From Cryomorphaceae bacterium (lineage in GTDB: Bacteria; Bacteroidota; Bacteroidia; Flavobacteriales; ECT2AJA-044), in NCBI GenBank assembly GCA_017798125.1, contig CP059070.1:1488001-1552000 (forward strand): 64,000 nucleotides of DNA, read 5' to 3'. A program made the translations under genes and the position numbers. The number at the start of each line of letters is the position of its first letter. The stretch's first letter is position 1. The notes under the pieces are model-generated. The model did not search any database. It was not told the DNA's origin and saw nothing but the letters and a program-made list of their open reading frames with translations. Below, piece after piece: positions 1 to 64,000 of the stretch.

Positions 1-45
1 CCCGTAGCCCAGATAGCCGGTTCCACCGGTAATTAAGATTTTCAT
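1..45 (-). CDS. NAD-dependent epimerase/dehydratase (SDR), 5' end only
   Basis: Only the first 15 codons are inside the window; the rest lies beyond base 1. The translated start carries the glycine-rich TGGTGYLGYG motif (GxxGxxG) of an extended short-chain dehydrogenase Rossmann fold, which binds NAD(P). The ATG at 45-43 overlaps the stop codon of the upstream cysH-like gene in an ATGA arrangement, so the two are probably translationally coupled. The substrate cannot be told from this fragment; sugar-nucleotide epimerases and uroporphyrin- or sulfate-linked SDRs are all possible. Confidence 0.7.
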   Translation of the reverse strand, partial: MKILITGGTGYLGYG

Positions 46-716
46 GCTTTCGCGAGATCAGTATGAAGTCCGCATTCACTTTTTTTCATTCCGGCCCATC
101 GCCCCTGACGATCCGTATCGCCGCTCAAATCAAATTTTCGGGTACATGGGGCACAGCCGATGCTCAAGAATCCTTGCTCCTCTAATGGGTGGGTGGGCAG
201 TTGATGCTCCTTTCGGTACTCCCAAATCATTTTGCTGTTCCACTCCAACATGGGATGACAACGCGTGGTGCCGTGCTTACCCGGTTGTTCATAGTCGAAG
301 TTCTTGCGCACAGAACTCTGATCCCGACGAACACCTGAAATCCAAACATCATATTCCCTTAGAACAGGCTCCATCGGGAGGGTCTTGTTCAAGAAACAGC
401 AATGGTCCGGATCGCTGGAAAACAGTAAATGACCGTGTTCGTCCTTTTGCTTTACTTTTTCAATGGGAGAGCTCACAACTTCGATTCGAAGCCCAAGGAG
501 TTCCGCGATTTCATCTCGAAAAGCATAGGTTTCCGGGAAGTGATAGCCCGTGTCCAGAAAGTACACAGGGATGTCCGGCTGCAAAGTCGAAATGAGGTGC
601 AACATGGGGATGCTGTGCGACTGAAAGCTGGAACTGGCAAAGACTCGTTTGCCTTCTTGTTTGTATCGGTCAAGGGTTTTGGCAAACCGATCGACCTCTG
701 GGGTGATAAGATCCAT
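42..716 (-). CDS. cysH: Assimilatory adenylyl-sulfate (APS) reductase, [4Fe-4S] type
   Basis: Reduces adenylyl sulfate to sulfite and AMP using thioredoxin, in cytoplasmic sulfate assimilation. The 224-residue protein has the PP-loop-like SSSFQSHS stretch near residue 28, the LDTGYHFPET motif near 54-63, a CC pair at 106-107 and CxxC at 188-191. The CC...CxxC pattern holds the [4Fe-4S] cluster that marks APS-type rather than PAPS-type enzymes. The C-terminal ECGLH (214-218) carries the catalytic cysteine. Length is normal for the family. It overlaps the downstream SDR gene by 4 bases and follows the LPP20-like gene by 34 bases. No other sulfate-assimilation gene is visible here. Confidence 0.93.
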   Translation of the reverse strand: MDLITPEVDRFAKTLDRYKQEGKRVFASSSFQSHSIPMLHLISTLQPDIPVYFLDTGYHFPETYAFRDEIAELLGLRIEVVSSPIEKVKQKDEHGHLLFSSDPDHCCFLNKTLPMEPVLREYDVWISGVRRDQSSVRKNFDYEQPGKHGTTRCHPMLEWNSKMIWEYRKEHQLPTHPLEEQGFLSIGCAPCTRKFDLSGDTDRQGRWAGMKKSECGLHTDLAKA

Positions 717-750
717 AGCTTATGCAAAGATAGCTATAGAACGTCAAAAT

Positions 751-2139
751 TCATCGGGTTGGTCTAACACGATCGACCCACAGCGGAAGGACTTCGTAAG
801 TCAACCAGTCAACTCCTTCACGGTAGGCCGCCATGCCTGCATTTTGATAGTTCAATTGCACTCCTTTGATCTCGTGAAAAGAGGTACGGTAGATTTCTTC
901 CACACCGCGCTTGATGATCATCTGCCCACGCAAGTAGCAAGTGGCCATATTGCGCGAAACACCAGAAGAGTCCGTATCACTTTCGATGTGAATGCTGTAG
1001 TCTGGATTGGTTGTGTCCGAGGCAAACCCATTTTCCAATAAAACCGAACGAACGGCGGAAGCGAGCATGGGCGTAGAAAGGGGAGTGCCCAGATTACTTT
1101 CCAAACTGGCCACCCTGAAAGTAGGGGCGAGGACTTCAAGTTCGACGACCGTTTCTTTGACTTTTTTTACCAATCCTTCGAGCACGTCACGTACCAGTCG
1201 GTTATCGGTTACTTGTTGTTGCCAGCGTTCGCTGTCAAATCGAGCCCGGATGTACTGAGTCCGCTCATTGGTCCGAATGACGGGAACCGGATAGGTCACC
1301 TGACCACTCTCGCCACTAGTGAAAACCGTCCCACGACTCAGTTGCTCGGAATACTTGATCAATACGGGAAGGCCACTTTGCGGAATGTCGGATTCGTTGA
1401 CCAGAATGAAATCCAAGGACTCATTCTCTTGAAGGGTACCCTGTTTCATCGTTCTCTTGGAGACCTCGGATGCCACGTTCAGGCCTTGGAGGGTTTCCGC
1501 TAGTCGGAAATAGACTTCGTTCCCGTAAAAGTGCTTTTGACCTTGATCGTCGAATTCTTCCAAGGGTTCGCCCAGATAGGCTTCAATGGACTCCAATGCT
1601 TTTACATAGTAGGTGAGCGCCTCCACGGCGCGATGCTCTTCATCGGCCCGTAGGGCTTTTCCGTACCAGTCTTTGGACTGCGCCACTGCCTTGCGTTTCT
1701 TGGCTTCCTGCGCTGCCGCCCAATCCCTTTTACTCAATCGATAGAGGACATAGTAGCGCTCGTTGTCTTCCCAGGTGTCATAGACCTCGAAGCCTTCGAG
1801 TTCGATATCCGTCCGCGTGCGAATTTGACTACGGTACGATTCCGCGTACCCGGATGGGTCTTCGGTCTGGCTCAAAACGCTATTGGCGTTGACATTGACC
1901 GAGATTTCTCCCGCCAGGTCTTCGAGGGCATTTTGCTTAGCCACGGCGTTGTAGTCCAGTGGGTTCAGGGATTTAGAGGATCTCCCTAAACCGATGTAAT
2001 AGTCCGGATTTGAAGGGCGTTGGCCAATCCAAGTGGGCGCCTTTTCCTTGGGCGTTTGCACCGTCTTCTGGGCACTGCTACAGGCGCCAAGTGAGGTGGC
2101 CAATACCGCCATTATCAATATGTATCTCCAGGCGCTCAT
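751..2139 (-). CDS. LPP20-family lipoprotein
   Basis: A 462-residue protein with a lipoprotein signal ending LGAC, so Cys20 would be lipidated. Residues about 35-150 resemble the LPP20 domain (PTWIGQRP then a D-x-Y-x-G-x-G stretch, and an N-A-x-x-D-L-A segment). The rest has no domain I recognise; a TPR-like stretch (YYVKALESIEAYLG) lies near residues 165-200. Its start overlaps the stop of the CsgG-like gene by 4 bases (ATGA), so the two form an operon and probably an envelope complex. LPP20-like and CsgG-like proteins are often adjacent in Bacteroidota; function unknown. Two CATC-hairpin repeats (1617-1635 and 1641-1657) sit inside the coding sequence. Confidence 0.75.
   Translation of the reverse strand: MSAWRYILIMAVLATSLGACSSAQKTVQTPKEKAPTWIGQRPSNPDYYIGLGRSSKSLNPLDYNAVAKQNALEDLAGEISVNVNANSVLSQTEDPSGYAESYRSQIRTRTDIELEGFEVYDTWEDNERYYVLYRLSKRDWAAAQEAKKRKAVAQSKDWYGKALRADEEHRAVEALTYYVKALESIEAYLGEPLEEFDDQGQKHFYGNEVYFRLAETLQGLNVASEVSKRTMKQGTLQENESLDFILVNESDIPQSGLPVLIKYSEQLSRGTVFTSGESGQVTYPVPVIRTNERTQYIRARFDSERWQQQVTDNRLVRDVLEGLVKKVKETVVELEVLAPTFRVASLESNLGTPLSTPMLASAVRSVLLENGFASDTTNPDYSIHIESDTDSSGVSRNMATCYLRGQMIIKRGVEEIYRTSFHEIKGVQLNYQNAGMAAYREGVDWLTYEVLPLWVDRVRPTR
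1617..1635 (-). repeat. CATC-hairpin repeat, copy 1
   Basis: Read on the minus strand: CATC, stem GCGCC, loop GTGGA, stem GGCGC. It lies in the LPP20-like coding sequence and faces copy 2 head to head across 5 bases. Confidence 0.7.
1641..1657 (+). repeat. CATC-hairpin repeat, copy 2
   Basis: Plus strand: CATC, stem GGCCC, loop GTA, stem GGGCT (outer pair is G-T). With copy 1 it makes a divergent pair whose CATC/GATG feet are separated by CTCTT. Confidence 0.65.
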
Positions 2140-3533
2140 GCTTCTGGGTTGAAGGTGATTAGTTTACGCGCCACACGCTGACCAGCGCTGCGGTACAGGA
2201 TTAAAGCAAGCTCATCGATGGACGAAACCTCTCCGCTCGATTCCAAAAGACGTTCCAGTTCGCGTCGTTGACTGCGGCCGGTAAAGACTCGGTCACTGGA
2301 GCTGGCCTTGTCACGGCGCTCCCAAGTTCCAGGGTATAGGTAGCGATCGTCGCCATCGTACCGAGCCCATTCGCTCGCGTCTGATTCATTGAGTTCGATG
2401 AGATCAGATAAGAGGATTTCACCGGTTTCCGAGCTAATGAGTTTGTACTGAAAGGCCAATGAGACCTTGTTCTCTTTGTTGTACTGTTTGTAGTACACCT
2501 TGTCATAGCGCGTCACGGAGCGGTATTTTCCGGTCTCCTTGTCTAGGATCTTTTCGACGTATGCGTGGTAGCCTTTCTTGATTTCGCGCTTTTCGCTGCC
2601 TTTTTCTTCGGTCATCCGGACTAAGTGTCCACTGAGTACCGCGCGCGCACCGACTAAGTTTCCTGCATTCGCGGCAGTCTGCTGATTCACCAAACCAGTC
2701 ATCCCCAGTTCTTGCTCGTCCAAGAGAATCTCCAAATGTTCTCGGTCTATGATGCGTAGGAATGGGTCATTGCTTTGAAGAATATCCTGAATGATGGCTG
2801 CGGCAATGGCTTCGTCAGACCCATCACTTTCTGTGCTGTTCTCGAAAGGAAGAAAAGCAATGGTGTAAGTCGCCTTTTCTTTACACCTGGATTGTAGCGT
2901 ACGGCTGTCTTTGTAGTCTCGATCTTGAAGAATAGACTCAAACAAGTAGTACGCGGTACGGTATTTTTTGGCACCCAGTGCGGCTTTGGCTTCGCGGTAT
3001 TTAGGTTCGAGTTTGGCGTAGTTTTTCAGTTCTTCTAAATCCGCATATTCTGGATCGAAACCGGCAATTTCCGTAAGAACCTCCTTAGCATCCGCAAAAC
3101 GCTCTTCATCAAGTGCCTTTTGCGCTACTTCATAACGTTCGCTGAGGTATACGTCCTTGGACTCCTTATAGTATTCGGCATAGTAATCTGGGAAATCCAG
3201 ATGAACGTGAACTCGGTCGACTAACTCATAGTATTCGCGAGCCTCTCTATACGTGTAGACGGCTTTTCGAAAGTCTTCTTGCCCAAAGGCGCGGTAGAAT
3301 TCACTGAGTTGTTGGTTAAGCACAATTTGTCCGGTCTTCTTCAACCCGATTTGCGCATCGACATTAGTCCCCTTCCGTTGAAGGGCGAGTAAATAGTATC
3401 GGGCCGCTTCCTCGGTCATTTGAGCTTCCTCGAGCTGCACGGCCTTCTTGGTCATCTTATTGCTGCCCGTGCACCCTACAGCTATCCCCAGGAGGAGACC
3501 TGAAATCAGGAGTATGGATAGTCTTTTTTTCAT
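2136..3533 (-). CDS. CsgG-like lipoprotein
   Basis: A 465-residue lipoprotein (signal ending AVGC, lipidated Cys21). The N-terminal half, residues about 25-220, is helical and TPR-like. Residues about 228-330 contain the CsgG core: IAFLPFENST, then IIQDILQSND, LRIIDREHLEILLDEQ and GARAVLSGHL. CsgG forms the curli secretion pore; family members in Bacteroidota that lack curli genes have no settled role, and no csgA/B/E/F genes are visible here. It is translationally coupled to the LPP20-like gene. A TACTTTTG box at 3562-3569 would give a leader of about 23 nt. Confidence 0.8.
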   Translation of the reverse strand: MKKRLSILLISGLLLGIAVGCTGSNKMTKKAVQLEEAQMTEEAARYYLLALQRKGTNVDAQIGLKKTGQIVLNQQLSEFYRAFGQEDFRKAVYTYREAREYYELVDRVHVHLDFPDYYAEYYKESKDVYLSERYEVAQKALDEERFADAKEVLTEIAGFDPEYADLEELKNYAKLEPKYREAKAALGAKKYRTAYYLFESILQDRDYKDSRTLQSRCKEKATYTIAFLPFENSTESDGSDEAIAAAIIQDILQSNDPFLRIIDREHLEILLDEQELGMTGLVNQQTAANAGNLVGARAVLSGHLVRMTEEKGSEKREIKKGYHAYVEKILDKETGKYRSVTRYDKVYYKQYNKENKVSLAFQYKLISSETGEILLSDLIELNESDASEWARYDGDDRYLYPGTWERRDKASSSDRVFTGRSQRRELERLLESSGEVSSIDELALILYRSAGQRVARKLITFNPEA

Positions 3534-3561
3534 GTCGGGTTTGTTTTCACCTATAGAAGGT

Positions 3562-3569
3562 CAAAAGTA
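3562..3569 (-). promoter_or_regulatory. Putative promoter -7 box for the CsgG-like gene
   Basis: Minus-strand TACTTTTG matches the Bacteroidota TAnnTTTG -7 element, 28 bases before the start codon. No clear TTTG -33 element is visible, so this is a half-supported promoter. Confidence 0.45.
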
Positions 3570-3689
3570 ATGCCAAAACTGTCGTGAACCTTAATGTTAA
3601 GTCAGTGTTAACAAAAAGTGAAGCAAGGATTACCGAAGTGTTAGGAAATTCTTATCTTCGTGTTAGGTATGAATGTAAAATGTGGAGCC

Positions 3690-4079
3690 ATGAAGGTATT
3701 TATGACAAGTGTGCTGAGTATGATGATGCTGGTCGCCACTGCGCAAGACCCCGTTAAAACAGTGTATTACGAGGATGGTCAAGTCCAAGCTGAATACAGT
3801 ATTTCAGAGGAGTCCGTGGTCTGGGCGTCGTTCTACTATCCCAATGGATTAGTAAGAGAAGTCGGACGGTATTCAAATGGGACTCCAGATGGATTCTGGC
3901 AGTCTTGGGATGAAAACGGAAGAAAAATCTGTGAAGCCTATTATGTGGATGGCGTTAAGGATGGCAAGTGGTTGTACTGGACCAACGAAGGAACGGTACA
4001 GTATGAAGTTTACTACGACGATAATGAAATCATCGACTACACTCAGTGGAACAGAGCTGATGTAGTGCTCGAGGACTAA
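3690..4079 (+). CDS. MORN-repeat secreted protein (YwqK antitoxin-like)
   Basis: A small protein with a signal peptide (MKVFMTSVLSMMMLVATAQ) and about four MORN-like repeats with the pattern YYxxGxxxxE/W (residues about 25-115). Such proteins are annotated as YwqK-family antitoxins in many Bacteroidota, but that name rests on weak homology. MORN-type proteins of this kind are common in flavobacterial envelopes and their function is open. The ATG at 3690 is chosen because it begins the signal peptide; an in-frame GTG at 3660 and an ATG at 3669 would put polar residues before it. A strong terminator follows. Confidence 0.7.
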   Translation: MKVFMTSVLSMMMLVATAQDPVKTVYYEDGQVQAEYSISEESVVWASFYYPNGLVREVGRYSNGTPDGFWQSWDENGRKICEAYYVDGVKDGKWLYWTNEGTVQYEVYYDDNEIIDYTQWNRADVVLED

Positions 4080-4102
4080 TTTTCACACAGCTAAGAATTA
4101 AG

Positions 4103-4128
4103 GCCCCCTACTATTAGGGGGCTTTTTT
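4103..4128 (+). terminator. Rho-independent terminator after the MORN-repeat gene
   Basis: An 8-bp perfect stem (4103-4110 with 4115-4122), a CTAT loop and a run of six T. Confidence 0.9.
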
Positions 4129-4161
4129 CGTTTATACCTGAAACAATGCCATATTTGTGGG

Positions 4162-4839
4162 ATGCGAAAGGCGGTTATTCTTCTTTTGTTTGGGTTGATC
4201 GGATGGAGTGCTTCGGGGCAGAAGTACAATGAAATTGGTCTGACCATTGGAGCCTCTGGAATGGCGGGCGATCTCAACGACCCTTGGTCTAATTTGGCTG
4301 CCGCGGCCTACGAGATGCGACCGAACATCGGTATTGAATTCAGGCATTTCTTTTCTCCTAGACACAATATGTATACGGCCTTCCGAATGATTCACTTGCA
4401 TACGCATGAGTTTAATTACGGAAAGCCTAGAGGATTAAAAATGAATGGGAATGTGAGCTCGTTGGAATTGAGATATGAGTTCAATTTAAGGCCCTACACC
4501 AGGAGTACGTATTCAGCGAGTACTATGGTCGATAATGATTGGTGGACTCCTTATATAGGATTGGGGGGATCTGGGATCTACTACAATCCAAATATGCAAT
4601 TGAAGGGTATGGATCCAATTAAGGGATTCAATGATAATGTCGGCTTCTCAGGTGCAGTTCATTTTGCCTTTGGTGTAAGATTTGACTTGCCTCGGGCTAT
4701 GGGTTGTACCATCGAATTTAATGAACATGTGACATTTACGGATCGACTCGATGGTCTTGAGGACGGCGATCCTTATGATTGGTTCTACTGTGTCAATATA
4801 GGGTTTAGTATGCTCCTCTTGAAAAAAGGGTTTTACTGA
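4162..4839 (+). CDS. DUF6089-like outer-membrane beta-barrel protein
   Basis: A 225-residue protein with a signal peptide ending SASGQ. The body is rich in alternating aromatic and glycine residues typical of an eight-stranded barrel, with the YNEIGLTIGASGMAGDLN opening seen in DUF6089 proteins of Flavobacteriales. Function unknown; a structural or T9SS-associated envelope role is only a guess. Its TGA overlaps the next ATG by one base (TGATG), so it is coupled to the flavoprotein. A near-consensus box, CATATTTG, ends 6 bases before the ATG and would give an almost leaderless mRNA. Confidence 0.7.
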   Translation: MRKAVILLLFGLIGWSASGQKYNEIGLTIGASGMAGDLNDPWSNLAAAAYEMRPNIGIEFRHFFSPRHNMYTAFRMIHLHTHEFNYGKPRGLKMNGNVSSLELRYEFNLRPYTRSTYSASTMVDNDWWTPYIGLGGSGIYYNPNMQLKGMDPIKGFNDNVGFSGAVHFAFGVRFDLPRAMGCTIEFNEHVTFTDRLDGLEDGDPYDWFYCVNIGFSMLLLKKGFY

Positions 4840-6053
4840 TGATTTATGATATTCTAATCTCCGGTGGTGGCCCTGCCGGAGCGGCTGCTGCGATCGGACT
4901 AAAAGGCTCAGGGTTAAATGTAATTTTAGTCGACAAGAGTACATTCCCAAGAGATAAGATATGCGGTGATGCTTTGAGTCCTGATGTTTGGAACCAACTT
5001 TTACAGTTGAATTTACCTCTGGAAAACCTTAAAGAATTTACCCATAAGGTGCCATCTTACGGAGCCAAAGTGAGCAGCCCTTCTGGGGAAACTGTAGAGT
5101 TTGAGTTTCCAGAAACCAAGACCGGTTTGGCTCCAGGTTATATATCTGAACGAATAGCCTTTGATGAATATATGTGGAGGCACGCATGTTCCTCACCAAA
5201 TGTTGAATCTCGTGAGGGAGTAGCCGTAAAAAGTGCTTCAAGGAAAGGCTCATATTGGCAAGTTGATACGGATCACGGTAGCGTTAATGCCAAAGTCTTG
5301 TTTATCGCTGACGGAGCGCAGAGTAGTCTGGCCAAATCGATTGGAGGTGCATCAGTTGAACGCAGTCATTACTGTGCAGGTTTAAGACAGTACTGGAAAG
5401 GAGTTAGTGGATTTCACGAAAAAGGATTCATCGAGCTACACTTCGTCGATTCTGTAAATCCTGGATACTTCTGGATGTTTCCACTTCCCAATGGTCATGC
5501 GAATGTGGGGATTGGCATGCTTTCGAGTAAGGTTGCTGAGAAATCGGTCAATCTTAAAAAAGAAATGGAGAACATCATTCAAAATCATCCTGACTTTAGA
5601 GATAGATTTAAGAATGCTGAGCCTTTAGAGAATGTGAAAGGATGGGGATTACCAATCGGTTCCAAGAAAAGAAAGATATCAGGTGATCATTTTCTCCTTC
5701 TTGGTGATGCTGCTTCTGTGATAGATCCAGCCACAGGTGAAGGTATCGGAAATGCTATTCGTACCGGTCGTGTAGCAGCGGAGCTTTTGCCAGACCTAAT
5801 CAAGAAAGACAAGACGCAGGCAGGGGACTTAAAAGCCTATGATGAAGAAGTGTATAGACGTATGTGGAGTGAATTGAAATGGAGCCGAACACTTCAAAAA
5901 TTACTACATTATCCATGGCTTATCAATTTTGTCGTTCGAAAGTCTGCACGAAATGAATCAGTACGAAGACTCGTTTCCGGATCCCTTTCAGAAATGGACA
6001 AACGCAAGAATATCTACAATCCGCTTTTCTACTTAAGAATTCTTCTCAATTGA
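4839..6053 (+). CDS. Geranylgeranyl reductase-family FAD-dependent oxidoreductase
   Basis: A 404-residue flavoprotein of the geranylgeranyl reductase/FixC-like group. Evidence: the N-terminal dinucleotide motif GGGPAG (residues 9-14) after a beta strand, the DKSTFPRDKICGDALSP segment (the PRDKxCG motif binds FAD and is a family signature), and the second FAD motif GDAASVIDPATGEGIGNA near residue 290. The family reduces isoprenoid double bonds or hydroxylates aromatic rings; in Bacteroidota relatives act on polyene pigments, quinones or lipids. The real substrate cannot be told here, since the neighbours are a barrel protein and a TPR protein. Start overlaps the preceding stop. Confidence 0.85.
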   Translation: MIYDILISGGGPAGAAAAIGLKGSGLNVILVDKSTFPRDKICGDALSPDVWNQLLQLNLPLENLKEFTHKVPSYGAKVSSPSGETVEFEFPETKTGLAPGYISERIAFDEYMWRHACSSPNVESREGVAVKSASRKGSYWQVDTDHGSVNAKVLFIADGAQSSLAKSIGGASVERSHYCAGLRQYWKGVSGFHEKGFIELHFVDSVNPGYFWMFPLPNGHANVGIGMLSSKVAEKSVNLKKEMENIIQNHPDFRDRFKNAEPLENVKGWGLPIGSKKRKISGDHFLLLGDAASVIDPATGEGIGNAIRTGRVAAELLPDLIKKDKTQAGDLKAYDEEVYRRMWSELKWSRTLQKLLHYPWLINFVVRKSARNESVRRLVSGSLSEMDKRKNIYNPLFYLRILLN

Positions 6054-7207
6054 AAGGAGTAGTTCTAGTTCTCGGTATGTTGAGTATTTCGATCTCAACA
6101 TATAGCCAAACCTCTTCAAGTGTCCTGGACTCTGTCGAGGCGTTAATGCGCGTTCGCCAATATGATGACGCTTTGAAGCTGATCAATCAAAGTGAACTGT
6201 CTCAGCCTTCTCGAAAATCGGCGTATTTAAAAGGAAGTATTTATCAGCGTTTATTTCAAGAAGAAAAGGCCTGGATTTCATGCTCAGAGTTGCTCTCATT
6301 GGACTCGAACTGGACTCCAGGGTTGACATTATCCGCGGAAGTAGCGAACGCTACAGGCCGGGATACTACAGCCCTAGTATTGTGGCAAAAACTAGTTCGA
6401 AAATACCCTGAGTCATCCAGATATCATCGCCAATTCGCTTCTACCTCTTTGCGCCTGGGAGTTTTGCCATTGGCCATTCATCATTATGAGCAAGCGGTTC
6501 GTTTGAATCCATTCGATATCTCTTCCTTAGCTCAAGTAGTTGAGCTATATGAAGGACTTCAGAACTGGTCTGTTGCAGATAGCATGGTGCAAAGGGCTTT
6601 GGAGTATCAGCCAGCCAGACGGGAGTTGTACTTGCTCGGTGCTCGTATTGGATATCGCTCAGAACGTTTTTGGACGGCTTTGCCTTACCTAGAATCGGCT
6701 GACTCCTTAGGTACTTTAAGCCCAACATGGAATGAAATCTATGGCATATCTCTTTACCGTTCAGGATATGTGGAGGAGAGTATACCTGTTCTCAGACGAC
6801 TACATCCCAATGACGCTGAAGAAGGGCCTACCTATGTATTGGCAATGGCTTATTACAGACTCGAGAAGTTTGATTCGGCGGCAGTCTATTTTGAGAAGGC
6901 TGCGACTCTAGCCACATCGGATGAGCTTCCGGTCTACTATGAGTTTCAAGGAAGGAGTCTCCAGTCAGCGGGGTACCCAGAACTGGCTGTGAATGCATAT
7001 AAGAATTCCTATTACTACGACCCCTCAGATCCCGTGTTTACCTATCTCATTGCACGAGCCTTCGATGAGGCTGGAAATAGAGAACAAGCTGAAGCCTACT
7101 ACAAGAGCTACATTGAGAAAGAAACCGATCAAGAAAGTGATTACTACCAATTCTCGGTTGATCGTTTGACTCAATGGAGAAGGGCGGATTTCTTCAAAGG
7201 CGAATAA
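6050..7207 (+). CDS. Secreted tetratricopeptide-repeat protein
   Basis: A 385-residue protein with at least seven TPR-like helical pairs spanning residues about 25-375, probably a periplasmic scaffold. I use the TTG at 6050 because it overlaps the previous stop (TTGA) and gives a good signal peptide (MKGVVLVLGMLSISISTYSQ). The first in-frame ATG, at 6077, would leave too short a hydrophobic stretch. An AAAGGAG sequence lies just after the TTG and cannot serve this start. Last gene of the barrel-flavoprotein-TPR operon. Confidence 0.75.
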   Translation: MKGVVLVLGMLSISISTYSQTSSSVLDSVEALMRVRQYDDALKLINQSELSQPSRKSAYLKGSIYQRLFQEEKAWISCSELLSLDSNWTPGLTLSAEVANATGRDTTALVLWQKLVRKYPESSRYHRQFASTSLRLGVLPLAIHHYEQAVRLNPFDISSLAQVVELYEGLQNWSVADSMVQRALEYQPARRELYLLGARIGYRSERFWTALPYLESADSLGTLSPTWNEIYGISLYRSGYVEESIPVLRRLHPNDAEEGPTYVLAMAYYRLEKFDSAAVYFEKAATLATSDELPVYYEFQGRSLQSAGYPELAVNAYKNSYYYDPSDPVFTYLIARAFDEAGNREQAEAYYKSYIEKETDQESDYYQFSVDRLTQWRRADFFKGE

Positions 7208-7277
7208 ATTTTTGAAGTAGATGTAATTTTTTGTGGCCTCCGTTCGACTAATAAATCGAACACTTAATTTAAATGCC

Positions 7278-8204
7278 ATGAAACTGAAACACCGCATACT
7301 TCTTCTTTTAGCCGTCTTCTCCTCTACCACCTTTTTTGGACAACTATATGCAGGTCCTGCAGACGGCCGACTCTTGCCAAACAGGAGTGAAAAGGGACTA
7401 TTCTGGAAGGTCGAAAAAGAGGGAATGTCCGAACCCATTTATTTATTCGGGACGTATCATTTACTCAACGACGGTTACCTAGAAAAGTGGCCAGCAGTTC
7501 TTAAAGCCTATGACCAATCGAGCTCCATTTTGGTCGAAACAGAAATCGATAGTTCCCAAATCCCGGTGGCTCTTAGTATCGGTATGATGACAGATCAGAC
7601 TCTTCAAGTACTTCTGGATTCTGCCGACTATTTCTTAGTTGATCAAGAGGTTCAGACTACTATGCATATTCCCCTTTCACAGCTGAATCAAATGAAACCC
7701 ATGATGGTCGCTATGGCCCTGACCATTGCTTACAATCAAGCAGCCTTTCCTGAATTGTCTGATATTCCGGGCATACCCATGGATGTTTATTTCGCATCAG
7801 AAGGCCATAAACGAGGGAAGAATGTTCAAGGTTTTGAATCTATGATAGAACAGAGTCATATGGTTTACGACAGTGTATCAATTTCAGATCAAGCTACTGA
7901 TTTGGTCCAATTGGTATTAGATAAAGACGAAGCTGTAGAGGTTACCGAGGCCATTATTGAAGCTTATAAAAGCAATGACTATTCGGCTATAGAGCGAATG
8001 GAAAAAAAGGACATGGATCATTGGGGCTCCATTGACCACCTTCTAGAAGACCGAAACGACAGGTGGGTGAAGCAAATTCCCCAAATCGTTCCTAACGGGG
8101 GAGCTTTTATTGCTGTGGGCGCAATGCACCTCGTCGGTTCACGCGGACTGGTTGAGCAATTGAGGAGCCAAGGGTATAGCGTACAACCCATACCAGTTCA
8201 ATGA
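7278..8204 (+). CDS. TraB/GumN family protein
   Basis: A protein of about 308 residues in the TraB/GumN (Tiki-like) family, whose members are thought to be metalloproteases, by analogy with Tiki. It has an N-terminal signal peptide, the GTYHLL motif soon after it and a second GAMHLVGSRGL motif near the C-terminus; these two GxxH/GxxxH elements are the proposed metal-binding sites. The ATG at 7278 is preferred over the 7233 start because it begins the signal peptide (MKLKHRILLLLAVFSSTTFFG). The stop overlaps the sigma-factor start (ATGA), which ties it to an envelope-stress type regulon. Confidence 0.85.
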   Translation: MKLKHRILLLLAVFSSTTFFGQLYAGPADGRLLPNRSEKGLFWKVEKEGMSEPIYLFGTYHLLNDGYLEKWPAVLKAYDQSSSILVETEIDSSQIPVALSIGMMTDQTLQVLLDSADYFLVDQEVQTTMHIPLSQLNQMKPMMVAMALTIAYNQAAFPELSDIPGIPMDVYFASEGHKRGKNVQGFESMIEQSHMVYDSVSISDQATDLVQLVLDKDEAVEVTEAIIEAYKSNDYSAIERMEKKDMDHWGSIDHLLEDRNDRWVKQIPQIVPNGGAFIAVGAMHLVGSRGLVEQLRSQGYSVQPIPVQ

Positions 8205-8677
8205 AGAATAGGGCAGAGTTCGAGCTGTTAATTTCCGAGAATCGCGGAATCATTTTTAAGGTGATTCGACTCTACGAAGAGCGCGAGGAGGAAGTCAAAG
8301 ATCTATATCAGGAAGTTTTACTTCAAACGTGGAAGTCCTTTCACTTGTACAAAGGTAAAAGCAAGTTCGGAACATGGCTGTATCGAGTCACCTTGAACAC
8401 TGTTCTTACGCACCGTAGAAAGGAAGATCGGAGAACCTTGACCCGCCCTTTTAATGAGTCCGAGGAATTCACTGAAGAAGCTGATAGAAACGAAAGAAAA
8501 GAAGCGCTTTGGGGCGCAATTCGCTGCCTCAATGAGTTGGACAGAGCATTGATTTCTCTGCACTTTGACGGGTATGATTACAGTGAAATCGGTGAAGTAT
8601 TGGGTTTACAAGCCTCTAATGTTGGTGTACGCCTCCACCGGATAAAAAAGAATCTTAAAAAGATCATGAAGCCATGA
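8201..8677 (+). CDS. ECF-type RNA polymerase sigma factor
   Basis: A 158-residue sigma-70 family protein with only regions 2 and 4. Region 2 spans about residues 10-75 (KDLYQEVLLQTWKSFHLYKG, then GTWLYRVTLNTVLTHRR). Region 4 is a C-terminal helix-turn-helix (YSEIGEVLGLQASNVGVRLHRIKK) at about 125-152. It is coupled to the gene before it (ATGA) and to the gene after it (ATGA), so TraB/GumN, sigma factor and a membrane protein are made together. The downstream membrane protein is the natural anti-sigma candidate. Targets unknown; the TonB receptor that follows has its own promoter. Confidence 0.92.
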   Translation: MKNRAEFELLISENRGIIFKVIRLYEEREEEVKDLYQEVLLQTWKSFHLYKGKSKFGTWLYRVTLNTVLTHRRKEDRRTLTRPFNESEEFTEEADRNERKEALWGAIRCLNELDRALISLHFDGYDYSEIGEVLGLQASNVGVRLHRIKKNLKKIMKP

Positions 8678-9309
8678 GTGACGACAATAATAGTTGGATC
8701 GATAATCTAGGCGATGAAATAGATCGTGACTTAAAAGAAGTATGGGCGAGTCTTTCTGAGGAAAAGGAACAAGCTATGGACGTACAAGAAATAAAGAGAT
8801 CCAAACATCCAGTACAACATCTTCGACGCCAAATGGGGCTCAAAACCCTCTACTTTGCCTTGGGTATTGTAGCCATCATAATCATGCGGTTTGCTACGCA
8901 GAACGATTTGAGTCGAACGTTGATGGACATTGTCATCGTCAGTTTCATAATCTGTGGAGTTTACATAGCTGTGGTCTGGCAACGCCTACCTCGTTGGATA
9001 GACCCAGAGTTAAATGTTCGAAGTACTTTGAAATCAGCGTACCGACGAACGAAGCTTGCGCTGAGGATTGAAGAGGGAATGGGGCTTTTTCTCTATCCTA
9101 TTGCTGCCGCTGCCGGAATGTTATGGGGTCGGGAATTGCGGGACCCTTCGCTTGCCGTAGATCAAGATATAGATTGGATGATTCTACTGATGGTAGTCGT
9201 GGTGGTTACCCCATTAAGTCATTTCGCCGCTGTTTGGATGAATAAGTGGGCCTTCGGTAAATATTTGAAGCGTTTAGAACGCATGTTAAGCCAGTACTCT
9301 GAAAAATAA
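8674..9309 (+). CDS. Four-helix membrane protein, candidate anti-sigma factor
   Basis: A 211-residue protein that I do not recognise by family. It has a charged N-terminal region of about 55 residues, then four predicted transmembrane segments at roughly 57-74, 83-102, 137-153 and 169-189, and a basic C-terminal tail. The cytoplasmic N-terminal domain plus membrane part, and its 4-base overlap with the ECF sigma gene, fit an anti-sigma factor. It lacks the HxxxCxxC zinc motif of ZAS anti-sigma factors. The role is inferred from position only. Confidence 0.6.
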   Translation: MSDDNNSWIDNLGDEIDRDLKEVWASLSEEKEQAMDVQEIKRSKHPVQHLRRQMGLKTLYFALGIVAIIIMRFATQNDLSRTLMDIVIVSFIICGVYIAVVWQRLPRWIDPELNVRSTLKSAYRRTKLALRIEEGMGLFLYPIAAAAGMLWGRELRDPSLAVDQDIDWMILLMVVVVVTPLSHFAAVWMNKWAFGKYLKRLERMLSQYSEK

Positions 9310-9398
9310 AATTAGACAAGCCTAAAAATATTACTTTAGTAGCCTATAAATAGAGCGAAAAACACACGTTTTTATTTAGAATAAATCTACATAAGCAC

Positions 9399-9406
9399 TA
9401 CATTTG
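9399..9406 (+). promoter_or_regulatory. Promoter -7 box before the TonB receptor gene
   Basis: TACATTTG is a perfect TAnnTTTG element. Transcription would start near 9411-9413, downstream of the GTG at 9406. This favours the next in-frame GTG at 9424 as the real start and predicts a leader of about 12 nt. Confidence 0.55.
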
Positions 9407-9423
9407 TGCGAAATTCGTGGCAA

Positions 9424-11787
9424 GTGAAGTATTTAGGTCTTTTGTTTTTATCCGTGTTCTCCATTCAGTTATGGGGGGAATCCATAGAAGGAGTGGTCAT
9501 GGACTCAGAGGGTCCTGTTGTTGGAGCCGCGGTCCTTTTGGACGGTACAACCGGGACTTCTACGGATGCTGAGGGTCGTTTTCGATTTGTTGACATCACC
9601 GATGGACGATATACACTCGAGGTCCGGTTTATTGGATATCGAACGCTCAAGCAGGAAATTCTGGTGGAGCAGGGCGCCCCAGATTTGATTCTGACCATCA
9701 TTCCAGATCGATTGGGGCTTTCCGAAATAACTGTTACAGCTGATCGGTCGGAAGTTGAGCGTTACGAATCTACCGTAATCGTTCGTGCTATTGACGATCG
9801 TATTTTTGATCAAACGGCTAGTCTGAGTATGGCAGAGGGTTTGGCCTATTCCCCTGGGTTGCGTCTAGAAAATAATTGTCAGAACTGCGGCTTCACACAA
9901 CTGCGAATGAATGGCCTTGAGGGCGCCTATAGTCAGATCTTGATTGATAATAGGGCTGTATTCAGTTCACTTGCAGGAGTTTACGGTCTTGAGCTCATAC
10001 CGACACAAATGATTGAGCGTGTTGAAGTACTGCGCGGTGGAGGATCAGCTATGTATGGAGGAAATGCCATCGCGGGGACGGTCAATATTATCACTAAAGA
10101 GCCAGTTGCCCCTTCCTTTGAAGTTGGGCTTCAGCAAGCCTTCGTAAATGCAGAATCTTCTGACCGCGCACTGACTTTTAACGGATCCGTGCTCAGCGAG
10201 AATTACAAAAAAGGCTTGACCTTTTTTGGTATGTACCGAACCAGAGAAGGATGGGACGCCAATGGAGATGATCTCACCGAAATTGTAGCCCTGGAGAACC
10301 TATCTGCTGGTTTTAATGCTTATGTCCGTCCTTCGGACCGATCCAAAATCAAGTGGTCTGGAACTTTGATTAATGAATATCGACGCGGCGGAGGACAACT
10401 AGAACGTCCGCCACATCAGGCCAACCTAGCCGAAGAGTTGAGCCACCTCATTTTTAATACGCAAGTGTCGTACGAACAGTACCTTCCTGGTGATCGCAGT
10501 AAAATAGCCGTATACGGTAGCCTGCAGCACACCGAAAGGGATAGCTACTACGGAAGTGGGGGTAGAATACTGACTCCGGGAGACAGCCTCACGCAAGAAG
10601 ATGTTCTAGCCTTGAATGCTTACGGGCATAGCAGTGATATCGCAGCTGTTGCCGGTGCGCAATGGAATTGGAATGATGGTGAACATTGGGCGCTTACTGC
10701 GGGCTCTGAGTTTCAATACAATCGCGTTCAAGATGATCAATTGGGTTATGAGCGATCTTTAAATCAAAGGGTTCAAACCTTGGGGTCATATGCTCAAGGA
10801 GATTGGACGCTGAACAATCGCTGGTCCTTCTCTCTTGGGGGAAGATTGGACTTGGTTCGAATCCGTGCGGAGTACGATTGGCCGAGCAGCACAGATGTGA
10901 ACAACCAAAGCCTTCCTGTATTTGTCCCTAGAGCGACGGTCAAGTACACCATCAATGAGTCTTGGAAATTCCGAGCTTCCTATGCTCAAGGCTATCGTGC
11001 TCCTCAAGCCTTTGATGAGGATTTACATATCGAGATAGTAGGAGGTGAGGCTGTATTTAACCGACTGGACCCTGATTTAAGACCTGAGCGTTCGAATTCG
11101 TACAACGCTTCACTTCAATGGGCGCCATATCGTGAGGAGCTTCAGTTCAACATGGTTTTTGAAGGGTTTTACACCGACCTCAATGACGTTTTCTTTACCG
11201 GCAATCTACAGCCTTTGCCAACGGGTGGTTCGGTTCGCCTAGTTAGAAATGGGAGTGGGGCCGTTGTCTACGGCGGAAATATTGAATTCAATGGGGCGTT
11301 CCAGTCGGATTGGAGTTGGCAAAGTGGAATAACCATTCAAGCCGCTCGGTACGATGAAGATGAAGTCCTATGGGAGCCGGAAATGATTACCGATGCGAAT
11401 GCAGACAGTGTGATTTCCACATCCAATATTCTAAGAACTCCCCCCGTCTATGGGTACGGGACTGTCAATTTCGAAGGCTTGTCCAATTGGACTTTCTCCT
11501 TGTCCGGTGTATTCACTGGCCGGATGGATGTTCCTCACGTAATTGATCCTGAGTCCGGATATACGGTTGTAAAGCGCACGGAATCCTTTATAGAGCTCAA
11601 CCCGAAGATTCGCTACCACCACGATGGGCCAGAGCACGGATTTCTTGAGGTATATGGTGGTGTGTTCAATCTTTTGAACAGCTACCAAGAAGATTTTGAT
11701 ACCGGAGTTGATCGGGATGCAGGGTACATTTACGGACCCGCTCGCCCGATCACCTTCTACGCCGGAATTAAAGTTGGCTTAGACTGA
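9424..11787 (+). CDS. TonB-dependent outer-membrane receptor
   Basis: A receptor of about 787 residues. It has a signal peptide, a carboxypeptidase-like regulatory (CarboxypepD_reg-like) domain (about 25-105), a plug domain (about 120-225; QILIDNRAVFSSLAG, then VEVLRGGGSAMYGGNAIAGTVNI) and a beta-barrel to the C-terminus. The plug contains a CxxC pair (NNCQNCGF), seen in a subgroup of Bacteroidota receptors; it may form a disulfide or bind metal. Substrate unknown; siderophore, heme, cobalamin or metal uptake are possible. The start at 9424 (GTG) is chosen over GTG 9406 because a perfect promoter box covers 9399-9406. Its stop abuts the helicase stop with no gap. Confidence 0.88.
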   Translation: MKYLGLLFLSVFSIQLWGESIEGVVMDSEGPVVGAAVLLDGTTGTSTDAEGRFRFVDITDGRYTLEVRFIGYRTLKQEILVEQGAPDLILTIIPDRLGLSEITVTADRSEVERYESTVIVRAIDDRIFDQTASLSMAEGLAYSPGLRLENNCQNCGFTQLRMNGLEGAYSQILIDNRAVFSSLAGVYGLELIPTQMIERVEVLRGGGSAMYGGNAIAGTVNIITKEPVAPSFEVGLQQAFVNAESSDRALTFNGSVLSENYKKGLTFFGMYRTREGWDANGDDLTEIVALENLSAGFNAYVRPSDRSKIKWSGTLINEYRRGGGQLERPPHQANLAEELSHLIFNTQVSYEQYLPGDRSKIAVYGSLQHTERDSYYGSGGRILTPGDSLTQEDVLALNAYGHSSDIAAVAGAQWNWNDGEHWALTAGSEFQYNRVQDDQLGYERSLNQRVQTLGSYAQGDWTLNNRWSFSLGGRLDLVRIRAEYDWPSSTDVNNQSLPVFVPRATVKYTINESWKFRASYAQGYRAPQAFDEDLHIEIVGGEAVFNRLDPDLRPERSNSYNASLQWAPYREELQFNMVFEGFYTDLNDVFFTGNLQPLPTGGSVRLVRNGSGAVVYGGNIEFNGAFQSDWSWQSGITIQAARYDEDEVLWEPEMITDANADSVISTSNILRTPPVYGYGTVNFEGLSNWTFSLSGVFTGRMDVPHVIDPESGYTVVKRTESFIELNPKIRYHHDGPEHGFLEVYGGVFNLLNSYQEDFDTGVDRDAGYIYGPARPITFYAGIKVGLD

Positions 11788-13155
11788 TTAGCCTTGACCG
11801 CCGGAGGATCCGGAACCACTAGACTTATTCGAACGGTTTCCTTGAGAACCATCTCGACGAGGCCCGCGCCCCCCAGAAGACCGACCTTTTTGGTTTCGGT
11901 TTCTATTCCCTCCAGACCGACCACCACCAGATCCTTTAGAGCGGTTTGCGCCTCTACGGCGCGATGTGTTTCTTCGCCGGTTTCGACTCCCACCTCCTTG
12001 TCCCGGCTTCCGCCAGGTAGGACTGTCTCCGAGATCTTCCGGAGCAGGGTGTTTTTCCAAAGTCCGTTCTATAAGCCGCTCAATTTCATCAAACCGGGCC
12101 ATGTCTGCAGGATTGACCAGTGTAATGGCCACACCTTCAGTTTTGGCCCTTGCTGTTCGGCCAATGCGGTGAACATAGTCGGCTGCATCAGAAGGCACGT
12201 CGTAGTTAACAACTAAGTCTATATCCTTAATGTCAATTCCACGGCTCAAAACATCGGTAGCCACCAATACCCGTGTTCTTCTCGACCGGAATCGAGACAG
12301 AACAGCTTCTCTTTCTTTCTGCTCAAAGTCCGAAGAGATTCCATCCACTCGGTAGTCCTTGTGCTTTAAGGAGCGTATGATTGAATTCACTTTCTTCTTG
12401 GTACTGCTGAACACCAAAATACACTCGTACTCCGGATGCTCTCGGATGATTCGTCGAAGAAGCGGAGACTTTTGCTCGTCAAATACTCGATAAATCCGTT
12501 GTTCAACCTTTTCGCTTGGCTTGGCAATGGCAATCGAGATCTCTTCAGGTTCGTTGAGGAGCTCTCTCCCCATTTTTCTGATTTTCGGGGGAAAAGTTGC
12601 GCTAAAGAGGAGATTCTGACGTTTTTCGGGCAAAAAGCTCACGATTTTCATAATGTCGTCGTGAAAGCCCATGTCCAGCATTCGGTCGGCTTCATCTAAA
12701 ATCAGATGGCGTACGTTCCCGAATTTCACATGACCTTGCTGCAAATGGGAAATGAGTTTACCTGGAGTGGCAACGATAACATGCGTTCCGTTCGTGAGTG
12801 CTTCTTTTTGTAAATCCCATTCACGGCCATCACCGCCCCCGTAGACTGCAGCTGAATGAACCCCAATGAAATAGGAGAAGCCTTGAATTTCTTGGTTAAT
12901 TTGGACTGCCAGTTCCCTCGTCGGTACAACGATAAGTGTTGTCGTATGCTGACTGGGATTTTCAGCTAATTCATCTAGGATGGGTAGGAGGAAAGCAGCG
13001 GTTTTGCCTGTTCCGGTTTGTGCACAGGCAAGCACATCTTTTCGATTCATGATCGCAGGGATTGCTTGCTCCTGAATCGGTGTCGCCTCCACGAAATTCA
13101 TATAGCTGATGGCTTCCAGCAGCCCTTCGTGTAGGCCTAATTCCTTAAAAGTCAT
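11788..13155 (-). CDS. DEAD-box ATP-dependent RNA helicase (RhlE-like)
   Basis: Unwinds RNA, probably in ribosome assembly or RNA decay. The 455-residue protein has the Q motif (FVEATPIQEQAI, 21-32), Walker A AQTGTGKT (45-52), PTRELA, DEAD (LILDEADRMLDMGF, near 150), SAT (LLFSATFPPKI) and HRIGRTAR near residue 330. The tail of about 80 residues is rich in Gly, Arg, Ser and Asn and is probably a disordered RNA-binding segment, as in RhlE relatives. It converges on the TonB receptor with adjacent stop codons. A CATC-hairpin repeat (11948-11966) lies in the tail-coding part. Confidence 0.93.
   Translation of the reverse strand: MTFKELGLHEGLLEAISYMNFVEATPIQEQAIPAIMNRKDVLACAQTGTGKTAAFLLPILDELAENPSQHTTTLIVVPTRELAVQINQEIQGFSYFIGVHSAAVYGGGDGREWDLQKEALTNGTHVIVATPGKLISHLQQGHVKFGNVRHLILDEADRMLDMGFHDDIMKIVSFLPEKRQNLLFSATFPPKIRKMGRELLNEPEEISIAIAKPSEKVEQRIYRVFDEQKSPLLRRIIREHPEYECILVFSSTKKKVNSIIRSLKHKDYRVDGISSDFEQKEREAVLSRFRSRRTRVLVATDVLSRGIDIKDIDLVVNYDVPSDAADYVHRIGRTARAKTEGVAITLVNPADMARFDEIERLIERTLEKHPAPEDLGDSPTWRKPGQGGGSRNRRRNTSRRRGANRSKGSGGGRSGGNRNRNQKGRSSGGRGPRRDGSQGNRSNKSSGSGSSGGQG
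11948..11966 (-). repeat. CATC-hairpin repeat, copy 3
   Basis: Minus strand: CATC, stem GCGCC, loop GTAGA, stem GGCGC, then AAACC. It lies in codons for the disordered tail of the DEAD-box helicase. Confidence 0.7.
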
Positions 13156-13224
13156 ATATATCTATTGTTCCTTGTAAAGGTACACTATTCCGAACTTCTC
13201 TAAGAATAACGCTGTTATCCGACC

Positions 13225-13638
13225 ATGAAACAAGAGCATTTCCCTCATTGGATGACCCGTGTTCTCCAAGCAGCTGCCATTTACAATGTGATCTGGGGCG
13301 CCTGGGTAGGACTTTTCCCGCAGCACTTTTTTCATTTGACCGGTATGACTCCGCTCAACCACCCCATGATTTGGCAGGGGATGGGTATGGTTATTGGCGT
13401 TTACGGCCTTGGATATTGGTGGGCTAGCTACAACCCCATACGGCACTGGCCCATAGTAGCGGTTGGGTTTTTGGGCAAAATTTTGGGACCCGCTGGGTTT
13501 GTATTCAATTATTTGACCGGTGCTGCTCCGGCTGAATTTGCTTATACATTAATTACCAATGACCTGATTTGGTGGATTCCATTTGGGGCCATACTTCTTC
13601 ACGTACACCGAACGACACAATGGAATTTGAGGGCCTGA
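13225..13638 (+). CDS. Small four-helix membrane protein
   Basis: A 137-residue integral membrane protein with four predicted helices (about 12-30, 45-65, 75-95 and 105-128) and conserved-looking aromatic and His residues (QHFFHLTG, HPMIWQGMG). Similar Bacteroidota proteins are often mislabelled as alkyl hydroperoxide reductase; nothing here supports peroxidase activity, since no catalytic cysteine is present. It overlaps the DoxX-like gene by 19 bases, so the two are an operon and may interact. Confidence 0.65.
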   Translation: MKQEHFPHWMTRVLQAAAIYNVIWGAWVGLFPQHFFHLTGMTPLNHPMIWQGMGMVIGVYGLGYWWASYNPIRHWPIVAVGFLGKILGPAGFVFNYLTGAAPAEFAYTLITNDLIWWIPFGAILLHVHRTTQWNLRA

Positions 13639-14018
13639 ATTCTTGGGGGCTAAGGGCCCTTTTTGCCTTTTATCTGCTGGGAGGAATCAATCACTTTGTC
13701 ATGCCCGAATTCTATTGGGGCTTGATTCCGCCTTACCTTCCGTTCCCAGGAACGCTGAATATTCTAGCTGGAATTGCAGAGGTTGTCTTAGCCTTTGGGC
13801 TATTGATACGCGAAACGCGCAGAATCGCTGGCTTTGCTATTATTCTGATGCTGGTGACCTTCATTCCGGCTCACGTTTATTTTATCCAAATAGGGTCCTG
13901 CATTCCAGATGGCCTTTGTGTCTCACCGACTATTGGATGGGCCAGGCTTCTCGTCGTTCATCCGCTTTTGATGTGGTGGGCTTATTCATCGACAAGAAAA
14001 AGCATTAATCACGCTTAG
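13620..14018 (+). CDS. DoxX-like membrane protein
   Basis: A 132-residue membrane protein with four predicted helices. The opening LRALFAFYLLGGINHFVMPEFY and the NILAGIAEVVLAFGLL helix fit the DoxX/DoxD-like fold, whose members are linked to quinone or thiol redox chemistry in membranes. The ATG at 13620 is chosen because it gives a compact DoxX length; the longer frame from 13569 would add residues that only shadow the upstream gene. It overlaps that gene by 19 bases. Confidence 0.7.
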   Translation: MEFEGLNSWGLRALFAFYLLGGINHFVMPEFYWGLIPPYLPFPGTLNILAGIAEVVLAFGLLIRETRRIAGFAIILMLVTFIPAHVYFIQIGSCIPDGLCVSPTIGWARLLVVHPLLMWWAYSSTRKSINHA

Positions 14019-15820
14019 GCTTTTAAAGCCTCCTCATAGGCTGTTTTGTAGTACTCTAATAGAACGCCCCAGTCAAAATTCTCGCTGAAAGTTTCCAATT
14101 TGTTGCGTTGAAGCATGCGGTATCGTGCCGTTGACTTAACAAATTGCATCAAGAAATTGGCGAGGTCTTTGACCTCTTGCTTTTCAGTCTTTTTGCGTCG
14201 TTTTAATACGAAAATACCGTCTTCGTCACGAGCTTCTTCCATTTCATCGATGTACACCCCAAACCCACTTAAATCTGATGTAACCGTTGGTATTCCACGT
14301 GCAACACATTCCAGTGGTGTATAGCCCCATGGCTCGTAATAGCTAGGGAAAATTCCCAAGTGACATCCTCGAACGAATTGCCCATAATCCAGACCGAAAA
14401 GTGGATTTGTACTGTTGATGAAATCTGGATGATAAACCATCTTGACCTTGTCTAGGGGACTATTTACCAGTTGCTCATCCCGCATGAAATTTAAGATCTC
14501 ATCGTCTGTATCATTCACAAGATTGTGCGTGACAATAATGGGCCATTGCTCCGTTTTCCAGCTCTGAATGGTTCGGCGATAACGCAGCTTCCAATAGTCA
14601 TCGATGAGGTCGTTTAGATTTGGCAGTCGGTGCCCTTCCGTAGACTGAGCAGCAGCATAAAACAACTTCTTACCGATTTGATGTTGAATGGACTCGCAAT
14701 TGCTTCGAATCTCTTGCATGACGCCTCGACTCTCCAGTACGTCTGGATTAATACTCCATGTTGGCCGGTTGGTAATGAAGAACATGACGACAGTCTTGTC
14801 GACACCTTCCTTCTTCATCATCTCATTCAACAGCTTTAACGCCTTTAAAGTGATGTCGTAGCCTTTGTTCTTGTATTCATAGCGACCTGAAGTAAAAAAG
14901 TACAGGGTGTTGTCCAGATCGAAGGGATAACTTTTGAAGAAGTGGCCAATGACGAACTCGTGTATTTTCTCTTTGTATCGCTCGTGTCGATTCTGAACTT
15001 CGTGAAAGGCTGCGTACCGTGTAATATTCAACCCGTTGGGAGTCACAAAATCCGGCTTTTTACCGAGTAGGTGCTCGCATTCTCGGCCCGTAACTTCAGA
15101 TACCGTCGTAAAGCTATCCGCTTTATCCGCGCTAAAACGCTCGATCTGAGTCATAGTGAGCACGCCGTACTTACGAGCTTCCGCCTCCCAGTCATACTTG
15201 GGGAGAATGTCGTAGAACTTAGGGTCGTTCATGGCCAAGACTCTTCCGAGCATGGTTGCGTGGGTCGTAAAGACAGTCTTAATGGGTAGCTTTTCGTGCT
15301 TGATATCCAGAATAGGAATGGAGGCCATCCATTCATGGAAATGTGCCACAATAGGCCGACTTTCTTTAACAACTTCTTGACTCAATATTCGAAAGAAGGT
15401 GTGATTCACATCGGACCAAAGGACCATGTCATTAATAAGATCATGATCCGGGTCAACATCAATTCCATGAACTTCATGCATACGACGATGAAGGGAGTCC
15501 CGGCGGTTAAAAACATTCTGCAGATTGAGCAGCACAGCTTTAGGTCTACCGGTCACCAACCATCGTCCGTATTGAACTTCGTAGCCCATACCCCGCATTT
15601 TTTCCACGGTTTTCCCGATGGGATCGCGCATGTCCGTGATGTCTTCAAACTCGGCCTGAATATCCTTGTTTGCGTTCGGACCTAAGAGACAGTAATCATC
15701 ACCCCATTCCGCAACGGCAGCGGGCACCTTAGATCGGATTACGGTATAGATTCCTCCAACTTGATTGCATACCTCCCAGGCGCATTCAACGACTAGTGGT
15801 GACTTTTTAACTTTTGCCAT
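14015..15820 (-). CDS. Eukaryote-type glycogen synthase (GT3 family)
   Basis: Transfers glucose, probably from UDP-glucose, to alpha-1,4-glucan chains. The 601-residue protein opens with VVECAWEVCNQVGGIYTVIRSK, the N-terminal signature of animal and fungal GT3 synthases, and has the C-terminal SYYEPWGYTPLECVARGIPTVTSDLSG segment (E-x7-E type donor-binding site, near residue 500). Bacterial GlgA belongs to GT5 and looks different. GT3 enzymes occur in several Bacteroidota. No GlgB, GlgC or phosphorylase gene is nearby. A TAAATTCG box (15826-15833) ends 6 bases before the ATG, suggesting a nearly leaderless transcript. Confidence 0.9.
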   Translation of the reverse strand: MAKVKKSPLVVECAWEVCNQVGGIYTVIRSKVPAAVAEWGDDYCLLGPNANKDIQAEFEDITDMRDPIGKTVEKMRGMGYEVQYGRWLVTGRPKAVLLNLQNVFNRRDSLHRRMHEVHGIDVDPDHDLINDMVLWSDVNHTFFRILSQEVVKESRPIVAHFHEWMASIPILDIKHEKLPIKTVFTTHATMLGRVLAMNDPKFYDILPKYDWEAEARKYGVLTMTQIERFSADKADSFTTVSEVTGRECEHLLGKKPDFVTPNGLNITRYAAFHEVQNRHERYKEKIHEFVIGHFFKSYPFDLDNTLYFFTSGRYEYKNKGYDITLKALKLLNEMMKKEGVDKTVVMFFITNRPTWSINPDVLESRGVMQEIRSNCESIQHQIGKKLFYAAAQSTEGHRLPNLNDLIDDYWKLRYRRTIQSWKTEQWPIIVTHNLVNDTDDEILNFMRDEQLVNSPLDKVKMVYHPDFINSTNPLFGLDYGQFVRGCHLGIFPSYYEPWGYTPLECVARGIPTVTSDLSGFGVYIDEMEEARDEDGIFVLKRRKKTEKQEVKDLANFLMQFVKSTARYRMLQRNKLETFSENFDWGVLLEYYKTAYEEALKA

Positions 15821-15822
15821 AG

Positions 15823-15838
15823 TGACGAATTTACGTCA
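15823..15838. promoter_or_regulatory. Inverted repeat over the glycogen synthase promoter box
   Basis: TGACG and CGTCA arms are separated by 6 bases and overlap the minus-strand TAAATTCG box (15826-15833). It may be an operator. The arms are short, so chance is not excluded. Confidence 0.3.
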
Positions 15839-15911
15839 TAGGGCGTTATAAAAAAACAGAATAAAGAACTCCGGAATATTATGTTTTCGTTTGGTTTCGA
15901 GCGGCGTTACC

Positions 15912-16583
15912 CTAAGGGACAAAGTTGAAATATGTATTGGGAAAAGGCTCGTTTTCCAAAGTGAAATGCCACCACTCTTCTTTCAAGGGTAAAAACCCCT
16001 CGGCCAACATAGCCTCCCGTAGAATCTGCCGATGAGCGTAAGCAGAATCTGAAACCCCTGAAAATGATGGCCAAGATTCAGGCCCGAAGAAATCCCATCC
16101 CGTCCCCATATCGACTTCTTTTCCTTCCTGATCGATCAGAGTTAGGTCCACGGTGCTTCCTCGGGAATGACCGCTTTTCTTCCAGATATATCCTTCAGGA
16201 ACCAAAACTTCCTTGGACAGATCAGGATAGTACTTTGATTTAGTTAAGGTGTCACTTGCTTCTTGAGTCCATCGCATAAAATGGTCTACGGCCCTTTGCG
16301 GCCGGTAGGCGTCAAAAACTTTTAGTCCATACCCTTCAGAAGCCAGTCGGTCTTGAACCCGTTTCAAGGCTCTAGCGGCCGGTTCCGTGATGATAAGGTG
16401 ATTCCCGGAGTACCCATCAACGGGCCGTCCCACAAAATTGTCCGATCCTGCATATCGCAATTCGACTTGAATTCTAGGATCGATCTCATGCAAATACACA
16501 AAGCCATCAGGCAGCGGTTTGTCACAGCCGAAAGAAAGCCAGGCCATAACACAAACAAGTATTTTGCGGCTCACTTGTTTCAT
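15912..16583 (-). CDS. D-alanyl-D-alanine dipeptidase (VanX-type, peptidase M15D)
   Basis: A zinc peptidase that cleaves D-Ala-D-Ala, probably for peptidoglycan fragment recycling in the periplasm. The 223-residue protein has a lipoprotein-like signal (LSFGC, Cys20). It carries VFDAYRPQRA near residue 110, the SGHSRGSTVDLTL zinc motif (SxHxxGxxxD) near 158-170 and the EWWHF motif near 202-206, which supplies the catalytic Glu and last His. No vanA or vanH neighbours exist, so this is a housekeeping relative rather than a glycopeptide-resistance gene. Confidence 0.9.
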   Translation of the reverse strand: MKQVSRKILVCVMAWLSFGCDKPLPDGFVYLHEIDPRIQVELRYAGSDNFVGRPVDGYSGNHLIITEPAARALKRVQDRLASEGYGLKVFDAYRPQRAVDHFMRWTQEASDTLTKSKYYPDLSKEVLVPEGYIWKKSGHSRGSTVDLTLIDQEGKEVDMGTGWDFFGPESWPSFSGVSDSAYAHRQILREAMLAEGFLPLKEEWWHFTLENEPFPNTYFNFVP

Positions 16584-16597
16584 AAAGATGTGATGAC

Positions 16598-17158
16598 TCA
16601 GGAAACGGGCTTGAGTAAGGCGTCAATATCTACGTCAATCTCTTTGGCGATTTTATCAGCCACTACAGACGGAATTTCAATGCCGTAGTCGGCGCAAGGA
16701 ATGAGCATGTGCGTTTTCATACGGATACTTCCATCTTCAAGGACTTCAAGACTTCCTTTCTGAGAGACTTCGTTGGTAACACCATGAATGGTCATTTTTC
16801 CATTCACCACCACTTCGTAAGATCCTGCAGCGGATAGTTCTATCTCTTCAAAGTCTTCTACTTGACCTGTGAAGGTTGCTTTCGGGAATTGATCAGACTC
16901 CATATAGTTCTCATTGAAGTGTTCCTCCATAAGCGCCTTCTTGAACCTAAATGCCTTAATCAATACCTGAAAAGCCACTTCTCCATTGGCGCCGTTCAGA
17001 ATCGTAGCGACTTGTGCATTGGTCGCTTCAACACCATCATCTATTTCGCCATTGGATTTAAAATAAATCTCCGCTGTTCTGGTAATGTACTTGGTCTGGG
17101 CCATTCCAGAGGTGACGGCAAGCATCACAAAAGACAGTAGTAAGGCGAGTCGCTTCAT
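16598..17158 (-). CDS. YceI-family periplasmic protein
   Basis: A 186-residue protein with a signal peptide (MKRLALLLSFVMLAVTSGMA) and the YceI lipocalin-like fold, which binds amphiphiles such as polyisoprenoids. Visible signatures are TRTAEIYFKSNG, FPKATFTGQV, the GKMTIHGVTNEV motif near residue 122-133 and the C-terminal CADYGIEIPSVVADKI segment. It lies 14 bases upstream of the dipeptidase gene and may be cotranscribed with it. Ligand unknown. Confidence 0.88.
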   Translation of the reverse strand: MKRLALLLSFVMLAVTSGMAQTKYITRTAEIYFKSNGEIDDGVEATNAQVATILNGANGEVAFQVLIKAFRFKKALMEEHFNENYMESDQFPKATFTGQVEDFEEIELSAAGSYEVVVNGKMTIHGVTNEVSQKGSLEVLEDGSIRMKTHMLIPCADYGIEIPSVVADKIAKEIDVDIDALLKPVS

Positions 17159-17232
17159 GTTCTAAGGAATATTTGAATGTGAGGGATTATTGTTTGTTGT
17201 AAAAACGAAGGTGGAACGGTTTTAAGCACGAC

Positions 17233-17649
17233 CTAAGGTTCGATGAAAACGCATCTGCTCAAAACGACATCGAGCATAGTGGATCCGGTGCAAATACCTT
17301 TAACGGTAATCTCGTTTCCGACCAATTCACTTTCGTTGACTAAGGTTTTTTCCATGCCCGCAAGCACCTGGATAAAGCCATCAGAGCCGAGCACGATGGT
17401 CACGTCCGCAGAGTCTCCCGGGATGACTTCTGTAACCACTCCAGTGACTTCAAGAACTTTGCCGAGGTATTGCTCCCCCGCTTGAGTTTCGTCCTGTTCG
17501 AAAGCCCCAGCTAAGGCCATACTCGTAATTTGCTCATCCGTTTTCATACTCGCCACACTGGGAACGGGTTTGAAAAATAAATACAAGCCATAGGCACCGC
17601 CAAGCATGGCAAGCACAATTCCGATGAGGAGGACCTTCTTCAAATTCAT
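17233..17649 (-). CDS. Membrane-anchored OB-fold (tRNA_anti-like) protein
   Basis: A 138-residue protein with an N-terminal transmembrane segment (about 5-25) and a periplasmic OB-fold-like domain: GEQYLGKVLEVTGVV, VTIVLGSDGFIQVLAGM, VGNEITVKGICTG. It is the tRNA_anti-like type that is widespread in Bacteroidota and of unknown function, sometimes called OB-fold putative lipoprotein, though no lipobox is seen here. Its 5' leader is unusually structured (17651-17694). Confidence 0.65.
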   Translation of the reverse strand: MNLKKVLLIGIVLAMLGGAYGLYLFFKPVPSVASMKTDEQITSMALAGAFEQDETQAGEQYLGKVLEVTGVVTEVIPGDSADVTIVLGSDGFIQVLAGMEKTLVNESELVGNEITVKGICTGSTMLDVVLSRCVFIEP

Positions 17650-17650
17650 A

Positions 17651-17694
17651 GCCCCGAGTGTTTAGAGTTATCTAAACATACACAAAATCGGGGC
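17651..17694 (-). promoter_or_regulatory. Two-tier hairpin in the 5' leader of the OB-fold gene
   Basis: Outer arms GCCCCGA (17651-17657) and TCGGGGC (17688-17694) enclose an inner perfect 7-bp repeat, GTTTAGA/TCTAAAC (17660-17666 and 17671-17677). The 3' arm of the outer stem, read on the minus strand, ends directly before the start codon and could hide the ribosome site. There is no T-run, so it is not a standard terminator for the upstream gene. Confidence 0.5.
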
Positions 17695-17706
17695 CAATCC
17701 TCTGAT

Positions 17707-19002
17707 TTACCGAGAAATGAGGAGTGCTTTGTTGAAGGAGTCGCCATTTTCGTACTGCACGTACAGATGGTATTGACCTACGGCCAGATGAGAAACATCC
17801 AAACGAAAGTCTTCGATCGATACCTGAATTGATCTTCCCTGTTGGTCAAAGACCATGGCACTCCTAATTTGCTCAATCCCCGTCACATAGACATATTCGG
17901 ATGCCGGATTGGGGAAGAGCTTTACGGATCGCCGGCTCTGATCAGGAACCCCAACGCTGTAACCTCTTTTATAGGTATCGGTGAAGAAGCACTGAGCGAA
18001 TAGATAGCCGTCGTACATGTACAGTTCATTGATTCCATCCGTTCCAAAAGCATCGCTGTGCATGCCGTTGGATTCCAGGTTCCAACTAGAGCCTCCATCG
18101 TTGGAGTAAGCGATTTCAACAGGATTGTTTTGTCCCGAGGACCCAAGTCCCAGGAATATGTCATTACCTGAGGCCCAAATGGAATGAATCACTCGGTTTT
18201 GACCGAATACTCCAGGCCCGATAACAGATCCTAAAGAATATTCCACCCAATTTGAGCCGCGGTCCGTGGATTTCCAGAATCCGGGCTCGTTTTGGGAATT
18301 GGTTGATGTGGTCATGTAAACCGTATTTCCATCAACAAATATGTCTGTGCAAAAAGCGGGAAAAGGAAGGCCATTATTGGGAGGACTAGACCAATTATAG
18401 CCATTGTCAATCGTGTAGAAAATAGATCCTTCTCTTGCTGCCCACATCGTATCGCCCCGTGAGTGCACGGCACTTGCATCCCCAGTAGCGATCAAGAAAT
18501 TATCCAATCGGTAATTCGTGCTATCAATATGTCTCCAGTAGTTTTGAAGGCCGTTTGAATAGAGGATGACCATGTAATCCCCCACGACAGCACTTCGTGC
18601 ATGACCAGGCGGAACTGTTGGGTCCAAGAAGTTTGGGGGAGAGCCAACAGTATCTGGTGTCCAGTTTAACCCGCCATCGGTTGAAAAGTACAGAACAGAC
18701 GCGGCCTCCGTGCTCCAGGTTGACCACGCATATAGTCGGCCACCCCATTCAAATAGCTTTTCTGGAGGCAAATTGAGTCCGGTTTGAGCAACTGGTATCC
18801 AATTTATGGCATCTGGTGATTTCACGAGACCGGTCAGAAAAGTGTGGGCGTAGTATTCACCATTGTACTTGGTGAATGCCCCCATAGTTTCGATAGTAGG
18901 ATTCGAAAGTCCAGCAGTAATGCCTAGTGCTACCCATTGGGCGCGGACATGTCCGCCCGTGAGGGCGAAAATCAGAATAATAGAGAATAGTGAATGCTTC
19001 AT
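17707..19002 (-). CDS. Secreted T9SS cargo protein with Asp-box repeats
   Basis: A protein of about 431 residues with a signal peptide (MKHSLFSIILIFALTGGHVRA). It has at least four Asp-box-like S/T-x-D-x-G-x-x-W motifs (STDGGLNW, TIDNGYNW, STDRGSNW, SNDGGSSW), which form beta-propeller blades in sialidase- and BNR-type proteins. The last 75 residues are a type A T9SS sorting domain starting at VKLFPNPASEYV. It would be exported by Sec and then T9SS to the cell surface. The sialidase catalytic residues are not evident, so I do not call it an enzyme. The ATG at 19002 is preferred because it starts the signal peptide. Confidence 0.8.
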   Translation of the reverse strand: MKHSLFSIILIFALTGGHVRAQWVALGITAGLSNPTIETMGAFTKYNGEYYAHTFLTGLVKSPDAINWIPVAQTGLNLPPEKLFEWGGRLYAWSTWSTEAASVLYFSTDGGLNWTPDTVGSPPNFLDPTVPPGHARSAVVGDYMVILYSNGLQNYWRHIDSTNYRLDNFLIATGDASAVHSRGDTMWAAREGSIFYTIDNGYNWSSPPNNGLPFPAFCTDIFVDGNTVYMTTSTNSQNEPGFWKSTDRGSNWVEYSLGSVIGPGVFGQNRVIHSIWASGNDIFLGLGSSGQNNPVEIAYSNDGGSSWNLESNGMHSDAFGTDGINELYMYDGYLFAQCFFTDTYKRGYSVGVPDQSRRSVKLFPNPASEYVYVTGIEQIRSAMVFDQQGRSIQVSIEDFRLDVSHLAVGQYHLYVQYENGDSFNKALLISR

Positions 19003-19047
19003 TTTGGCGAGTTTTTTCAAAAGTAGCAGGCCATTTTGAAGCTCACC

Positions 19048-19065
19048 ATACGGCAAATGCCGTAT
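19048..19065. promoter_or_regulatory. Perfect 18-bp palindrome between divergent genes, likely operator
   Basis: ATACGGCA and TGCCGTAT are perfect 8-bp arms separated by AA. The site lies in the 102-base gap between the T9SS cargo gene (minus) and the Usp gene (plus). Its centre is 48 bases before the Usp start codon, about where an activator would sit. It looks like a dimeric regulator site; the protein is unknown. Confidence 0.55.
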
Positions 19066-19104
19066 TTAAAAAAAGGCTAACTTGGTCCAAAACCTAAGCA
19101 GCCG

Positions 19105-19896
19105 ATGAGATCCATCACCGCACTAATTGACCACACAGAAGTATCTAATCGGGTCGTGGAATTTGCGACCGAAATTGCCAATCATAGAAATGTTCCCGTA
19201 CACTTTGTGACGGTTGTACCAAAAGGAGACACGGCTCGTGCACAAGAATGTTGGGATACGCTGAAGGATGTTCAAGCCCAATTGGAAGCTGCAGGTGTTA
19301 AGAGCGAAGGTCATTTGGTGGAGGGGCAATTTTTTGATGTCATTGAAGCCGCAATAGACAAGCTTCATACTTCTTTAGTCTTGATCGGCACGCATGGAAA
19401 AAAAGGGATCAAACAGGCTCTTTTTGGTTCCAATATTTTGAAGCTCGTCCAAATGCTTAATGTTCCTTCCCTTGTTATTCAAGAACAGTCCACATGGCAT
19501 GTAGGTGGCTTTCAACAAGTTCTCTTCCCAATCGCATCTCACAGCAACTTTGAGCTAAAAATGCGTCAAACCCGAGACCTTATGAACTCGGATGGGGAAG
19601 TGGCGCTCTACACCATTTACAAGACTGATCGTTTGGACGAAGAGACCGCATTGAACGTTAGAAAATGCGAAGACTATTTTGCTGAGGAGGGAATCAAGTA
19701 TGCTCTTATAGAGGAAGACGCCAAAATTTTCAGCGTCGGTTATTCCAGGCAAACTATTGCTCATGCACGGGATAACGAAACTCATTTAATCAGCATTATG
19801 GCTCAAGTGGCCGGTGATACCAAGGTGTTTGGTAACGTCGATAAGGAGAACATTATCCTTAACGATCTCGGCATACCAGTACTCTGTTGTCATTAA
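19105..19896 (+). CDS. Tandem-domain universal stress protein (UspA family)
   Basis: A 263-residue cytoplasmic protein with two Usp domains (about 1-135 and 140-263). The first carries the ATP-binding pattern GTHGKKGIKQALFGSN (G-2x-G-9x-G-S) near residues 92-110; the second is degenerate and lacks it. Family members bind ATP and help survival under starvation or low oxygen. The perfect palindrome at 19048-19065 suggests control by a dimeric regulator, possibly of the CRP/FNR group, which often drives usp genes. Confidence 0.88.
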   Translation: MRSITALIDHTEVSNRVVEFATEIANHRNVPVHFVTVVPKGDTARAQECWDTLKDVQAQLEAAGVKSEGHLVEGQFFDVIEAAIDKLHTSLVLIGTHGKKGIKQALFGSNILKLVQMLNVPSLVIQEQSTWHVGGFQQVLFPIASHSNFELKMRQTRDLMNSDGEVALYTIYKTDRLDEETALNVRKCEDYFAEEGIKYALIEEDAKIFSVGYSRQTIAHARDNETHLISIMAQVAGDTKVFGNVDKENIILNDLGIPVLCCH

Positions 19897-19917
19897 CCTT
19901 GTAACGTACAAAGTACT

Positions 19918-20439
19918 TTGCTCAGCCTAATTATTTTCTTTTTAGGGACGTATTGGGAGGCTGCTATGGATAAAATTGCCAGTCCTCATCATTATCGTTT
20001 ATCCACTTGGCATACACTTGCCGCATTCTTTGATCGCAAGGGAATGCACAGATTGGGTGAGTCCTTTTGGAATAATGAAATTGCGTGGAGGAACAAATGG
20101 AAGAATGGAGACCCGAGTGAAGGAGAACGATTCTGGGGAAGCAGTCATATTTTTGCTTCGTTCACAGACGGATGGCATGTTGTTAAGCTGCTTTGGATCT
20201 TTCACTTTATTGCCGCAATTGTTTTTTATTCTCCGATTTTTCCAAGCATTCTTTTAGACTTTGGACTATACTTCTTTACTCTGGCCGTTGGGCATCACAT
20301 TTTCTTCCTATACCTTCAGAACAAGAGTTGGAAAAAAGACATCCCTCATTTATTCTCAAATATTTTCAGCAATTCGAAAAGGATCGGTGGACGAATAGGA
20401 GAGGAGGTGAATAAAAAGAAACCGCACAAGCAGGCTTGA
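19918..20439 (+). CDS. Hypothetical membrane protein
   Basis: A 173-residue protein that I cannot assign to a family. It has an N-terminal hydrophobic segment, a soluble stretch rich in Trp and His, and two predicted helices at about 87-106 and 113-133. The TTG at 19918 is used because it includes the first hydrophobic helix; an ATG at 19966 would remove it. The last codons lie in copy 1 of the duplicated block next to ssrA (20426-20508), so the C-terminus may have been altered by that duplication. Confidence 0.5.
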   Translation: MLSLIIFFLGTYWEAAMDKIASPHHYRLSTWHTLAAFFDRKGMHRLGESFWNNEIAWRNKWKNGDPSEGERFWGSSHIFASFTDGWHVVKLLWIFHFIAAIVFYSPIFPSILLDFGLYFFTLAVGHHIFFLYLQNKSWKKDIPHLFSNIFSNSKRIGGRIGEEVNKKKPHKQA

Positions 20440-20508
20440 CTCGCGGAAAAAAAACCCGCTGACCTTTCGGTAAACGGTTTGCTCGTGACTTTTGTGGAGG
20501 TGGTGAGG
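20426..20508 (+). repeat. Imperfect direct repeat beside ssrA, copy A
   Basis: About 83 bases resembling 20615-20702. Shared blocks include CTTGACTCGC, AAAACCCGCT, CGGTAAACGG and TGTGGAG-TGG. It holds its own hairpin with a T-run on the minus strand, and ends in a degenerate match to the tmRNA 3' end (TGTGGAGGTGGTGAGG against TGTGGAGCTGGCGGGG). The stretch 20440-20614 shows no gene. Confidence 0.7.
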
Positions 20509-20573
20509 ATAGCGCTTCATCGCTTCGCTCCTCTGGCGTGGTCTGGGGGGCGCCCCAAAAGGGATCCGTGAAC

Positions 20574-20586
20574 GGCCCGTCGGGCC
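20574..20586. repeat. Hairpin related to the CATC-hairpin family (no CATC foot)
   Basis: GGCCC, loop GTC, GGGCC. It has the same 5-bp stem and 3-nt loop design as the dispersed family but lacks the CATC foot, and lies between the two ssrA-side repeats. Confidence 0.35.
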
Positions 20587-20614
20587 TACAGCGCCTTTTT
20601 CATTTCGAACTCGT

Positions 20615-20702
20615 ACAAGCAAGCTTGACTCGCTTAAAAAGAAAAACCCGCTTACCTTACGGTAAACGGGTTGCTTCATTTTATTCTGTGGAGCTGGCGG
20701 GG
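20615..20702 (+). repeat. Imperfect direct repeat beside ssrA, copy B
   Basis: Second copy of the block. It contains the functional tmRNA terminator and the first bases of the tmRNA 3' end. Confidence 0.7.
20637..20672 (-). terminator. Terminator of ssrA
   Basis: The stem pairs 20645-20656 with 20661-20672 (one C-A mismatch) around TTAC. The minus strand continues with a U-rich run. Confidence 0.85.
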
Positions 20703-21060
20703 CTCGAACCCGCGTCCAAACAAGTAACAGACATGCTTTCTACGCGCTTAGTCGCGTTTGATTTTCGAGAATGCGCCGGAAACCCGACGACCAACACATT
20801 CCTTAGTTTCTAAATTTTCGATTGACGCCCGAAACGGTTGCGTCTCTCTATCATCGTTTGTTATGATGATCCGGTGGGGTCCGCGTACGATGAAAACGTA
20901 AGCCCCTGGATCAAAGGCATCTAATACCTGGTATTAGGCTGCCAAAGCGTAATTAGTCTCGCCAATTACAAAAATTGAGTCTTGAGATTTACGAGCCAAA
21001 AACACAATGCTCGGCGTGCTTACATGACCACTATCTCGCTGTCAAAACCAAATCAGCCCC
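20689..21060 (-). ncRNA. ssrA: Transfer-messenger RNA (tmRNA)
   Basis: Rescues stalled ribosomes and tags the unfinished protein for proteolysis. The 5' end GGGGCTG pairs with CAGCTCC at the 3' end to form the 7-bp acceptor stem (one G-U), followed by discriminator A at 20689. The T-arm GGTTCGAGCCCC is present. The tag frame runs from 20963 down to the TAA at 20936-20934 and encodes GETNYALAA, a member of the GExNYALAA tags of Bacteroidota. CCA is not encoded. The mature length is about 372 nt, in one piece. A full promoter lies at 21091-21121 and a terminator at 20637-20672. Confidence 0.96.
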
Positions 21061-21090
21061 AACAAGTCAAAGACCGTAAAAGTCAGAGGG

Positions 21091-21121
21091 CAAAGGTACG
21101 GCATATTAGGAAGACGCTCAA
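21091..21121 (-). promoter_or_regulatory. Promoter of ssrA
   Basis: Minus-strand TTG (21121-21119) and TACCTTTG (21098-21091) are separated by 20 bases, the classic Bacteroidota -33/-7 layout. Transcription would begin near 21084, leaving a short leader for RNase P to remove. Confidence 0.8.
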
Positions 21122-21156
21122 GTTGTCAATATCTTAGCGGACTATTCTGAAGAGCT

Positions 21157-22377
21157 ATGGAGAAAGTCAAGATTGGCATTATTCGAGAAGGAAAAAATCC
21201 TCCTGATAAACGCGTTCCATTTACACCGGCCCAGTGTCGACAGCTAAAAGACCAGTTTCCGGAATTGGACATCACGGTGCAGCCTAGTTCTATTCGCTGC
21301 TTTCACGATGAAGAGTACGAAGAACGTGGAATTCGAGTTGATGAGGATTTAAGCGATTGCGAATATTTATTCGGTGTCAAAGAAGTACCCATTGATATGC
21401 TCCTTCCGAATAAAACCTACTTCTTCTTTTCGCACACGTTTAAAAAGCAGCCGTACAATCGCGATTTGCTTCGAGCAATTTTAGAAAAGAACATTCGCCT
21501 AGTCGACTACGAGGTATTGACCGCGAAAAGTGGAAAGCGCCTGGTTGGTTTCGGTCGATATGCCGGTGTTGTGGGAGCATACAATGCACTGCTCGCCTAT
21601 GGAAAGAAGACCAACCGATATGAGCTGAAACCAGCTCATGAGTGCGAAGACCGGAAAGACATGGAGTCGGAGCTTTCTAAGATTTCCTTGCCCAAGCATT
21701 TCCGAATTGGCTTGACCGGAGGAGGGAGGGTAGCTGGTGGTGCCATGGAAGTGCTTAAAACCGCCGGGATAGAAGCGGTAAGTCCCGATGAGTTTACAGT
21801 TGAGAAGTTTGACGATCCGATTTATGCTCAGCTCCTGGTGAAGGACTATGTGCGCCGAAAGGATGGAGCCGATTTTGTGCCTCGTGATTTTTATCGGGCA
21901 CCCGAGGAATTTGATTCGAACTTCATGGCCTTTGCAGGTCACATGGATGTATACATAGCTTGCCACTATTGGGACAATAGGTCACCATTTATTTTTACTC
22001 GCGATGATGCCCGTGATCCTGTTTTCAACATTCGCGTTGTAGCGGATGTCAGCTGTGATATTGACGGACCAGTCGCTTCCACTTTGAGGCCTTCTACTAT
22101 TGCGGATCCGCTTTATGGGTACGACCCCTATTTGGAGCGCGAGGTGGACTTTGAAGCGAATAATGCTATCGGCGTTATGGCGGTCGACAACTTGCCTTGT
22201 GAGCTTCCGAAAGATGCATCGGAGGATTTTGGAAGCGAGCTGATGAAAAATGTGCTTCCAGCGTTGCTTGTTGAAGATCCAGATGATGTGATCGGCCGGG
22301 CGAGCCAGACCAATCTGAAAGGTGAGCTCACCGAGGAGTTCAGCTACTTGGAAGATTATGTTTTGGGGCGGGAGTGA
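21157..22377 (+). CDS. Alanine dehydrogenase/saccharopine dehydrogenase-like NAD(P) oxidoreductase
   Basis: A 406-residue protein of the AlaDH/PNT and lysine-forming saccharopine dehydrogenase superfamily. The N-terminal domain opens with KIGIIREGKNPPDKRVPFTP, the family signature with the substrate-binding Arg and Lys. The second domain has a Rossmann motif, GLTGGGRVAGGAMEVLKTAG, near residues 188-207. The late segment VADVSCDIDGPVASTLRPSTIADP resembles the catalytic region of saccharopine dehydrogenases. Substrate is not settled: lysine, saccharopine or alanine are possible, and no lysine-pathway neighbours help. It converges on rpe, with a CATC-hairpin repeat in the 27-base gap. Confidence 0.75.
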   Translation: MEKVKIGIIREGKNPPDKRVPFTPAQCRQLKDQFPELDITVQPSSIRCFHDEEYEERGIRVDEDLSDCEYLFGVKEVPIDMLLPNKTYFFFSHTFKKQPYNRDLLRAILEKNIRLVDYEVLTAKSGKRLVGFGRYAGVVGAYNALLAYGKKTNRYELKPAHECEDRKDMESELSKISLPKHFRIGLTGGGRVAGGAMEVLKTAGIEAVSPDEFTVEKFDDPIYAQLLVKDYVRRKDGADFVPRDFYRAPEEFDSNFMAFAGHMDVYIACHYWDNRSPFIFTRDDARDPVFNIRVVADVSCDIDGPVASTLRPSTIADPLYGYDPYLEREVDFEANNAIGVMAVDNLPCELPKDASEDFGSELMKNVLPALLVEDPDDVIGRASQTNLKGELTEEFSYLEDYVLGRE

Positions 22378-22379
22378 AG

Positions 22380-22396
22380 TATCGGGCCGTAGGCCC
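22380..22396 (+). repeat. CATC-hairpin repeat, copy 4
   Basis: Plus strand: TATC, stem GGGCC, loop GTA, stem GGCCC, then AAAT. It is the only copy found in a non-coding gap, between two convergent stop codons. No T-run follows on either strand. Confidence 0.75.
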
Positions 22397-22404
22397 AAAT
22401 TCAC

Positions 22405-23052
22405 TTAAGCGCGCTTGAGGGCTGCAACGGTCGCAACGGGATCGTCAGAACGGAAAACCGTAGACCCGGCAACCAATACATCGGCTCCGGCTTCGATAAG
22501 TGCTGGTGCATTTTCAACAGTCACGCCACCGTCAATTTCAATAAGGGTAGAGATGCCTCGGCTATTGATCATCGCCTTAAGTGCGCGAACCTTTTCGTAG
22601 GTGCGCTCGATGAACTTCTGACCGCCAAATCCGGGGTTTACACTCATCAAACAGACCAAGTCAATATCTTCAATGGTGTCTTCCAAAAGCGATACTGGTG
22701 TGTGCGGGTTTAGGGCGACACCGGCTTGCATACCGGCGTTCTTGATGGCTTGAAGAGTGCGGTGAAGATGGGTGCTGGCTTCGTAGTGAACGGTCAGAAT
22801 AGATGCTCCCACTTTTTTGAAATCCTCGATGTATCGCTCGGGTTGAACGATCATCAAATGCACGTCAAGCGGTTTTTCAGCGTGGCGATTGATGGCCTCA
22901 ATGACCGGCATGCCGAAGCTGATATTCGGAACAAAAACGCCGTCCATAACATCAATGTGAAACCAATCGGCCTCGCTTTGATTGACCATTTTTGAATCGC
23001 GTTCAAGGTTGGCGAAATCCGCGGCGAGAATAGAAGGGGCGATGATGGGCAT
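22405..23052 (-). CDS. rpe: Ribulose-phosphate 3-epimerase
   Basis: Interconverts ribulose-5-phosphate and xylulose-5-phosphate in the pentose phosphate pathway. The 215-residue TIM barrel shows all family landmarks: APSILAADFANL at the N-terminus, WFHIDVMDGVFVPNISFG (metal-binding His and catalytic Asp, about 31-48), DVHLMI, MSVNPGFGGQ (about 135-144), the catalytic IDGGV (about 172-177) and the phosphate-binding AGADVLVAGS. Start and length are normal. It ends 95 bases after the sigA start region on the same strand but is separated from it by a terminator. Confidence 0.97.
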   Translation of the reverse strand: MPIIAPSILAADFANLERDSKMVNQSEADWFHIDVMDGVFVPNISFGMPVIEAINRHAEKPLDVHLMIVQPERYIEDFKKVGASILTVHYEASTHLHRTLQAIKNAGMQAGVALNPHTPVSLLEDTIEDIDLVCLMSVNPGFGGQKFIERTYEKVRALKAMINSRGISTLIEIDGGVTVENAPALIEAGADVLVAGSTVFRSDDPVATVAALKRA

Positions 23053-23091
23053 GGGCTCAGTTTTTATTCTGCTGCAAAGATAAGCTTATCC

Positions 23092-23127
23092 CAAAAAGAA
23101 AAGCGCCCTCCAATCGGAGGGCGCTTT
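23092..23127 (-). terminator. Terminator after sigA
   Basis: An 11-bp perfect stem (23101-23111 with 23116-23126), AATC loop, and a U-rich run on the minus strand. Confidence 0.92.
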
Positions 23128-23147
23128 ACAATTGATTTAGCCGGGGA

Positions 23148-24011
23148 TTACCCTAGGTATGTCTTTAGGATCTTAGAACGGCTGGTGTGTTTTAGACGTC
23201 GGATGGCCTTTTCTTTGATTTGACGCACGCGCTCACGGGTCAAGTCAAAGGTTTCGCCAATCTCTTCGAGAGTCATGGGGTGCTGCCCGCTCAGTCCGAA
23301 GTACAAACGGATAACGTCCGCTTCGCGAGGGGTCAAGGTGGCCAAGGAACGCTCGATTTCAGTGCGCAAGGACTCGTTCAACAAGTCTGCGTCTGGATTT
23401 GGACTCTCCGCACTTCGCAATACGTCGTACAGGTTGCTGTCCTCTCCATCGACAAGCGGGGCATCCATGGACACGTGACGTCCACTGTTTCGCATGCTCT
23501 CCTTAACGTCGTTCTCGCTCATCTCGAGCATATTTCCGATCTCTTCAGCACTTGGCTGACGCTCGTGCTCCTGCTCTAATTGAGCATAGGCCTTGTTGAT
23601 CTTATTGATCGAGCCAATCTTGTTCAGTGGCAAGCGGACGATACGGCTTTGCTCTGCTAACGCTTGCAAAATAGACTGACGAATCCACCAAACGGCGTAT
23701 GAGATAAACTTAAAACCACGGGTCTCGTCAAAACGCTGGGCGGCTTTGATGAGTCCTAAGTTTCCTTCGTTGATCAAATCAGGAAGGGTCAAACCTTGGT
23801 TTTGGTATTGCTTGGCTACGGAAACCACGAAGCGAAGATTCGCCTTGGTCAATTTCTCAAGAGCTAGTTGATCACCTTGTTTGATTTTGCGGGCGAGTTC
23901 TACCTCTTCTTCCGCTGTAATCAAATCCACTTTTCCGATCTCCTGCAGGTATTTGTCTAACGACGCCGTCTCTCTATTCGTTACCTGCTTCGTGATCTTG
24001 AGCTGTCTCAT
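23148..24011 (-). CDS. rpoD: Primary sigma factor, RpoD/SigA family (short Bacteroidota form)
   Basis: The housekeeping sigma subunit of RNA polymerase. The 287-residue protein has region 1.2 ([15 protein letters not shown]), 2.1-2.4 ([34 protein letters not shown], then [13 protein letters not shown]), region 3 and region 4 ([29 protein letters not shown]). It lacks the acidic region 1.1 and the non-conserved insert, as usual in Bacteroidota, whose SigA reads TTTG...TAnnTTTG promoters. Many such boxes occur in this window. A 12-bp hairpin lies between pnp and this gene, and AGAGAGGAAAG precedes the ATG. Confidence 0.96.
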
Positions 24012-24039
24012 ATACTTTCCTCTCTTTTATATTAATGAA

Positions 24040-24072
24040 CTACGCCTCCTTATACGAGAAAAGGAGGCGTAG
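24040..24072 (-). promoter_or_regulatory. Perfect 12-bp hairpin between pnp and rpoD
   Basis: Arms 24040-24051 and 24061-24072 pair fully around a 9-base loop. No T-run follows on either strand, so it is not a standard terminator. It could protect the 3' end of pnp mRNA or attenuate entry into rpoD. Confidence 0.6.
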
Positions 24073-24096
24073 GGTTACAGTATTTCGAAAAAGATT

Positions 24097-26250
24097 TTAT
24101 TCTCCTCCTTCAGCGCTTGCTTCAGGCTTGCCCTCATTCTGATCAGGCTTTGGGAACAAGACCTTGCGAGATAGGCGCATTTTGCCGCGATCGTCGATCT
24201 CGAGCAATTTCACCTTCACTTGATCACCTTCTTTCAACACATCTTCAACGTTGTTGATGCGTTTCCAGTCGATCTCAGAGATGTGCAAAAGACCGTCCGT
24301 CTTAGGACCGATCTCAACGAAAGCACCATAAGGCTGGATGGCCTTAACAGTTCCGAGGTAGATCTCACCGACAACAGGCTCCCAGCAAATGCCTTTGATG
24401 CGCGATACGGCGTCATCGATACCCGCTTGATCCGTACCGAGAATCTCAACGATTCCCTTGTTCTCCACCTCTTCAATGGTGATGGTTGTACCGGTCTCTT
24501 CCTGCATTCCTTGGATGATCTTACCGCCTGGTCCGATCACGGCACCGATGTAGTCTTTGTTGATCTCCAATACAATGATCTTCGGTGCATTTGGCTTGAG
24601 CTCTGTGCGTGGCTCAGAGATGGTCTCAAGCATCTTGTTCAAGATGTGTGCGCGACCGTCTTTGGCTTGATTCAATGCTTTAACCAAGATTTCGGCATCA
24701 AGACCTTTGATCTTAATGTCCATTTGGCAAGCAGTGATTCCTTCAGTGGTACCGGTTACTTTAAAGTCCATGTCACCGAGGAAATCTTCATCACCGAGGA
24801 TATCACTCAATACAGCGTACTTACCAGTCTCTTGATCCGTGATCAATCCCATTGCGATACCGCTCACGGGACGAGTAATATTGATACCCGCATCCATCAA
24901 GGCCATAGTACCGGCACATACCGTCGCCATAGAACTTGATCCGTTTGATTCTAAGATCTCAGATACCAAACGAACCGTATATGGGTTCTCGGCTGGGATC
25001 ATAGGTTCCAAGGCTCGCTGTGCCAAGTTTCCGTGTCCTACTTCACGACGAGAAGTACCGCGAATTGGGCGAGCTTCTCCCGTGCTGAATGGAGGGAAGT
25101 TGTAGTGCAAGTAAAAACGCTCTGATCCTTGGAAGGTCACGTTGTCGATGCGGTTTTCATCGAGCTTCGTTCCCAAGGTAGCCGTGGTCAAAGATTGCGT
25201 CTCTCCACGAGTGAAGAGTGCAGATCCGTGTGCTCCTGGCAAATAGTCGATGGAAGTCCAGATCGGACGAATATCGGTTGTTGCACGACCGTCCAAACGA
25301 ATACCTTCGTTCAACACCATGTCGCGTACCGCTTTCTTCTCTGTTTCTTTCCAGTACTTTCCGATCAAAGCACCTTTTTCCTCGAGTTCTTCCTCAGTGA
25401 ACTGAGCCTTCATCTCTTCTTTGATCTCGCTGAATCCGGCTGAACGATCGTGCTTAGGAAGTGCTTGCTTAGCAACGGCGTAAACTTTGTCGTAGCAGAA
25501 AGCTGCGATCTTCGCACGCAATTCTTCGTCTTGTGCTTCTGGTTCGTACTCGCGCTTTTCGGTTTTACCCACTTTAGCGCTGAGTTCTTCCATAGCAACG
25601 CACATGTTGGCGATGGTTTTGTGGGCAAACATGATGGCGTCGGACATTTCTTCTTCCGAAACTTCTTTCATTTCACCTTCGACCATAACGATACTCTCTT
25701 TGGTACCGCCCACCATCAAATCGATGTCTGCTTTCTCCGTATCTTCTTTTGATGGGTTGATGACAAACTCGCCATCGATACGTGCCACGCGAACTTCAGA
25801 CATTGGTCCTTCCATAGGAATATCCGAAACGGCGATTGCTGCACCAGCCGCTAAACCGGCTAGAGCATCAGGCTGAACATTTTCATCGCTTGACATCAAT
25901 TGGATCATGACCTGTGTCTCCGCGTGGTAGTCCTTAGGGAAGAGTGGACGCAAGGCGCGGTCCACGAGACGCATGACCAAAATTTCGTGATCTGAAGGAC
26001 GTCCTTCGCGTTTGAAGAACCCTCCTGGGAACCGCCCAGCGGCGGCAAATTTTTCACGGTAGTCTACCGTAAGAGGTAAAAAGTCTACATCAGACTGCTC
26101 GTAGTTTGAGACTGCTGTTGCGAGCAACATAGTGTCGCCCATACGGATCACAACTGATCCGTGTGCTTGTTTGGCAAGAACGCCAGTTTCAATGGTAATT
26201 TCCCGTCCGTCGGGAAGTTGAATAGCTTGAATGATTCCTTCTGGTTTCAT
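24097..26250 (-). CDS. pnp: Polyribonucleotide nucleotidyltransferase (PNPase)
   Basis: A phosphorolytic 3'-5' exoribonuclease for RNA turnover. The 717-residue protein has two RNase PH domains (about 10-145 and 315-545), the linking helical domain, a KH domain near 560-620 ([20 protein letters not shown]) and an S1 domain near 627-697 ([21 protein letters not shown]). [14 protein letters not shown] and [17 protein letters not shown] are catalytic-core signatures. It lies downstream of rpsO as in many bacteria. The leader is a TG/TA-rich low-complexity tract (26251-26310) that may affect translation. Confidence 0.97.
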
Positions 26251-26310
26251 GTGTGTGTATAAAAGGGTGTATAAAAATGTATGTGTGTATGTACGTGTAT
26301 ACGTGTGTAT
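26251..26310 (-). repeat. ATACAC-rich low-complexity leader of pnp
   Basis: Sixty bases of nearly alternating purine and pyrimidine. On the minus strand ATACAC recurs about five times up to the start codon. No other function is visible in the 26251-26380 gap. Confidence 0.65.
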
Positions 26311-26380
26311 TCAAGGACGCCGGTATCAGATTTGTTTACCCGGCTCAGAAAAGTGTCGGGAAGATACGGCTATATACGCG

Positions 26381-26409
26381 AAAAGGCAATTCGTAGAAAT
26401 TGCCTTTTT
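26381..26409 (-). terminator. Terminator after rpsO
   Basis: An 11-bp stem (26381-26391 with 26398-26408) with A/T runs on both sides, so it could work in both directions. Confidence 0.85.
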
Positions 26410-26431
26410 AATTCGCGTGAATTCCAGTAGA

Positions 26432-26701
26432 TTACTTACGCAATCCTAGGTCCTTAACAATAGCGCGGTAGCGCTCAATGTCGATCTGCTTCAGGTAGTT
26501 CAAAAGCTTACGGCGCTTTCCTACCATGATGATCAAGGAACGTTGTGTATTGTAATCCTTGCGGTTTTGCTTCAAGTGCTCGGTGAGGGCGCTGATTCGC
26601 TTGGTAAACACAGCAATTTGTGCTTCCGCGTTTCCTGTATCGCTCTCTGATTTGCCGTATTTGGCGTAAATCTCTTTCTTTTCTTCCGGCGTAATCGTCA
26701 T
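26432..26701 (-). CDS. rpsO: 30S ribosomal protein S15
   Basis: An 89-residue primary rRNA-binding protein of the small subunit. Signatures include GKSESDTGNAEAQIAVFTKRI, LTEHLK, DYNTQRSLIIMVGKRRKLLNYL and the C-terminal IERYRAIVKDLGLRK. Length is standard. The rpsO-pnp order is conserved in many bacteria, and here a strong terminator separates the two. Confidence 0.98.
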   Translation of the reverse strand: MTITPEEKKEIYAKYGKSESDTGNAEAQIAVFTKRISALTEHLKQNRKDYNTQRSLIIMVGKRRKLLNYLKQIDIERYRAIVKDLGLRK

Positions 26702-26748
26702 AAAACTACTGAGATAGAGTTTCTTTACTATGCTTCTTTTTCAAGCTG

Positions 26749-26756
26749 CAAATGTA
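26749..26756 (-). promoter_or_regulatory. Promoter -7 box of rpsO
   Basis: Minus-strand TACATTTG, 47 bases before the ATG, is a perfect TAnnTTTG match. No good -33 element is seen. Confidence 0.5.
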
Positions 26757-26797
26757 CAAACTAAATTTTATATACACGCAGCCGCTTTTTAAATAAT

Positions 26798-27682
26798 TCA
26801 GAGATCAACCACCACGGTTCCAGGAAACAGACTTCCCACACATCCAATTCCATTCTCCACATTGTTGTGGACAATGGCTGGTTGAGCAAAAGGATCTCCA
26901 TCAGTCCACTGCTGCAATAGGCTGCTGTATTTGTAGCGGTAATAATCTTCAGACATGTTTTTTAAGCGAACATGAATACCCGTGAAAGACTGTGAGGTCC
27001 AATAATCCGCGTAGAATTTAATCCTGAAGGTATAGGTGCCATCGGCGAAATGCTCGTCTGTAAAGTAGGCCTCGCCATCGAAATACTTGTTCGGATCCGT
27101 AGGGTCGTAATAGGTATATGGAGTGCTCAGGAAAGGATCCGTTGAGCTGAAGTACATCGGCTGAAGACTCGCCCCGCCAGATTCGTATTCCCACAAGAAA
27201 TCCGCCAAGTAGAAATTCGCTCCACTTTGGTCTTCAACTTCCACTTCAAGGGTCCATTCGAAGTTGGTGGTATCGATAAGGCGTGCTGTGAATGTAGGTG
27301 GCGTCGCTGGCACACGCGTAAATGCCTGTACGCCTTCGAATTCGCTGTGCGCCACTTGGAAACGATACTCCGCACCAGCTTCCACGGTTTCAAAGAGGAA
27401 GTACTGACCGTTATTGTTGATTTGGTCTTCTTGCATTTCTCCCAGAAGTTCTCCGTCTTTATAGACCCGGACAATAGCGTTTTGCACGGGAGGGTAGTCT
27501 TCGTTCCACGAGTTGATCAGGATGTTCTGACTTTGCGTCAGCTCCACTTGAATGATCTCCCCGGGATATAAAAAGCTGTACATCACAATTCGCGTACGCG
27601 ATTCCTCTGGGTCGAAAGGAACTTCCTTCTCGCATCCGGCCGTAAAGGCCGCCAAACAGATAATAAAGAGCAATTTTTTCAT
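26798..27682 (-). CDS. DUF4249 lipoprotein, partner of a TonB receptor
   Basis: A 294-residue lipoprotein (signal ending FTAGC, Cys17). The FDPEESRTRIVMYSFLYPGEIIQVELTQSQ opening and IVRVYKDGELLGEM are typical of DUF4249. These proteins almost always follow a TonB-dependent receptor in Bacteroidota, as here (3-base gap), and probably act as a surface-exposed binding partner. Substrate unknown. A CATC-hairpin repeat lies in the signal-peptide codons. Confidence 0.85.
   Translation of the reverse strand: MKKLLFIICLAAFTAGCEKEVPFDPEESRTRIVMYSFLYPGEIIQVELTQSQNILINSWNEDYPPVQNAIVRVYKDGELLGEMQEDQINNNGQYFLFETVEAGAEYRFQVAHSEFEGVQAFTRVPATPPTFTARLIDTTNFEWTLEVEVEDQSGANFYLADFLWEYESGGASLQPMYFSSTDPFLSTPYTYYDPTDPNKYFDGEAYFTDEHFADGTYTFRIKFYADYWTSQSFTGIHVRLKNMSEDYYRYKYSSLLQQWTDGDPFAQPAIVHNNVENGIGCVGSLFPGTVVVDL
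27633..27651 (+). repeat. CATC-hairpin repeat, copy 5
   Basis: Plus strand: CATC, stem CGGCC, loop GTAAA, stem GGCCG, then CCAAA. It lies in codons 11-17 of the DUF4249 signal peptide, antisense to the gene. Confidence 0.6.
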
Positions 27683-27685
27683 GGC

Positions 27686-30031
27686 TTAGAATTTCAGGTT
27701 ATAACTGACGTAAGGCATGAGCGGGAACAAGCTGATTTGATACAGCTCGTTGGTCTCGTCGTTGTCGCGGTCTTGGAAATAGAGGTAGAAGGGGTTCTGG
27801 CGATTGTACAAATTGTACACACCAAAACTCCAAGTCCTCAAAGCTCCATTCTCGTAGTATTTTCGGGTATTGTAACTCACATCCAAACGGTGATAAGCCG
27901 GCATGCGGTATCCGTTTCGTTCGTCGTAGAAATTGAGGTTCCCCCAGTAGCCGAAAGGATTGTTGTCAAAAGGCTGATTCGGTGTTTGGAACGTAGCGAT
28001 GGGTAAGCTGACCGCATTACCTGTTCCGTACACCCAGACCAATCCGATGTCCTTCATCTCATTGAACTCATAGGTACCAGCAAAGCTGATATCGTGACGC
28101 CGGTCGAATCGGTAGGGGAAAGGATCACCTCCATTCAAGTTGTCAAACTGCCGCCAGCTCCAGCTCAAGGTATAGCCGAGCCATCCCGTGAACTTTCCGA
28201 ACTTCTTTTGAATGAACAGCTCCACTCCATAGGCCCAGCCGTCACCCACTTCAATCTGTTCTTCCCAATCTGCGCCACTGGCAAAGCTGGCCCCGTCCTT
28301 ATACTCGATCACATTGCGCATGTCTTTGACATAGCCTTCCAAGGACACCTCGAATTCGTTGTTGAAGGTGTAGGCCAATCCAACGGCGGCCTGCTGGCTG
28401 TATTGAGGTTTGACCCTACGGGTCGATGGTAACCAGAGGTCCGTTGGCAATCCGATTCCAGAATTCGACAGTAAGTGAATGAACTGGGCCATTTGAACAT
28501 AGCTGGCTTTTAGGGCCAACTCATCCGTGATCAAGTACCTCAGCGCTACTCTTGGTTGCAGACTGGTGTAGTGCTGTCCTTGCGTCAAGAACCCGGAATA
28601 GTGAAGACCAATATTGACCTTCAATCGCTGCGTAATGTCCCAGTCGTCTTCGCCGTACAAGAAGTATTCACTGGCGTAGATTTTGTTCCCTCCCGCTTCA
28701 AGTTCAATGTTTTCGCCATTCTCATTGGCTTCGTACAGATTGACTCCTGGGTTAAAGGTGTGGTACATGTAGTTCCCACCAAACCGGAAGTAATGATTGG
28801 GGTTGGGGATGTAGTCTAAGTCGTACTTGATGGCCCAATCCCGGATTCCGGAGGAGTATTCATACTCGTACTCGTATCGCTCGTTGTCCTCGGTCCAAAT
28901 TTCCTGAAAGCCGACGGCCATTTCATAGTTGGAGTAGGTGAGGGTGGTGTTGGAAAAGAGCTTATCGGTTACCTGCCAATTCCATCGCAAGGCCGAGGTT
29001 AGGTTTCCCCATTCCAGTCCAGCGCGGAAGAGCTCCCCGTCTCCATAGGACTCCCGATTGTACGCTTTGTCTTTACCGAAATAGGTACTGGCGTAAAGCC
29101 GATGCTCGCGATTGAACTTGTGGTTGACCTTGGCATTGACATCGTGGAAAAAGTATCCAGCAGAGGTGTTCTCAACCGCGATGATCACTGGCTGTACAAG
29201 AGCGTCGATGTAGGTTCTTCGTGCCGAGATCATGTAGGAAGTCGTGTCTTTCTTGATGGGGCCTTGGACGGCAATCTTCGCAGCGATGAGTCCAAGGCTC
29301 AGATCACCTTGGAATTCGCGCATATTCCCTTCCTTCATATGCACGTCAATAACCGATGATAAGCGACCACCATAGCGTGCTGGAAATCCACCTTTCATGA
29401 TGCTCACACTGCTGATCGCATCGGGATTGAATACACTGAAAAACCCGAAGAGGTGATTGGCATTGTAGACCGGTACGCCGTCCAATAGAATTAAGTTTTG
29501 ATCTGGACTACCGCCTCGGACAAACAGCCCGCTGGTTCCTTCATTTCCACTTTGAATTCCGGGAAGAAGTTGGGCGGTTTTCAGGATGTCTCGTTCACCC
29601 ATAAATACAGGGAGCTTTTCCACTGCCTCCATAGGGAGATCGATGGTGCTCATCTGCGTCGTTTCTTGAATTTGAGTAGTCACTTTTTCGACCAGTTCAA
29701 CTTCGAGGAGCTCCATGCCCTTGAGCGAGACGTCTAATTGAAGTTCTTCGGTGAGTTCAACCTCTCTGGTGAAAGGCTCGTACCCAACAAAGGAGAAGAC
29801 AATCGAATAGGTGCCTTCGGGTAAGGTTAAACTGTAGAATCCGTAGGTGTTGGTTGTGGTGCCCTTTCGGAGATTGGGTTCGAAAACGCTGGCCCCTATC
29901 ATGGATTCACCAGAATATTCATCCGAAACAACGCCGCTAATGGTAAAGCTCTGCTGCGCCGACAAAGGAGCTGCTGCAAGTACCCAGAACAAAAGAAGGA
30001 GGAGTCTTCGATTCATAGGAGGTAGGTTCAT
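27686..30031 (-). CDS. TonB-dependent receptor with carboxypeptidase-like domain
   Basis: A 781-residue outer-membrane receptor. It has a signal peptide, a CarboxypepD_reg-like domain (about 28-115), a plug (about 125-235; ERDILKTAQLLPGIQSGNEG, LFVRGGSPDQNLILLDGVPVYN, then FPARYGGRLSSVIDV) and a barrel ending in YNLKF with terminal Phe. The substrate is not evident; DUF4249-linked receptors have no general assignment. The plug motif LxRGGSPDQNLILLDG marks a FecA/BtuB-like rather than SusC-type receptor. A TACCTTCG box lies at 30077-30084. A CATC-hairpin repeat lies within the barrel-coding part. Confidence 0.9.
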   Translation of the reverse strand: MNLPPMNRRLLLLLFWVLAAAPLSAQQSFTISGVVSDEYSGESMIGASVFEPNLRKGTTTNTYGFYSLTLPEGTYSIVFSFVGYEPFTREVELTEELQLDVSLKGMELLEVELVEKVTTQIQETTQMSTIDLPMEAVEKLPVFMGERDILKTAQLLPGIQSGNEGTSGLFVRGGSPDQNLILLDGVPVYNANHLFGFFSVFNPDAISSVSIMKGGFPARYGGRLSSVIDVHMKEGNMREFQGDLSLGLIAAKIAVQGPIKKDTTSYMISARRTYIDALVQPVIIAVENTSAGYFFHDVNAKVNHKFNREHRLYASTYFGKDKAYNRESYGDGELFRAGLEWGNLTSALRWNWQVTDKLFSNTTLTYSNYEMAVGFQEIWTEDNERYEYEYEYSSGIRDWAIKYDLDYIPNPNHYFRFGGNYMYHTFNPGVNLYEANENGENIELEAGGNKIYASEYFLYGEDDWDITQRLKVNIGLHYSGFLTQGQHYTSLQPRVALRYLITDELALKASYVQMAQFIHLLSNSGIGLPTDLWLPSTRRVKPQYSQQAAVGLAYTFNNEFEVSLEGYVKDMRNVIEYKDGASFASGADWEEQIEVGDGWAYGVELFIQKKFGKFTGWLGYTLSWSWRQFDNLNGGDPFPYRFDRRHDISFAGTYEFNEMKDIGLVWVYGTGNAVSLPIATFQTPNQPFDNNPFGYWGNLNFYDERNGYRMPAYHRLDVSYNTRKYYENGALRTWSFGVYNLYNRQNPFYLYFQDRDNDETNELYQISLFPLMPYVSYNLKF
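28412..28428 (-). repeat. CATC-hairpin repeat, copy 6
   Basis: Minus strand: CATC, stem GACCC, loop GTA, stem GGGTC, then AAACC. All five stem pairs are kept although the stem sequence differs from most copies. It lies in the TonB receptor gene, in the same sense. Confidence 0.75.
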
Positions 30032-30094
30032 TGTGATCTAAACGCTGATGTATGGTATTTCTTGTAATACGCTGCCCGAAGGTAGATGGTTAGA

Positions 30095-30129
30095 TAAAAA
30101 AAACCGGTCCTCCATTCGGAACACCGGTT
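30095..30129 (-). terminator. Terminator after accD
   Basis: A hairpin with AACCGG/CCGGTT outer arms around 30102-30129 and a run of seven U on the minus strand. Confidence 0.85.
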
Positions 30130-30152
30130 AAGTTTCAAGAACTGTGCCTTTT

Positions 30153-30995
30153 TTAGTTCGCGAGTAATCTCAAGAACTGTGAAATTTTGGCTTTCAATTC
30201 TTTCCGATTGGCAATAAAGTCCAGAAATCCGTGCTCCAGAACAAATTCGGACGTCTGAAATCCTTCGGGAAGGTCCTTGCCAATGGTCTCGCGTACCACG
30301 CGCGGACCGGCAAAGCCGATCAGTGCTCCTGGTTCGGCAATATTGATATCTCCTAGCATTGCATAGGATGCCGTCACTCCACCCGTTGTAGGGTCCGTTA
30401 ATAAGCTGATGTAAGGAATACCAGCCTCATCCAACTCAGCGAGTTTCGCAGAGGTTTTCGCCAACTGCATTAAAGAGAAGGCAGCCTCCATCATACGCGC
30501 TCCACCAGACTTGCTGATCATCATAAACGGAATGCCTGTTTTAAGGCTGTGATCAATTCCTCGGGCTATTTTCTCACCTACCACAGAGCCCATGGAGCCT
30601 CCGATAAAGCTGAAGTCCATACAACTGATTACGATATCGTGGCCGTCGAGTTTTCCAACTCCTGTGCGCACCGCATCATTCAATTTGGTCTTCGCAATAG
30701 TCGCTTTGAGTCGGTCCTTGTATTTTTTGGTATCCTCAAAGTTCAAGGGGTCTGCTGATGTCATCTCGGCATCCAATTCTTCGAATTGGCCATCATCAAA
30801 GAGAATTGCAAAGTACTCTCGAGACCCGATGCGCACATGATATCCATCCTCAGGGGAGACGTACAAATTTGCTTTGAGCTCATCGGTATCGATAATTTTT
30901 CCGCTAGGAGTTTTGTACCAGAGCCCTTTGGGAGTATCCTTCTTCTCCTGTGTAGGAGTAGTAATCCCTTTTTCTTTACGCTGAAACCAAGTCAT
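30153..30995 (-). CDS. accD: Acetyl-CoA carboxylase carboxyltransferase beta subunit, zinc-finger cysteines lost
   Basis: Transfers the carboxyl group from biotin to acetyl-CoA in the first step of fatty-acid synthesis. The 280-residue protein shows the crotonase-like core: [57 protein letters not shown] and [14 protein letters not shown]. The N-terminal zinc ribbon of AccD normally has four cysteines. Here the matching positions are T29, G32, S47 and D50, although the surrounding fold (LWYKTPSGK and [15 protein letters not shown]) is kept. It follows the aldolase gene by 10 bases. Confidence 0.95.
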
Positions 30996-31005
30996 AGGCT
31001 TTCTT

Positions 31006-32061
31006 TTATGCGATGGTAATTTCGTCTGCCAAGTATACGTCCTGAACTGTTTGTAGGAGTTTAATACCCTCGTCCATTGGACGTTGGAAGGCCTTCCGAC
31101 CCAAAATCAATCCTTGTCCACCAGCACGCTTATTGACTACCGCAGTAACTACGGCATCTTGCATATCATTGTCTCCAGAGCCACCGCCTGAGTTAATCAG
31201 TCCTTGACGGCCCATGTAGCAATTGATTACTTGGTAGCGAGTCAAATCAATCGGGTGATCGCTACTCAATTCAGAGTATACCTTTGGATGTGTTTTTCCA
31301 AAATTAACCGCATTGTATCCACCATTGGTGGTCGGCAATTTTTGTTTGATAATATCCGCCTGAATGGTCACTCCAATATGGTTAGCCTGGCTTTGAAGAT
31401 CCGTAGCTGTATGGAAATCTCCTTCAGCTGTTTTAAATGCTGAGTTACGCGTATAGCACCACAAAATGGTGGCCATCCCAAGTTCGTGAGCGCGCTCAAA
31501 TGCCGCGGCCACTTCTTGCAGTTGTCGATCCATTTCAGGAGCTCCGAAATAGATGGTCGCTCCAACCGCTACAGCACCTAGATTCCAAGCGTCTTCAACG
31601 CTTCCGTACATGATTTGATCCGTAGTATTGGGATAGCTCAAAAGCTGATTGTGGTTCAGTTTGACCACAAACGGAATTTTATGTGCGTATTTGCGTGCAA
31701 CGCTTGCCAATACTCCAAAAGTGGAAGCGACTGCGTTACATCCAGCTTCAACGCCGAGCTTGACAATGTTCTCTGGGTCGAAGTAGATTGGATTTGGCGC
31801 AAATGAGGCTCCAGCGGAGTGCTCAATACCTTGGTCAACAGGCAAGATGCTGAGGTATCCAGATCCCCCCAAACGGCCTGAACCGTAAAGTGTTTCAAGA
31901 GAGCGCATGGTTTGAATCGAACGATTGCCCGGCGCAAAAACGCGATCGACAAAATCACCACCTGGCAAATGCAGGTGCTCTTTAGCCATTGTCTTGGATT
32001 CGTGATTGAGCAGGTAATCTGCTTGGTCTGCTAAGATGGAGACGATATTATCGTATGCCAT
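31006..32061 (-). CDS. fbaB: Class I fructose-bisphosphate aldolase (DhnA/FbaB type)
   Basis: Cleaves fructose-1,6-bisphosphate by a Schiff-base lysine. The 351-residue protein matches the archaeal/DhnA-type class I family: [22 protein letters not shown] (about 70-91), [29 protein letters not shown] (about 161-175) and the late [12 protein letters not shown] phosphate-binding segment. It is clearly unlike class II FbaA, which has metal-binding histidines. It is probably cotranscribed with accD, linking glycolysis to lipid synthesis. Confidence 0.93.
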
Positions 32062-32124
32062 TTTATATCAGGTTTAAGTTTGGTCGGTAAAATTAAGGCT
32101 TGCAATATAGTAATTGAGCCTTTC

Positions 32125-34395
32125 TTAGAAGGGATATCCAATACCGAAATTCCACACAGCCCTACTGAGCCGTATATCGTCCCAAGTCCAATATTGTCCA
32201 TTTGGACGTGCCGGTTGCCCCACTTTAAATCCGGCATCAAGTCGAAAGACAAAAAACCCAAAATCGTAGCGGAAACCGAAACCCGCGCCAATGGCGAGCT
32301 CTTTGTAAAATCGATCTAGTCGAAACTCGGTGTTGTACTGTTCTTCAATAGGATCTAAAGTCCAAATGTTCCCCACATCGGCAAATAAGGCTCCTTTCAA
32401 GTCTCCAAGTAGCCCGAAACGATATTCATAAGTAGCCATAATTTTGATGTCTCCGGTATTCACATCTAAGCCAGTAGTGTCAGCACCCGGCCCTAAGGTA
32501 TAGGCCACCCATCCACGGTTGTCGTTTGCACCCCCACCAAAGAACTGTTTCTCGAAAGGGACAACTTCACTGTTCCCATAGGGAATGGCAAACCCACCAT
32601 AGAGTCGAAGAACGAGCCTTCGCGAGGCCAATACGGGTTGATATTGTCTGAAATCTAAATCCACTTTGACATATTGAGCAAAGGGGTTTCCAAAAAGCTC
32701 ATACTGCCCATCGTCATTCGGCGACCAAGAGCTGGCCGCAGCTGCAGCGCTCAGCAAGTTTCCGGCAAATTCGATGTGCCCCCGGAAAAATTGATAGTCG
32801 AGACCCGGAGCGGTCAGGCTCTGATTGTTGTATAGGAAGGTGTATCCGATGGTCGGGATAAAGGCGTCCTGAAAGCCGGTTCGAATTCGATTTCCGTCAA
32901 TGTTGCTGGAGTCGCGGACATTGGTCAGCTTCACAAAGTTGAGGTCGACCAATTCAAAAATGTGTCTTTTGGCAGCGCTCTCGTCGAAGGTGTAGTGCAA
33001 GCCGAAATTGAGGATGGACCGGTCAAAATCAACCCGAATCTGATAGTTATAGCTCGCATTGATGTCGGTTTGTGGTTGGTACCTCTTAGGCATCCAGCCC
33101 TCCGTATTAAAGGGTAATAGGAAATAGGGAAGGTGTAAGGTAAGTCCAGCTCCGTATTGGATGGTGTTGAATACCCCACTCGCATCTGAACTTACTTGCT
33201 GCGCTTCTAGTGCACCATTCACCCGAACTTCGAGAATTTGCCCTCCACCGAAGATGTTTCGATTGCGGTAGAAGACCGAACCTCCGGCCCCAAAGTTTCC
33301 AGAGGTGTGCGTTCCTTCGAGCTCGAGACCAAGTGATTGTTTCTTGAATGGTCGAAGGAGAATATAAGCGTCTAACCAATGAGCGGCGCTGTCGCCTTCA
33401 ATCGGAACAAAGTCCATATTGACTCCGGAAAAAACCTTCAAATTGATGAGGTGTCGGTAGCTGGTCGCGACCTGGGACTGCCGATAACGATCACCTGGTT
33501 CAATCAGGATGGCATCCGTAGCCAATCGCGGTCTAAACTCGAGTTCATCGCGATAATTGAATTCGTAGCCGAGATAGGTTGTGTCTTCCTCTCCCCAGGC
33601 CACGCCAGGCTTGTATCGATAGACAATATGAATATCCCTTAGGTTGTATCGCGTATGCTTGATGTATTGAATGGAATCTCCATCCTGTACGGGTTTGTTT
33701 TCAATCCCCATGGTAATGTCCACGACCCGTCCAGGCAATCCGCTGTCGATTTCGAAGTAGATAAACTCTTTGGAGAAGTCGTAAAAACCACGCTCGCGGA
33801 ACAGCTCCGTCAATCGAGTACGCTCTTGGTCCAGAATCTTGGCGTTGTATTGATCGCCTGGCTGAAATTTCAATTCAGCCATCTGTTTCACTACAATTTC
33901 CTCCAACTCCGGAGCATCCATTTGGTACTCGATCTTGCGAATAAAGTAGGGCTCGTGTTTTTGAACGGAATAGTAAACCTTGGCGCGTTGCCGGTCACTA
34001 CATTCCACTCGGTACGATGCTTCCGCGTCGAAATAACCCTGGTTGAAATAGTACCGACTGAGTTGTTCAGCACTCTTGCGCAAATTCGTGGAATCAATGA
34101 CTGCGGGAGCTTCCCCCAATCCAGAAAGCCAATGTCCAAATCCCTTTTCCGCCTCTGGATCACCAGAGTTGTAGAGATAGAGGTAAAAGGGCACGCCCAG
34201 TATCCGACGATTGGGCCTAATTCGAAGATAAGAGTACTCCTTTCCACCTCGAAGGTGAGTGCTGTCCACCTCAACTTCATTCTTCATCAGTAGGTGCCCT
34301 TCTGCCGGAACATATCGCGTTGCCTTGCACGAAGAGAGCATCGCGCCGGCTGCAAGGGCTAAAAATGTAAGACGAAATAGGTTCTTCAAGGGCAC
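32125..34395 (-). CDS. tamL: TamL: lipidated TamA/BamA-family outer-membrane protein
   Basis: An Omp85-family protein of 756 residues. Unlike proteobacterial TamA it has a lipoprotein signal (AAGAMLSSC, Cys23), the mark of Bacteroidota TamL. POTRA-like domains lie at about 45-340 and the C-terminal barrel from about 350 to the end (FFGGGANDNRGWVAYTLGPG is the barrel motif region; it ends NFGIGYPF with terminal Phe). It probably works with TamB in outer-membrane biogenesis. No tamB is visible next to it. It diverges from the TrmH-type methyltransferase with overlapping promoter boxes. Confidence 0.85.
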   Translation of the reverse strand: MPLKNLFRLTFLALAAGAMLSSCKATRYVPAEGHLLMKNEVEVDSTHLRGGKEYSYLRIRPNRRILGVPFYLYLYNSGDPEAEKGFGHWLSGLGEAPAVIDSTNLRKSAEQLSRYYFNQGYFDAEASYRVECSDRQRAKVYYSVQKHEPYFIRKIEYQMDAPELEEIVVKQMAELKFQPGDQYNAKILDQERTRLTELFRERGFYDFSKEFIYFEIDSGLPGRVVDITMGIENKPVQDGDSIQYIKHTRYNLRDIHIVYRYKPGVAWGEEDTTYLGYEFNYRDELEFRPRLATDAILIEPGDRYRQSQVATSYRHLINLKVFSGVNMDFVPIEGDSAAHWLDAYILLRPFKKQSLGLELEGTHTSGNFGAGGSVFYRNRNIFGGGQILEVRVNGALEAQQVSSDASGVFNTIQYGAGLTLHLPYFLLPFNTEGWMPKRYQPQTDINASYNYQIRVDFDRSILNFGLHYTFDESAAKRHIFELVDLNFVKLTNVRDSSNIDGNRIRTGFQDAFIPTIGYTFLYNNQSLTAPGLDYQFFRGHIEFAGNLLSAAAAASSWSPNDDGQYELFGNPFAQYVKVDLDFRQYQPVLASRRLVLRLYGGFAIPYGNSEVVPFEKQFFGGGANDNRGWVAYTLGPGADTTGLDVNTGDIKIMATYEYRFGLLGDLKGALFADVGNIWTLDPIEEQYNTEFRLDRFYKELAIGAGFGFRYDFGFFVFRLDAGFKVGQPARPNGQYWTWDDIRLSRAVWNFGIGYPF

Positions 34396-34408
34396 AGCTT
34401 CTATTTGC

Positions 34409-34424
34409 TAACTTCGCAAAATTA
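34409..34424. promoter_or_regulatory. Overlapping divergent -7 boxes (tamL and trmH-like genes)
   Basis: Minus-strand TAATTTTG (34417-34424) serves tamL, and plus-strand TAACTTCG (34409-34416) would serve the methyltransferase. The boxes touch, so the two promoters should compete for polymerase. Confidence 0.5.
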
Positions 34425-34438
34425 CCATTCTTCATCGC

Positions 34439-35158
34439 ATGCTCACTCGGGCCCAAAAGAAATACATCCGTTCCCTTCAGCAAAAGAAATTCCGAAATCA
34501 ATTCGGACGCTTTGTCGCGGAGGGGCCCAAAGTAGTCGAAGAACTGCGCGAATCAGCTCTTCAGATTGAGGACGTCTTTGGCCTTGAAGAATATAGCGGG
34601 AAAGGACATACCCTAGTCTCAGGTAAAGACTTGGAGATGATCAGCGGACTCAAAACGCCAAACGAAGTACTCGCCGTAGCCCATATTCCCGAGGCCCCTG
34701 AAGTGCGTTGGGAAGCCCCCTTGATTCTAGCCCTTGACGGTGTTCGGGACCCCGGAAACCTGGGTACCATCTTGCGCTTGGGAGAGTGGTTTGGCCTTCG
34801 GCAAATCATCTTGAGCACGGACTGCGCTGAACCGTGGAATCCAAAGGTGGTCCAAAGCGCTATGGGCAGTTTGTTCCGACTCGGCGTCGTGCAAACTGAA
34901 CTCGGAGACCTACTCGGGGAAGGCCGCAGCCGCGGATTCCAAGTACTCGGAGCGGACATGCATGGCACCTCTATTCACGCGCTTGAAAAACCGGAAAAGA
35001 TGATCTTGGTGATGGGTTCGGAAAGTTGGGGCCTACGGCCCGATGTCAAAGCACAGCTTTCCCAAACCATTACCATTCCTAAAAACGGCCATGCACCTAT
35101 CGACAGCCTAAACGTCGCTACAGCCACCGGAATCTTGCTTTCACACTTGAGTGTTTAA
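34439..35158 (+). CDS. TrmH/SpoU-family RNA 2'-O-methyltransferase
   Basis: A SAM-dependent SPOUT methyltransferase acting on rRNA or tRNA ribose. The 239-residue protein has an N-terminal substrate-binding domain (KKYIRSLQQKKFRNQFGRFVAEGPKVVEE) and the knotted catalytic domain: ALDGVRDPGNLGTILRL (motif 1), MGSESWGLRPDV (motif 2) and ITIPKNGHAPIDSLNVATATGILL (motif 3). It resembles RlmB/TsnR-type enzymes; the modified base is unknown. It converges on a lipoprotein gene, with overlapping stop codons. Confidence 0.93.
   Translation: MLTRAQKKYIRSLQQKKFRNQFGRFVAEGPKVVEELRESALQIEDVFGLEEYSGKGHTLVSGKDLEMISGLKTPNEVLAVAHIPEAPEVRWEAPLILALDGVRDPGNLGTILRLGEWFGLRQIILSTDCAEPWNPKVVQSAMGSLFRLGVVQTELGDLLGEGRSRGFQVLGADMHGTSIHALEKPEKMILVMGSESWGLRPDVKAQLSQTITIPKNGHAPIDSLNVATATGILLSHLSV
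35029..35045 (-). repeat. CATC-hairpin repeat, copy 7
   Basis: Minus strand: CATC, stem GGGCC, loop GTA, stem GGCCC. It lies in the methyltransferase gene, antisense, just after the conserved motif 2 codons (WGLRPDV). Confidence 0.78.
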
Positions 35159-35616
35159 GGCGTGTAATTACTCAAAAGGAGTTTGCCTTTCTTGATGACA
35201 GGTTGAGCTTCTTTCGCTGTAGTTTCTTTCATTGATATGCGCGTATCTCTAGAGGCTACACCAATGTGCTCTTGTTCCTTGATGTAATAAACTTCGCCCG
35301 CTTTGGCATCTACTTGAACCATCTGAGTACTGGCCGAATTTTGCGCTGAGAAGGTGTAAACTCCTGGAGGTAATTCCCAGCGGAAAAAAGTCCCGGGACC
35401 AGTTCCCCCCGCATCCAAGCCATTGACTTTAATCGGCGTCATGACACCACCAGCGACAAATTTCCCAGGACGGTATAGGTAGACAACGGCTTTTCCATCA
35501 ACAGGTGAAAAATCGCGCGCCGCAACAGTGGCCTCTTCGCCGGCCTTACTTGTATGAGTGCAACTCGAAGCGAAAGCCATACTGCCTATCGCCAACAATA
35601 GGATGAGTCTTTTCAT
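35155..35616 (-). CDS. DUF2846-like lipoprotein
   Basis: A protein of about 153 residues with a lipoprotein signal (MKRLILLLAIGSMAFASSC). The VVYLYRPGKFVAGGVMTPIKVNGLDAG segment and the ELPPGVYTFSA turn match DUF2846, a beta-sandwich family of unknown role found in envelopes. The ATG at 35616 is chosen because it begins the lipoprotein signal. Its TAA overlaps the TAA of the convergent methyltransferase gene. Confidence 0.75.
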   Translation of the reverse strand: MKRLILLLAIGSMAFASSCTHTSKAGEEATVAARDFSPVDGKAVVYLYRPGKFVAGGVMTPIKVNGLDAGGTGPGTFFRWELPPGVYTFSAQNSASTQMVQVDAKAGEVYYIKEQEHIGVASRDTRISMKETTAKEAQPVIKKGKLLLSNYTP

Positions 35617-35647
35617 GGAATTGAGTTTAGTTGAGCACAAGATAATG

Positions 35648-36484
35648 CTAAACTTTCTTTTTCGTCAAGACATTCATCAAGACCCCGGAAAGGATCAAAA
35701 CGATCCCGAGAATCGATCCCCAGGTATAGGTTTCATCGAAAATGAAGAAGCCGTAGAGCAAGGCGTAGACCGCCCCAAGGTATTTGAGCGAAGTGACTTG
35801 GTTGGCGGCATCGGCCTGTAGGGCCTTGGTCATATTCACCTGACCGATTTGGGTAAAAACACCCATGCCCAGTAAAATGAGCCAATCCCATCCGGATGGC
35901 GTCACCCAGTTAAAAAGGCTGACCACTGCCATAATTGGGGTAGCGATCAAGGGAAAGTAAAAGACCACGACCACGGGGTGGTCCGTCGCACGCACTTTGC
36001 GAATGGCATTGTAGGCCAAGCCAGCGAAGAAAGCGCTCGCCAATCCAAGACCGAGGTAAAGGACGTCGATCCGTGGGTCAAAGCCTTTCAGGACCACGAC
36101 TCCGGCAATGGCGAGTCCAAAGAACAACCACTGCATCTTGGACATGGGTTCCTTGAGAATAAAGATGGCGAAGATGGCCGTGAAGAGGGGAGAAAGGTAT
36201 TGAAGGGTGACCGCCGAAGCCAAGGGCATATTCTGGAGCGTGTAGAAAAACATACTCAAGGCCGTAATGCCAAATAGTCCGCGAAGAACAAGCCACTTCT
36301 TGTTGTTTCCCCAAGGCGAGACTCCGATGCGACGGAGGTATACCAAGCTGAGTGTTAAAGAAATAATACTGCGAAAAAGGACCAATTCCGTAGCGGGAAG
36401 GTGTGGTAAAAACTTTACGCAAAGCTGCATCAGCGAAAAGGCAAAGGTGCTGATGAGCATGAAGCGAATTCCTTTAGAAGTCAT
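35648..36484 (-). CDS. EamA/DMT-family transporter
   Basis: A 278-residue inner-membrane protein with ten predicted helices arranged as two EamA repeats of five (about 5-135 and 145-275). FALMQLCVKFLPHLPATELVLFRSIISL and the SAVTLQYLSPLFTAIFAIFILKEPM block are family signatures. These proteins export metabolites such as amino acids or nucleosides; the substrate cannot be told. Its start overlaps the end of the barrel-protein gene by 11 bases. Confidence 0.88.
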   Translation of the reverse strand: MTSKGIRFMLISTFAFSLMQLCVKFLPHLPATELVLFRSIISLTLSLVYLRRIGVSPWGNNKKWLVLRGLFGITALSMFFYTLQNMPLASAVTLQYLSPLFTAIFAIFILKEPMSKMQWLFFGLAIAGVVVLKGFDPRIDVLYLGLGLASAFFAGLAYNAIRKVRATDHPVVVVFYFPLIATPIMAVVSLFNWVTPSGWDWLILLGMGVFTQIGQVNMTKALQADAANQVTSLKYLGAVYALLYGFFIFDETYTWGSILGIVLILSGVLMNVLTKKKV

Positions 36485-37346
36485 AATAGACGAGTCGTAG
36501 GAAAGCGGCGGAATTCATATTGCGTTCTGCATAATCGCCAACCCGTACTTGGGTATTGTAGAAATTCCATCCAATATCTGCCGAAAAGCTAGCATTCAAA
36601 CGCAGCTTCAAACCTGGGGCAAACATCCACCCCACGCCCATTCCTCCTTGGGGTTCGTTCACATTTCCGTTAAACCCCTGATTCAGGATAGAATAAGTTC
36701 GGTTCCCGAATTTGACCTTGTTGGTTTTTACTTCCGTGTAGAGGAAGTCCACTCCAGCACTGATGAAGGGCTGAAAAGCCGAAGAGTTCTTCAAAACATA
36801 GGTGAGCCCCAAATCCACGTGAACCCGACTTTCTTCTCCCCAAATTTCTTCAAGCTCGATCCGCTGCTCCATGACCGGTCCGGTTAAATCTTCGACTTGT
36901 ACGGCGACGAAGCCTCCAGAAACGAGTTGGGCTGTGTTGAAATCCAAGAACGCGCCGAGGTCTTCATTCCAGAAATACTGAAAATTGACTCCAAACAACA
37001 TCGGCGTGTCATAGCGCATGTCCAGCGGAAGGCTGTTTCCGTCCAGGTACCAGTCGTTTCCGTTGTACTGATCCCGAATTTCCGCGTAAGTATTGGGGTT
37101 GTTGTACAGGCGAAGGATGGAGTTGGGGCCATTGGGATTTCCATTGTAGTAATTCGCCGTCACATCATTGGCAAAGTAGACACCAATATTGATGGCGTAG
37201 CTCATCCCCGTATGGGACAGCGGAATCTCCTCTTGCTGCGGATCACGTCCCTGCGCTGCATCTTCTTCCTCCGTGTTCCAATCGATTTGGGCCTGTGCCT
37301 GCGGCACGATGAGGAACAACGCCAAAAGAAGAACCCACTGCTTCAT
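36474..37346 (-). CDS. Outer-membrane beta-barrel protein, function unknown
   Basis: A 290-residue protein with a signal peptide (MKQWVLLLALFLIVPQAQAQ), an acidic linker, and alternating beta strands ending in AAFLRLVYYDF with terminal Phe, the usual barrel-insertion signal. It starts one base from the end of porT (shared base at 37346), so it may be coexpressed with that T9SS gene, but I do not recognise the family. A CATC-hairpin repeat lies in the signal-peptide codons. Confidence 0.65.
   Translation of the reverse strand: MKQWVLLLALFLIVPQAQAQIDWNTEEEDAAQGRDPQQEEIPLSHTGMSYAINIGVYFANDVTANYYNGNPNGPNSILRLYNNPNTYAEIRDQYNGNDWYLDGNSLPLDMRYDTPMLFGVNFQYFWNEDLGAFLDFNTAQLVSGGFVAVQVEDLTGPVMEQRIELEEIWGEESRVHVDLGLTYVLKNSSAFQPFISAGVDFLYTEVKTNKVKFGNRTYSILNQGFNGNVNEPQGGMGVGWMFAPGLKLRLNASFSADIGWNFYNTQVRVGDYAERNMNSAAFLRLVYYDF
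37295..37311 (-). repeat. CATC-hairpin repeat, copy 8
   Basis: Minus strand: CATC, stem GTGCC, loop GCA, stem GGCAC. It lies in signal-peptide codons 12-17 of the barrel protein, in the same sense. Confidence 0.68.
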
Positions 37347-38110
37347 TATTCGAATTGAAAACTAATCAGAACACATCGGGTGGTCAAGTCAACCACACCT
37401 TCGGTGAAGATCGTGTCATCGGGAACGACCATATTGCGCATACCGGTCGAAGCCTTGATCTGTGGACTGAATTTAAAGAAATCGAAGTAGATATCGATAC
37501 CAAAACCAAACTCGTAGGCGAAGTCAAAGCGCTTGATTCGGAACAACCGAGGGTCCTCCACAAGTTCTTGACTGGCCATGTCAATCATGTACTTGGCACC
37601 ACCCATGAGAAAGGGTCGCGCATTTCCAACGCGCTTTCCGCGAAGTTTGAGGTAGAGCGGGAATTCAATAAACGTAGACTCCACTTGTCTTTTCGCGACG
37701 AAGAAGTCACCCAACTGGTCGTTGTACACATCAAAGACCATATCCCGTTGCGTATAGCTGATTCCCGGGGTAAAGCGCAGATTCAGAAAGCTCGTCAAAC
37801 GCAAGTCTGAAATCAACAATAGCGTAAACCCAGGAGTGGCAATGCAATCCACGCTGTAGAGCGTGTTCTGATTGTCCTGAATGTTCTGAAGGGTTTCGGA
37901 TGGGGTGACGTGAAAGTCGTAGTAGTTGATGCCCAGTTCGAAGCCGAAGTGAATGGTCTTAAAATCGTACTTCGGAGAGCGCGACTGACGAGTCTCGTAG
38001 TTGTAGCGCTTCTGCGCACTGGCCCATCCTGCCGTGAGGCAGAAAACCAATATGAGAACGATATGTCGGCGATGTTGCATCATGAGGGGTGAACGACCCG
38101 TTTTTCGCAT
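37346..38110 (-). CDS. porT: Type IX secretion system protein PorT
   Basis: An outer-membrane beta-barrel needed for T9SS secretion and gliding in Bacteroidota. The 254-residue protein has the typical IHFGFELGINYYDFHV start after the signal peptide, TSFLNLRFTPGISYTQRDM, LKLRGKRVGNARPFLMGGAKYMIDM and the C-terminal VLISFQFE. It lies directly after ubiE with no gap, the arrangement seen in many flavobacteria. The start may be 38110 (adjacent to the ubiE stop) or 38080, which gives a cleaner signal peptide. A CATC-hairpin repeat lies in the signal-peptide codons. Confidence 0.88.
   Translation of the reverse strand: MRKTGRSPLMMQHRRHIVLILVFCLTAGWASAQKRYNYETRQSRSPKYDFKTIHFGFELGINYYDFHVTPSETLQNIQDNQNTLYSVDCIATPGFTLLLISDLRLTSFLNLRFTPGISYTQRDMVFDVYNDQLGDFFVAKRQVESTFIEFPLYLKLRGKRVGNARPFLMGGAKYMIDMASQELVEDPRLFRIKRFDFAYEFGFGIDIYFDFFKFSPQIKASTGMRNMVVPDDTIFTEGVVDLTTRCVLISFQFE
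38025..38042 (+). repeat. CATC-hairpin repeat, copy 9
   Basis: Plus strand: CATC, stem CTGCC, loop GTGA, stem GGCAG, then AAAACC. It lies in porT signal-peptide codons, antisense to the gene. Confidence 0.68.
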
Positions 38111-38845
38111 TTATTTTGTTCCCGTGTAAATACTGGCAATCCCGAAGGTCTGCGGTGCTATCGTCGTTTCGCGGTATCCAAGTTCTTCCAAAACGTCCGT
38201 AAAGGCCGTTCCGTATGGAAAGGCATCCACAGAATCTGGCAAGTAGGTGTAGGCGCGAGGATCCTTACTAACCAATCGACCCACGGTTGGCAAAACGCGC
38301 TTGCTGTAAAAACCGAAGAGCTGTTTCATCGGGAACTTCTCGGGCTGACTGAATTCCAAGATGATCACTTTTCCGCCGGGGCGAATGACGCGAAGCATCT
38401 CGCTCAAACCCTTCTTGAGGTTCTCGTAATTCCGCACGCCAAAGCTCACGGTCAATACATCGAAGTGATCGTCAGGAAATGGAAGGTCTTCCGAATCTCC
38501 AAGGCTCAAGGTGATGAGGTCATCCAAGCCCTGCTTACTCACCTTAACGCGTCCCTGCTCCAACATACCTTCTGAAATATCGACGCCGATAATTTCTTTA
38601 GGCTGAGTTACCCGAAGTGCAATGGCTTGATCCGCTGTTCCCGTAGCCAAATCCAGAATGCGCTCTGGCTTTTCAGCTTTGGCCAATTTGACCACGTTCT
38701 TTCTCCATCCCTTGTCAATACCAAGAGAGAGGAAGTGATTGAGGAAGTCATATCGCTTGGAGATGTTGTTGAACATTTCAGCGACTTGCTCCTTTTTCGA
38801 CTTTTCGGAGGAACCGTATGGGGTGACTTGTTCGAGCTTTTCCAT
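38111..38845 (-). CDS. ubiE: Demethylmenaquinone methyltransferase
   Basis: Methylates demethylmenaquinone in the last step of menaquinone synthesis, which feeds the respiratory chain including NQR. The 244-residue class I methyltransferase has MFNNISKRYDFLNHFLSLG (about 24-42), the SAM motif ILDLATGTADQA (about 61-72), VLTVSFGVRNYENL and the ILEFSQPEKFP motif. I choose the ATG at 38845, since the longer frame needs a TTG start. A TACCTTTG box at 38855-38862 ends 10 bases before it. Confidence 0.95.
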   Translation of the reverse strand: MEKLEQVTPYGSSEKSKKEQVAEMFNNISKRYDFLNHFLSLGIDKGWRKNVVKLAKAEKPERILDLATGTADQAIALRVTQPKEIIGVDISEGMLEQGRVKVSKQGLDDLITLSLGDSEDLPFPDDHFDVLTVSFGVRNYENLKKGLSEMLRVIRPGGKVIILEFSQPEKFPMKQLFGFYSKRVLPTVGRLVSKDPRAYTYLPDSVDAFPYGTAFTDVLEELGYRETTIAPQTFGIASIYTGTK

Positions 38846-38854
38846 TTTCGCGTG

Positions 38855-38862
38855 CAAAGGTA
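38855..38862 (-). promoter_or_regulatory. Promoter -7 box of ubiE-porT
   Basis: Minus-strand TACCTTTG lies just outside the SLC12-like coding sequence. It predicts a leader of only a few bases and separates ubiE-porT from the transporter genes. Confidence 0.5.
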
Positions 38863-38866
38863 CGAA

Positions 38867-41104
38867 CTATTCAAGGTCTTTCTCCAGCAAACTGTTCACA
38901 AACAGAATGTTTCCGAGATCATCGTAGCCGTCAAAGACCTGCGCACCAAGCTTCATTAACTGGCGACTCTGATAGCCAATCATAGTCAAATCGGCTCCAG
39001 AGCTGTACTCATTGATGAAAGCTTTGATTGGACGATCATCGCCTTTCTCAATCAAGCGTACGTTCGTCGGTGATACAGGGAGCTTTCCTTCGCGGATATT
39101 TTCTTGAAGTCGCTCCGCCGTCTCGTTTCTCTTTCCGGGTTCGTAGAGCGTAAAGATTTCGATTTCTCCACCTTTCCAATCGGGGTGACCCAAGGTGACA
39201 AAGGCCAAGAGAATCATCAACGTAGCGTTGTCATAGTCCCTGAACCCGACCCACAGGTGAATCTTTTTGCGACGTCCGAACCCTCTGTAGTTCGTACTAA
39301 GAATGGCCACGTCAAACTCGGTGGCTTTCAGCATTCCGTAGTTGTTGACGATCTGGCCGACTTGCTCTTCATCGTTCCGTGGATATTCAAAGAGGATGAG
39401 GTTGTGTCCCTTTCCGCTAATCCCGTTGAGCTGAATCACTTGAGCTAAGGCGCTTGTGTAACTAGGACTAACAATCGTGTCCATGACCACACGGCTTTGA
39501 TTGCCTTCGGCCAAGTTCAAAAGGCGCCGCATGACTTCTTGGGTTTCGAGATGAGTCTCACCGCTCAAGTATCCTTTTACATAGTGGATGTAGGTACCGA
39601 AACCGTACTTCAGTGACCACCAGCGCAACAGATCAAAGGCATCCCGGCGCTCAAAAGTATGGTCCGAAATGGTGACCGCGAAGGGGCGCCAGTAGGCATC
39701 TGGGTTGTTGTAGTCCTTCTTTTGAACGTAGACTTGAAGCCATCGGCTCAATTGGAAAATGACTCCTCTAAAGAGTTTCACTAGACCACCTCTGGAGCTG
39801 TTGTACTTACTGATGTAGAGGTAAATCACACCCATGAGCGCCAGAGATAAGAAAGCGTACGGAGCGTTCATTTTGAACATCAACCAAAGGCTCATCACGG
39901 CTCCAATCAGGCTAAGGCTCCAGTGGCTTCTAAAAGTTGGTCGATAGCTCGGATCCGCAGAAAAATGCTCCAAGAAGGATATCGTACAGATGGCTCCGTA
40001 GGTCACCATGAAGAACATGGAGATAACCTCCGCCACGAAATTGATGTCCCCTGCACTCACAAAAATGAAGGCGATCAGACAGGTGACGATGCTTCCGTTT
40101 ATAGGTTCGTTGTCTTCCTTTTTTCCTCGAGCCGTCCAGCGGTTCAAGACGTTTCCGGGGAAGATGCCATCGAGCCCCAGGGCTTGAAGGGTGCGTGGGG
40201 CAACCATGACCGAACCTAGAGCAGAGGAAATTGCGGCACAAGCCAGACCAATGGGGATGATGGGCCCCCAAATGGCAATCTCGGACATGATGAGCTGATT
40301 GCTCGCCAGGTCCTCGAGAGGTACGGAAATAATCAGTTTAAAGGCGACCGCGATGTAAATCAGGATTCCGGCAACGGTGGCCCAAAGAGTACCTTGAGGA
40401 ATCGACTTTTTGGGGTCTTTTAGATCTCCTGATAAGCCAAGTCCCGCGGCAATCCCCGTAAATGCAGGGAAGATGATGGTAAAGACATAAAAGAAGGGTT
40501 CTGGATCCTCAACCGTGGCCACGAAGTTGACCTCGCTAAACGGCATGTCCGTTCCACCGGCAAAAAAGAGGACCAAGGAGGAGAAAAGAACGACGACAAC
40601 CACATAAAGCGCTTTGATTCCGATGTTCGCCCCTTTGGTCAGCATCAATATGCTCAGTAGCCCCATACTGCCGAAGCCAAGTGCCTTTTTGTTGTAGAGC
40701 AGCTCTACCCACCAAGTAAGCCCGTACTCGCCCTCCATATAGACGGCCAAGGGTGCCAAGGATTCGACAAAGGCGATCACGTAGAAGGCCACACTGATGG
40801 CCTGACTTAAGAACAGCGCTATCCCGATGGCCGCACCAATGTTAAGTCCAAAGCTTCGGCTAATGATGTAATAGGCCCCACCGCCTTCCACTTTGATATT
40901 CGTCGCGATCTCCGCCACGGCTAAGGCTGTTGGCAAAGTGACTATATGACCAATAATGATGATGGCAATGGTTCCTAGGAATCCCGTGTTTCCCACTGCG
41001 TAACCAAAGCGCAGAAACAAGATAGCTCCTAAGATGGTCGAGATGGCCGTCAAGAAAACGGGCAGTGTCCCTAATTGTCCAGAAGTACGTAAGCTTTGAG
41101 GCAT
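38867..41104 (-). CDS. SLC12-like cation-chloride cotransporter/amino acid permease
   Basis: An APC-superfamily transporter of 745 residues. Residues about 10-440 form twelve predicted helices: TAISTILGAILFLRFGYAVGNTG is the NKCC/KCC-like TM1, followed by GGGAYYIISRSFGLNIG. Residues about 450-745 form a large soluble C-terminal domain, as in eukaryotic SLC12 cotransporters. Bacterial members are called SLC12-like; transport of K+ or Na+ with Cl-, or of amino acids, is possible. Its start overlaps the trkH-like stop, so the pair may jointly set cell K+ and osmotic balance. Confidence 0.82.
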   Translation of the reverse strand: MPQSLRTSGQLGTLPVFLTAISTILGAILFLRFGYAVGNTGFLGTIAIIIIGHIVTLPTALAVAEIATNIKVEGGGAYYIISRSFGLNIGAAIGIALFLSQAISVAFYVIAFVESLAPLAVYMEGEYGLTWWVELLYNKKALGFGSMGLLSILMLTKGANIGIKALYVVVVVLFSSLVLFFAGGTDMPFSEVNFVATVEDPEPFFYVFTIIFPAFTGIAAGLGLSGDLKDPKKSIPQGTLWATVAGILIYIAVAFKLIISVPLEDLASNQLIMSEIAIWGPIIPIGLACAAISSALGSVMVAPRTLQALGLDGIFPGNVLNRWTARGKKEDNEPINGSIVTCLIAFIFVSAGDINFVAEVISMFFMVTYGAICTISFLEHFSADPSYRPTFRSHWSLSLIGAVMSLWLMFKMNAPYAFLSLALMGVIYLYISKYNSSRGGLVKLFRGVIFQLSRWLQVYVQKKDYNNPDAYWRPFAVTISDHTFERRDAFDLLRWWSLKYGFGTYIHYVKGYLSGETHLETQEVMRRLLNLAEGNQSRVVMDTIVSPSYTSALAQVIQLNGISGKGHNLILFEYPRNDEEQVGQIVNNYGMLKATEFDVAILSTNYRGFGRRKKIHLWVGFRDYDNATLMILLAFVTLGHPDWKGGEIEIFTLYEPGKRNETAERLQENIREGKLPVSPTNVRLIEKGDDRPIKAFINEYSSGADLTMIGYQSRQLMKLGAQVFDGYDDLGNILFVNSLLEKDLE

Positions 41105-42915
41105 TAACCGACGATCATTTGCGCTTTAGGATACTTGTACTCCGTTGAACCCACTCTTGAGCTCAGCGCAAAGGCCAAGGTAAGTGTTCCTACGCGACCT
41201 ACGAACATAGAAATCATCACAATTATTTTCCCAGCATCACTCAGATCACCGGTGATGCCTGTTGAGAGGCCCACCGTGGCAAAGGCCGATATTTCTTCAA
41301 ATGCGAGAGCAAAAGTGCTCATCTCTGGCTCAGCAATAGAAAGGGCAAAGATGCAGAGGAAGACGAAGGTGGCAGAAAAAAGGAAGATGGAGTAGGCCTT
41401 GTTCAGCGTTTCTGGATGGATGGTGTGCTTGAAGACATCGACATTCTTTTTTCCTCGAATGGTAGCCCAGGAGGCCAGAAAAATGGAGGCAAACGTAGAG
41501 GTCTTGATTCCCCCACCCGTTGAACCGCTCGAAGCTCCAATAAACATCAAGAACATAAACATGATCAGCGTAGGAGTGGCTAGAGCACCTATATCCACGG
41601 TATTGAAACCCGCCGTTCGGGTGGTGACGCTTTGAAAAATTGAAGTGATGACTCGTTCGCCAAAGTTTAGCGAACTCATGGTATTGTCATCTTCAATCAG
41701 GAAGAAGCCCACGGCGCCTACTACGACCAAGGCAATAGACGTGTAAATGGCGATTTTAGTAGCGATGGAGTAGGTTCTCCAAGGCTGTTGAATTCGTTCT
41801 CGCATCCGACGAAGGCCCCAGATGTCAGAGATGACCGGAAAGCCCAAGCCACCGAAGAAGATGAGAATGGCAATCACAATATGCAGGAGGTAGCCTCCAC
41901 GAACCATCTCGTCGAACAGTCCATCCGTCAATAGACTGAATCCCGCATTGTTAAATGCTGAAATGGAGTGAAAAACACTGTAGAAGAACCGATCTCCGAA
42001 GTGTTCAAAAGACATTTTAGGACTCCAGAGCATGAAGATGAGAACCGCACCGATGATCTCTGCGATAAAGCTGAACAAGAAGATTTGCCTCAGAAGCCCT
42101 CTACTTTCATTCAAGCCATCTGCAGAAATCGAATCTTGAAACATACTTTGATGACGAATCCCAATTCCCTTTCGCGAAAAGAGGGCGATAAAGGTGGCAA
42201 AGGAAATGATGTTGAGTCCACCGAGTTGAATGAGGAACATGATGATGATTTGTCCCTTGGTGGTGAAATAGGTGGCGGTGTCAACGACGATAAGTCCAGT
42301 GACACAACTGGCACTGATGGCCGTGAACAACGCGTCAATAAAGGGCATGGGTTCACCAGTAGTATTCATTTCCGGTAAGCTCAATAACCCGCATCCCAGG
42401 GAGATCAGCACCAAGAAACTGAAGATCAGTAGGGTGGGGGGTGCCAATCTTATGGAATTGAACACCGTGGTGGCTCGAGTCAATTCAATACCCACTAAAA
42501 AGAGGATGTAACCCTGAATGAAAAGGACGTAAAAACTGGTCAGGTTTTCGAATCCGATTTGCATGCCCAGCCACCGTACCAAGGGGAATCCGAAGACAAA
42601 AAGCGAGATGGAGTTGATCAAGATGAGGAGCATCAAGAGGCCTTCAAACCAGGTCTCGCGAAAATAATCCCGCGGATGAAAGCTGTAGACGAATCCCAGA
42701 AAGTACTTGATGAAATAAAAGGCAAAACTGCCGCGAACGGCCATAATCACAAAGGACCTAGACATGTCGGATTGGGGGTATCCAAAGAAATACACCAGCG
42801 TGCCAATGGTAAACAGGGAGACGATGAGACTTCCGTAATTCAGGGCGGAGAGTACACGCTCTTTACTGTCGAACAAAAAAATATTGACGCGTTCGCGAAA
42901 GGATCTCAATGACAT
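41104..42915 (-). CDS. trkH: TrkH/KtrB-family K+ transporter with N-terminal membrane extension
   Basis: The K+-translocating subunit of a Trk/Ktr system. The 603-residue protein has four M1-P-M2 repeats with selectivity-filter loops SASCVTGL, AFNNAGFS, TRTAGFNT and ATVGLSTG, and the TGGGIKTSTF gating-loop motif. TrkH/KtrB proteins are usually about 450-490 residues. The extra 130-150 N-terminal residues hold about four predicted helices, which I cannot assign. No trkA/ktrA gene is adjacent. It overlaps the SLC12-like gene by one base. Confidence 0.9.
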   Translation of the reverse strand: MSLRSFRERVNIFLFDSKERVLSALNYGSLIVSLFTIGTLVYFFGYPQSDMSRSFVIMAVRGSFAFYFIKYFLGFVYSFHPRDYFRETWFEGLLMLLILINSISLFVFGFPLVRWLGMQIGFENLTSFYVLFIQGYILFLVGIELTRATTVFNSIRLAPPTLLIFSFLVLISLGCGLLSLPEMNTTGEPMPFIDALFTAISASCVTGLIVVDTATYFTTKGQIIIMFLIQLGGLNIISFATFIALFSRKGIGIRHQSMFQDSISADGLNESRGLLRQIFLFSFIAEIIGAVLIFMLWSPKMSFEHFGDRFFYSVFHSISAFNNAGFSLLTDGLFDEMVRGGYLLHIVIAILIFFGGLGFPVISDIWGLRRMRERIQQPWRTYSIATKIAIYTSIALVVVGAVGFFLIEDDNTMSSLNFGERVITSIFQSVTTRTAGFNTVDIGALATPTLIMFMFLMFIGASSGSTGGGIKTSTFASIFLASWATIRGKKNVDVFKHTIHPETLNKAYSIFLFSATFVFLCIFALSIAEPEMSTFALAFEEISAFATVGLSTGITGDLSDAGKIIVMISMFVGRVGTLTLAFALSSRVGSTEYKYPKAQMIVG

Positions 42916-42926
42916 TGATGGCAGTC

Positions 42927-43922
42927 TCAGGTCAAGAGCTGAAGTGCTTCATCGCGTAATTGGCGACGATCAATGGGTACGACACCCACGTGTTCACACA
43001 CCAGCCCTCCTGCTAAATTAGCAAAACGGGCGACATCCTTAAGGGCCACTCCTTGGGCATAAACTAGGGCCGCAGTGCTGATAACAGAATCCCCTGCACC
43101 GGAGACGTCTACGATATTTCGTTCATACACGGGGAAATGGTGCTCCTCTTCTTCGCTCTGAATCTGAACGCCGTACTCCGACAGTGTGCACAACACGCTC
43201 TTAGCGGCTAAGCGTTCTCGAGTAGCCCGAATCTCCTTGCTGCGAAGCTCTTCTTTGGCTGCGTCTTCGGGAGCGTGCCAAGATTCGAGTCCTTCATTGA
43301 GTTCCTTCCAGTTCGGTTTGAACAAGTCGACACCGTGATACGCCCAGTAATGCTCGCGCTTAGGGTCAACCGCTACCGGGATTTCGCATGAATGCGCTAA
43401 TTCAATAACAGCTTCGATTAATTCTGGAGTGAGAAGTCCTTTGTTGTAGTCTTCGAAAATGACCACGTGAATTTCATGTTGTTTGAAGATCTTTTTGATT
43501 CGCTTGAAGATCTTTTTGGAGGTCACCGGTTCCGTTGATTCTTGATCAACGCGCAGAACATGCTTGTCATCACTAATGATTCGCGTCTTGACGGTTGTAG
43601 GCCGATCATCTACACTCACAATGCCTTCGGTATTGAGCCCCCGTTGTTGCATGAGATGTACAAAGAGCTCTCCTCGGAGATCTTCACCAACCACGCTGCA
43701 AAGGAACGGGGTAGCTCCCAAGGATTGAACGTTCAGGGCTACATTTGCGGCACCACCTAGTCGCTCTTCTCTGGAGTCAATGGAAACCACTGGAACGGGT
43801 GCTTCGGGTGACATGCGGTCAATATGCCCCCACATGTACGAATCAATCATGGCGTCCCCGACAACGAGGACGTTCTGATCCGAAAACCGATGAACGATAT
43901 CCTTAATTTCCTCGGGCGTCAT
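42927..43922 (-). CDS. PfkB-family kinase, RfaE1/HldE-like
   Basis: A 331-residue ribokinase-family enzyme that most resembles the kinase half of HldE (heptose-7-phosphate 1-kinase): VLVVGDAMIDSYMWGHIDRMSPEAPVPV, LGGAANVALNVQSLGA and the catalytic NIVDVSGAGDSV (anion hole and Asp base, near residue 272-284). The adenylyltransferase half is absent. The step would feed ADP-heptose for LPS core. Other sugar kinases of this family cannot be excluded. It overlaps the aminotransferase stop by one base. Confidence 0.85.
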   Translation of the reverse strand: MTPEEIKDIVHRFSDQNVLVVGDAMIDSYMWGHIDRMSPEAPVPVVSIDSREERLGGAANVALNVQSLGATPFLCSVVGEDLRGELFVHLMQQRGLNTEGIVSVDDRPTTVKTRIISDDKHVLRVDQESTEPVTSKKIFKRIKKIFKQHEIHVVIFEDYNKGLLTPELIEAVIELAHSCEIPVAVDPKREHYWAYHGVDLFKPNWKELNEGLESWHAPEDAAKEELRSKEIRATRERLAAKSVLCTLSEYGVQIQSEEEEHHFPVYERNIVDVSGAGDSVISTAALVYAQGVALKDVARFANLAGGLVCEHVGVVPIDRRQLRDEALQLLT

Positions 43923-45118
43923 CAGCTCAGAGCTTCAATAGCTTTTTTGATGCGGCCGATGGCCTCAACCAAGACCTCCTCAGCTGCCGCATAGCTCATC
44001 CGGAGACAGCCCGGAGCACCAAAGGCATCTCCTGGAACCGTGGCGACGTGAGCCACTTCCAGAAGGTACATGCTGAGGTCTGTTGCATTTTCGATGGTTC
44101 GACCTTCTGCGGATTTGCCGAAGGTGCCTCGCACGTCAGGGAAAAAGTAAAATGCTCCTTCCGGCACAGGCGTGTGAAAGCCTGGAATTTCGTTGAATAG
44201 CGGGATCATTTTGTCCCGACGTGCGCGAAAGGCATCGCGCATTTCATGGGTAGAAGAGGCATCCGCCCGCATGGCGGCTTCTGCTGCCTTTTGTGTGATC
44301 GAACAAGTAGCCGAGGTCATTTGCCCTTGCATTTTGTCGCAGGCCTTGGCGATCCACTCTGGCGCTGCAATGTATCCGAACCGCCAGCCGGTCATGGCAA
44401 ACCCTTTGGATAAACCGTTGACCGTAATCACACGGTCGTAAATGCTCGGGTAGGCTGCGAGGCTGATTTGCTCTCCAGAGAAATTAATGTGCTCGTAGAT
44501 TTCATCACTCATGATGAACACGTGATCGTGCTTTTCAAAAACCTTCACCAAGGCGTCTATTTCAGCTTTGCTGTACACGGCTCCTGTGGGGTTCGAAGGA
44601 GAATTGAACATCACCACCTTAGTCCGGGGCGTGATGGCCGCGTCGATTTGTTCGGGGGTAAACTTGTATTCCTGCTCCACACCGGCCAAAATTTCAACGG
44701 GCGTCCCTTCCGCCAACTTGACCATTTCCCGATAGCTCACCCAGTAGGGCGCCAGCAATAATACTTCGTCGCCCGGATCGATCAAAGCCAAGAGCACGTT
44801 GGATAAACTCTGTTTGGCTCCCGTAGAACACACGATTTGGTTGGGACGATAGTCTATGCCATTGTCGCGCTTCAATTTAGCCGCAATGGCTTCACGCAAT
44901 TCTTGGTATCCGGCAACAGCCGTGTACGACGAAAAATTATCGTCAATGGCCGCTTTGGCCGCTTCCTTGATGAAGTCCGGAGTGTTGAAATCGGGCTCCC
45001 CGAGGCTCAGGCTAATCACATCGACTCCCTGGGTACGTAATTCCCTGGATTTACGGGCCATGGCGATGGTTGCGGATTCGCTTAAACGGTTGAGGCGGTC
45101 TGAAATAGGGTGGCTCAT
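43922..45118 (-). CDS. aspC: Aspartate aminotransferase, class I PLP enzyme
   Basis: Transfers the amino group between aspartate and 2-oxoglutarate. The 398-residue protein matches the class I subgroup Ib: SLGEPDFNTPDFIKEAA, NPTGAVYSKAEIDAL, DEIYEHINF and the PLP lysine in VNGLSKGFAMTGWRFGYIAAP. The ATG at 45118 (MSHPISDRLN) is chosen over longer frames, which run through the promoter region. A perfect TATCTTTG box at 45143-45150 supports this start. It leads an operon with the PfkB kinase. Confidence 0.93.
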   Translation of the reverse strand: MSHPISDRLNRLSESATIAMARKSRELRTQGVDVISLSLGEPDFNTPDFIKEAAKAAIDDNFSSYTAVAGYQELREAIAAKLKRDNGIDYRPNQIVCSTGAKQSLSNVLLALIDPGDEVLLLAPYWVSYREMVKLAEGTPVEILAGVEQEYKFTPEQIDAAITPRTKVVMFNSPSNPTGAVYSKAEIDALVKVFEKHDHVFIMSDEIYEHINFSGEQISLAAYPSIYDRVITVNGLSKGFAMTGWRFGYIAAPEWIAKACDKMQGQMTSATCSITQKAAEAAMRADASSTHEMRDAFRARRDKMIPLFNEIPGFHTPVPEGAFYFFPDVRGTFGKSAEGRTIENATDLSMYLLEVAHVATVPGDAFGAPGCLRMSYAAAEEVLVEAIGRIKKAIEALS

Positions 45119-45142
45119 GAAAAGGCAGCTTTTGAAGGAAAC

Positions 45143-45180
45143 CAAAGATAGCAATAGTTGCGTTCTATTGATTACGTTTG
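45143..45180. promoter_or_regulatory. Divergent -7 boxes between aspC and the DUF7935-like gene
   Basis: Minus-strand TATCTTTG (45143-45150) and plus-strand TACGTTTG (45173-45180) are both perfect TAnnTTTG boxes. They lie almost symmetrically and predict leaders of about 20 nt on each side. The -33 elements are unclear. Confidence 0.6.
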
Positions 45181-45203
45181 TTAATCCTAAACACACAAAA
45201 AGC

Positions 45204-45725
45204 ATGGAAGTCGGACTCGAAGTCATCCGTTACATTCTCCCCGCCATCATTGTCCTCATCATCACCTATATCATGCTCAGCATGTTCATGGGAAATGAAG
45301 AGAAACGGCGCATGTACGAAGTCAAATTGGATAGTCGTCGGAACAGCTTGCCGATACGTCTCCAAGCCTACGAACGTTTGGCCCTGTTTTTGGAGCGTAT
45401 ACAACCGGCGAACCTCATGGTGCGCATCAAATCCAATCGAATGAACGTGGCCGGTTACCAAGCTATTCTTTTGCAGACGATCCGATCTGAATACGAGTAC
45501 AACCTCAGTCAGCAGATCTATGTGAGCACCAATGCGTGGAGCATGATCAAAGGAGCAAAAGACGCAACGGTTAACTTGATCAACCAGGCCGCAAAAAACT
45601 TGAACCCAGACGCCTCTGCGGAGGATCTGCGCTCATTGGTCCTGCAGATCTTGGCGGCCAAAGAGCACAGTCCGAGCGACCGGGCCCTGGAGTTCATTAA
45701 GAACGAAGTGACTGATGAATTATAA
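45204..45725 (+). CDS. Membrane-anchored protein, DUF7935-like
   Basis: A 173-residue protein with one N-terminal helix (about 7-29) and a cytoplasmic, helical, charged domain (RLQAYERLALFLERIQPANLMVR, then YNLSQQIYVSTNAW). It resembles a family widespread in Bacteroidota without known function, now DUF7935 as far as I recall. The ATG at 45204 is chosen because the longer frame starting at 44856 is antisense to aspC. Its end overlaps the next gene by 11 bases. Confidence 0.65.
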   Translation: MEVGLEVIRYILPAIIVLIITYIMLSMFMGNEEKRRMYEVKLDSRRNSLPIRLQAYERLALFLERIQPANLMVRIKSNRMNVAGYQAILLQTIRSEYEYNLSQQIYVSTNAWSMIKGAKDATVNLINQAAKNLNPDASAEDLRSLVLQILAAKEHSPSDRALEFIKNEVTDEL

Positions 45726-46167
45726 ATCCCTCCTCCTTACCGTCTTTTTCTTTTTCAGTGCCTACGGCACGATGGCTCAGTACGTCGAATCCTTCAGCGA
45801 TGGCCAACTCAAACGACTTTTTTCCTCTACGGGAACAGACTCTATCACTAAGATTGATGAAGGCCGATTCATTTTGTACTACGGTGCCGTTGCGGTGAAC
45901 CTGTACAACGACTTGGCCGGTGATTTGATGTTGGCATGGGCTATGGAAGGCCGATGCAGCGATGATTTGATTCACCGCTGGAACGCGGTTCGTTTGACCA
46001 AGGCTTATATCGATGATGAGGATGACGTGGTGCTTTCGACCTACCTGCGCGCCGGTTGTCTACAGGCCGATGACGTGCTCCGATGGCAGAGTGCCTTCGT
46101 GGACGATCAAAAACTCTTTGTGGATTTAGTGCTCGAAGACCGCTTACTGAACCAGACCGAAGAGTAA
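45715..46167 (+). CDS. Secreted hypothetical protein, possibly YbjN-like
   Basis: A 150-residue protein with a signal peptide ending GTMAQ. The body (FSDGQLKRLFSSTGTDSITKIDEGRFILYY, then WNAVRLTKAYIDDEDDVVLSTYL) resembles the YbjN fold, related to type III secretion chaperones, but this is a weak call. It overlaps the upstream gene by 11 bases and the convergent meaB by 24. A CATC-hairpin repeat lies in its signal-peptide codons. Confidence 0.55.
   Translation: MNYKSLLLTVFFFFSAYGTMAQYVESFSDGQLKRLFSSTGTDSITKIDEGRFILYYGAVAVNLYNDLAGDLMLAWAMEGRCSDDLIHRWNAVRLTKAYIDDEDDVVLSTYLRAGCLQADDVLRWQSAFVDDQKLFVDLVLEDRLLNQTEE
45758..45774 (-). repeat. CATC-hairpin repeat, copy 10
   Basis: Minus strand: CATC, stem GTGCC, loop GTA, stem GGCAC. 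It lies in signal-peptide codons 15-20 of the YbjN-like gene, antisense. Confidence 0.78.
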
Positions 46168-47154
46168 TTCAGCCGCTTTAAAGGGACTCAATTCCCGAGC
46201 CAATACCTTTTCCTCCAACTTTTCGAATTCCGCTTTGACGGCCTTGTGGTCGTAGAAATTGCGGTGGAGTCGATCTTCAATATGCTCGTGAAACCAGTAG
46301 CGGGCTTGCTCATCGCGCCGTAGGCGCAAATAGTCATTTTCAGTGACCGCCTTCCGGTAGGCTTCGATCACTTCCTTCCAGAATTCAGGGATTCCCTCGC
46401 CCGTCAAGGCGCTGCAGTGACGCACTTGAGGAGTCCAGCCCGCGGGGTGAGCAGGGAAGAGGTGCAGGGCGCGCTGATAGTCGGCACGTGCACGACGAGC
46501 GGCGCTCAGATTGTCCCCGTCAGCCTTGTTGATGATCATGCCTTCGGCCATCTCCATGATGCCGCGTTTGATCCCTTGAAGCTCATCTCCGGCCCCGGCG
46601 AGCATCAGGAGTAGGAAGAAATCGACCATGGAATGAACGGCTGTTTCACTTTGTCCCACGCCGACCGTTTCCACAAAGATCACGTCGAATCCCGCAGCCT
46701 CACATAGGATGATGCTCTCGCGCGTCTTTCGGGCAACTCCCCCGAGCGATGTTCCTGCAGCACTCGGCCTGATAAAGGCGCGCTCGTCCGTACTCAGTTT
46801 ATCCATCCGGGTTTTATCGCCCAGAATACTTCCGCGACTACGGCTCGAACTTGGATCAATGGCCAGCACAGCCAGGCGATGTCCTTCCTCGATGAGGTGG
46901 ACGCCCAAGGCTTCGATAAAGGTCGATTTACCCACTCCGGGTACTCCAGTAATCCCAACGCGAAAGCTCTTTCCCGAGTGGGGGAGGCAGGCCTCAATGA
47001 TGGCCTGGGCCTTCTCTTGATGATCGGCCCGTGTACTTTCGATCAAGGTGATGGCCCTGCTCAACAGGGTTCGGTCACCGGCCAAGATGCCCTTAACAAA
47101 CTCTTCTATCGAGGGGAGTTTGCGCCTTGGAAGATTGGAAGCCCCTTCAGTCAT
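46144..47154 (-). CDS. meaB: Methylmalonyl-CoA mutase-associated GTPase MeaB
   Basis: A G-protein chaperone that loads and protects the adenosylcobalamin of methylmalonyl-CoA mutase. The 336-residue protein has Walker A GITGVPGVGKST (about 68-79), the AIDPSSSRSRGSILGDKTRM segment typical of MeaB, DVIFVETVGVGQSE and the base motif NKADGDN. It is last in the mutase operon, after the zinc-ribbon gene (1-base overlap). A CATC-hairpin repeat lies near the 3' part. Confidence 0.96.
   Translation of the reverse strand: MTEGASNLPRRKLPSIEEFVKGILAGDRTLLSRAITLIESTRADHQEKAQAIIEACLPHSGKSFRVGITGVPGVGKSTFIEALGVHLIEEGHRLAVLAIDPSSSRSRGSILGDKTRMDKLSTDERAFIRPSAAGTSLGGVARKTRESIILCEAAGFDVIFVETVGVGQSETAVHSMVDFFLLLMLAGAGDELQGIKRGIMEMAEGMIINKADGDNLSAARRARADYQRALHLFPAHPAGWTPQVRHCSALTGEGIPEFWKEVIEAYRKAVTENDYLRLRRDEQARYWFHEHIEDRLHRNFYDHKAVKAEFEKLEEKVLARELSPFKAAELLFGLVQ
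46311..46327 (+). repeat. CATC-hairpin repeat, copy 11
   Basis: Plus strand: CATC, stem GCGCC, loop GTA, stem GGCGC, then AAAT. The loop and AAAT tail are those of copy 4, with two compensating stem changes. It is antisense within meaB. Confidence 0.78.
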
Positions 47155-47375
47155 TATCCGGTGAAGAAATCAAAGAGGTTACTCAAGTTGCTGTGCTTCC
47201 CTTTGTAGAGTTCCGTGTATCCGCAGTTGTTGCAGGTGACTGCGGTGAACTTTTTGTTCTGCATGTCGAAAATGCGCGACCATCCGCTACCGGTCGTACT
47301 GATCGACTCAGAAGTATAGGTGCGGTGACTGCACTTGGGGCATTTATAGTTCGGGTGGGTTAATTCTTTGGCCAT
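47154..47375 (-). CDS. Small zinc-ribbon protein
   Basis: A 73-residue protein with two CxxC knuckles (C12/C15 and C48/C51), each in a KCPKC or CNNCGYTE context typical of zinc ribbons that bind nucleic acid or act as structural modules. It sits inside the mutase operon between the large subunit and meaB (14-base gap and 1-base overlap). A direct role in mutase function is not shown; cotranscription is all the sequence supports. Confidence 0.8.
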   Translation of the reverse strand: MAKELTHPNYKCPKCSHRTYTSESISTTGSGWSRIFDMQNKKFTAVTCNNCGYTELYKGKHSNLSNLFDFFTG

Positions 47376-47388
47376 GATCGTAACGTTT

Positions 47389-49452
47389 TTAATCTACCGT
47401 TGCGATCAATTTAGTGAGAATATCCGCAGCAGCTTCGGCAATGACCGTTCCGGGGCCAAAGACGCCCACAACTCCCGCTTCGTAGAGGTAGTCATAATCT
47501 TGCTGGGGAATCACGCCACCAGCAATGACCATGATGTCCTCGCGCCCTAGGGCCTTTAGAGCCGCAATTACCTGTGGGACCAAGGTTTTGTGCCCTGCTG
47601 CTAGGCTCGAGACGCCCAAAATATGTACATCGTTTTCGACAGCCTGCTTGGCTGCTTCTTCAGGAGTTTGGAAAAGCGGACCGACGTCTACGTCGAATCC
47701 GAGGTCAGCGAAACTCGTGGAGACCACCTTGGCTCCGCGATCGTGTCCATCCTGGCCCATTTTGGCCACCATAATCCTCGGGCGGCGCCCTTCCTTTTCG
47801 GCGAATTCATCCGCCAAGGCCTGAGCGTTCTTGAATCGGTCGTCTTGGTCTATTTCCTTGCTATACACACCACTAATGCTTTGAATTTTTGCCGTATACC
47901 GGCCAAATACGTCCTCCATGGCATCGCTGATCTCGCCCAGACTTGCACGTAGACGTGCCGCCTCCACAGCCTTGTCGAGCAAATTGCCCTCACCACTTCG
48001 CGCACATTCAGTCAGCGCATTCAAAGCCTTTTGAACGGCCTCTTCGTCGCGGCTAGCGCGCATTTCATTTAGGTGCTTGATCTGAGCCTCACGAACGGCT
48101 GTATTGTCGACATCGAGAATGTCCATCGGATCTGTGGTGCTGGTACGGTAGCGATTAACCCCCACCAAAATATCCTTTCCACCGTCGATTCGCGCTTGCT
48201 TCTTGGCGGCGGCTTCTTCGATGCGGAGCTTAGGCAGTCCATTTTCAATGGCCTTGGCCATTCCTCCCAATTCTTCAACCTCCTCGATGAGTTTCCATGC
48301 CGCTTCGGCGATTTCGGCTGTTTTGCGCTCGACAAAGGCACTTCCAGCCCAAGGGTCCACCACGTTCGTAATGCCCGTTTCTTGCTGCAAGTATATCTGC
48401 GTATTCCGCGCAATCCGCGCGCTGAAGTCCGTAGGTAAGGCAATGGCCTCATCTAGTGCGTTCGTGTGCAAGGATTGCGTTCCTCCAAAGGCAGCTGCCA
48501 TCGCTTCGATGGCGGTCCGCGCCACATTGTTGTACGGGTCTTGTTCCGTCAAGCTCCATCCACTGGTTTGGCAGTGGGTCCGAAGTGCCATGGACTTGGG
48601 GTTCTGCGGGTTGAACTGTTTCACCAGTTTAGCCCAAATCATCCGTCCGGCGCGCATCTTCGCGATTTCTGTAAAGTGATCCATGCCAATGGCCCAAAAG
48701 AAGCTCAAGCGCGGGGCAAAGGCATCGATATCCAATCCTGCCGCCATACCAGTCCGCAAGTACTCCAGACCATCGGCTAGGGTGTAGGCCAGCTCAATTT
48801 CCGGAGTGGCCCCAGCTTCTTGCATGTGGTACCCCGAAATCGAAATGCTGTTGAATCGAGGCATGTTCTTGGCCGTATAGGCAAAGATGTCGGCAATGAT
48901 TCGCATACTCGGCTGAGGCGGGTAAATATAGGTGTTGCGAACCATGAATTCCTTCAGAATGTCGTTCTGAATGGTCCCACTCAATTGCTCTGGCTTTACA
49001 CCTTGTTCTTCGGCAGCTACAATGTAAAAGGCCATCACCGGTATAACAGCGCCGTTCATGGTCATCGAGACGGACATTTGATCCAGCGGAATCTGATCGA
49101 ACAATACCTTCATGTCCAAGATACTGTCGATGGCCACTCCAGCCTTACCCACATCGCCGACAACGCGCTCGTGGTCGCTGTCATATCCGCGGTGAGTGGC
49201 AAGGTCAAAGGCTACTGACAGTCCTTTTTGGCCCGCCGCCAAGTTTCGACGGTAAAAGGCGTTGGACTCTTCGGCGGTGGAGAATCCGGCGTACTGACGA
49301 ATGGTCCACGGACGACTCGCGTACATGGTGGTATAAGGTCCGCGAAGGTAGGGGGGGAGGCCTGCAGCAAAACCCTCCTGAGCCTGCGGCTCGATGTTTT
49401 CTTTACCCGAAGGTTTGACATACTCGATGTCCTTGAACTCTTTACGCTTCAT
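47389..49452 (-). CDS. mutB: Methylmalonyl-CoA mutase large (catalytic) subunit
   Basis: Interconverts methylmalonyl-CoA and succinyl-CoA with adenosylcobalamin, in propionate metabolism. The 687-residue protein has a TIM-barrel part ([48 protein letters not shown]) and a C-terminal cobalamin domain with DGHDRG (the DxHxxG motif whose His ligates cobalt) and GVSSLAAGH. It overlaps mutA by 11 bases, so the subunits are coupled. Confidence 0.97.
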
Positions 49453-50833
49453 CGTTCAGTCTTTTTGATTCCAAGCCTTCGCTCCAGCGCTGCATGCGAA
49501 TCGGTTCGACTTCCGTATCCGTCTGCCGGTCTCTGCAGAACATGGCCTGTTCCACTTCTCCGGCCATCTTTTCTTCCTTTGGGTATAGGTTGACGCCCAA
49601 GACTTTTTTCTCACCGTCCGTTACCCGTTCGTTTTCTTCAGCTGCTTGTTTGTGTACGAGGTCTTGAAGCCAGCCTTTCTTGAGGGCTTCCACATACCCG
49701 CCACGTGCTTCAATTTCCTTGAACACCCCCCAGGCCTTTTCACTAATCGCTGCCGTCAATGCTTCGATAAAGTAGGAGCCTCCTGACGGGTCTTGAATCT
49801 CATCAAAGTAGCTCTCGTGATTGAGGATCAGTGGAATGTTACGCGCAATGCGCTCACTGAATTCCGTGGGATTCTTGAAAGCAACATCATGGGGCTTCAC
49901 GCAAATACTGTCCGCACCCGCCACCAAGGCTGCCATGCTCGCCGAGGTGTTGCGCAACATGTTGTTGAACGGATCATAAATAGTCTTATCGCGCAACCCT
50001 GTCTCTGCATGCAGGTGAAGCGGATAGGATTCTGGATCCAATTCGTACTGTTCCAAGAGGAACCACCACAACTGGCGGATGGATCGCAATTTGGCAATGT
50101 CGTGGAAGTAGGCGGTTCCGACCGCCATGTTCAGCCAATGGGCCTCTGCGGCAACTTCACCGTAGCGCACCAAATACTCGTGAAGCATGCTGAGGGCAAT
50201 ACCGACTTGTGTTGCTGGCGTTGCTCCCGCATTGTGAAACAAATTGGCATTCACACATAGGGTTTTCCAAGGGGCAAAATCCACGCGATCCACCAATGCC
50301 GTCAAGTGTGCCCAGTCCTCTTCTTCACCCTTGATCCAATGCCCCGTTCGGGCCAAATTTTCGAGGATGTCATTGTTGATGGAGCCCGCACATTTCTGGT
50401 GATCATAACCCTTACTCTCGTAATAGGAGCCCAGTGCTTCGGCCAATAGGGCGCCTCCACCTTCTTGAACGAAGTGGAGCTCACAGTATTCGGGATGAAT
50501 TCCCTCCAGTAGCTTGGGGAGATCCACGTTGGGCAGCATGTAGAACAGAAGGCCCGTAGCTCCTCTATTGAGCACATCTAGCGCCAAGCTGTTGGCTTCA
50601 CCTTCGTCGAGTACCAGGATTTCTTGAATGACAAACTTGGCCCTTCCCGGGCGTTTTCGCAGTGCGACGGAAGGTCGATCTTCGACCGTGTAGTACGATT
50701 GAATCACAATTCCATCGCGGTCGGTGTGGGCGAGATCGTCCAGTGATTTTCCGCGAAGATCTTTTGTTGCTTTAGCTTCCCAATCGGACCGTGAGGTCCC
50801 AGAAAACTCCGAAAACAGGCCCGAATTGCTCAT
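49442..50833 (-). CDS. mutA: Methylmalonyl-CoA mutase small subunit, cobalamin domain absent
   Basis: The non-catalytic partner of MutB. The 463-residue protein covers only the TIM-barrel half ([67 protein letters not shown]). Small subunits in actinobacteria are about 610-640 residues and keep a degenerate cobalamin domain, which is missing here. The gene ends in a normal stop overlapping mutB, so it is a natural short form, not a frameshift. A CATC-hairpin repeat lies near the 5' end. Confidence 0.9.
50782..50799 (+). repeat. CATC-hairpin repeat, copy 12
   Basis: Plus strand: AATC, stem GGACC, loop GTGA, stem GGTCC. It uses the GTGA loop of copy 13 with one compensating A-T pair. It lies in codons 12-17 of mutA. 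Confidence 0.65.
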
Positions 50834-50836
50834 GCT

Positions 50837-51388
50837 TTATCCTTTACTGGAGAATTGCTGCTCTTTGTGCTTGAACAACACGTTGAAGGTCGTAAAGCTT
50901 CCGTAGCACCGGGTGATGTACTGCTGCAGATTGACCTTTTCTTCATCGTTCAAGCTTTTGTGGCTGTTGATGTTCTGCTCGAGAACCCGCAGACGATCTC
51001 GCATCATGACAATCTTGTGGAAGAAGGTCTCAATGGGGATTTCCTTCGCCTGTAGTTCCTCGTTTTCCGGCTTTAAAATCAGGGTGCCGCCTTCCCAGCG
51101 ATCACCCAATTCAACTACCTCTTGCAAATGTCCGTATTCATCGAGCGTATCAACAATGACTTGTCTCAGGTCTTCTAAACGAAATCCACTTCCCGAAGTG
51201 GGGTTTGTCCCTTCAATAGCATCCACGGCGTCCACAATTTCGAGTTCGTCGTTGTGCTTGCTGATGTCCATTTTACCTCCTCGCTCAAAAAAGATCTCAT
51301 AAGTACTGAGATTCACTGCTCCGATAATTCCTTCACCGTAGCGCTCATGGTCTACTCTAGAGCCTACGCCCACATTTTCCGTGTCCAT
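50837..51388 (-). CDS. Hypothetical protein with SH3/KOW-like N-terminus
   Basis: A 183-residue soluble protein. The first 50 residues (VGSRVDHERYGEGIIGAV, then YEIFFERGGKMDIS) look like the small beta-barrel found at the ends of UvrD/PcrA helicases and in Tudor-like folds. The rest is helical (FFHKIVMMRDRLRVLEQNINSHKSL). I know no function. It lies between divIC and mutA; its ATG shares one base with the divIC stop, so the three are probably cotranscribed. Confidence 0.6.
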   Translation of the reverse strand: MDTENVGVGSRVDHERYGEGIIGAVNLSTYEIFFERGGKMDISKHNDELEIVDAVDAIEGTNPTSGSGFRLEDLRQVIVDTLDEYGHLQEVVELGDRWEGGTLILKPENEELQAKEIPIETFFHKIVMMRDRLRVLEQNINSHKSLNDEEKVNLQQYITRCYGSFTTFNVLFKHKEQQFSSKG

Positions 51389-51699
51389 TACTCGTCTTCT
51401 TCCTTAGGTTCTATAATGAATAAGTCTTCGTTCTCTTTCTTCATCCGATAGCGTTCCCGAGCATACCGCTCCAGCGCTTCGGGATTACTGTCCAAGTCGT
51501 GGAGAAGCGTGCTGTCTTGGACAATCTCTCCTTTGTAGTATTCGGTTGCCTCTTCGAGTTCTTCAATCTCTTGATTGAGCTCTCGATGAAACCACCAGGA
51601 GTTGGTATCGATAAAAAGCATCCAGGCCAGAAAAACCGCTCCTACCAAAAGGTAGCGGTTTTTCAGCCAGGACGGTATGCGATCCAACCACTTCTTCAT
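51388..51699 (-). CDS. divIC: Septum formation initiator DivIC/FtsB-like
   Basis: A bitopic division protein of 103 residues. It has a short cytoplasmic part, one transmembrane helix (about 16-32), a coiled coil (NQEIEELEEATEYYKGEI) and the LERYARERYRMKKENEDLFII segment that marks the family. It scaffolds FtsL and FtsQ/DivIB at the septum. It overlaps pruA by one base. Confidence 0.88.
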   Translation of the reverse strand: MKKWLDRIPSWLKNRYLLVGAVFLAWMLFIDTNSWWFHRELNQEIEELEEATEYYKGEIVQDSTLLHDLDSNPEALERYARERYRMKKENEDLFIIEPKEEDE

Positions 51700-53324
51700 T
51701 AGCCCAAGAATGGGTAACGATAGTCAGTCGGTGGTACAAAGGTTTCTTTGATGGTGCGGGCACTGATCCAGCGCATCAAGTTCATCATGGAACCAGCTTT
51801 ATCGTTGGTACCAGATCCTCGAGCCCCGCCGAAGGGTTGCTGTCCTACCACCGCTCCAGTAGGTTTGTCATTGATGTAGAAGTTTCCAGCACAATCCACC
51901 AAGGCATTAGTGGCCTCTTCTGCTGCGTAACGATCCCGGCTGAAGATGGCTCCAGTCAATGCGTATGGAGAAGTTGTATTGACCAATTCCAGCATTCCAG
52001 CCCAGTCGGCATCATCGTATACGTAAACGGTCAATACAGGTCCGAACAGCTCGGTCTCCATAGTGACGTAGTTCGGGTTTGTTGTCACGATAACGGTGGG
52101 TTCAATGAAGTAGCCCACACTTTTGTCGTAACCACCTCCGATGACTACTTCGGCGTCGCTATCGGCCTTGGCTCGGTCAATATAACCAGCCAGCTTGTCA
52201 AAGGCGCCTTCGTGAATAACGGCATTGATGAAATTGCCGAAATCATGAGGGGTACCCATTTTGAAACTGGCCACTTGTTCTTTTAAGGTGTCGAGAATTT
52301 GCCCCGCGGATGACTTGGGCAAGTACGCACGAGAAGCAGCAGAGCATTTTTGACCTTGGAATTCAAAGGCGCCACGGGCCAATGCCGTCGCCACTTCCGT
52401 TGGATCAGCACTTGGGTGCGCTACCACAAAGTCCTTTCCTCCGGTTTCCCCGACAATACGCGGGTATGTTTTGTACGTATCGATGTTTCCACCAATTTGC
52501 TTCCACAATCCTTTGAACACGGAAGTAGATCCTGTGAAGTGAATACCAGCGAAATCTGGATGACTCAATAAGGTCTCTGTGATCATGGCCGGATCTCCGT
52601 ACACAACGTTGATCACACCATCCGGAACTCCAGCTTCTTTGAAGAGGTCAAGAATGATACGAGTACTGTATACTTGACTGTCTGATGGCTTCCAAATATT
52701 CACATTACCCATGAGTGCAGCAGAAGCAGGCAAATTCGCTGCGATAGAGGTGAAGTTGAAAGGAGTGATGCTGTAGACGAATCCTTCTAGAGGTCGGTAC
52801 TCCATTCTGTTCCACATCCCGGGTGCAGATTCAGGTTGATCGCTGTAAATCTGAGCCATGTACTCCACATTGAATCGGAAGAAGTCTACCAACTCACATG
52901 CTGCGTCAATTTCCGCTTGAAAGGCATTTTTACTCTGCCCAATCATTGTTGCAGCATTGATCTTTGCGCGATACGGTCCAGCCAACAGTTCTGCCGCCTT
53001 TAAGAAGATTGAAGCGCGCTGCTCCCAGCTCATTTTTGCCCACTGTTCACGGGCAGCTAGAGCGGCTTCAATGGCGTCTTCAACGTGTTTCTTTTCGGCA
53101 CGCGAGTACTTTCCAACAACCTTGGCGTGGTCGTGAGGAGGACGGATTTCAACTTCATCGTTAGTGCGGACTTCTTTTCCGCCAATAATCATGGGAATAT
53201 CAACCACCTCGGACATCTGACGTTCCAATTCCGCTTCGAGTTCGGCTCGCTCTGGTGATCCTGGGGCATAAGATTGTACAGGTTCATTCGTCGCAACCGG
53301 TACATTGAAAAAACCTTTTAACAT
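51699..53324 (-). CDS. pruA: L-glutamate gamma-semialdehyde dehydrogenase
   Basis: Oxidises P5C/glutamate semialdehyde to glutamate with NAD+, the second step of proline catabolism. The 541-residue protein matches the stand-alone PruA family. It has the RIVGETGGKDFVVAHPSAD segment with the general-base Glu, the catalytic cysteine in FEFQGQKCSAASR, GNFYINDKPTGAVVGQQPFGG, and a C-terminal RTIKETFVP. The ATG at 53324 (MLKGFFNVPVATNEPV) is chosen over the longer frame. No putA/prodh gene is adjacent. A perfect TAAGTTTG box at 53358-53365 lies 34 bases upstream. Confidence 0.95.
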   Translation of the reverse strand: MLKGFFNVPVATNEPVQSYAPGSPERAELEAELERQMSEVVDIPMIIGGKEVRTNDEVEIRPPHDHAKVVGKYSRAEKKHVEDAIEAALAAREQWAKMSWEQRASIFLKAAELLAGPYRAKINAATMIGQSKNAFQAEIDAACELVDFFRFNVEYMAQIYSDQPESAPGMWNRMEYRPLEGFVYSITPFNFTSIAANLPASAALMGNVNIWKPSDSQVYSTRIILDLFKEAGVPDGVINVVYGDPAMITETLLSHPDFAGIHFTGSTSVFKGLWKQIGGNIDTYKTYPRIVGETGGKDFVVAHPSADPTEVATALARGAFEFQGQKCSAASRAYLPKSSAGQILDTLKEQVASFKMGTPHDFGNFINAVIHEGAFDKLAGYIDRAKADSDAEVVIGGGYDKSVGYFIEPTVIVTTNPNYVTMETELFGPVLTVYVYDDADWAGMLELVNTTSPYALTGAIFSRDRYAAEEATNALVDCAGNFYINDKPTGAVVGQQPFGGARGSGTNDKAGSMMNLMRWISARTIKETFVPPTDYRYPFLG

Positions 53325-53357
53325 GGGTCTCTCTTTAAGTTCGTAGTGAATGAAGCA

Positions 53358-53365
53358 CAAACTTA
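53358..53365 (-). promoter_or_regulatory. Promoter -7 box of the pruA operon
   Basis: Minus-strand TAAGTTTG, about 34 bases before the start. The -33 region is unclear. It would drive pruA, divIC, the SH3-like gene and perhaps mutA. Confidence 0.5.
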
Positions 53366-53399
53366 TGAAACATCGAGGTCAAAAACGGGGAATCTTGAC

Positions 53400-53786
53400 T
53401 CAGTTGAGTCGCTGCGGCGCGATGAGTTGAAATAATGGGATTGCCACTTCAAATTGGTCACCTGTTACCAAATCTTTCATTTGGTAGGATCCTTTCATGA
53501 AGCCTATGCCGGAACGAAGGTGACAACCACTTTGATAACGATGCGTATCTCCCGGAACAATTTCTGGCTGTAGGCCGATCACTCCATCCCCTTCAACTTC
53601 GGTTGGAGAAGAGCCACTATCCCAAATACTCCAATGACGTCGCAGGAGCTTCACTGCCCGATCACCTTGGTTGGAGATGCTCACATGGTAGTGGAAAACC
53701 CAGAGGGGACCATCAGAACTGACGTAGCGACCCTTGTAGTTGGTCTCCACGGAGATTTTTATTCCGGATGTAATTCGCGTTACCAC
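53400..53786 (-). CDS. apaG: ApaG-domain protein
   Basis: A 128-residue beta-sandwich (fibronectin III-like) protein of the ApaG family, named for a link to Co2+/Mg2+ efflux whose mechanism is unclear. Motifs: YVFHYHVSISNQGD-like strand, LLRRHWSIWDSGSSPTEVEGDGVIG, GDTHRYQSGCHLRSGIGFMKGSY. It must start at the GTG at 53786-53784, because an in-frame TGA lies just upstream and no ATG exists between. Confidence 0.92.
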   Translation of the reverse strand: MVTRITSGIKISVETNYKGRYVSSDGPLWVFHYHVSISNQGDRAVKLLRRHWSIWDSGSSPTEVEGDGVIGLQPEIVPGDTHRYQSGCHLRSGIGFMKGSYQMKDLVTGDQFEVAIPLFQLIAPQRLN

Positions 53787-53805
53787 GAATCAAGTATAGT
53801 CATTA

Positions 53806-55023
53806 TCAGTAAGCGAGAAAAACAATTCCGAAGGCAAGTAGGAAGAAGGCTACTCCAAAGGTGAAAAACCCAATGTTCACAAGAACGTATTTCACAGTGG
53901 TTTTGAACCAGCCTTGACCGTAGAAACGCTTCATGGATAAGAAGGAATAGACCATAAAAGCAAGAAGGAGAGGGCCGTCAGGATCGACGTTTGGAAAGCT
54001 GAATCCGATGAGCCAATCCAGAATAAATATCAAGAAACCAACGGTGTTGACGTGGAATAGGAAAATTAAGTGCTCGATGTAGTAATAGTCGCGTCGAATG
54101 TACACCACCCAGAAGGACAGGGCGAAGATGGGGAGGAAGATGAATAGGATGATTGGCAATTTCCGAACAAAAAAGCGCAGTACATCCATCCAATCGACTG
54201 TTCGACCTTTCTGGATTTCGATATAGGTAAATCGATTCCAACGGGTATTCTCGAGTTCTAAGTATTCAAGCGCCACAACCACATCAATGCTGTCCTGGTC
54301 ATTGATGAATCGATTGATTCGGCTTATGGTCTCCGTTTCCTCCAAATAGTAGCCCCGAGGTCGTTTATAAGGGCCATCATTCGGGACGGTGTCCCATTTA
54401 GACTGATCTGAAATGAACTCTTCCAGATCTGCACCCACTAAAGCTCCCGCCACCGCTTCATCCCATTCGTCCAACTCTTTTAAGGAGTCGGCAAAAGCGG
54501 CCACCGTTGAATCTTCTCTTAGGATAGAATCAACAACCGTCGGAGGTGGAAGGTCGTTCTCTGAATCGCCCTCACTTGGCTCTATAATGAAGTTCTGACC
54601 GGATTCATCCAATTCAATGGTTGGACCATCCGAATCCGATACATTGATCAAGCCCAGATCTGGCCGTCCAAGAAAGTTGCTCAGACTCAAAAGGGTGAAG
54701 TAAACAATCGATACGGTTAAGTACATCCGAATAGGATGAACGAACTGTTGCCGTTTTCCGGAAATGTACTCTCGTGTAAGCGTACCCGGTTTGGTTACCA
54801 GTGGAATCAAAGAATGGATGACCCGGTTATCAACGGAAAAGTAACTCTTAATGCTCTCGGAGAGGACATCCCAAAAATTCAGCCTTCGCTGATCATTTCG
54901 TTGTCCGCAGTAATGGCAAAAGTTCTCTTTTGGCTCAAGAGGGGTGCCACAATTGAGGCAGTGGTCACCTTTAAGCGCAGGACGATTGTCCGGGAGTATA
55001 GAGAGGTCTTGTTTTTTGGCCAC
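53806..55023 (-). CDS. DUF3667 membrane protein with zinc ribbon
   Basis: A 405-residue protein. The N-terminus has a zinc ribbon (CLNCG near 23-27 and CHYCG near 37-41) followed by the DUF3667 region FWDVLSESIKSYFSVDNRVIHSLIPLVTKPG. Predicted helices lie near 103-120, 290-315, 325-350 and 380-400, with a long acidic loop between. Function unknown; the family is common in Bacteroidota. Confidence 0.85.
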   Translation of the reverse strand: MAKKQDLSILPDNRPALKGDHCLNCGTPLEPKENFCHYCGQRNDQRRLNFWDVLSESIKSYFSVDNRVIHSLIPLVTKPGTLTREYISGKRQQFVHPIRMYLTVSIVYFTLLSLSNFLGRPDLGLINVSDSDGPTIELDESGQNFIIEPSEGDSENDLPPPTVVDSILREDSTVAAFADSLKELDEWDEAVAGALVGADLEEFISDQSKWDTVPNDGPYKRPRGYYLEETETISRINRFINDQDSIDVVVALEYLELENTRWNRFTYIEIQKGRTVDWMDVLRFFVRKLPIILFIFLPIFALSFWVVYIRRDYYYIEHLIFLFHVNTVGFLIFILDWLIGFSFPNVDPDGPLLLAFMVYSFLSMKRFYGQGWFKTTVKYVLVNIGFFTFGVAFFLLAFGIVFLAY

Positions 55024-55054
55024 CTTCGAAGATAGCTATTTCTCAATGATAGGT

Positions 55055-56362
55055 CTAGTAGAATTCCGTGGCGTTCACCGTGGAGACGCCTACCAATCGA
55101 TCGTAACGCTGACCCATTTCGCGATGATAGACCAATACAGAATACTGATTCTCGGTTTCGAAATGAGTGCCTTCAATATAAGAGGGGTCCACTTGGCCAG
55201 TGCCATCACGCACCAGGACATATTCGTAGTTGTAGTATCCTTGCTTCAGTAGGATCTGTGCTTCGTAAGCACCGCGTTTATAATTGTAACGCATCATGTA
55301 TCGCGGGTCAATCCGCCAGTCGCTCAAGCCGCCATATACATAGATGTTTCCTTCTGTGGTAGGCTCGGGCATGTACAAGCGAAAGTGTGTCATGGCGTAG
55401 TCCCCGTCCACGTGTGGATTTCTTCCTCGAATGTTTCGGATGACGCGTTGTCCGTTCACATCCGGCCAGAAGCTGTAGGTGGTGAATCGCCTCGGTTGAT
55501 CAGGGGTCACCAGCACTTGGAATAAGGTATCGAACTTGATTTGACTTACTCTGGATTGAAAGGTGATGAGGTCCTTGGTGTCAAAATATCGATACTCGTT
55601 TCCGCCGAGGAATAGATTCTCATACTCGTAGTTATACGATAGAGATCCGTCTCGGACAAAGAGCGGTTGCAAGTTGTATATGGCGTTGTCCCAACGTCTG
55701 TTTTGTACCAACACAACATGCAGGTCTTGGTAGGGGTAGGGGATGTTGTATCCGCCGTGGTTGACTTCAAAGTCAATTTCCTGGTACTCGTCCCGGTAGT
55801 CTACTACGGTTGGTCGACGAACGAACATGGGGGCAGAAACAATGGGCTCCCAGATCAAAAAGCGCCTGGTCAATACGATTTTATTGGGGTCGTTGTCCGC
55901 GTAGACTACGAGCAAGTAATTGCCGGACTTCAAGAATCGAACGTTCTGGTTCGGAAACTCCAATTGATAATGCGTGTAGGGAACAATAGTGTTGAAGGAG
56001 AATTCGTAGTCGTCTATGAAGTTGTTGTCGAAGCCAGCGAGGTATTCCTGTTTCTGAAGTTGGGAAGGAGTCCAGTCCCAATTGCAATGGACAAAGGTGT
56101 ACGAGTATCGTTGAAAGTCTCCAACCAGATCATCAAAATGCAGACGCATGCGACCGCCTTGATTGAGTCGCATCATCGGAAAAGCAAGGCTATCCTTGGT
56201 GTTGTACAGAAGAACCGTTTCAATGAAATCCTGATAAACGTAGTCTTCATAGCGAAGCCCGTCGATCGATTCAAAAGAGGCAGGTCCAGCATCGGGCCGT
56301 GAGGCCCAAGAAGTCAGACTAAAAACAAGGAAACCTAGGCAGAGCAGTCGCTTCATAAACAT
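55055..56362 (-). CDS. Type IX secretion system plug protein (DUF5103)
   Basis: A 435-residue periplasmic protein that closes the periplasmic side of the SprA translocon barrel, as known from the Flavobacterium T9SS structure. Signatures: SLAFPMMRLNQGGRMRLHFDDL, YTFVHCNWDWTPSQLQKQEYL, RFLIWEPIVSAPMFVRRP and DYAMTHFRLYMPEP. The start may be 56362 or, two codons in, 56356 (MKRLLC). It is divergent from nqrA. A CATC-hairpin repeat lies at the end of the signal-peptide codons. Confidence 0.88.
   Translation of the reverse strand: MFMKRLLCLGFLVFSLTSWASRPDAGPASFESIDGLRYEDYVYQDFIETVLLYNTKDSLAFPMMRLNQGGRMRLHFDDLVGDFQRYSYTFVHCNWDWTPSQLQKQEYLAGFDNNFIDDYEFSFNTIVPYTHYQLEFPNQNVRFLKSGNYLLVVYADNDPNKIVLTRRFLIWEPIVSAPMFVRRPTVVDYRDEYQEIDFEVNHGGYNIPYPYQDLHVVLVQNRRWDNAIYNLQPLFVRDGSLSYNYEYENLFLGGNEYRYFDTKDLITFQSRVSQIKFDTLFQVLVTPDQPRRFTTYSFWPDVNGQRVIRNIRGRNPHVDGDYAMTHFRLYMPEPTTEGNIYVYGGLSDWRIDPRYMMRYNYKRGAYEAQILLKQGYYNYEYVLVRDGTGQVDPSYIEGTHFETENQYSVLVYHREMGQRYDRLVGVSTVNATEFY
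56290..56307 (+). repeat. CATC-hairpin repeat, copy 13
   Basis: Plus strand: CATC, stem GGGCC, loop GTGA, stem GGCCC, then AAG. It lies in codons 19-24 of the plug protein, antisense. Confidence 0.72.
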
Positions 56363-56431
56363 GTATCAATTCCGATCTGTTACTCGGGTTACAAATTAGG
56401 GGTAAAAGTTAAAAACATTGGGCTTTTTTAA

Positions 56432-56439
56432 TAATTTTG
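56432..56439 (+). promoter_or_regulatory. Promoter -7 box of the nqr operon
   Basis: TAATTTTG, a perfect TAnnTTTG match, predicts transcription from about 56445 and a leader of about 28 nt before nqrA. Confidence 0.6.
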
Positions 56440-56472
56440 CGGTCCCTTTAGAGCCATTTAATTCTATATACA

Positions 56473-57825
56473 ATGTCTAAAGACATTAAGATTAAGCGTG
56501 GGGTGGATATCAAGCTTGTTGGCGGTGCCGACAAAGTCTACGGAGAGGTGTCCCCATCTGAAACCTACGTGATTAAGCCGACTGATTTTCATGGTGTTGT
56601 TCCAAAATTGCTCGTTGCAGAAGGCGATGAGGTGCTTGCCGGTACCCAGCTTTTTTACAGCAAGGATGACGACCGCATTCGTTTTACCGCTCCTGTGAGT
56701 GGCGAGGTTGCTGAAATCAAACGCGGTGAAAAGAGAAAGATTTTAGAGGTCAAGATTTTGGCCGATAAAGAAGTACGCTACGAAAGCTTCAACACAGGTA
56801 ATCCTGCCGAGCTAGGCAAGGAAAAAGTGACCGCGTTGATGTTGGAGGCAGGGCTTTGGCCTTTGGTGCGTCAGCGTCCGTACGACGTGATCGCCAATCC
56901 AGATGCAACGCCGAAAGCGATTTTTATTTCTGCCTTTGATAGTTCTCCCTTAGCGCCGGATTACGACTTCTTGATGGAAGGTCGTGAAGCTGATTTCCAG
57001 GCGGGAATCGATGCTTTGAACACTTTGACTGATGGTCAAGTGCACTTGAGTACTCGAGCCAAGTCAACGCCAGCGAAGGTATTTTCAGATGCGCAGAACG
57101 TAGTGAACCACAACGTTTCGGGTCCTCACCCAGCGGGAAATGTGGGCATCCAGATTCACCACGTTGATCCAATCAATAAAGGAGAGGCTGTTTGGTACGT
57201 GAATCCGCAGGATGTCGCGACCATTGGAGCATTCTTCAATACTGGAAAATACGACGCGTCTAAAACCATTTGTGTTGCTGGATCTGAAGTGAACCAACCG
57301 CGTTACTACAAGGTTGTATCTGGAGTACAACTAAGTGCGATGTTGAACGGAAACTTGAAGGAAGGAAACACGCGTGTAATCTCCGGAAATGTGTTGACCG
57401 GAAGTAAGGTCAGTGCGGATGGATACTTGGGTTACTACGACCATATGGTAACGGCCATCCCAGAAGGAGACGAGCCTGAGCTCTTTGGTTGGATTGCACC
57501 GGGATTCAACAAGTTCAGTACTTCACGGGCTTTCTGGTCTTGGTTGATGCCAGGCAAGAAATACTCCTTGGATACCAACATGCACGGAGAAAAGCGCGCT
57601 TTTGTAGTGACCGGTCAGTACGAGTCTGTACTTCCGATGGATATCTATCCACAACAGTTGATCAAAGCGATCATGGTCGGAGATATCGAAGCTATGGAGC
57701 GTTTGGGAATTTATGAGGTCAGTGCCGAGGACTTCGCGTTGTGCGAGGTTGTTTGTACTTCTAAAATGGAATTGCAAAAGACCATTCAGGAAGGACTCGA
57801 CATGATCAAACACGAAATGTCTTAA
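56473..57825 (+). CDS. nqrA: Na+-translocating NADH:quinone reductase subunit A
   Basis: The peripheral cytoplasmic subunit of the NQR sodium pump, which oxidises NADH, reduces quinone and exports Na+. The 450-residue protein starts with IKIKRGVDIKLVGGADK and contains WPLVRQRPYDVIANPDATPKAIFISAFDSSPL and FGWIAPGFNKFSTSRAFWSWL, all NqrA signatures. First of six genes in nqrABCDEF with gaps of 3-20 bases. Confidence 0.97.
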   Translation: MSKDIKIKRGVDIKLVGGADKVYGEVSPSETYVIKPTDFHGVVPKLLVAEGDEVLAGTQLFYSKDDDRIRFTAPVSGEVAEIKRGEKRKILEVKILADKEVRYESFNTGNPAELGKEKVTALMLEAGLWPLVRQRPYDVIANPDATPKAIFISAFDSSPLAPDYDFLMEGREADFQAGIDALNTLTDGQVHLSTRAKSTPAKVFSDAQNVVNHNVSGPHPAGNVGIQIHHVDPINKGEAVWYVNPQDVATIGAFFNTGKYDASKTICVAGSEVNQPRYYKVVSGVQLSAMLNGNLKEGNTRVISGNVLTGSKVSADGYLGYYDHMVTAIPEGDEPELFGWIAPGFNKFSTSRAFWSWLMPGKKYSLDTNMHGEKRAFVVTGQYESVLPMDIYPQQLIKAIMVGDIEAMERLGIYEVSAEDFALCEVVCTSKMELQKTIQEGLDMIKHEMS

Positions 57826-57837
57826 TGCACAACTAGG

Positions 57838-59019
57838 ATGAAGAAACTATTGCGCAATTTCTTTGACGGTGTAAAGCCGAATTTTGAAAAGGGAGGAAAG
57901 TTTGAAAAACTGCACCCCGCCCTTGATGCTTTCGAAACCTTTGTTTTTGTACCTGGGGAGACCACTCACTCTGGAGCCCACGTACGCGACGGTATCGATT
58001 TGAAACGTACGATGTTCTTCGTGATCATCGCCTTGGTTCCCGCTTTGTTGTTCGGTATGTACAACATTGGATACCAGCACTTCTCACAAACTGGTGAGGC
58101 CTATACCTTGACCAGCGCTTTCCTTTACGGAGCTATCAAAGTTCTTCCCATGATCGTTGTATCCTACGGCGTTGGATTGGGGATTGAATTCTTGTTTGCC
58201 ATCATTCGCGGACACCAAGTGAATGAAGGATACTTGGTTTCGGGAATGTTGATTCCACTCATTATGCCAGTCGACCTTCCACTTTGGATGTTGGCCATCT
58301 CAGTGGTCTTTGCGGTAATCATCGGTAAAGAGGTATTTGGTGGAACCGGCATGAATATTCTTAACCCAGCACTTACGGCTCGAGCGTTTTTGTTCTTCGC
58401 CTATCCGACATTCATGTCTGGAAACACGGTATGGGTTGCAGATGCCTCAACTGTAGATGCTATCTCTGGGGAGACCATTCTCGGTGGTTTGGCAGCAGGA
58501 AAAGAGGTGTTGAGTGAAACGGCCGCTGCAGGTTACGGAAGCTGGACGCCGATGGAAGCTTTCTTGGGACTCATCCCAGGTTCTGTTGGTGAAACGAGTA
58601 CACTTGCGATTATTTTAGGAGCAGCTTTCTTGCTGTGGACGGGTATCGGAAGCTGGCGAATCATGCTCAGCGGATTGGTAGGGGCCACAGTAATGGGTCT
58701 TATTTTCAATGCATTCTCAGTAAACGCTTTGATGGCAACTCCATGGTACCAACACTTGGTCATTGGAGGATTTGCTTTTGGATTGGTCTTTATGGCAACG
58801 GATCCGGTATCGGCTGCTCAGACGAACAAGGGAAAGTGGATCTACGGATTCTTGGTCGGTTTCTTCGCGATCATGATTCGCGTATTTAACCCGGCTTATC
58901 CAGAGGGTATCATGTTGGCCATTCTCTTGATGAATGTATTTGCACCATTAATCGACCATTACGTGGTTGAGGCGAACGTCAAGAAGAGATTGAAACGAAT
59001 GAACACCGCAAACGCATAA
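57838..59019 (+). CDS. nqrB: Na+-translocating NADH:quinone reductase subunit B
   Basis: A membrane subunit with about ten helices that carries covalent FMN and riboflavin and forms part of the Na+ channel. The 393-residue protein has GGTGMNILNPALTARAFLFFAYP and the FMN-threonine region FMATDPVSAAQTNKGKW, where the Thr would be flavinylated by ApbE. It follows nqrA by 12 bases. Confidence 0.97.
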   Translation: MKKLLRNFFDGVKPNFEKGGKFEKLHPALDAFETFVFVPGETTHSGAHVRDGIDLKRTMFFVIIALVPALLFGMYNIGYQHFSQTGEAYTLTSAFLYGAIKVLPMIVVSYGVGLGIEFLFAIIRGHQVNEGYLVSGMLIPLIMPVDLPLWMLAISVVFAVIIGKEVFGGTGMNILNPALTARAFLFFAYPTFMSGNTVWVADASTVDAISGETILGGLAAGKEVLSETAAAGYGSWTPMEAFLGLIPGSVGETSTLAIILGAAFLLWTGIGSWRIMLSGLVGATVMGLIFNAFSVNALMATPWYQHLVIGGFAFGLVFMATDPVSAAQTNKGKWIYGFLVGFFAIMIRVFNPAYPEGIMLAILLMNVFAPLIDHYVVEANVKKRLKRMNTANA

Positions 59020-59022
59020 GTT

Positions 59023-59751
59023 ATGGCTGTAGACGTCAATAAGAATAGTTACACCTTCATTTTTGCCGCTGCTATGGTTGTAGTGGTAGGGGTGATCCTG
59101 TCGGCTGCGGCGATTAGCCTCAAGCCCATGCAGGATAAGAACATTGAAAACGAGAAGAAGCAAGATATCCTCTCGACCATTGGGTTTGCTAAGGACGAAA
59201 CCTCTCGTGAAGAAGCGGCAGAGCTTTTCCCTGAGTACGTCAACAAGCAAATCGTTTTGGATATGTCCGGAGCAGAGGTTGAAGGAGAGGCTTTCAAAAT
59301 CGATTTGGCCAAGCAGGTAAAGCTTCCTGTTGAAGAGCAGACCTGGCCGTTATACATCGCCGAGAAAGATGGAAAGACCTTTTACGTTGTTCCTCTCCGT
59401 GGCAAAGGTCTTTGGGGCCCTATCTGGGGATATGTTTCCTTGGAGGAAGATTTGAATACCATTTACGGAGCAAGTTTTGACCACAAAACGGAAACTCCCG
59501 GTCTTGGTGCTGAAATCAACAAAGGATTCTTCCAAGATCAATTCATCGGGAAAAAGCTTTTTGAAAATGGTGAGTTCATCAGTGTAGCCGTCGTGAAAGG
59601 AGGAGCCTCAGGGCAGTATGAAGTAGACGGAATCTCGGGTGGTACTATTACCAGTAATGGAGTTGATGCAATGTTGAAAGACTGTATCTCCTTCTACCTT
59701 CCTTACTTCGAGCAGATCCAGGGAGGCCAAATGACCATGAACGCACAATAA
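59023..59751 (+). CDS. nqrC: Na+-translocating NADH:quinone reductase subunit C
   Basis: A periplasmic subunit on a single helix, with covalent FMN. The 242-residue protein has the N-terminal anchor (FIFAAAMVVVVGVILSAAAI), GLWGPIWGYVSLEEDLNTIYG, TPGLGAEI and the flavinylation motif SGGTITSNGVD, where most homologues read SGAT; the threonine is kept. The middle glycine replaces alanine. Confidence 0.96.
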   Translation: MAVDVNKNSYTFIFAAAMVVVVGVILSAAAISLKPMQDKNIENEKKQDILSTIGFAKDETSREEAAELFPEYVNKQIVLDMSGAEVEGEAFKIDLAKQVKLPVEEQTWPLYIAEKDGKTFYVVPLRGKGLWGPIWGYVSLEEDLNTIYGASFDHKTETPGLGAEINKGFFQDQFIGKKLFENGEFISVAVVKGGASGQYEVDGISGGTITSNGVDAMLKDCISFYLPYFEQIQGGQMTMNAQ

Positions 59752-59759
59752 TTCGATTT

Positions 59760-60476
59760 ATGAGCACTGAAGTGAACGAAGCTGTTGTGGAAGAGACGAC
59801 CCAAGTAGAGGTCAAGGAAAAAGAAGGTCTCTTCTCGAAGAAAAACCGCAAGCTCCTCACCACACCGTTGAATGACGATAACCCGATTACTGTGCAGGTA
59901 TTGGGTATATGTTCAGCCTTGGCGATCACGGTGAAATTGGAGCCAGCGATTGTAATGTCTTTATCGGTATTCTTTGTATTGGGTGTAGGAAACGTAGTGA
60001 TTTCATTGCTCCGTAACCTGATTCCCAATCGAATCCGAATCATCGTCCAGCTGGTCGTTGTTGCGAGCTTGGTAATTCTCGTAGACCAGGTGCTCAAGGC
60101 CTTTGTTTACGACGTCAGTAAACAGTTGTCTGTATTTGTCGGACTCATCATCACCAACTGTATCATCATGGGGCGTTTCGAAGCCTTCGCTTTGGGGAAT
60201 AACCCATGGAGATCATTCCTCGATGGAATTGGAAACTCAGCAGGATACGCGTGGATTTTGATCACAGTTGCTTTCTTCCGTGAATTGCTCGGTAGCGGTC
60301 AGCTTTTTGAGGTGAACATCTTCGGAAACTCTACTGCTGGAAGTGAAACGGGATTGTACACCATGGGTTACGTCAACAATGGTTTGATGTTGTTGCCTCC
60401 TATGGCTTTGATTACCGTGGGAATTATCATCTGGGTACAACGTGCTCGGAATCGTCAATTGATCGAAGAAAATTAA
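59760..60476 (+). CDS. nqrD: Na+-translocating NADH:quinone reductase subunit D
   Basis: A membrane subunit with six helices, related to NqrE and RnfA/E; the two form an inverted pair holding an Fe centre. The 238-residue protein has DDNPITVQVLGICSALAIT, the helix-start FVGLIITNCIIMGRFEAFA with the metal-ligand cysteine, and a charged N-terminal tail of about 35 residues that is longer than usual. Confidence 0.96.
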   Translation: MSTEVNEAVVEETTQVEVKEKEGLFSKKNRKLLTTPLNDDNPITVQVLGICSALAITVKLEPAIVMSLSVFFVLGVGNVVISLLRNLIPNRIRIIVQLVVVASLVILVDQVLKAFVYDVSKQLSVFVGLIITNCIIMGRFEAFALGNNPWRSFLDGIGNSAGYAWILITVAFFRELLGSGQLFEVNIFGNSTAGSETGLYTMGYVNNGLMLLPPMALITVGIIIWVQRARNRQLIEEN

Positions 60477-60486
60477 GCCATAGACC

Positions 60487-61104
60487 ATGCAAGAACTCGT
60501 AAATATTTTCGTCAAGTCGATCTTTGTCGACAACATGATTTTCGCCTATTTCTTGGGAATGTGTTCCTATTTGGCGGTATCTAAAACGGTTAAAACAGGT
60601 GTAGGTCTCGGAGCTGCGGTAATTTTCGTTCTAGGAGTAACCGTACCCATCAACTGGTTGTTGGAGAACTACATTTTGAAAGAAGGAGCATTGAGCTGGT
60701 TGGGAGCAGAATTTGCAACTGTTGATTTGAGCTTTTTGTCCTTCATTATGTTCATCGCGGTCATCGCATCGATGGTTCAGTTGGTTGAGATGATTGTTGA
60801 GAAGTTCGCCCCAGCGCTTTACGGTGCTTTGGGAATCTTTTTGCCATTGATCGCTGTTAACTGTTCTATTCTTGGAGGGGCGCTCTTCATGCAAGAACGC
60901 GACTATCCAACCATCGTTGAAGCTACGGCATTCGGCCTGGGTTCGGGTGTGGGCTGGTTCTTGGCGATCGTAGGAATTGCTGCGATTCGTGAAAAGATTC
61001 GCTACAGCAACGTTCCAGCGCCTTTGAGAGGGTTGGGGATAACCTTTATCATCACGGGATTGATGGGTATCGCCTTCATGAGTTTTATGGGAATCGAATT
61101 GTAA
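60487..61104 (+). CDS. nqrE: Na+-translocating NADH:quinone reductase subunit E
   Basis: A six-helix membrane subunit paired with NqrD. The 205-residue protein has [28 protein letters not shown] and [23 protein letters not shown]; the two cysteines (near residues 26 and 120) are the expected Fe ligands. Confidence 0.97.
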
Positions 61105-61123
61105 TTATCAACAAGCACAACGC

Positions 61124-62380
61124 ATGCTTTTAAGTACACTCACAATAGTATCAACGGTCGTTGCTTTCGCCATCATCATTATGTTGCTGGTGTCGATTCT
61201 TCTGACCGCAAAAGCAAAATTGGCCCCTTCTGGACCTGTTCGCTTGACCATCAATGGAGAGCAAGAGGTGGAAGTGGAGTCTGGAAGCACATTGCTCAGC
61301 ACCTTGGGGAACAACAAGATCTTCTTGCCTTCTGCTTGTGGAGGTGGTGGAACTTGTGCCATGTGTAAATGTCAGGTGATGGAAGGCGGAGGTGAAATCC
61401 TGCCAACTGAAAAGCCTTACTTCACACGAAAAGAAATCCAAGACAATTGGCGTTTGGGTTGCCAGGTGAAGGTGAAGAACGACATGAAGATCGCTGTTCC
61501 TGAAGAGATCTTCGGAATTAAAAAGTGGGAATGCGAGGTTGTTTCAAACGACAACGTAGCCACCTTTATCAAGGAATTTGTCGTGAAGCTTCCTGAAGGA
61601 GAAACTTTGGACTTCTTGTCTGGAGGATATATTCAGGTTGACGTTCCTGCACTAGAAGTGGACTTCAGTAAGGATCTGTACAACATTGGTGATGAGTACA
61701 AGCCGGATTACGACAAGTTTGGTATTTGGGATCTGAAAATGAAAAATGACGAGCCCATCTTCCGCGCATACTCGATGGCTAATCACCCTGCTGAGGGTAA
61801 CATCATCATGTTGAACATTCGTATCGCTACTCCACCCTGGGATCGTGCGAAAAATACATGGATGGATGTGAATCCTGGAATCTGTTCTTCTTACGTATTC
61901 TCGCGCAAGCCAGGGGATAAAGTGACCATCTCAGGACCTTATGGAGAATTCCATATTAAGGACACTAAGAAAGAAATGTTGTACATCGGTGGTGGGGCTG
62001 GAATGGCACCATTGCGTTCACACATCTTCCACTTGTTCCACACGGAAAAGACACGTGATCGCAAGGTTTCTTACTGGTATGGAGGTCGCTCAAAACGCGA
62101 GCTCTTCTACACCGAGGATTTCCGTCAGATCGAAAAGGAGTTTGACAACTTCAGTTACAACATCGCATTGAGTGAGCCACTGCCAGAAGACAATTGGGAT
62201 GGCTACACAGGATTCATTCACAATGTGGTATTGGAGAACTACTTGAAACATCACCCAGAGCCAGAGGAAATCGAATACTACCTCTGCGGACCGCCCATGA
62301 TGAATGCGGCTGTCTTCAAGATGTTGGATGATCTCGGGGTACCCGATGAAAACATTGCCTTCGACGACTTCGGAGGTTAA
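61124..62380 (+). CDS. nqrF: Na+-translocating NADH:quinone reductase subunit F
   Basis: The NADH-oxidising subunit. The 418-residue protein has an N-terminal helix, a [2Fe-2S] ferredoxin domain ([13 protein letters not shown] near 72-84, and the fourth Cys in RLGCQ near 112), an FAD domain ([13 protein letters not shown]) and an NADH domain ([17 protein letters not shown], then [12 protein letters not shown]). Last gene of nqrABCDEF, followed by a terminator. Confidence 0.97.
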
Positions 62381-62392
62381 AAAACCCAGAGA

Positions 62393-62420
62393 AGGGGGCC
62401 AGTTTGGTCCCCTTTTTTAT
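62393..62420 (+). terminator. Terminator after nqrF
   Basis: A stem of about 8 bp (62393-62400 with 62406-62413, one G-T), then a T-rich run. It may allow some read-through into apbE. Confidence 0.85.
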
Positions 62421-62430
62421 TTTTACACCT

Positions 62431-63441
62431 ATGCGCTTAAGAAATACCACCTTGTTCTTATCGGCAGCAGCACTCCTCTCCGCCTGTACCGTAAGACCCG
62501 AAGGTCAGATCGTCCGATATCAGGGCGAGGCCCAAGGGACCACTTATCAAATCACAACCATCGTTACCGACGACGATCAGTCCTTTGAACGATCCATAGA
62601 TTCCATATTTAAGGCCGTTGACCAGAGTATGAATCCCTGGCACCGTACATCCCTGATTACTCGATTGAATGAAGGGGACACCGCAGTACGGATCGATGGT
62701 CTTTTTCGCGAGGTCTACAATAAGTCTGTCGAAATCAACCGAGAAACCGGTGGTCGCTTTGACATAACGGTGGGCGCTTTAGTCAATGCCTACGGATTTG
62801 GTCCTGCCGGTCCTTCTCGAATGGACAGCAGCCGAGTAGATAGCCTAATGCGCTACGTGGGCATGGACAAAGTCCAGGTAGATGGGGACCGAGTCACCAA
62901 GGAGTCGCCAAATGTGGTTTTCGACTTCAACGCGATCGCACAGGGGTACACCGTGGACTTGTTAGCAGAATTCCTAGAGGCCAAAGGGGTCACTGATTAC
63001 CTCGTTGAAGTGGGAGGTGAACTTCGCGCGAAGGGGGTCAATCTGGAAGGACGTGTTTGGCGTGTGGGCATAGATAAACCAACTGAAGAGCGCGGATCAG
63101 ATCCTTTCCAGGCGATCATTGCCCTACCGGGGAAGTCCCTAGCCACATCTGGAAACTACCGCAAGTTCAGAATTGATGAAGAAACAGGGCAGCGCTACGT
63201 GCATACTGTTGACCCATTAACTGGATATACGGTTCAGCAGAATCTGCTCAGCGCAACCGTAGTAGCTGACCAGGCGATGGACGCAGACGGCTACGCCACA
63301 GCCTTTATGGTGATGGGCTTAGAGGCCTCCATGGAATTCATAAACAGCCACGAAGGACTCGAGGCCTTATTGGTCTACAGTGATGATAAAGGGGAGTGGA
63401 AGGTCTACGAATCAAAGGGTTTTACCGAATTGATTCGCTAG
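62431..63441 (+). CDS. apbE: FAD:protein FMN transferase (ApbE)
   Basis: Attaches FMN to the conserved threonines of NqrB and NqrC. The 336-residue protein is a lipoprotein (LSACT lipobox), typical of periplasmic ApbE. Motifs: GTTYQITT, NPWHRTSLITRLNEGD, GGRFDITVGALVNAYGFGP, DFNAIAQGYTVDLLAEFL, LVEVGGELRAKG and the late VHTVDPLTGYTV. The ATG at 62431 starts the lipoprotein signal. Its place right after nqrF fits its job. Confidence 0.95.
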   Translation: MRLRNTTLFLSAAALLSACTVRPEGQIVRYQGEAQGTTYQITTIVTDDDQSFERSIDSIFKAVDQSMNPWHRTSLITRLNEGDTAVRIDGLFREVYNKSVEINRETGGRFDITVGALVNAYGFGPAGPSRMDSSRVDSLMRYVGMDKVQVDGDRVTKESPNVVFDFNAIAQGYTVDLLAEFLEAKGVTDYLVEVGGELRAKGVNLEGRVWRVGIDKPTEERGSDPFQAIIALPGKSLATSGNYRKFRIDEETGQRYVHTVDPLTGYTVQQNLLSATVVADQAMDADGYATAFMVMGLEASMEFINSHEGLEALLVYSDDKGEWKVYESKGFTELIR

Positions 63442-63454
63442 GAACTTTTTTTGG

Positions 63455-63664
63455 TTATGCCGATTTTGCCAATTCCTTGTTTTGGCACTGCTCGCTCGGT
63501 GCGGCACCACAGATACTGCACGATTCACCTTCCTTGTTCAGAAATGGAGAATTACTGGCACAAGTGCCCGAAAACTCACCGTCTTTCTTTCCTAAAATCT
63601 TAATAGCCAAGCCTGCCATACCCAAGGCAAGGAGGCCAACCGTAAGCAAAACCAGCTTCAACAT
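63455..63664 (-). CDS. Small four-cysteine membrane protein, NqrM-like candidate
   Basis: A 69-residue protein with one N-terminal helix (about 3-23), KK after it, and four cysteines at 35, 49, 52 and 60 (GTCAS, CSICG, EQC). In Vibrio, NqrM (DUF539) has the same build: one helix, then a short tail with four conserved cysteines, and it is required to insert Fe into NqrD/NqrE. Here the gene is convergent with apbE at the end of the nqr cluster and has its own promoter box. The assignment is inference from size, cysteines and position. Confidence 0.6.
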   Translation of the reverse strand: MLKLVLLTVGLLALGMAGLAIKILGKKDGEFSGTCASNSPFLNKEGESCSICGAAPSEQCQNKELAKSA

Positions 63665-63685
63665 ATCTGAATTCGTTTAGCGATG

Positions 63686-63693
63686 CAAAGATA
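63686..63693 (-). promoter_or_regulatory. Promoter -7 box of the NqrM-like gene
   Basis: Minus-strand TATCTTTG, a perfect TAnnTTTG match, sits in the murB to NqrM-like gap and gives a leader of about 16 nt. Confidence 0.5.
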
Positions 63694-63698
63694 CGAAA

Positions 63699-64000
63699 TC
63701 AAAGGGGACCGTGCGCCCCAATGAAGTTGACTTCGGCCTCCAGTTCAATGCCAAATTTAGCGCGTACATCGTCCTGAATATCTCGAGCCAACTGTGCTAT
63801 TTCAACACCAGTGGCCCCTCCGTAGTTCACGAGCACCAGCGCCTGACGGGCATGCACCCCAGCATCACCTTTTCGATACCCCTTCCAACCTAAGTAATCG
63901 ATCATCCAACCGGCGGCAATTTTGTGCGAAGTGCCTACGGCACGATAAGACACCAGTTCCGGAAATTCAGCCTTTAAGGCGGCGTGCTTTTCACCGTCGA
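63699..64000 (-). CDS. murB: UDP-N-acetylmuramate dehydrogenase, C-terminal part
   Basis: Only about the last 100 residues are inside the window; the gene continues past base 64000. The enzyme reduces UDP-GlcNAc-enolpyruvate to UDP-MurNAc in peptidoglycan synthesis. The C-terminal domain is clear: HKIAAGWMIDYLGWKGYRKG, DAGVHARQALVLVNYGGATG and the final GIELEAEVNFIG, whose Glu is the catalytic residue of domain 3. The frame reads straight to the window edge. A CATC-hairpin repeat lies inside. Confidence 0.93.
   Translation of the reverse strand, partial: DGEKHAALKAEFPELVSYRAVGTSHKIAAGWMIDYLGWKGYRKGDAGVHARQALVLVNYGGATGVEIAQLARDIQDDVRAKFGIELEAEVNFIGAHGPL
63931..63947 (-). repeat. CATC-hairpin repeat, copy 14
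   Basis: Minus strand: TATC, stem GTGCC, loop GTA, stem GGCAC. It lies in murB codons for YRAVGTS, in the same sense. Confidence 0.72.

Follow-up and report, generated by a model that had tools for sequence, protein, structure and literature searches.

A doubled repeat 3' of ssrA, read as a remnant array of gene-less units found at tRNA and tmRNA ends

Islands specific to ssrA, the tmRNA gene, are described from Dehalococcoides. They stand in tandem downstream of ssrA. Direct repeats of the ssrA 3' end, 20 bp long, mark their boundaries, and a short conserved motif lies just before each repeat. The islands are large and gene-bearing; some units are without an integration module, and the integrase of that module, DsiB, is compared with Ccr proteins (PMC3146451, excerpts). 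Flexible islands and tycheposons anchored at tRNA genes are large and carry cargo genes, according to excerpts of PMC10872708.

The window analysed here is a 64,000-nucleotide stretch of a Cryomorphaceae bacterium genome. Its ssrA gene is followed by two imperfect repeats, copy A (distal) and copy B (proximal), with 106 bases between them. By their sequence, the 106 bases and copy B together appear as a decayed member (E1) of a gene-less family, named E here, and copy A as a truncated second member (E2), preceded by a copy of the tmRNA 3' end that has decayed. We consider it probable, at about 0.6, that the block is the remnant array of a mobile gene-less element that occupies tRNA and tmRNA 3' ends and is explained by site-specific recombination.

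As far as the excerpts of PMC3146451 describe them, the Dehalococcoides islands have tandem units and repeats of the host 3' end in common with E. They are large, gene-bearing and ssrA-bound, whereas E measures ~170-190 bp, is gene-less, has a predicted fold and a terminator, and occurs at many tRNA genes; a restriction to ssrA does not hold for E, which is found at many different tRNAs. The excerpts of PMC10872708 describe no folded, gene-less unit, and those of PMC2864571 list other Bacteroidetes motifs. Among the titles and abstracts listed by searches of an open-access collection, none described such a unit.

Integron cassette arrays consist of tandem units separated by structured attC sites. 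E resembles them in its tandem units, its recombination-site-like separators and its strong predicted structure, and an array in the congener G001 includes a Gp49/HTH gene pair. In contrast, E is anchored at the tRNA or tmRNA 3' end, its closing stem encloses three hairpins, and no IntI gene is tied to it. Intrinsic terminators of tRNA operons are a hairpin and a T run right after the tRNA. In E, too, the first of the hairpins, with its T run, stands right behind the tRNA, but this terminator is one of several hairpins within a closing stem that starts at the tRNA 3' end. No family tested takes E without a failed feature. In the way it works, E resembles a unit of integration at tRNA ends, equipped with a terminator of its own.

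The ssrA locus in the window and in a congener

Local alignment of 20400-20560 with 20560-20760 gave a score of 82 for blocks A (~20420-20503) and B (~20608-20697); the maximum among 2000 dinucleotide shuffles was 30. (Laxer scoring stretches A to ~20508 and B to ~20702.) Since ssrA lies on the minus strand (20686/20688-21060), both blocks are 3' of it. Predicted folds place an intrinsic-terminator-like hairpin in each block, in the reading direction of ssrA. The repeats and hairpins pointed out in an earlier, sequence-only reading are therefore real features of the locus. That reading also took copy A to end in a decayed tmRNA 3' end. This holds as well: the stretch aligns with the ssrA end (14 of 18 identical, by eye), and at this distal core copy the window's own ssrA end outscores all 36 swapped flanks (rank 0/36). 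Elsewhere in this genome, tRNA-Ala(GGC) has a third copy of block B on its 3' side (82% identity, E-value 5.2e-15). Among curated RNA families (Rfam), ssrA (tmRNA) alone matches across the window.

E1 scores 33.3 bits against covariance model R1 (E-value 3.0e-4 genome-wide, 1.3e-5 in loci). Its closing stem is decayed: a model-free arm test finds none, with 26 of 36 swapped flanks equal or better. E1 aligns full-length with the units of G001; copy A matches just their first part, and for that reason is taken as a second E unit, cut short (Table 1). The 106 bases are gene-less, as had been stated, but are not empty filler: they are the rest of a recurrent element. What had been proposed as a scar is consequently best read as a two-unit E array. 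The G001 counterpart of the convergent ORF adjoins the E2 copy there.

Table 1. Features of the ssrA region, in window coordinates
Feature	Position	Strand	Basis
ssrA, tmRNA gene, tag GETNYALAA, insertion-site host	20686..21060	-	ARAGORN 20688-21060; Rfam RF00023, 135.8 bits
Proximal core, T-loop A58 to tmRNA 3' end, intact, within ssrA	20687..20704	-	Sequence; boundary as in other members
Putative element E1: terminator hairpin and further hairpins, closing stem decayed	20557..20681	-	Covariance model R1; alignment with G001 copies
Predicted terminator hairpin P2 of E1, serving ssrA; T run 20642-20646	20645..20672	-	Fold; coordinates by eye
E1 linker and distal hairpin P5, ends GCGCTA before core copy	20511..20556 (approximate limits)	-	Alignment with two G001 copies
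Distal copy of the core: a tmRNA 3' end, decayed, 14/18 against ssrA	20493..20510	-	Sequence; aligned with G001 core copies
Putative E2, truncated: terminator hairpin and part of next hairpin, most of copy A	20423..20492	-	Aligns to the initial part of both G001 units: score 62 for E1, 60 for E2
Convergent ORF, 173 aa, no Pfam match	19918..20439	+	Last codons overlap E2 remnant by coordinates

Comparison of the locus between congeners rests on one genome, G001, which differs from the uninterrupted two-repeat arrangement of the window. Contig C85 of G001 carries the left-flank genes of the window in the same order, ending in an E unit bounded by tmRNA-end copies; beyond this unit lie further core copies and the Gp49/HTH pair, which looks like a toxin-antitoxin system. 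On contig C14 an E unit of its own follows ssrA; a core copy and an ORF with no Pfam match come next. The sides of C85 and C14 that would face each other thus hold the Gp49/HTH pair, core copies and ORFs with no Pfam match. Because the ends of the island are on separate contigs, we infer the join of C85 and C14, and with it foreign DNA between the E unit of ssrA and the left-flank E of G001. (One of the C85 core copies is of tRNA-Ala type, by eye; this copy and a unit with an internal deletion, beside the Gp49/HTH pair, occupy 7813-7851 and 8587-8713 of locus L229.)

Layout, fold and distribution of the element

The layout of E was recognised at many genes on reading the 3' flanks of 30 tRNA genes. 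E is gene-less and, with its core, ~170-190 bp long. A complete copy starts at the mature 3' end of a tRNA or tmRNA gene and supplies the terminator of that gene. From the tRNA 3' end the order is: closing-stem arm 1; the terminator hairpin with its T run; a long hairpin; a third hairpin; closing-stem arm 2; a C-rich linker; a T-arm-like hairpin; and a copy of the tRNA 3' end, the core copy. The tip of the long hairpin is often AGCTTGCT or a near variant, and inside the long hairpin the T run is base-paired to an A run that comes after it. In the predicted fold the closing stem encloses three hairpins, exactly three inner hairpins being present in 14 of 17 copies.

This structure was obtained by per-copy folding and a seed model; RNAalifold, applied to an ordinary MAFFT alignment of 17 copies, found no more than 4 pairs. 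In a model-free test, a closing arm pair beat every swapped flank at 18 of 64 flanks of G000 and its congener G001. The usual layout is present in 16 of these 18 (9/37 in G000, 7/27 in G001); L060 and L178 ranked 0 with a different layout and were left out of the 16. Among 29 model-aligned copies, seed excluded, 94% of closing-stem cells are paired versus 59% when shuffled, and double changes number 135 versus 33, in an alignment fitted to the model and with related rows unthinned.

Wobble pairs were counted as GT against AC. All helices together gave 117 : 38 in 82 elements, and 101 : 33 after thinning to 65. By helix, the terminator hairpin (37 : 1) has the bias expected of RNA, and the long hairpin a weaker one (31 : 12). 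The closing stem, with 340 Watson-Crick pairs, 9 GT and 6 AC, has no significant bias and no RNA-type wobble sign. The count says RNA for the terminator hairpin and perhaps for the long hairpin, in a test that cannot separate folded single-stranded DNA from a double-stranded inverted repeat. Since the bias is confined mainly to the terminator hairpin, no RNA role is claimed for E, and the idea that its whole fold acts as RNA was dropped. An Rfam scan of 16 loci at E-values up to 1 placed only tRNA and tmRNA above the gathering score; sub-gathering matches, some of them over E, were to Thr_leader, Leu_leader, isrK and AaHKsRNA41.

A covariance model built from four copies recovers further copies, the E1 of the window among them. 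At E-values up to 0.1 it matches in 7 of 60 relatives. At E-values up to 0.001 it matches in 54 of 395 genomes of the order, 10 of the 34 genomes behind named loci, and 9 of 296 genomes of the phylum. The family is patchy, yet extends to other classes. Orthologous-looking tRNA ends, matched by eye, differ between G000 and G001 in having E.

Three sets of matches were checked with ARAGORN, L277 of one set and L322 of another being the same locus. In the first, 12 of 20 loci have the end of a same-strand tRNA or tmRNA at the match start; by eye, seven of the remaining eight come after a 3' fragment of a tRNA or tmRNA, or after a gene that is interrupted, and L199 follows neither. The second, drawn mainly from the upper part of the order-wide list with genomes already read left out, has 36 of 44 matches starting within 8 nt of such an end. 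The third has 11 of 13 at such an end. Over the three sets, 59 of 77 matches start at a tRNA or tmRNA end, and 18 have no ARAGORN gene there. Some of the 18 (L199, L328, L330 and the third match of L292) are without any tRNA fragment. L297, in the second set, is a reverse-strand match by eye.

Core copies, arrays and recombinases

Of 79 elements, 36 have an exact copy of the tRNA 3' part, at least 8 nt long, downstream; among 768 swapped pairs, 52 do. The copy starts at T-loop A58 in 18 cases and at the base before it in 4 (22/36 together). A few of these matches represent something other than core copies: L066 involves a neighbouring tRNA, and L279 and L303 have odd starts. The flank-swap test gave nine rank-0 matches, two of which (L066 and L181) are a neighbouring tRNA-Leu. 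In the remaining 43 elements an exact core copy of 8 nt or longer is missing, which is read as decay, although a looser process would leave the same. Direct-repeat and arm tests at one set of tmRNA loci found nothing convincing outside the genus; inspection by eye shows an E-like hairpin next to a stretch of N at L103, which has a weak model match (E-value 0.22).

E shares several traits with integrative elements of tRNA and tmRNA genes: the host gene is restored, and its 3' end recurs as a direct repeat at the distal boundary; the sublocation within the gene is fixed, at A58 or one base earlier; and close relatives are polymorphic, both at tRNA ends of G000 and G001 and in the ssrA region. 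An integrase encoded by the element is the trait that E lacks, being too short for one.

E also occurs in tandem, in units of 172-187 bp with core copies in between. L316, at a tRNA-Pro, holds four units and one degenerate unit; L304, at a tRNA-Val, three units of 172 bp. L293 and L315 are further arrays. L310, in a one-contig genome, has two units at ssrA and is a close parallel of the window. At a tRNA-Met, G001 (L177) has an extra unit relative to its G000 counterpart (L060), followed by a core copy and then a unit resembling the first of G000. The sequence-only reading had offered tandem duplication as its simpler alternative, and these arrays make it part of the picture.

Longer DNA may separate the units. 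In Phaeocystidibacter luteus LMG 25704 (G041; named through L096, whose genome gave identical match places), a tRNA-Val with E is followed by ~6 kb, and then by the 3' part of a tRNA-Val with E; the ~6 kb contain a Phage_int_SAM_5 integrase fragment. On contig C70 of G001, E lies behind an apparently broken tRNA-fMet, with an integrase gene and a phage tail gene as its neighbours. (L230 7650-7720: the apparent tRNA-fMet, just before E and the integrase gene, is without the anticodon-to-T-stem stretch, which may be a true break or a fault of the assembly.) In two of the loci read, L225 and L230, E has an integrase gene or fragment next to it; many units have no integrase within the stretch examined, mostly ~1-3 kb. 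L228 (3020-4993, contig C34 of G025) has two E units 1.7 kb apart, each after a tRNA 3' fragment by eye, with two ORFs between them that have no Pfam match.

A phage origin was rejected on a comparison of two E regions with 50,697 phage records: none covered 80% of the query, and the best 10 of 235 and best 10 of 35 matching records match the tRNA part only.

A XerA/IntI-like recombinase of 415 aa, with an extra N-terminal part, is encoded at L239 853-2100 (G000:C1:2599589-2600833). It falls below the TIGR02249 cut-off. At E-values up to 1e-60, 71 of 395 genomes of the order have matches to it, several with in-frame stops. It is present in 15 of the 54 E-bearing genomes versus these 71 of 395 overall (odds ratio 1.96, Fisher p = 0.055), leaving 39 E-bearing genomes with no match at that threshold. 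Given this weak co-occurrence, it is not claimed as a dedicated recombinase of E, nor was any other recombinase tied to the element.

Readings of the array and a proposed mechanism

Instead of a mobile unit, E could be a host-serving 3' trailer and terminator of tRNA genes under selection, its arrays made by slippage or unequal crossing-over with no recombinase. E does supply a terminator, whose hairpin has the wobble bias of RNA; its fold is kept while stem sequence varies; and the near-identical adjacent units of L304 and L316 look like recent tandem duplications. A fold conserved at many tRNAs would also fit a host-serving structure spread by other means. However, slippage predicts scattered boundaries, and the A58 start recurs across various tRNAs and in more than one genome. 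Core copies have foreign DNA and integrase genes between them or at their side; orthologous-looking tRNAs of the congeners, matched by eye, differ in the presence of E; and most of E is past the terminator, so it should be absent from the normal tRNA transcript. This trailer is therefore rather unlikely. More tenable, yet still doubtful, is the suggestion that one large island once stood at ssrA in this lineage and was excised, with copy A as its old distal att site. The order of copy A, core copy then remnant, fits, and in G001 foreign DNA does lie between the two E units, albeit on two contigs whose join is our own. The sequence-only reading was thus right in the kind of event, and an island between the repeats has its likeness in a relative. 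In the window itself nothing points to a former island, and a two-unit array with no island, such as that at ssrA in L310, explains it equally well.

The strong predicted fold also raises the question of whether E recombines as a folded single strand, in the manner of integron attC sites, with tRNA 3' ends as the receiving site of a cassette array. The near-perfect closing stem has little wobble, unlike an RNA stem, and the G001 array has its Gp49/HTH pair between core copies. Yet attC is a single imperfect hairpin, an architecture that E does not have, and the IntI-like protein tracks E weakly; we regard this as quite improbable. Least credible, indeed very improbable, is a transposon-derived miniature element, of MITE or REP/BIME type, that prefers tRNA neighbourhoods. 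E is short, gene-less, multi-copy and palindromic, as such elements are. But its closing-stem arms differ from copy to copy while remaining complementary, which leaves no conserved terminal repeat for a transposase, and 59 of the 77 matches start at a tRNA or tmRNA end.

Under the preferred reading, a mobile E at tRNA and tmRNA ends, units and islands would enter by site-specific recombination in the T loop, for which tyrosine recombinases from islands or prophages would be the simplest agent. With each entry the host gene would receive another terminator and another copy of its 3' end, and would thereby keep working, while the older unit would move outward. In the window, E2 would be the older unit, now reduced to copy A and run into the neighbouring ORF, and E1 the newer; base changes in the core copy would be later decay. 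A bolder extension, which we think unlikely, is an undescribed cassette system of Bacteroidota: tRNA and tmRNA 3' ends would be the anchors; a recombinase acting in the T loop would capture folded E in tandem; and genes such as toxin-antitoxin pairs would be carried between units, making an integron-like platform spread over many tRNA loci.

A local oddity thereby becomes a family with a testable rule: a tRNA end at the start, and a copy of the 3' end of the same tRNA at the finish. If units and islands do swap at T-loop A58, many tRNA genes serve as repeated landing sites with their ends and terminators intact. The model is also a simple search tool for islands and array scars; in the present genomes several of these are close to contig ends, where they are easily missed.

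Later searches found E at ssrA of other genomes, at L307, L310 and L217. At L217 (613-834, minus strand; contig C236 of G002, a genome of the order) a group I intron (RF00028, 96.7 bits) interrupts the ssrA gene within its T arm. The intron has a LAGLIDADG-like ORF, and an E unit stands directly after the second ssrA exon.
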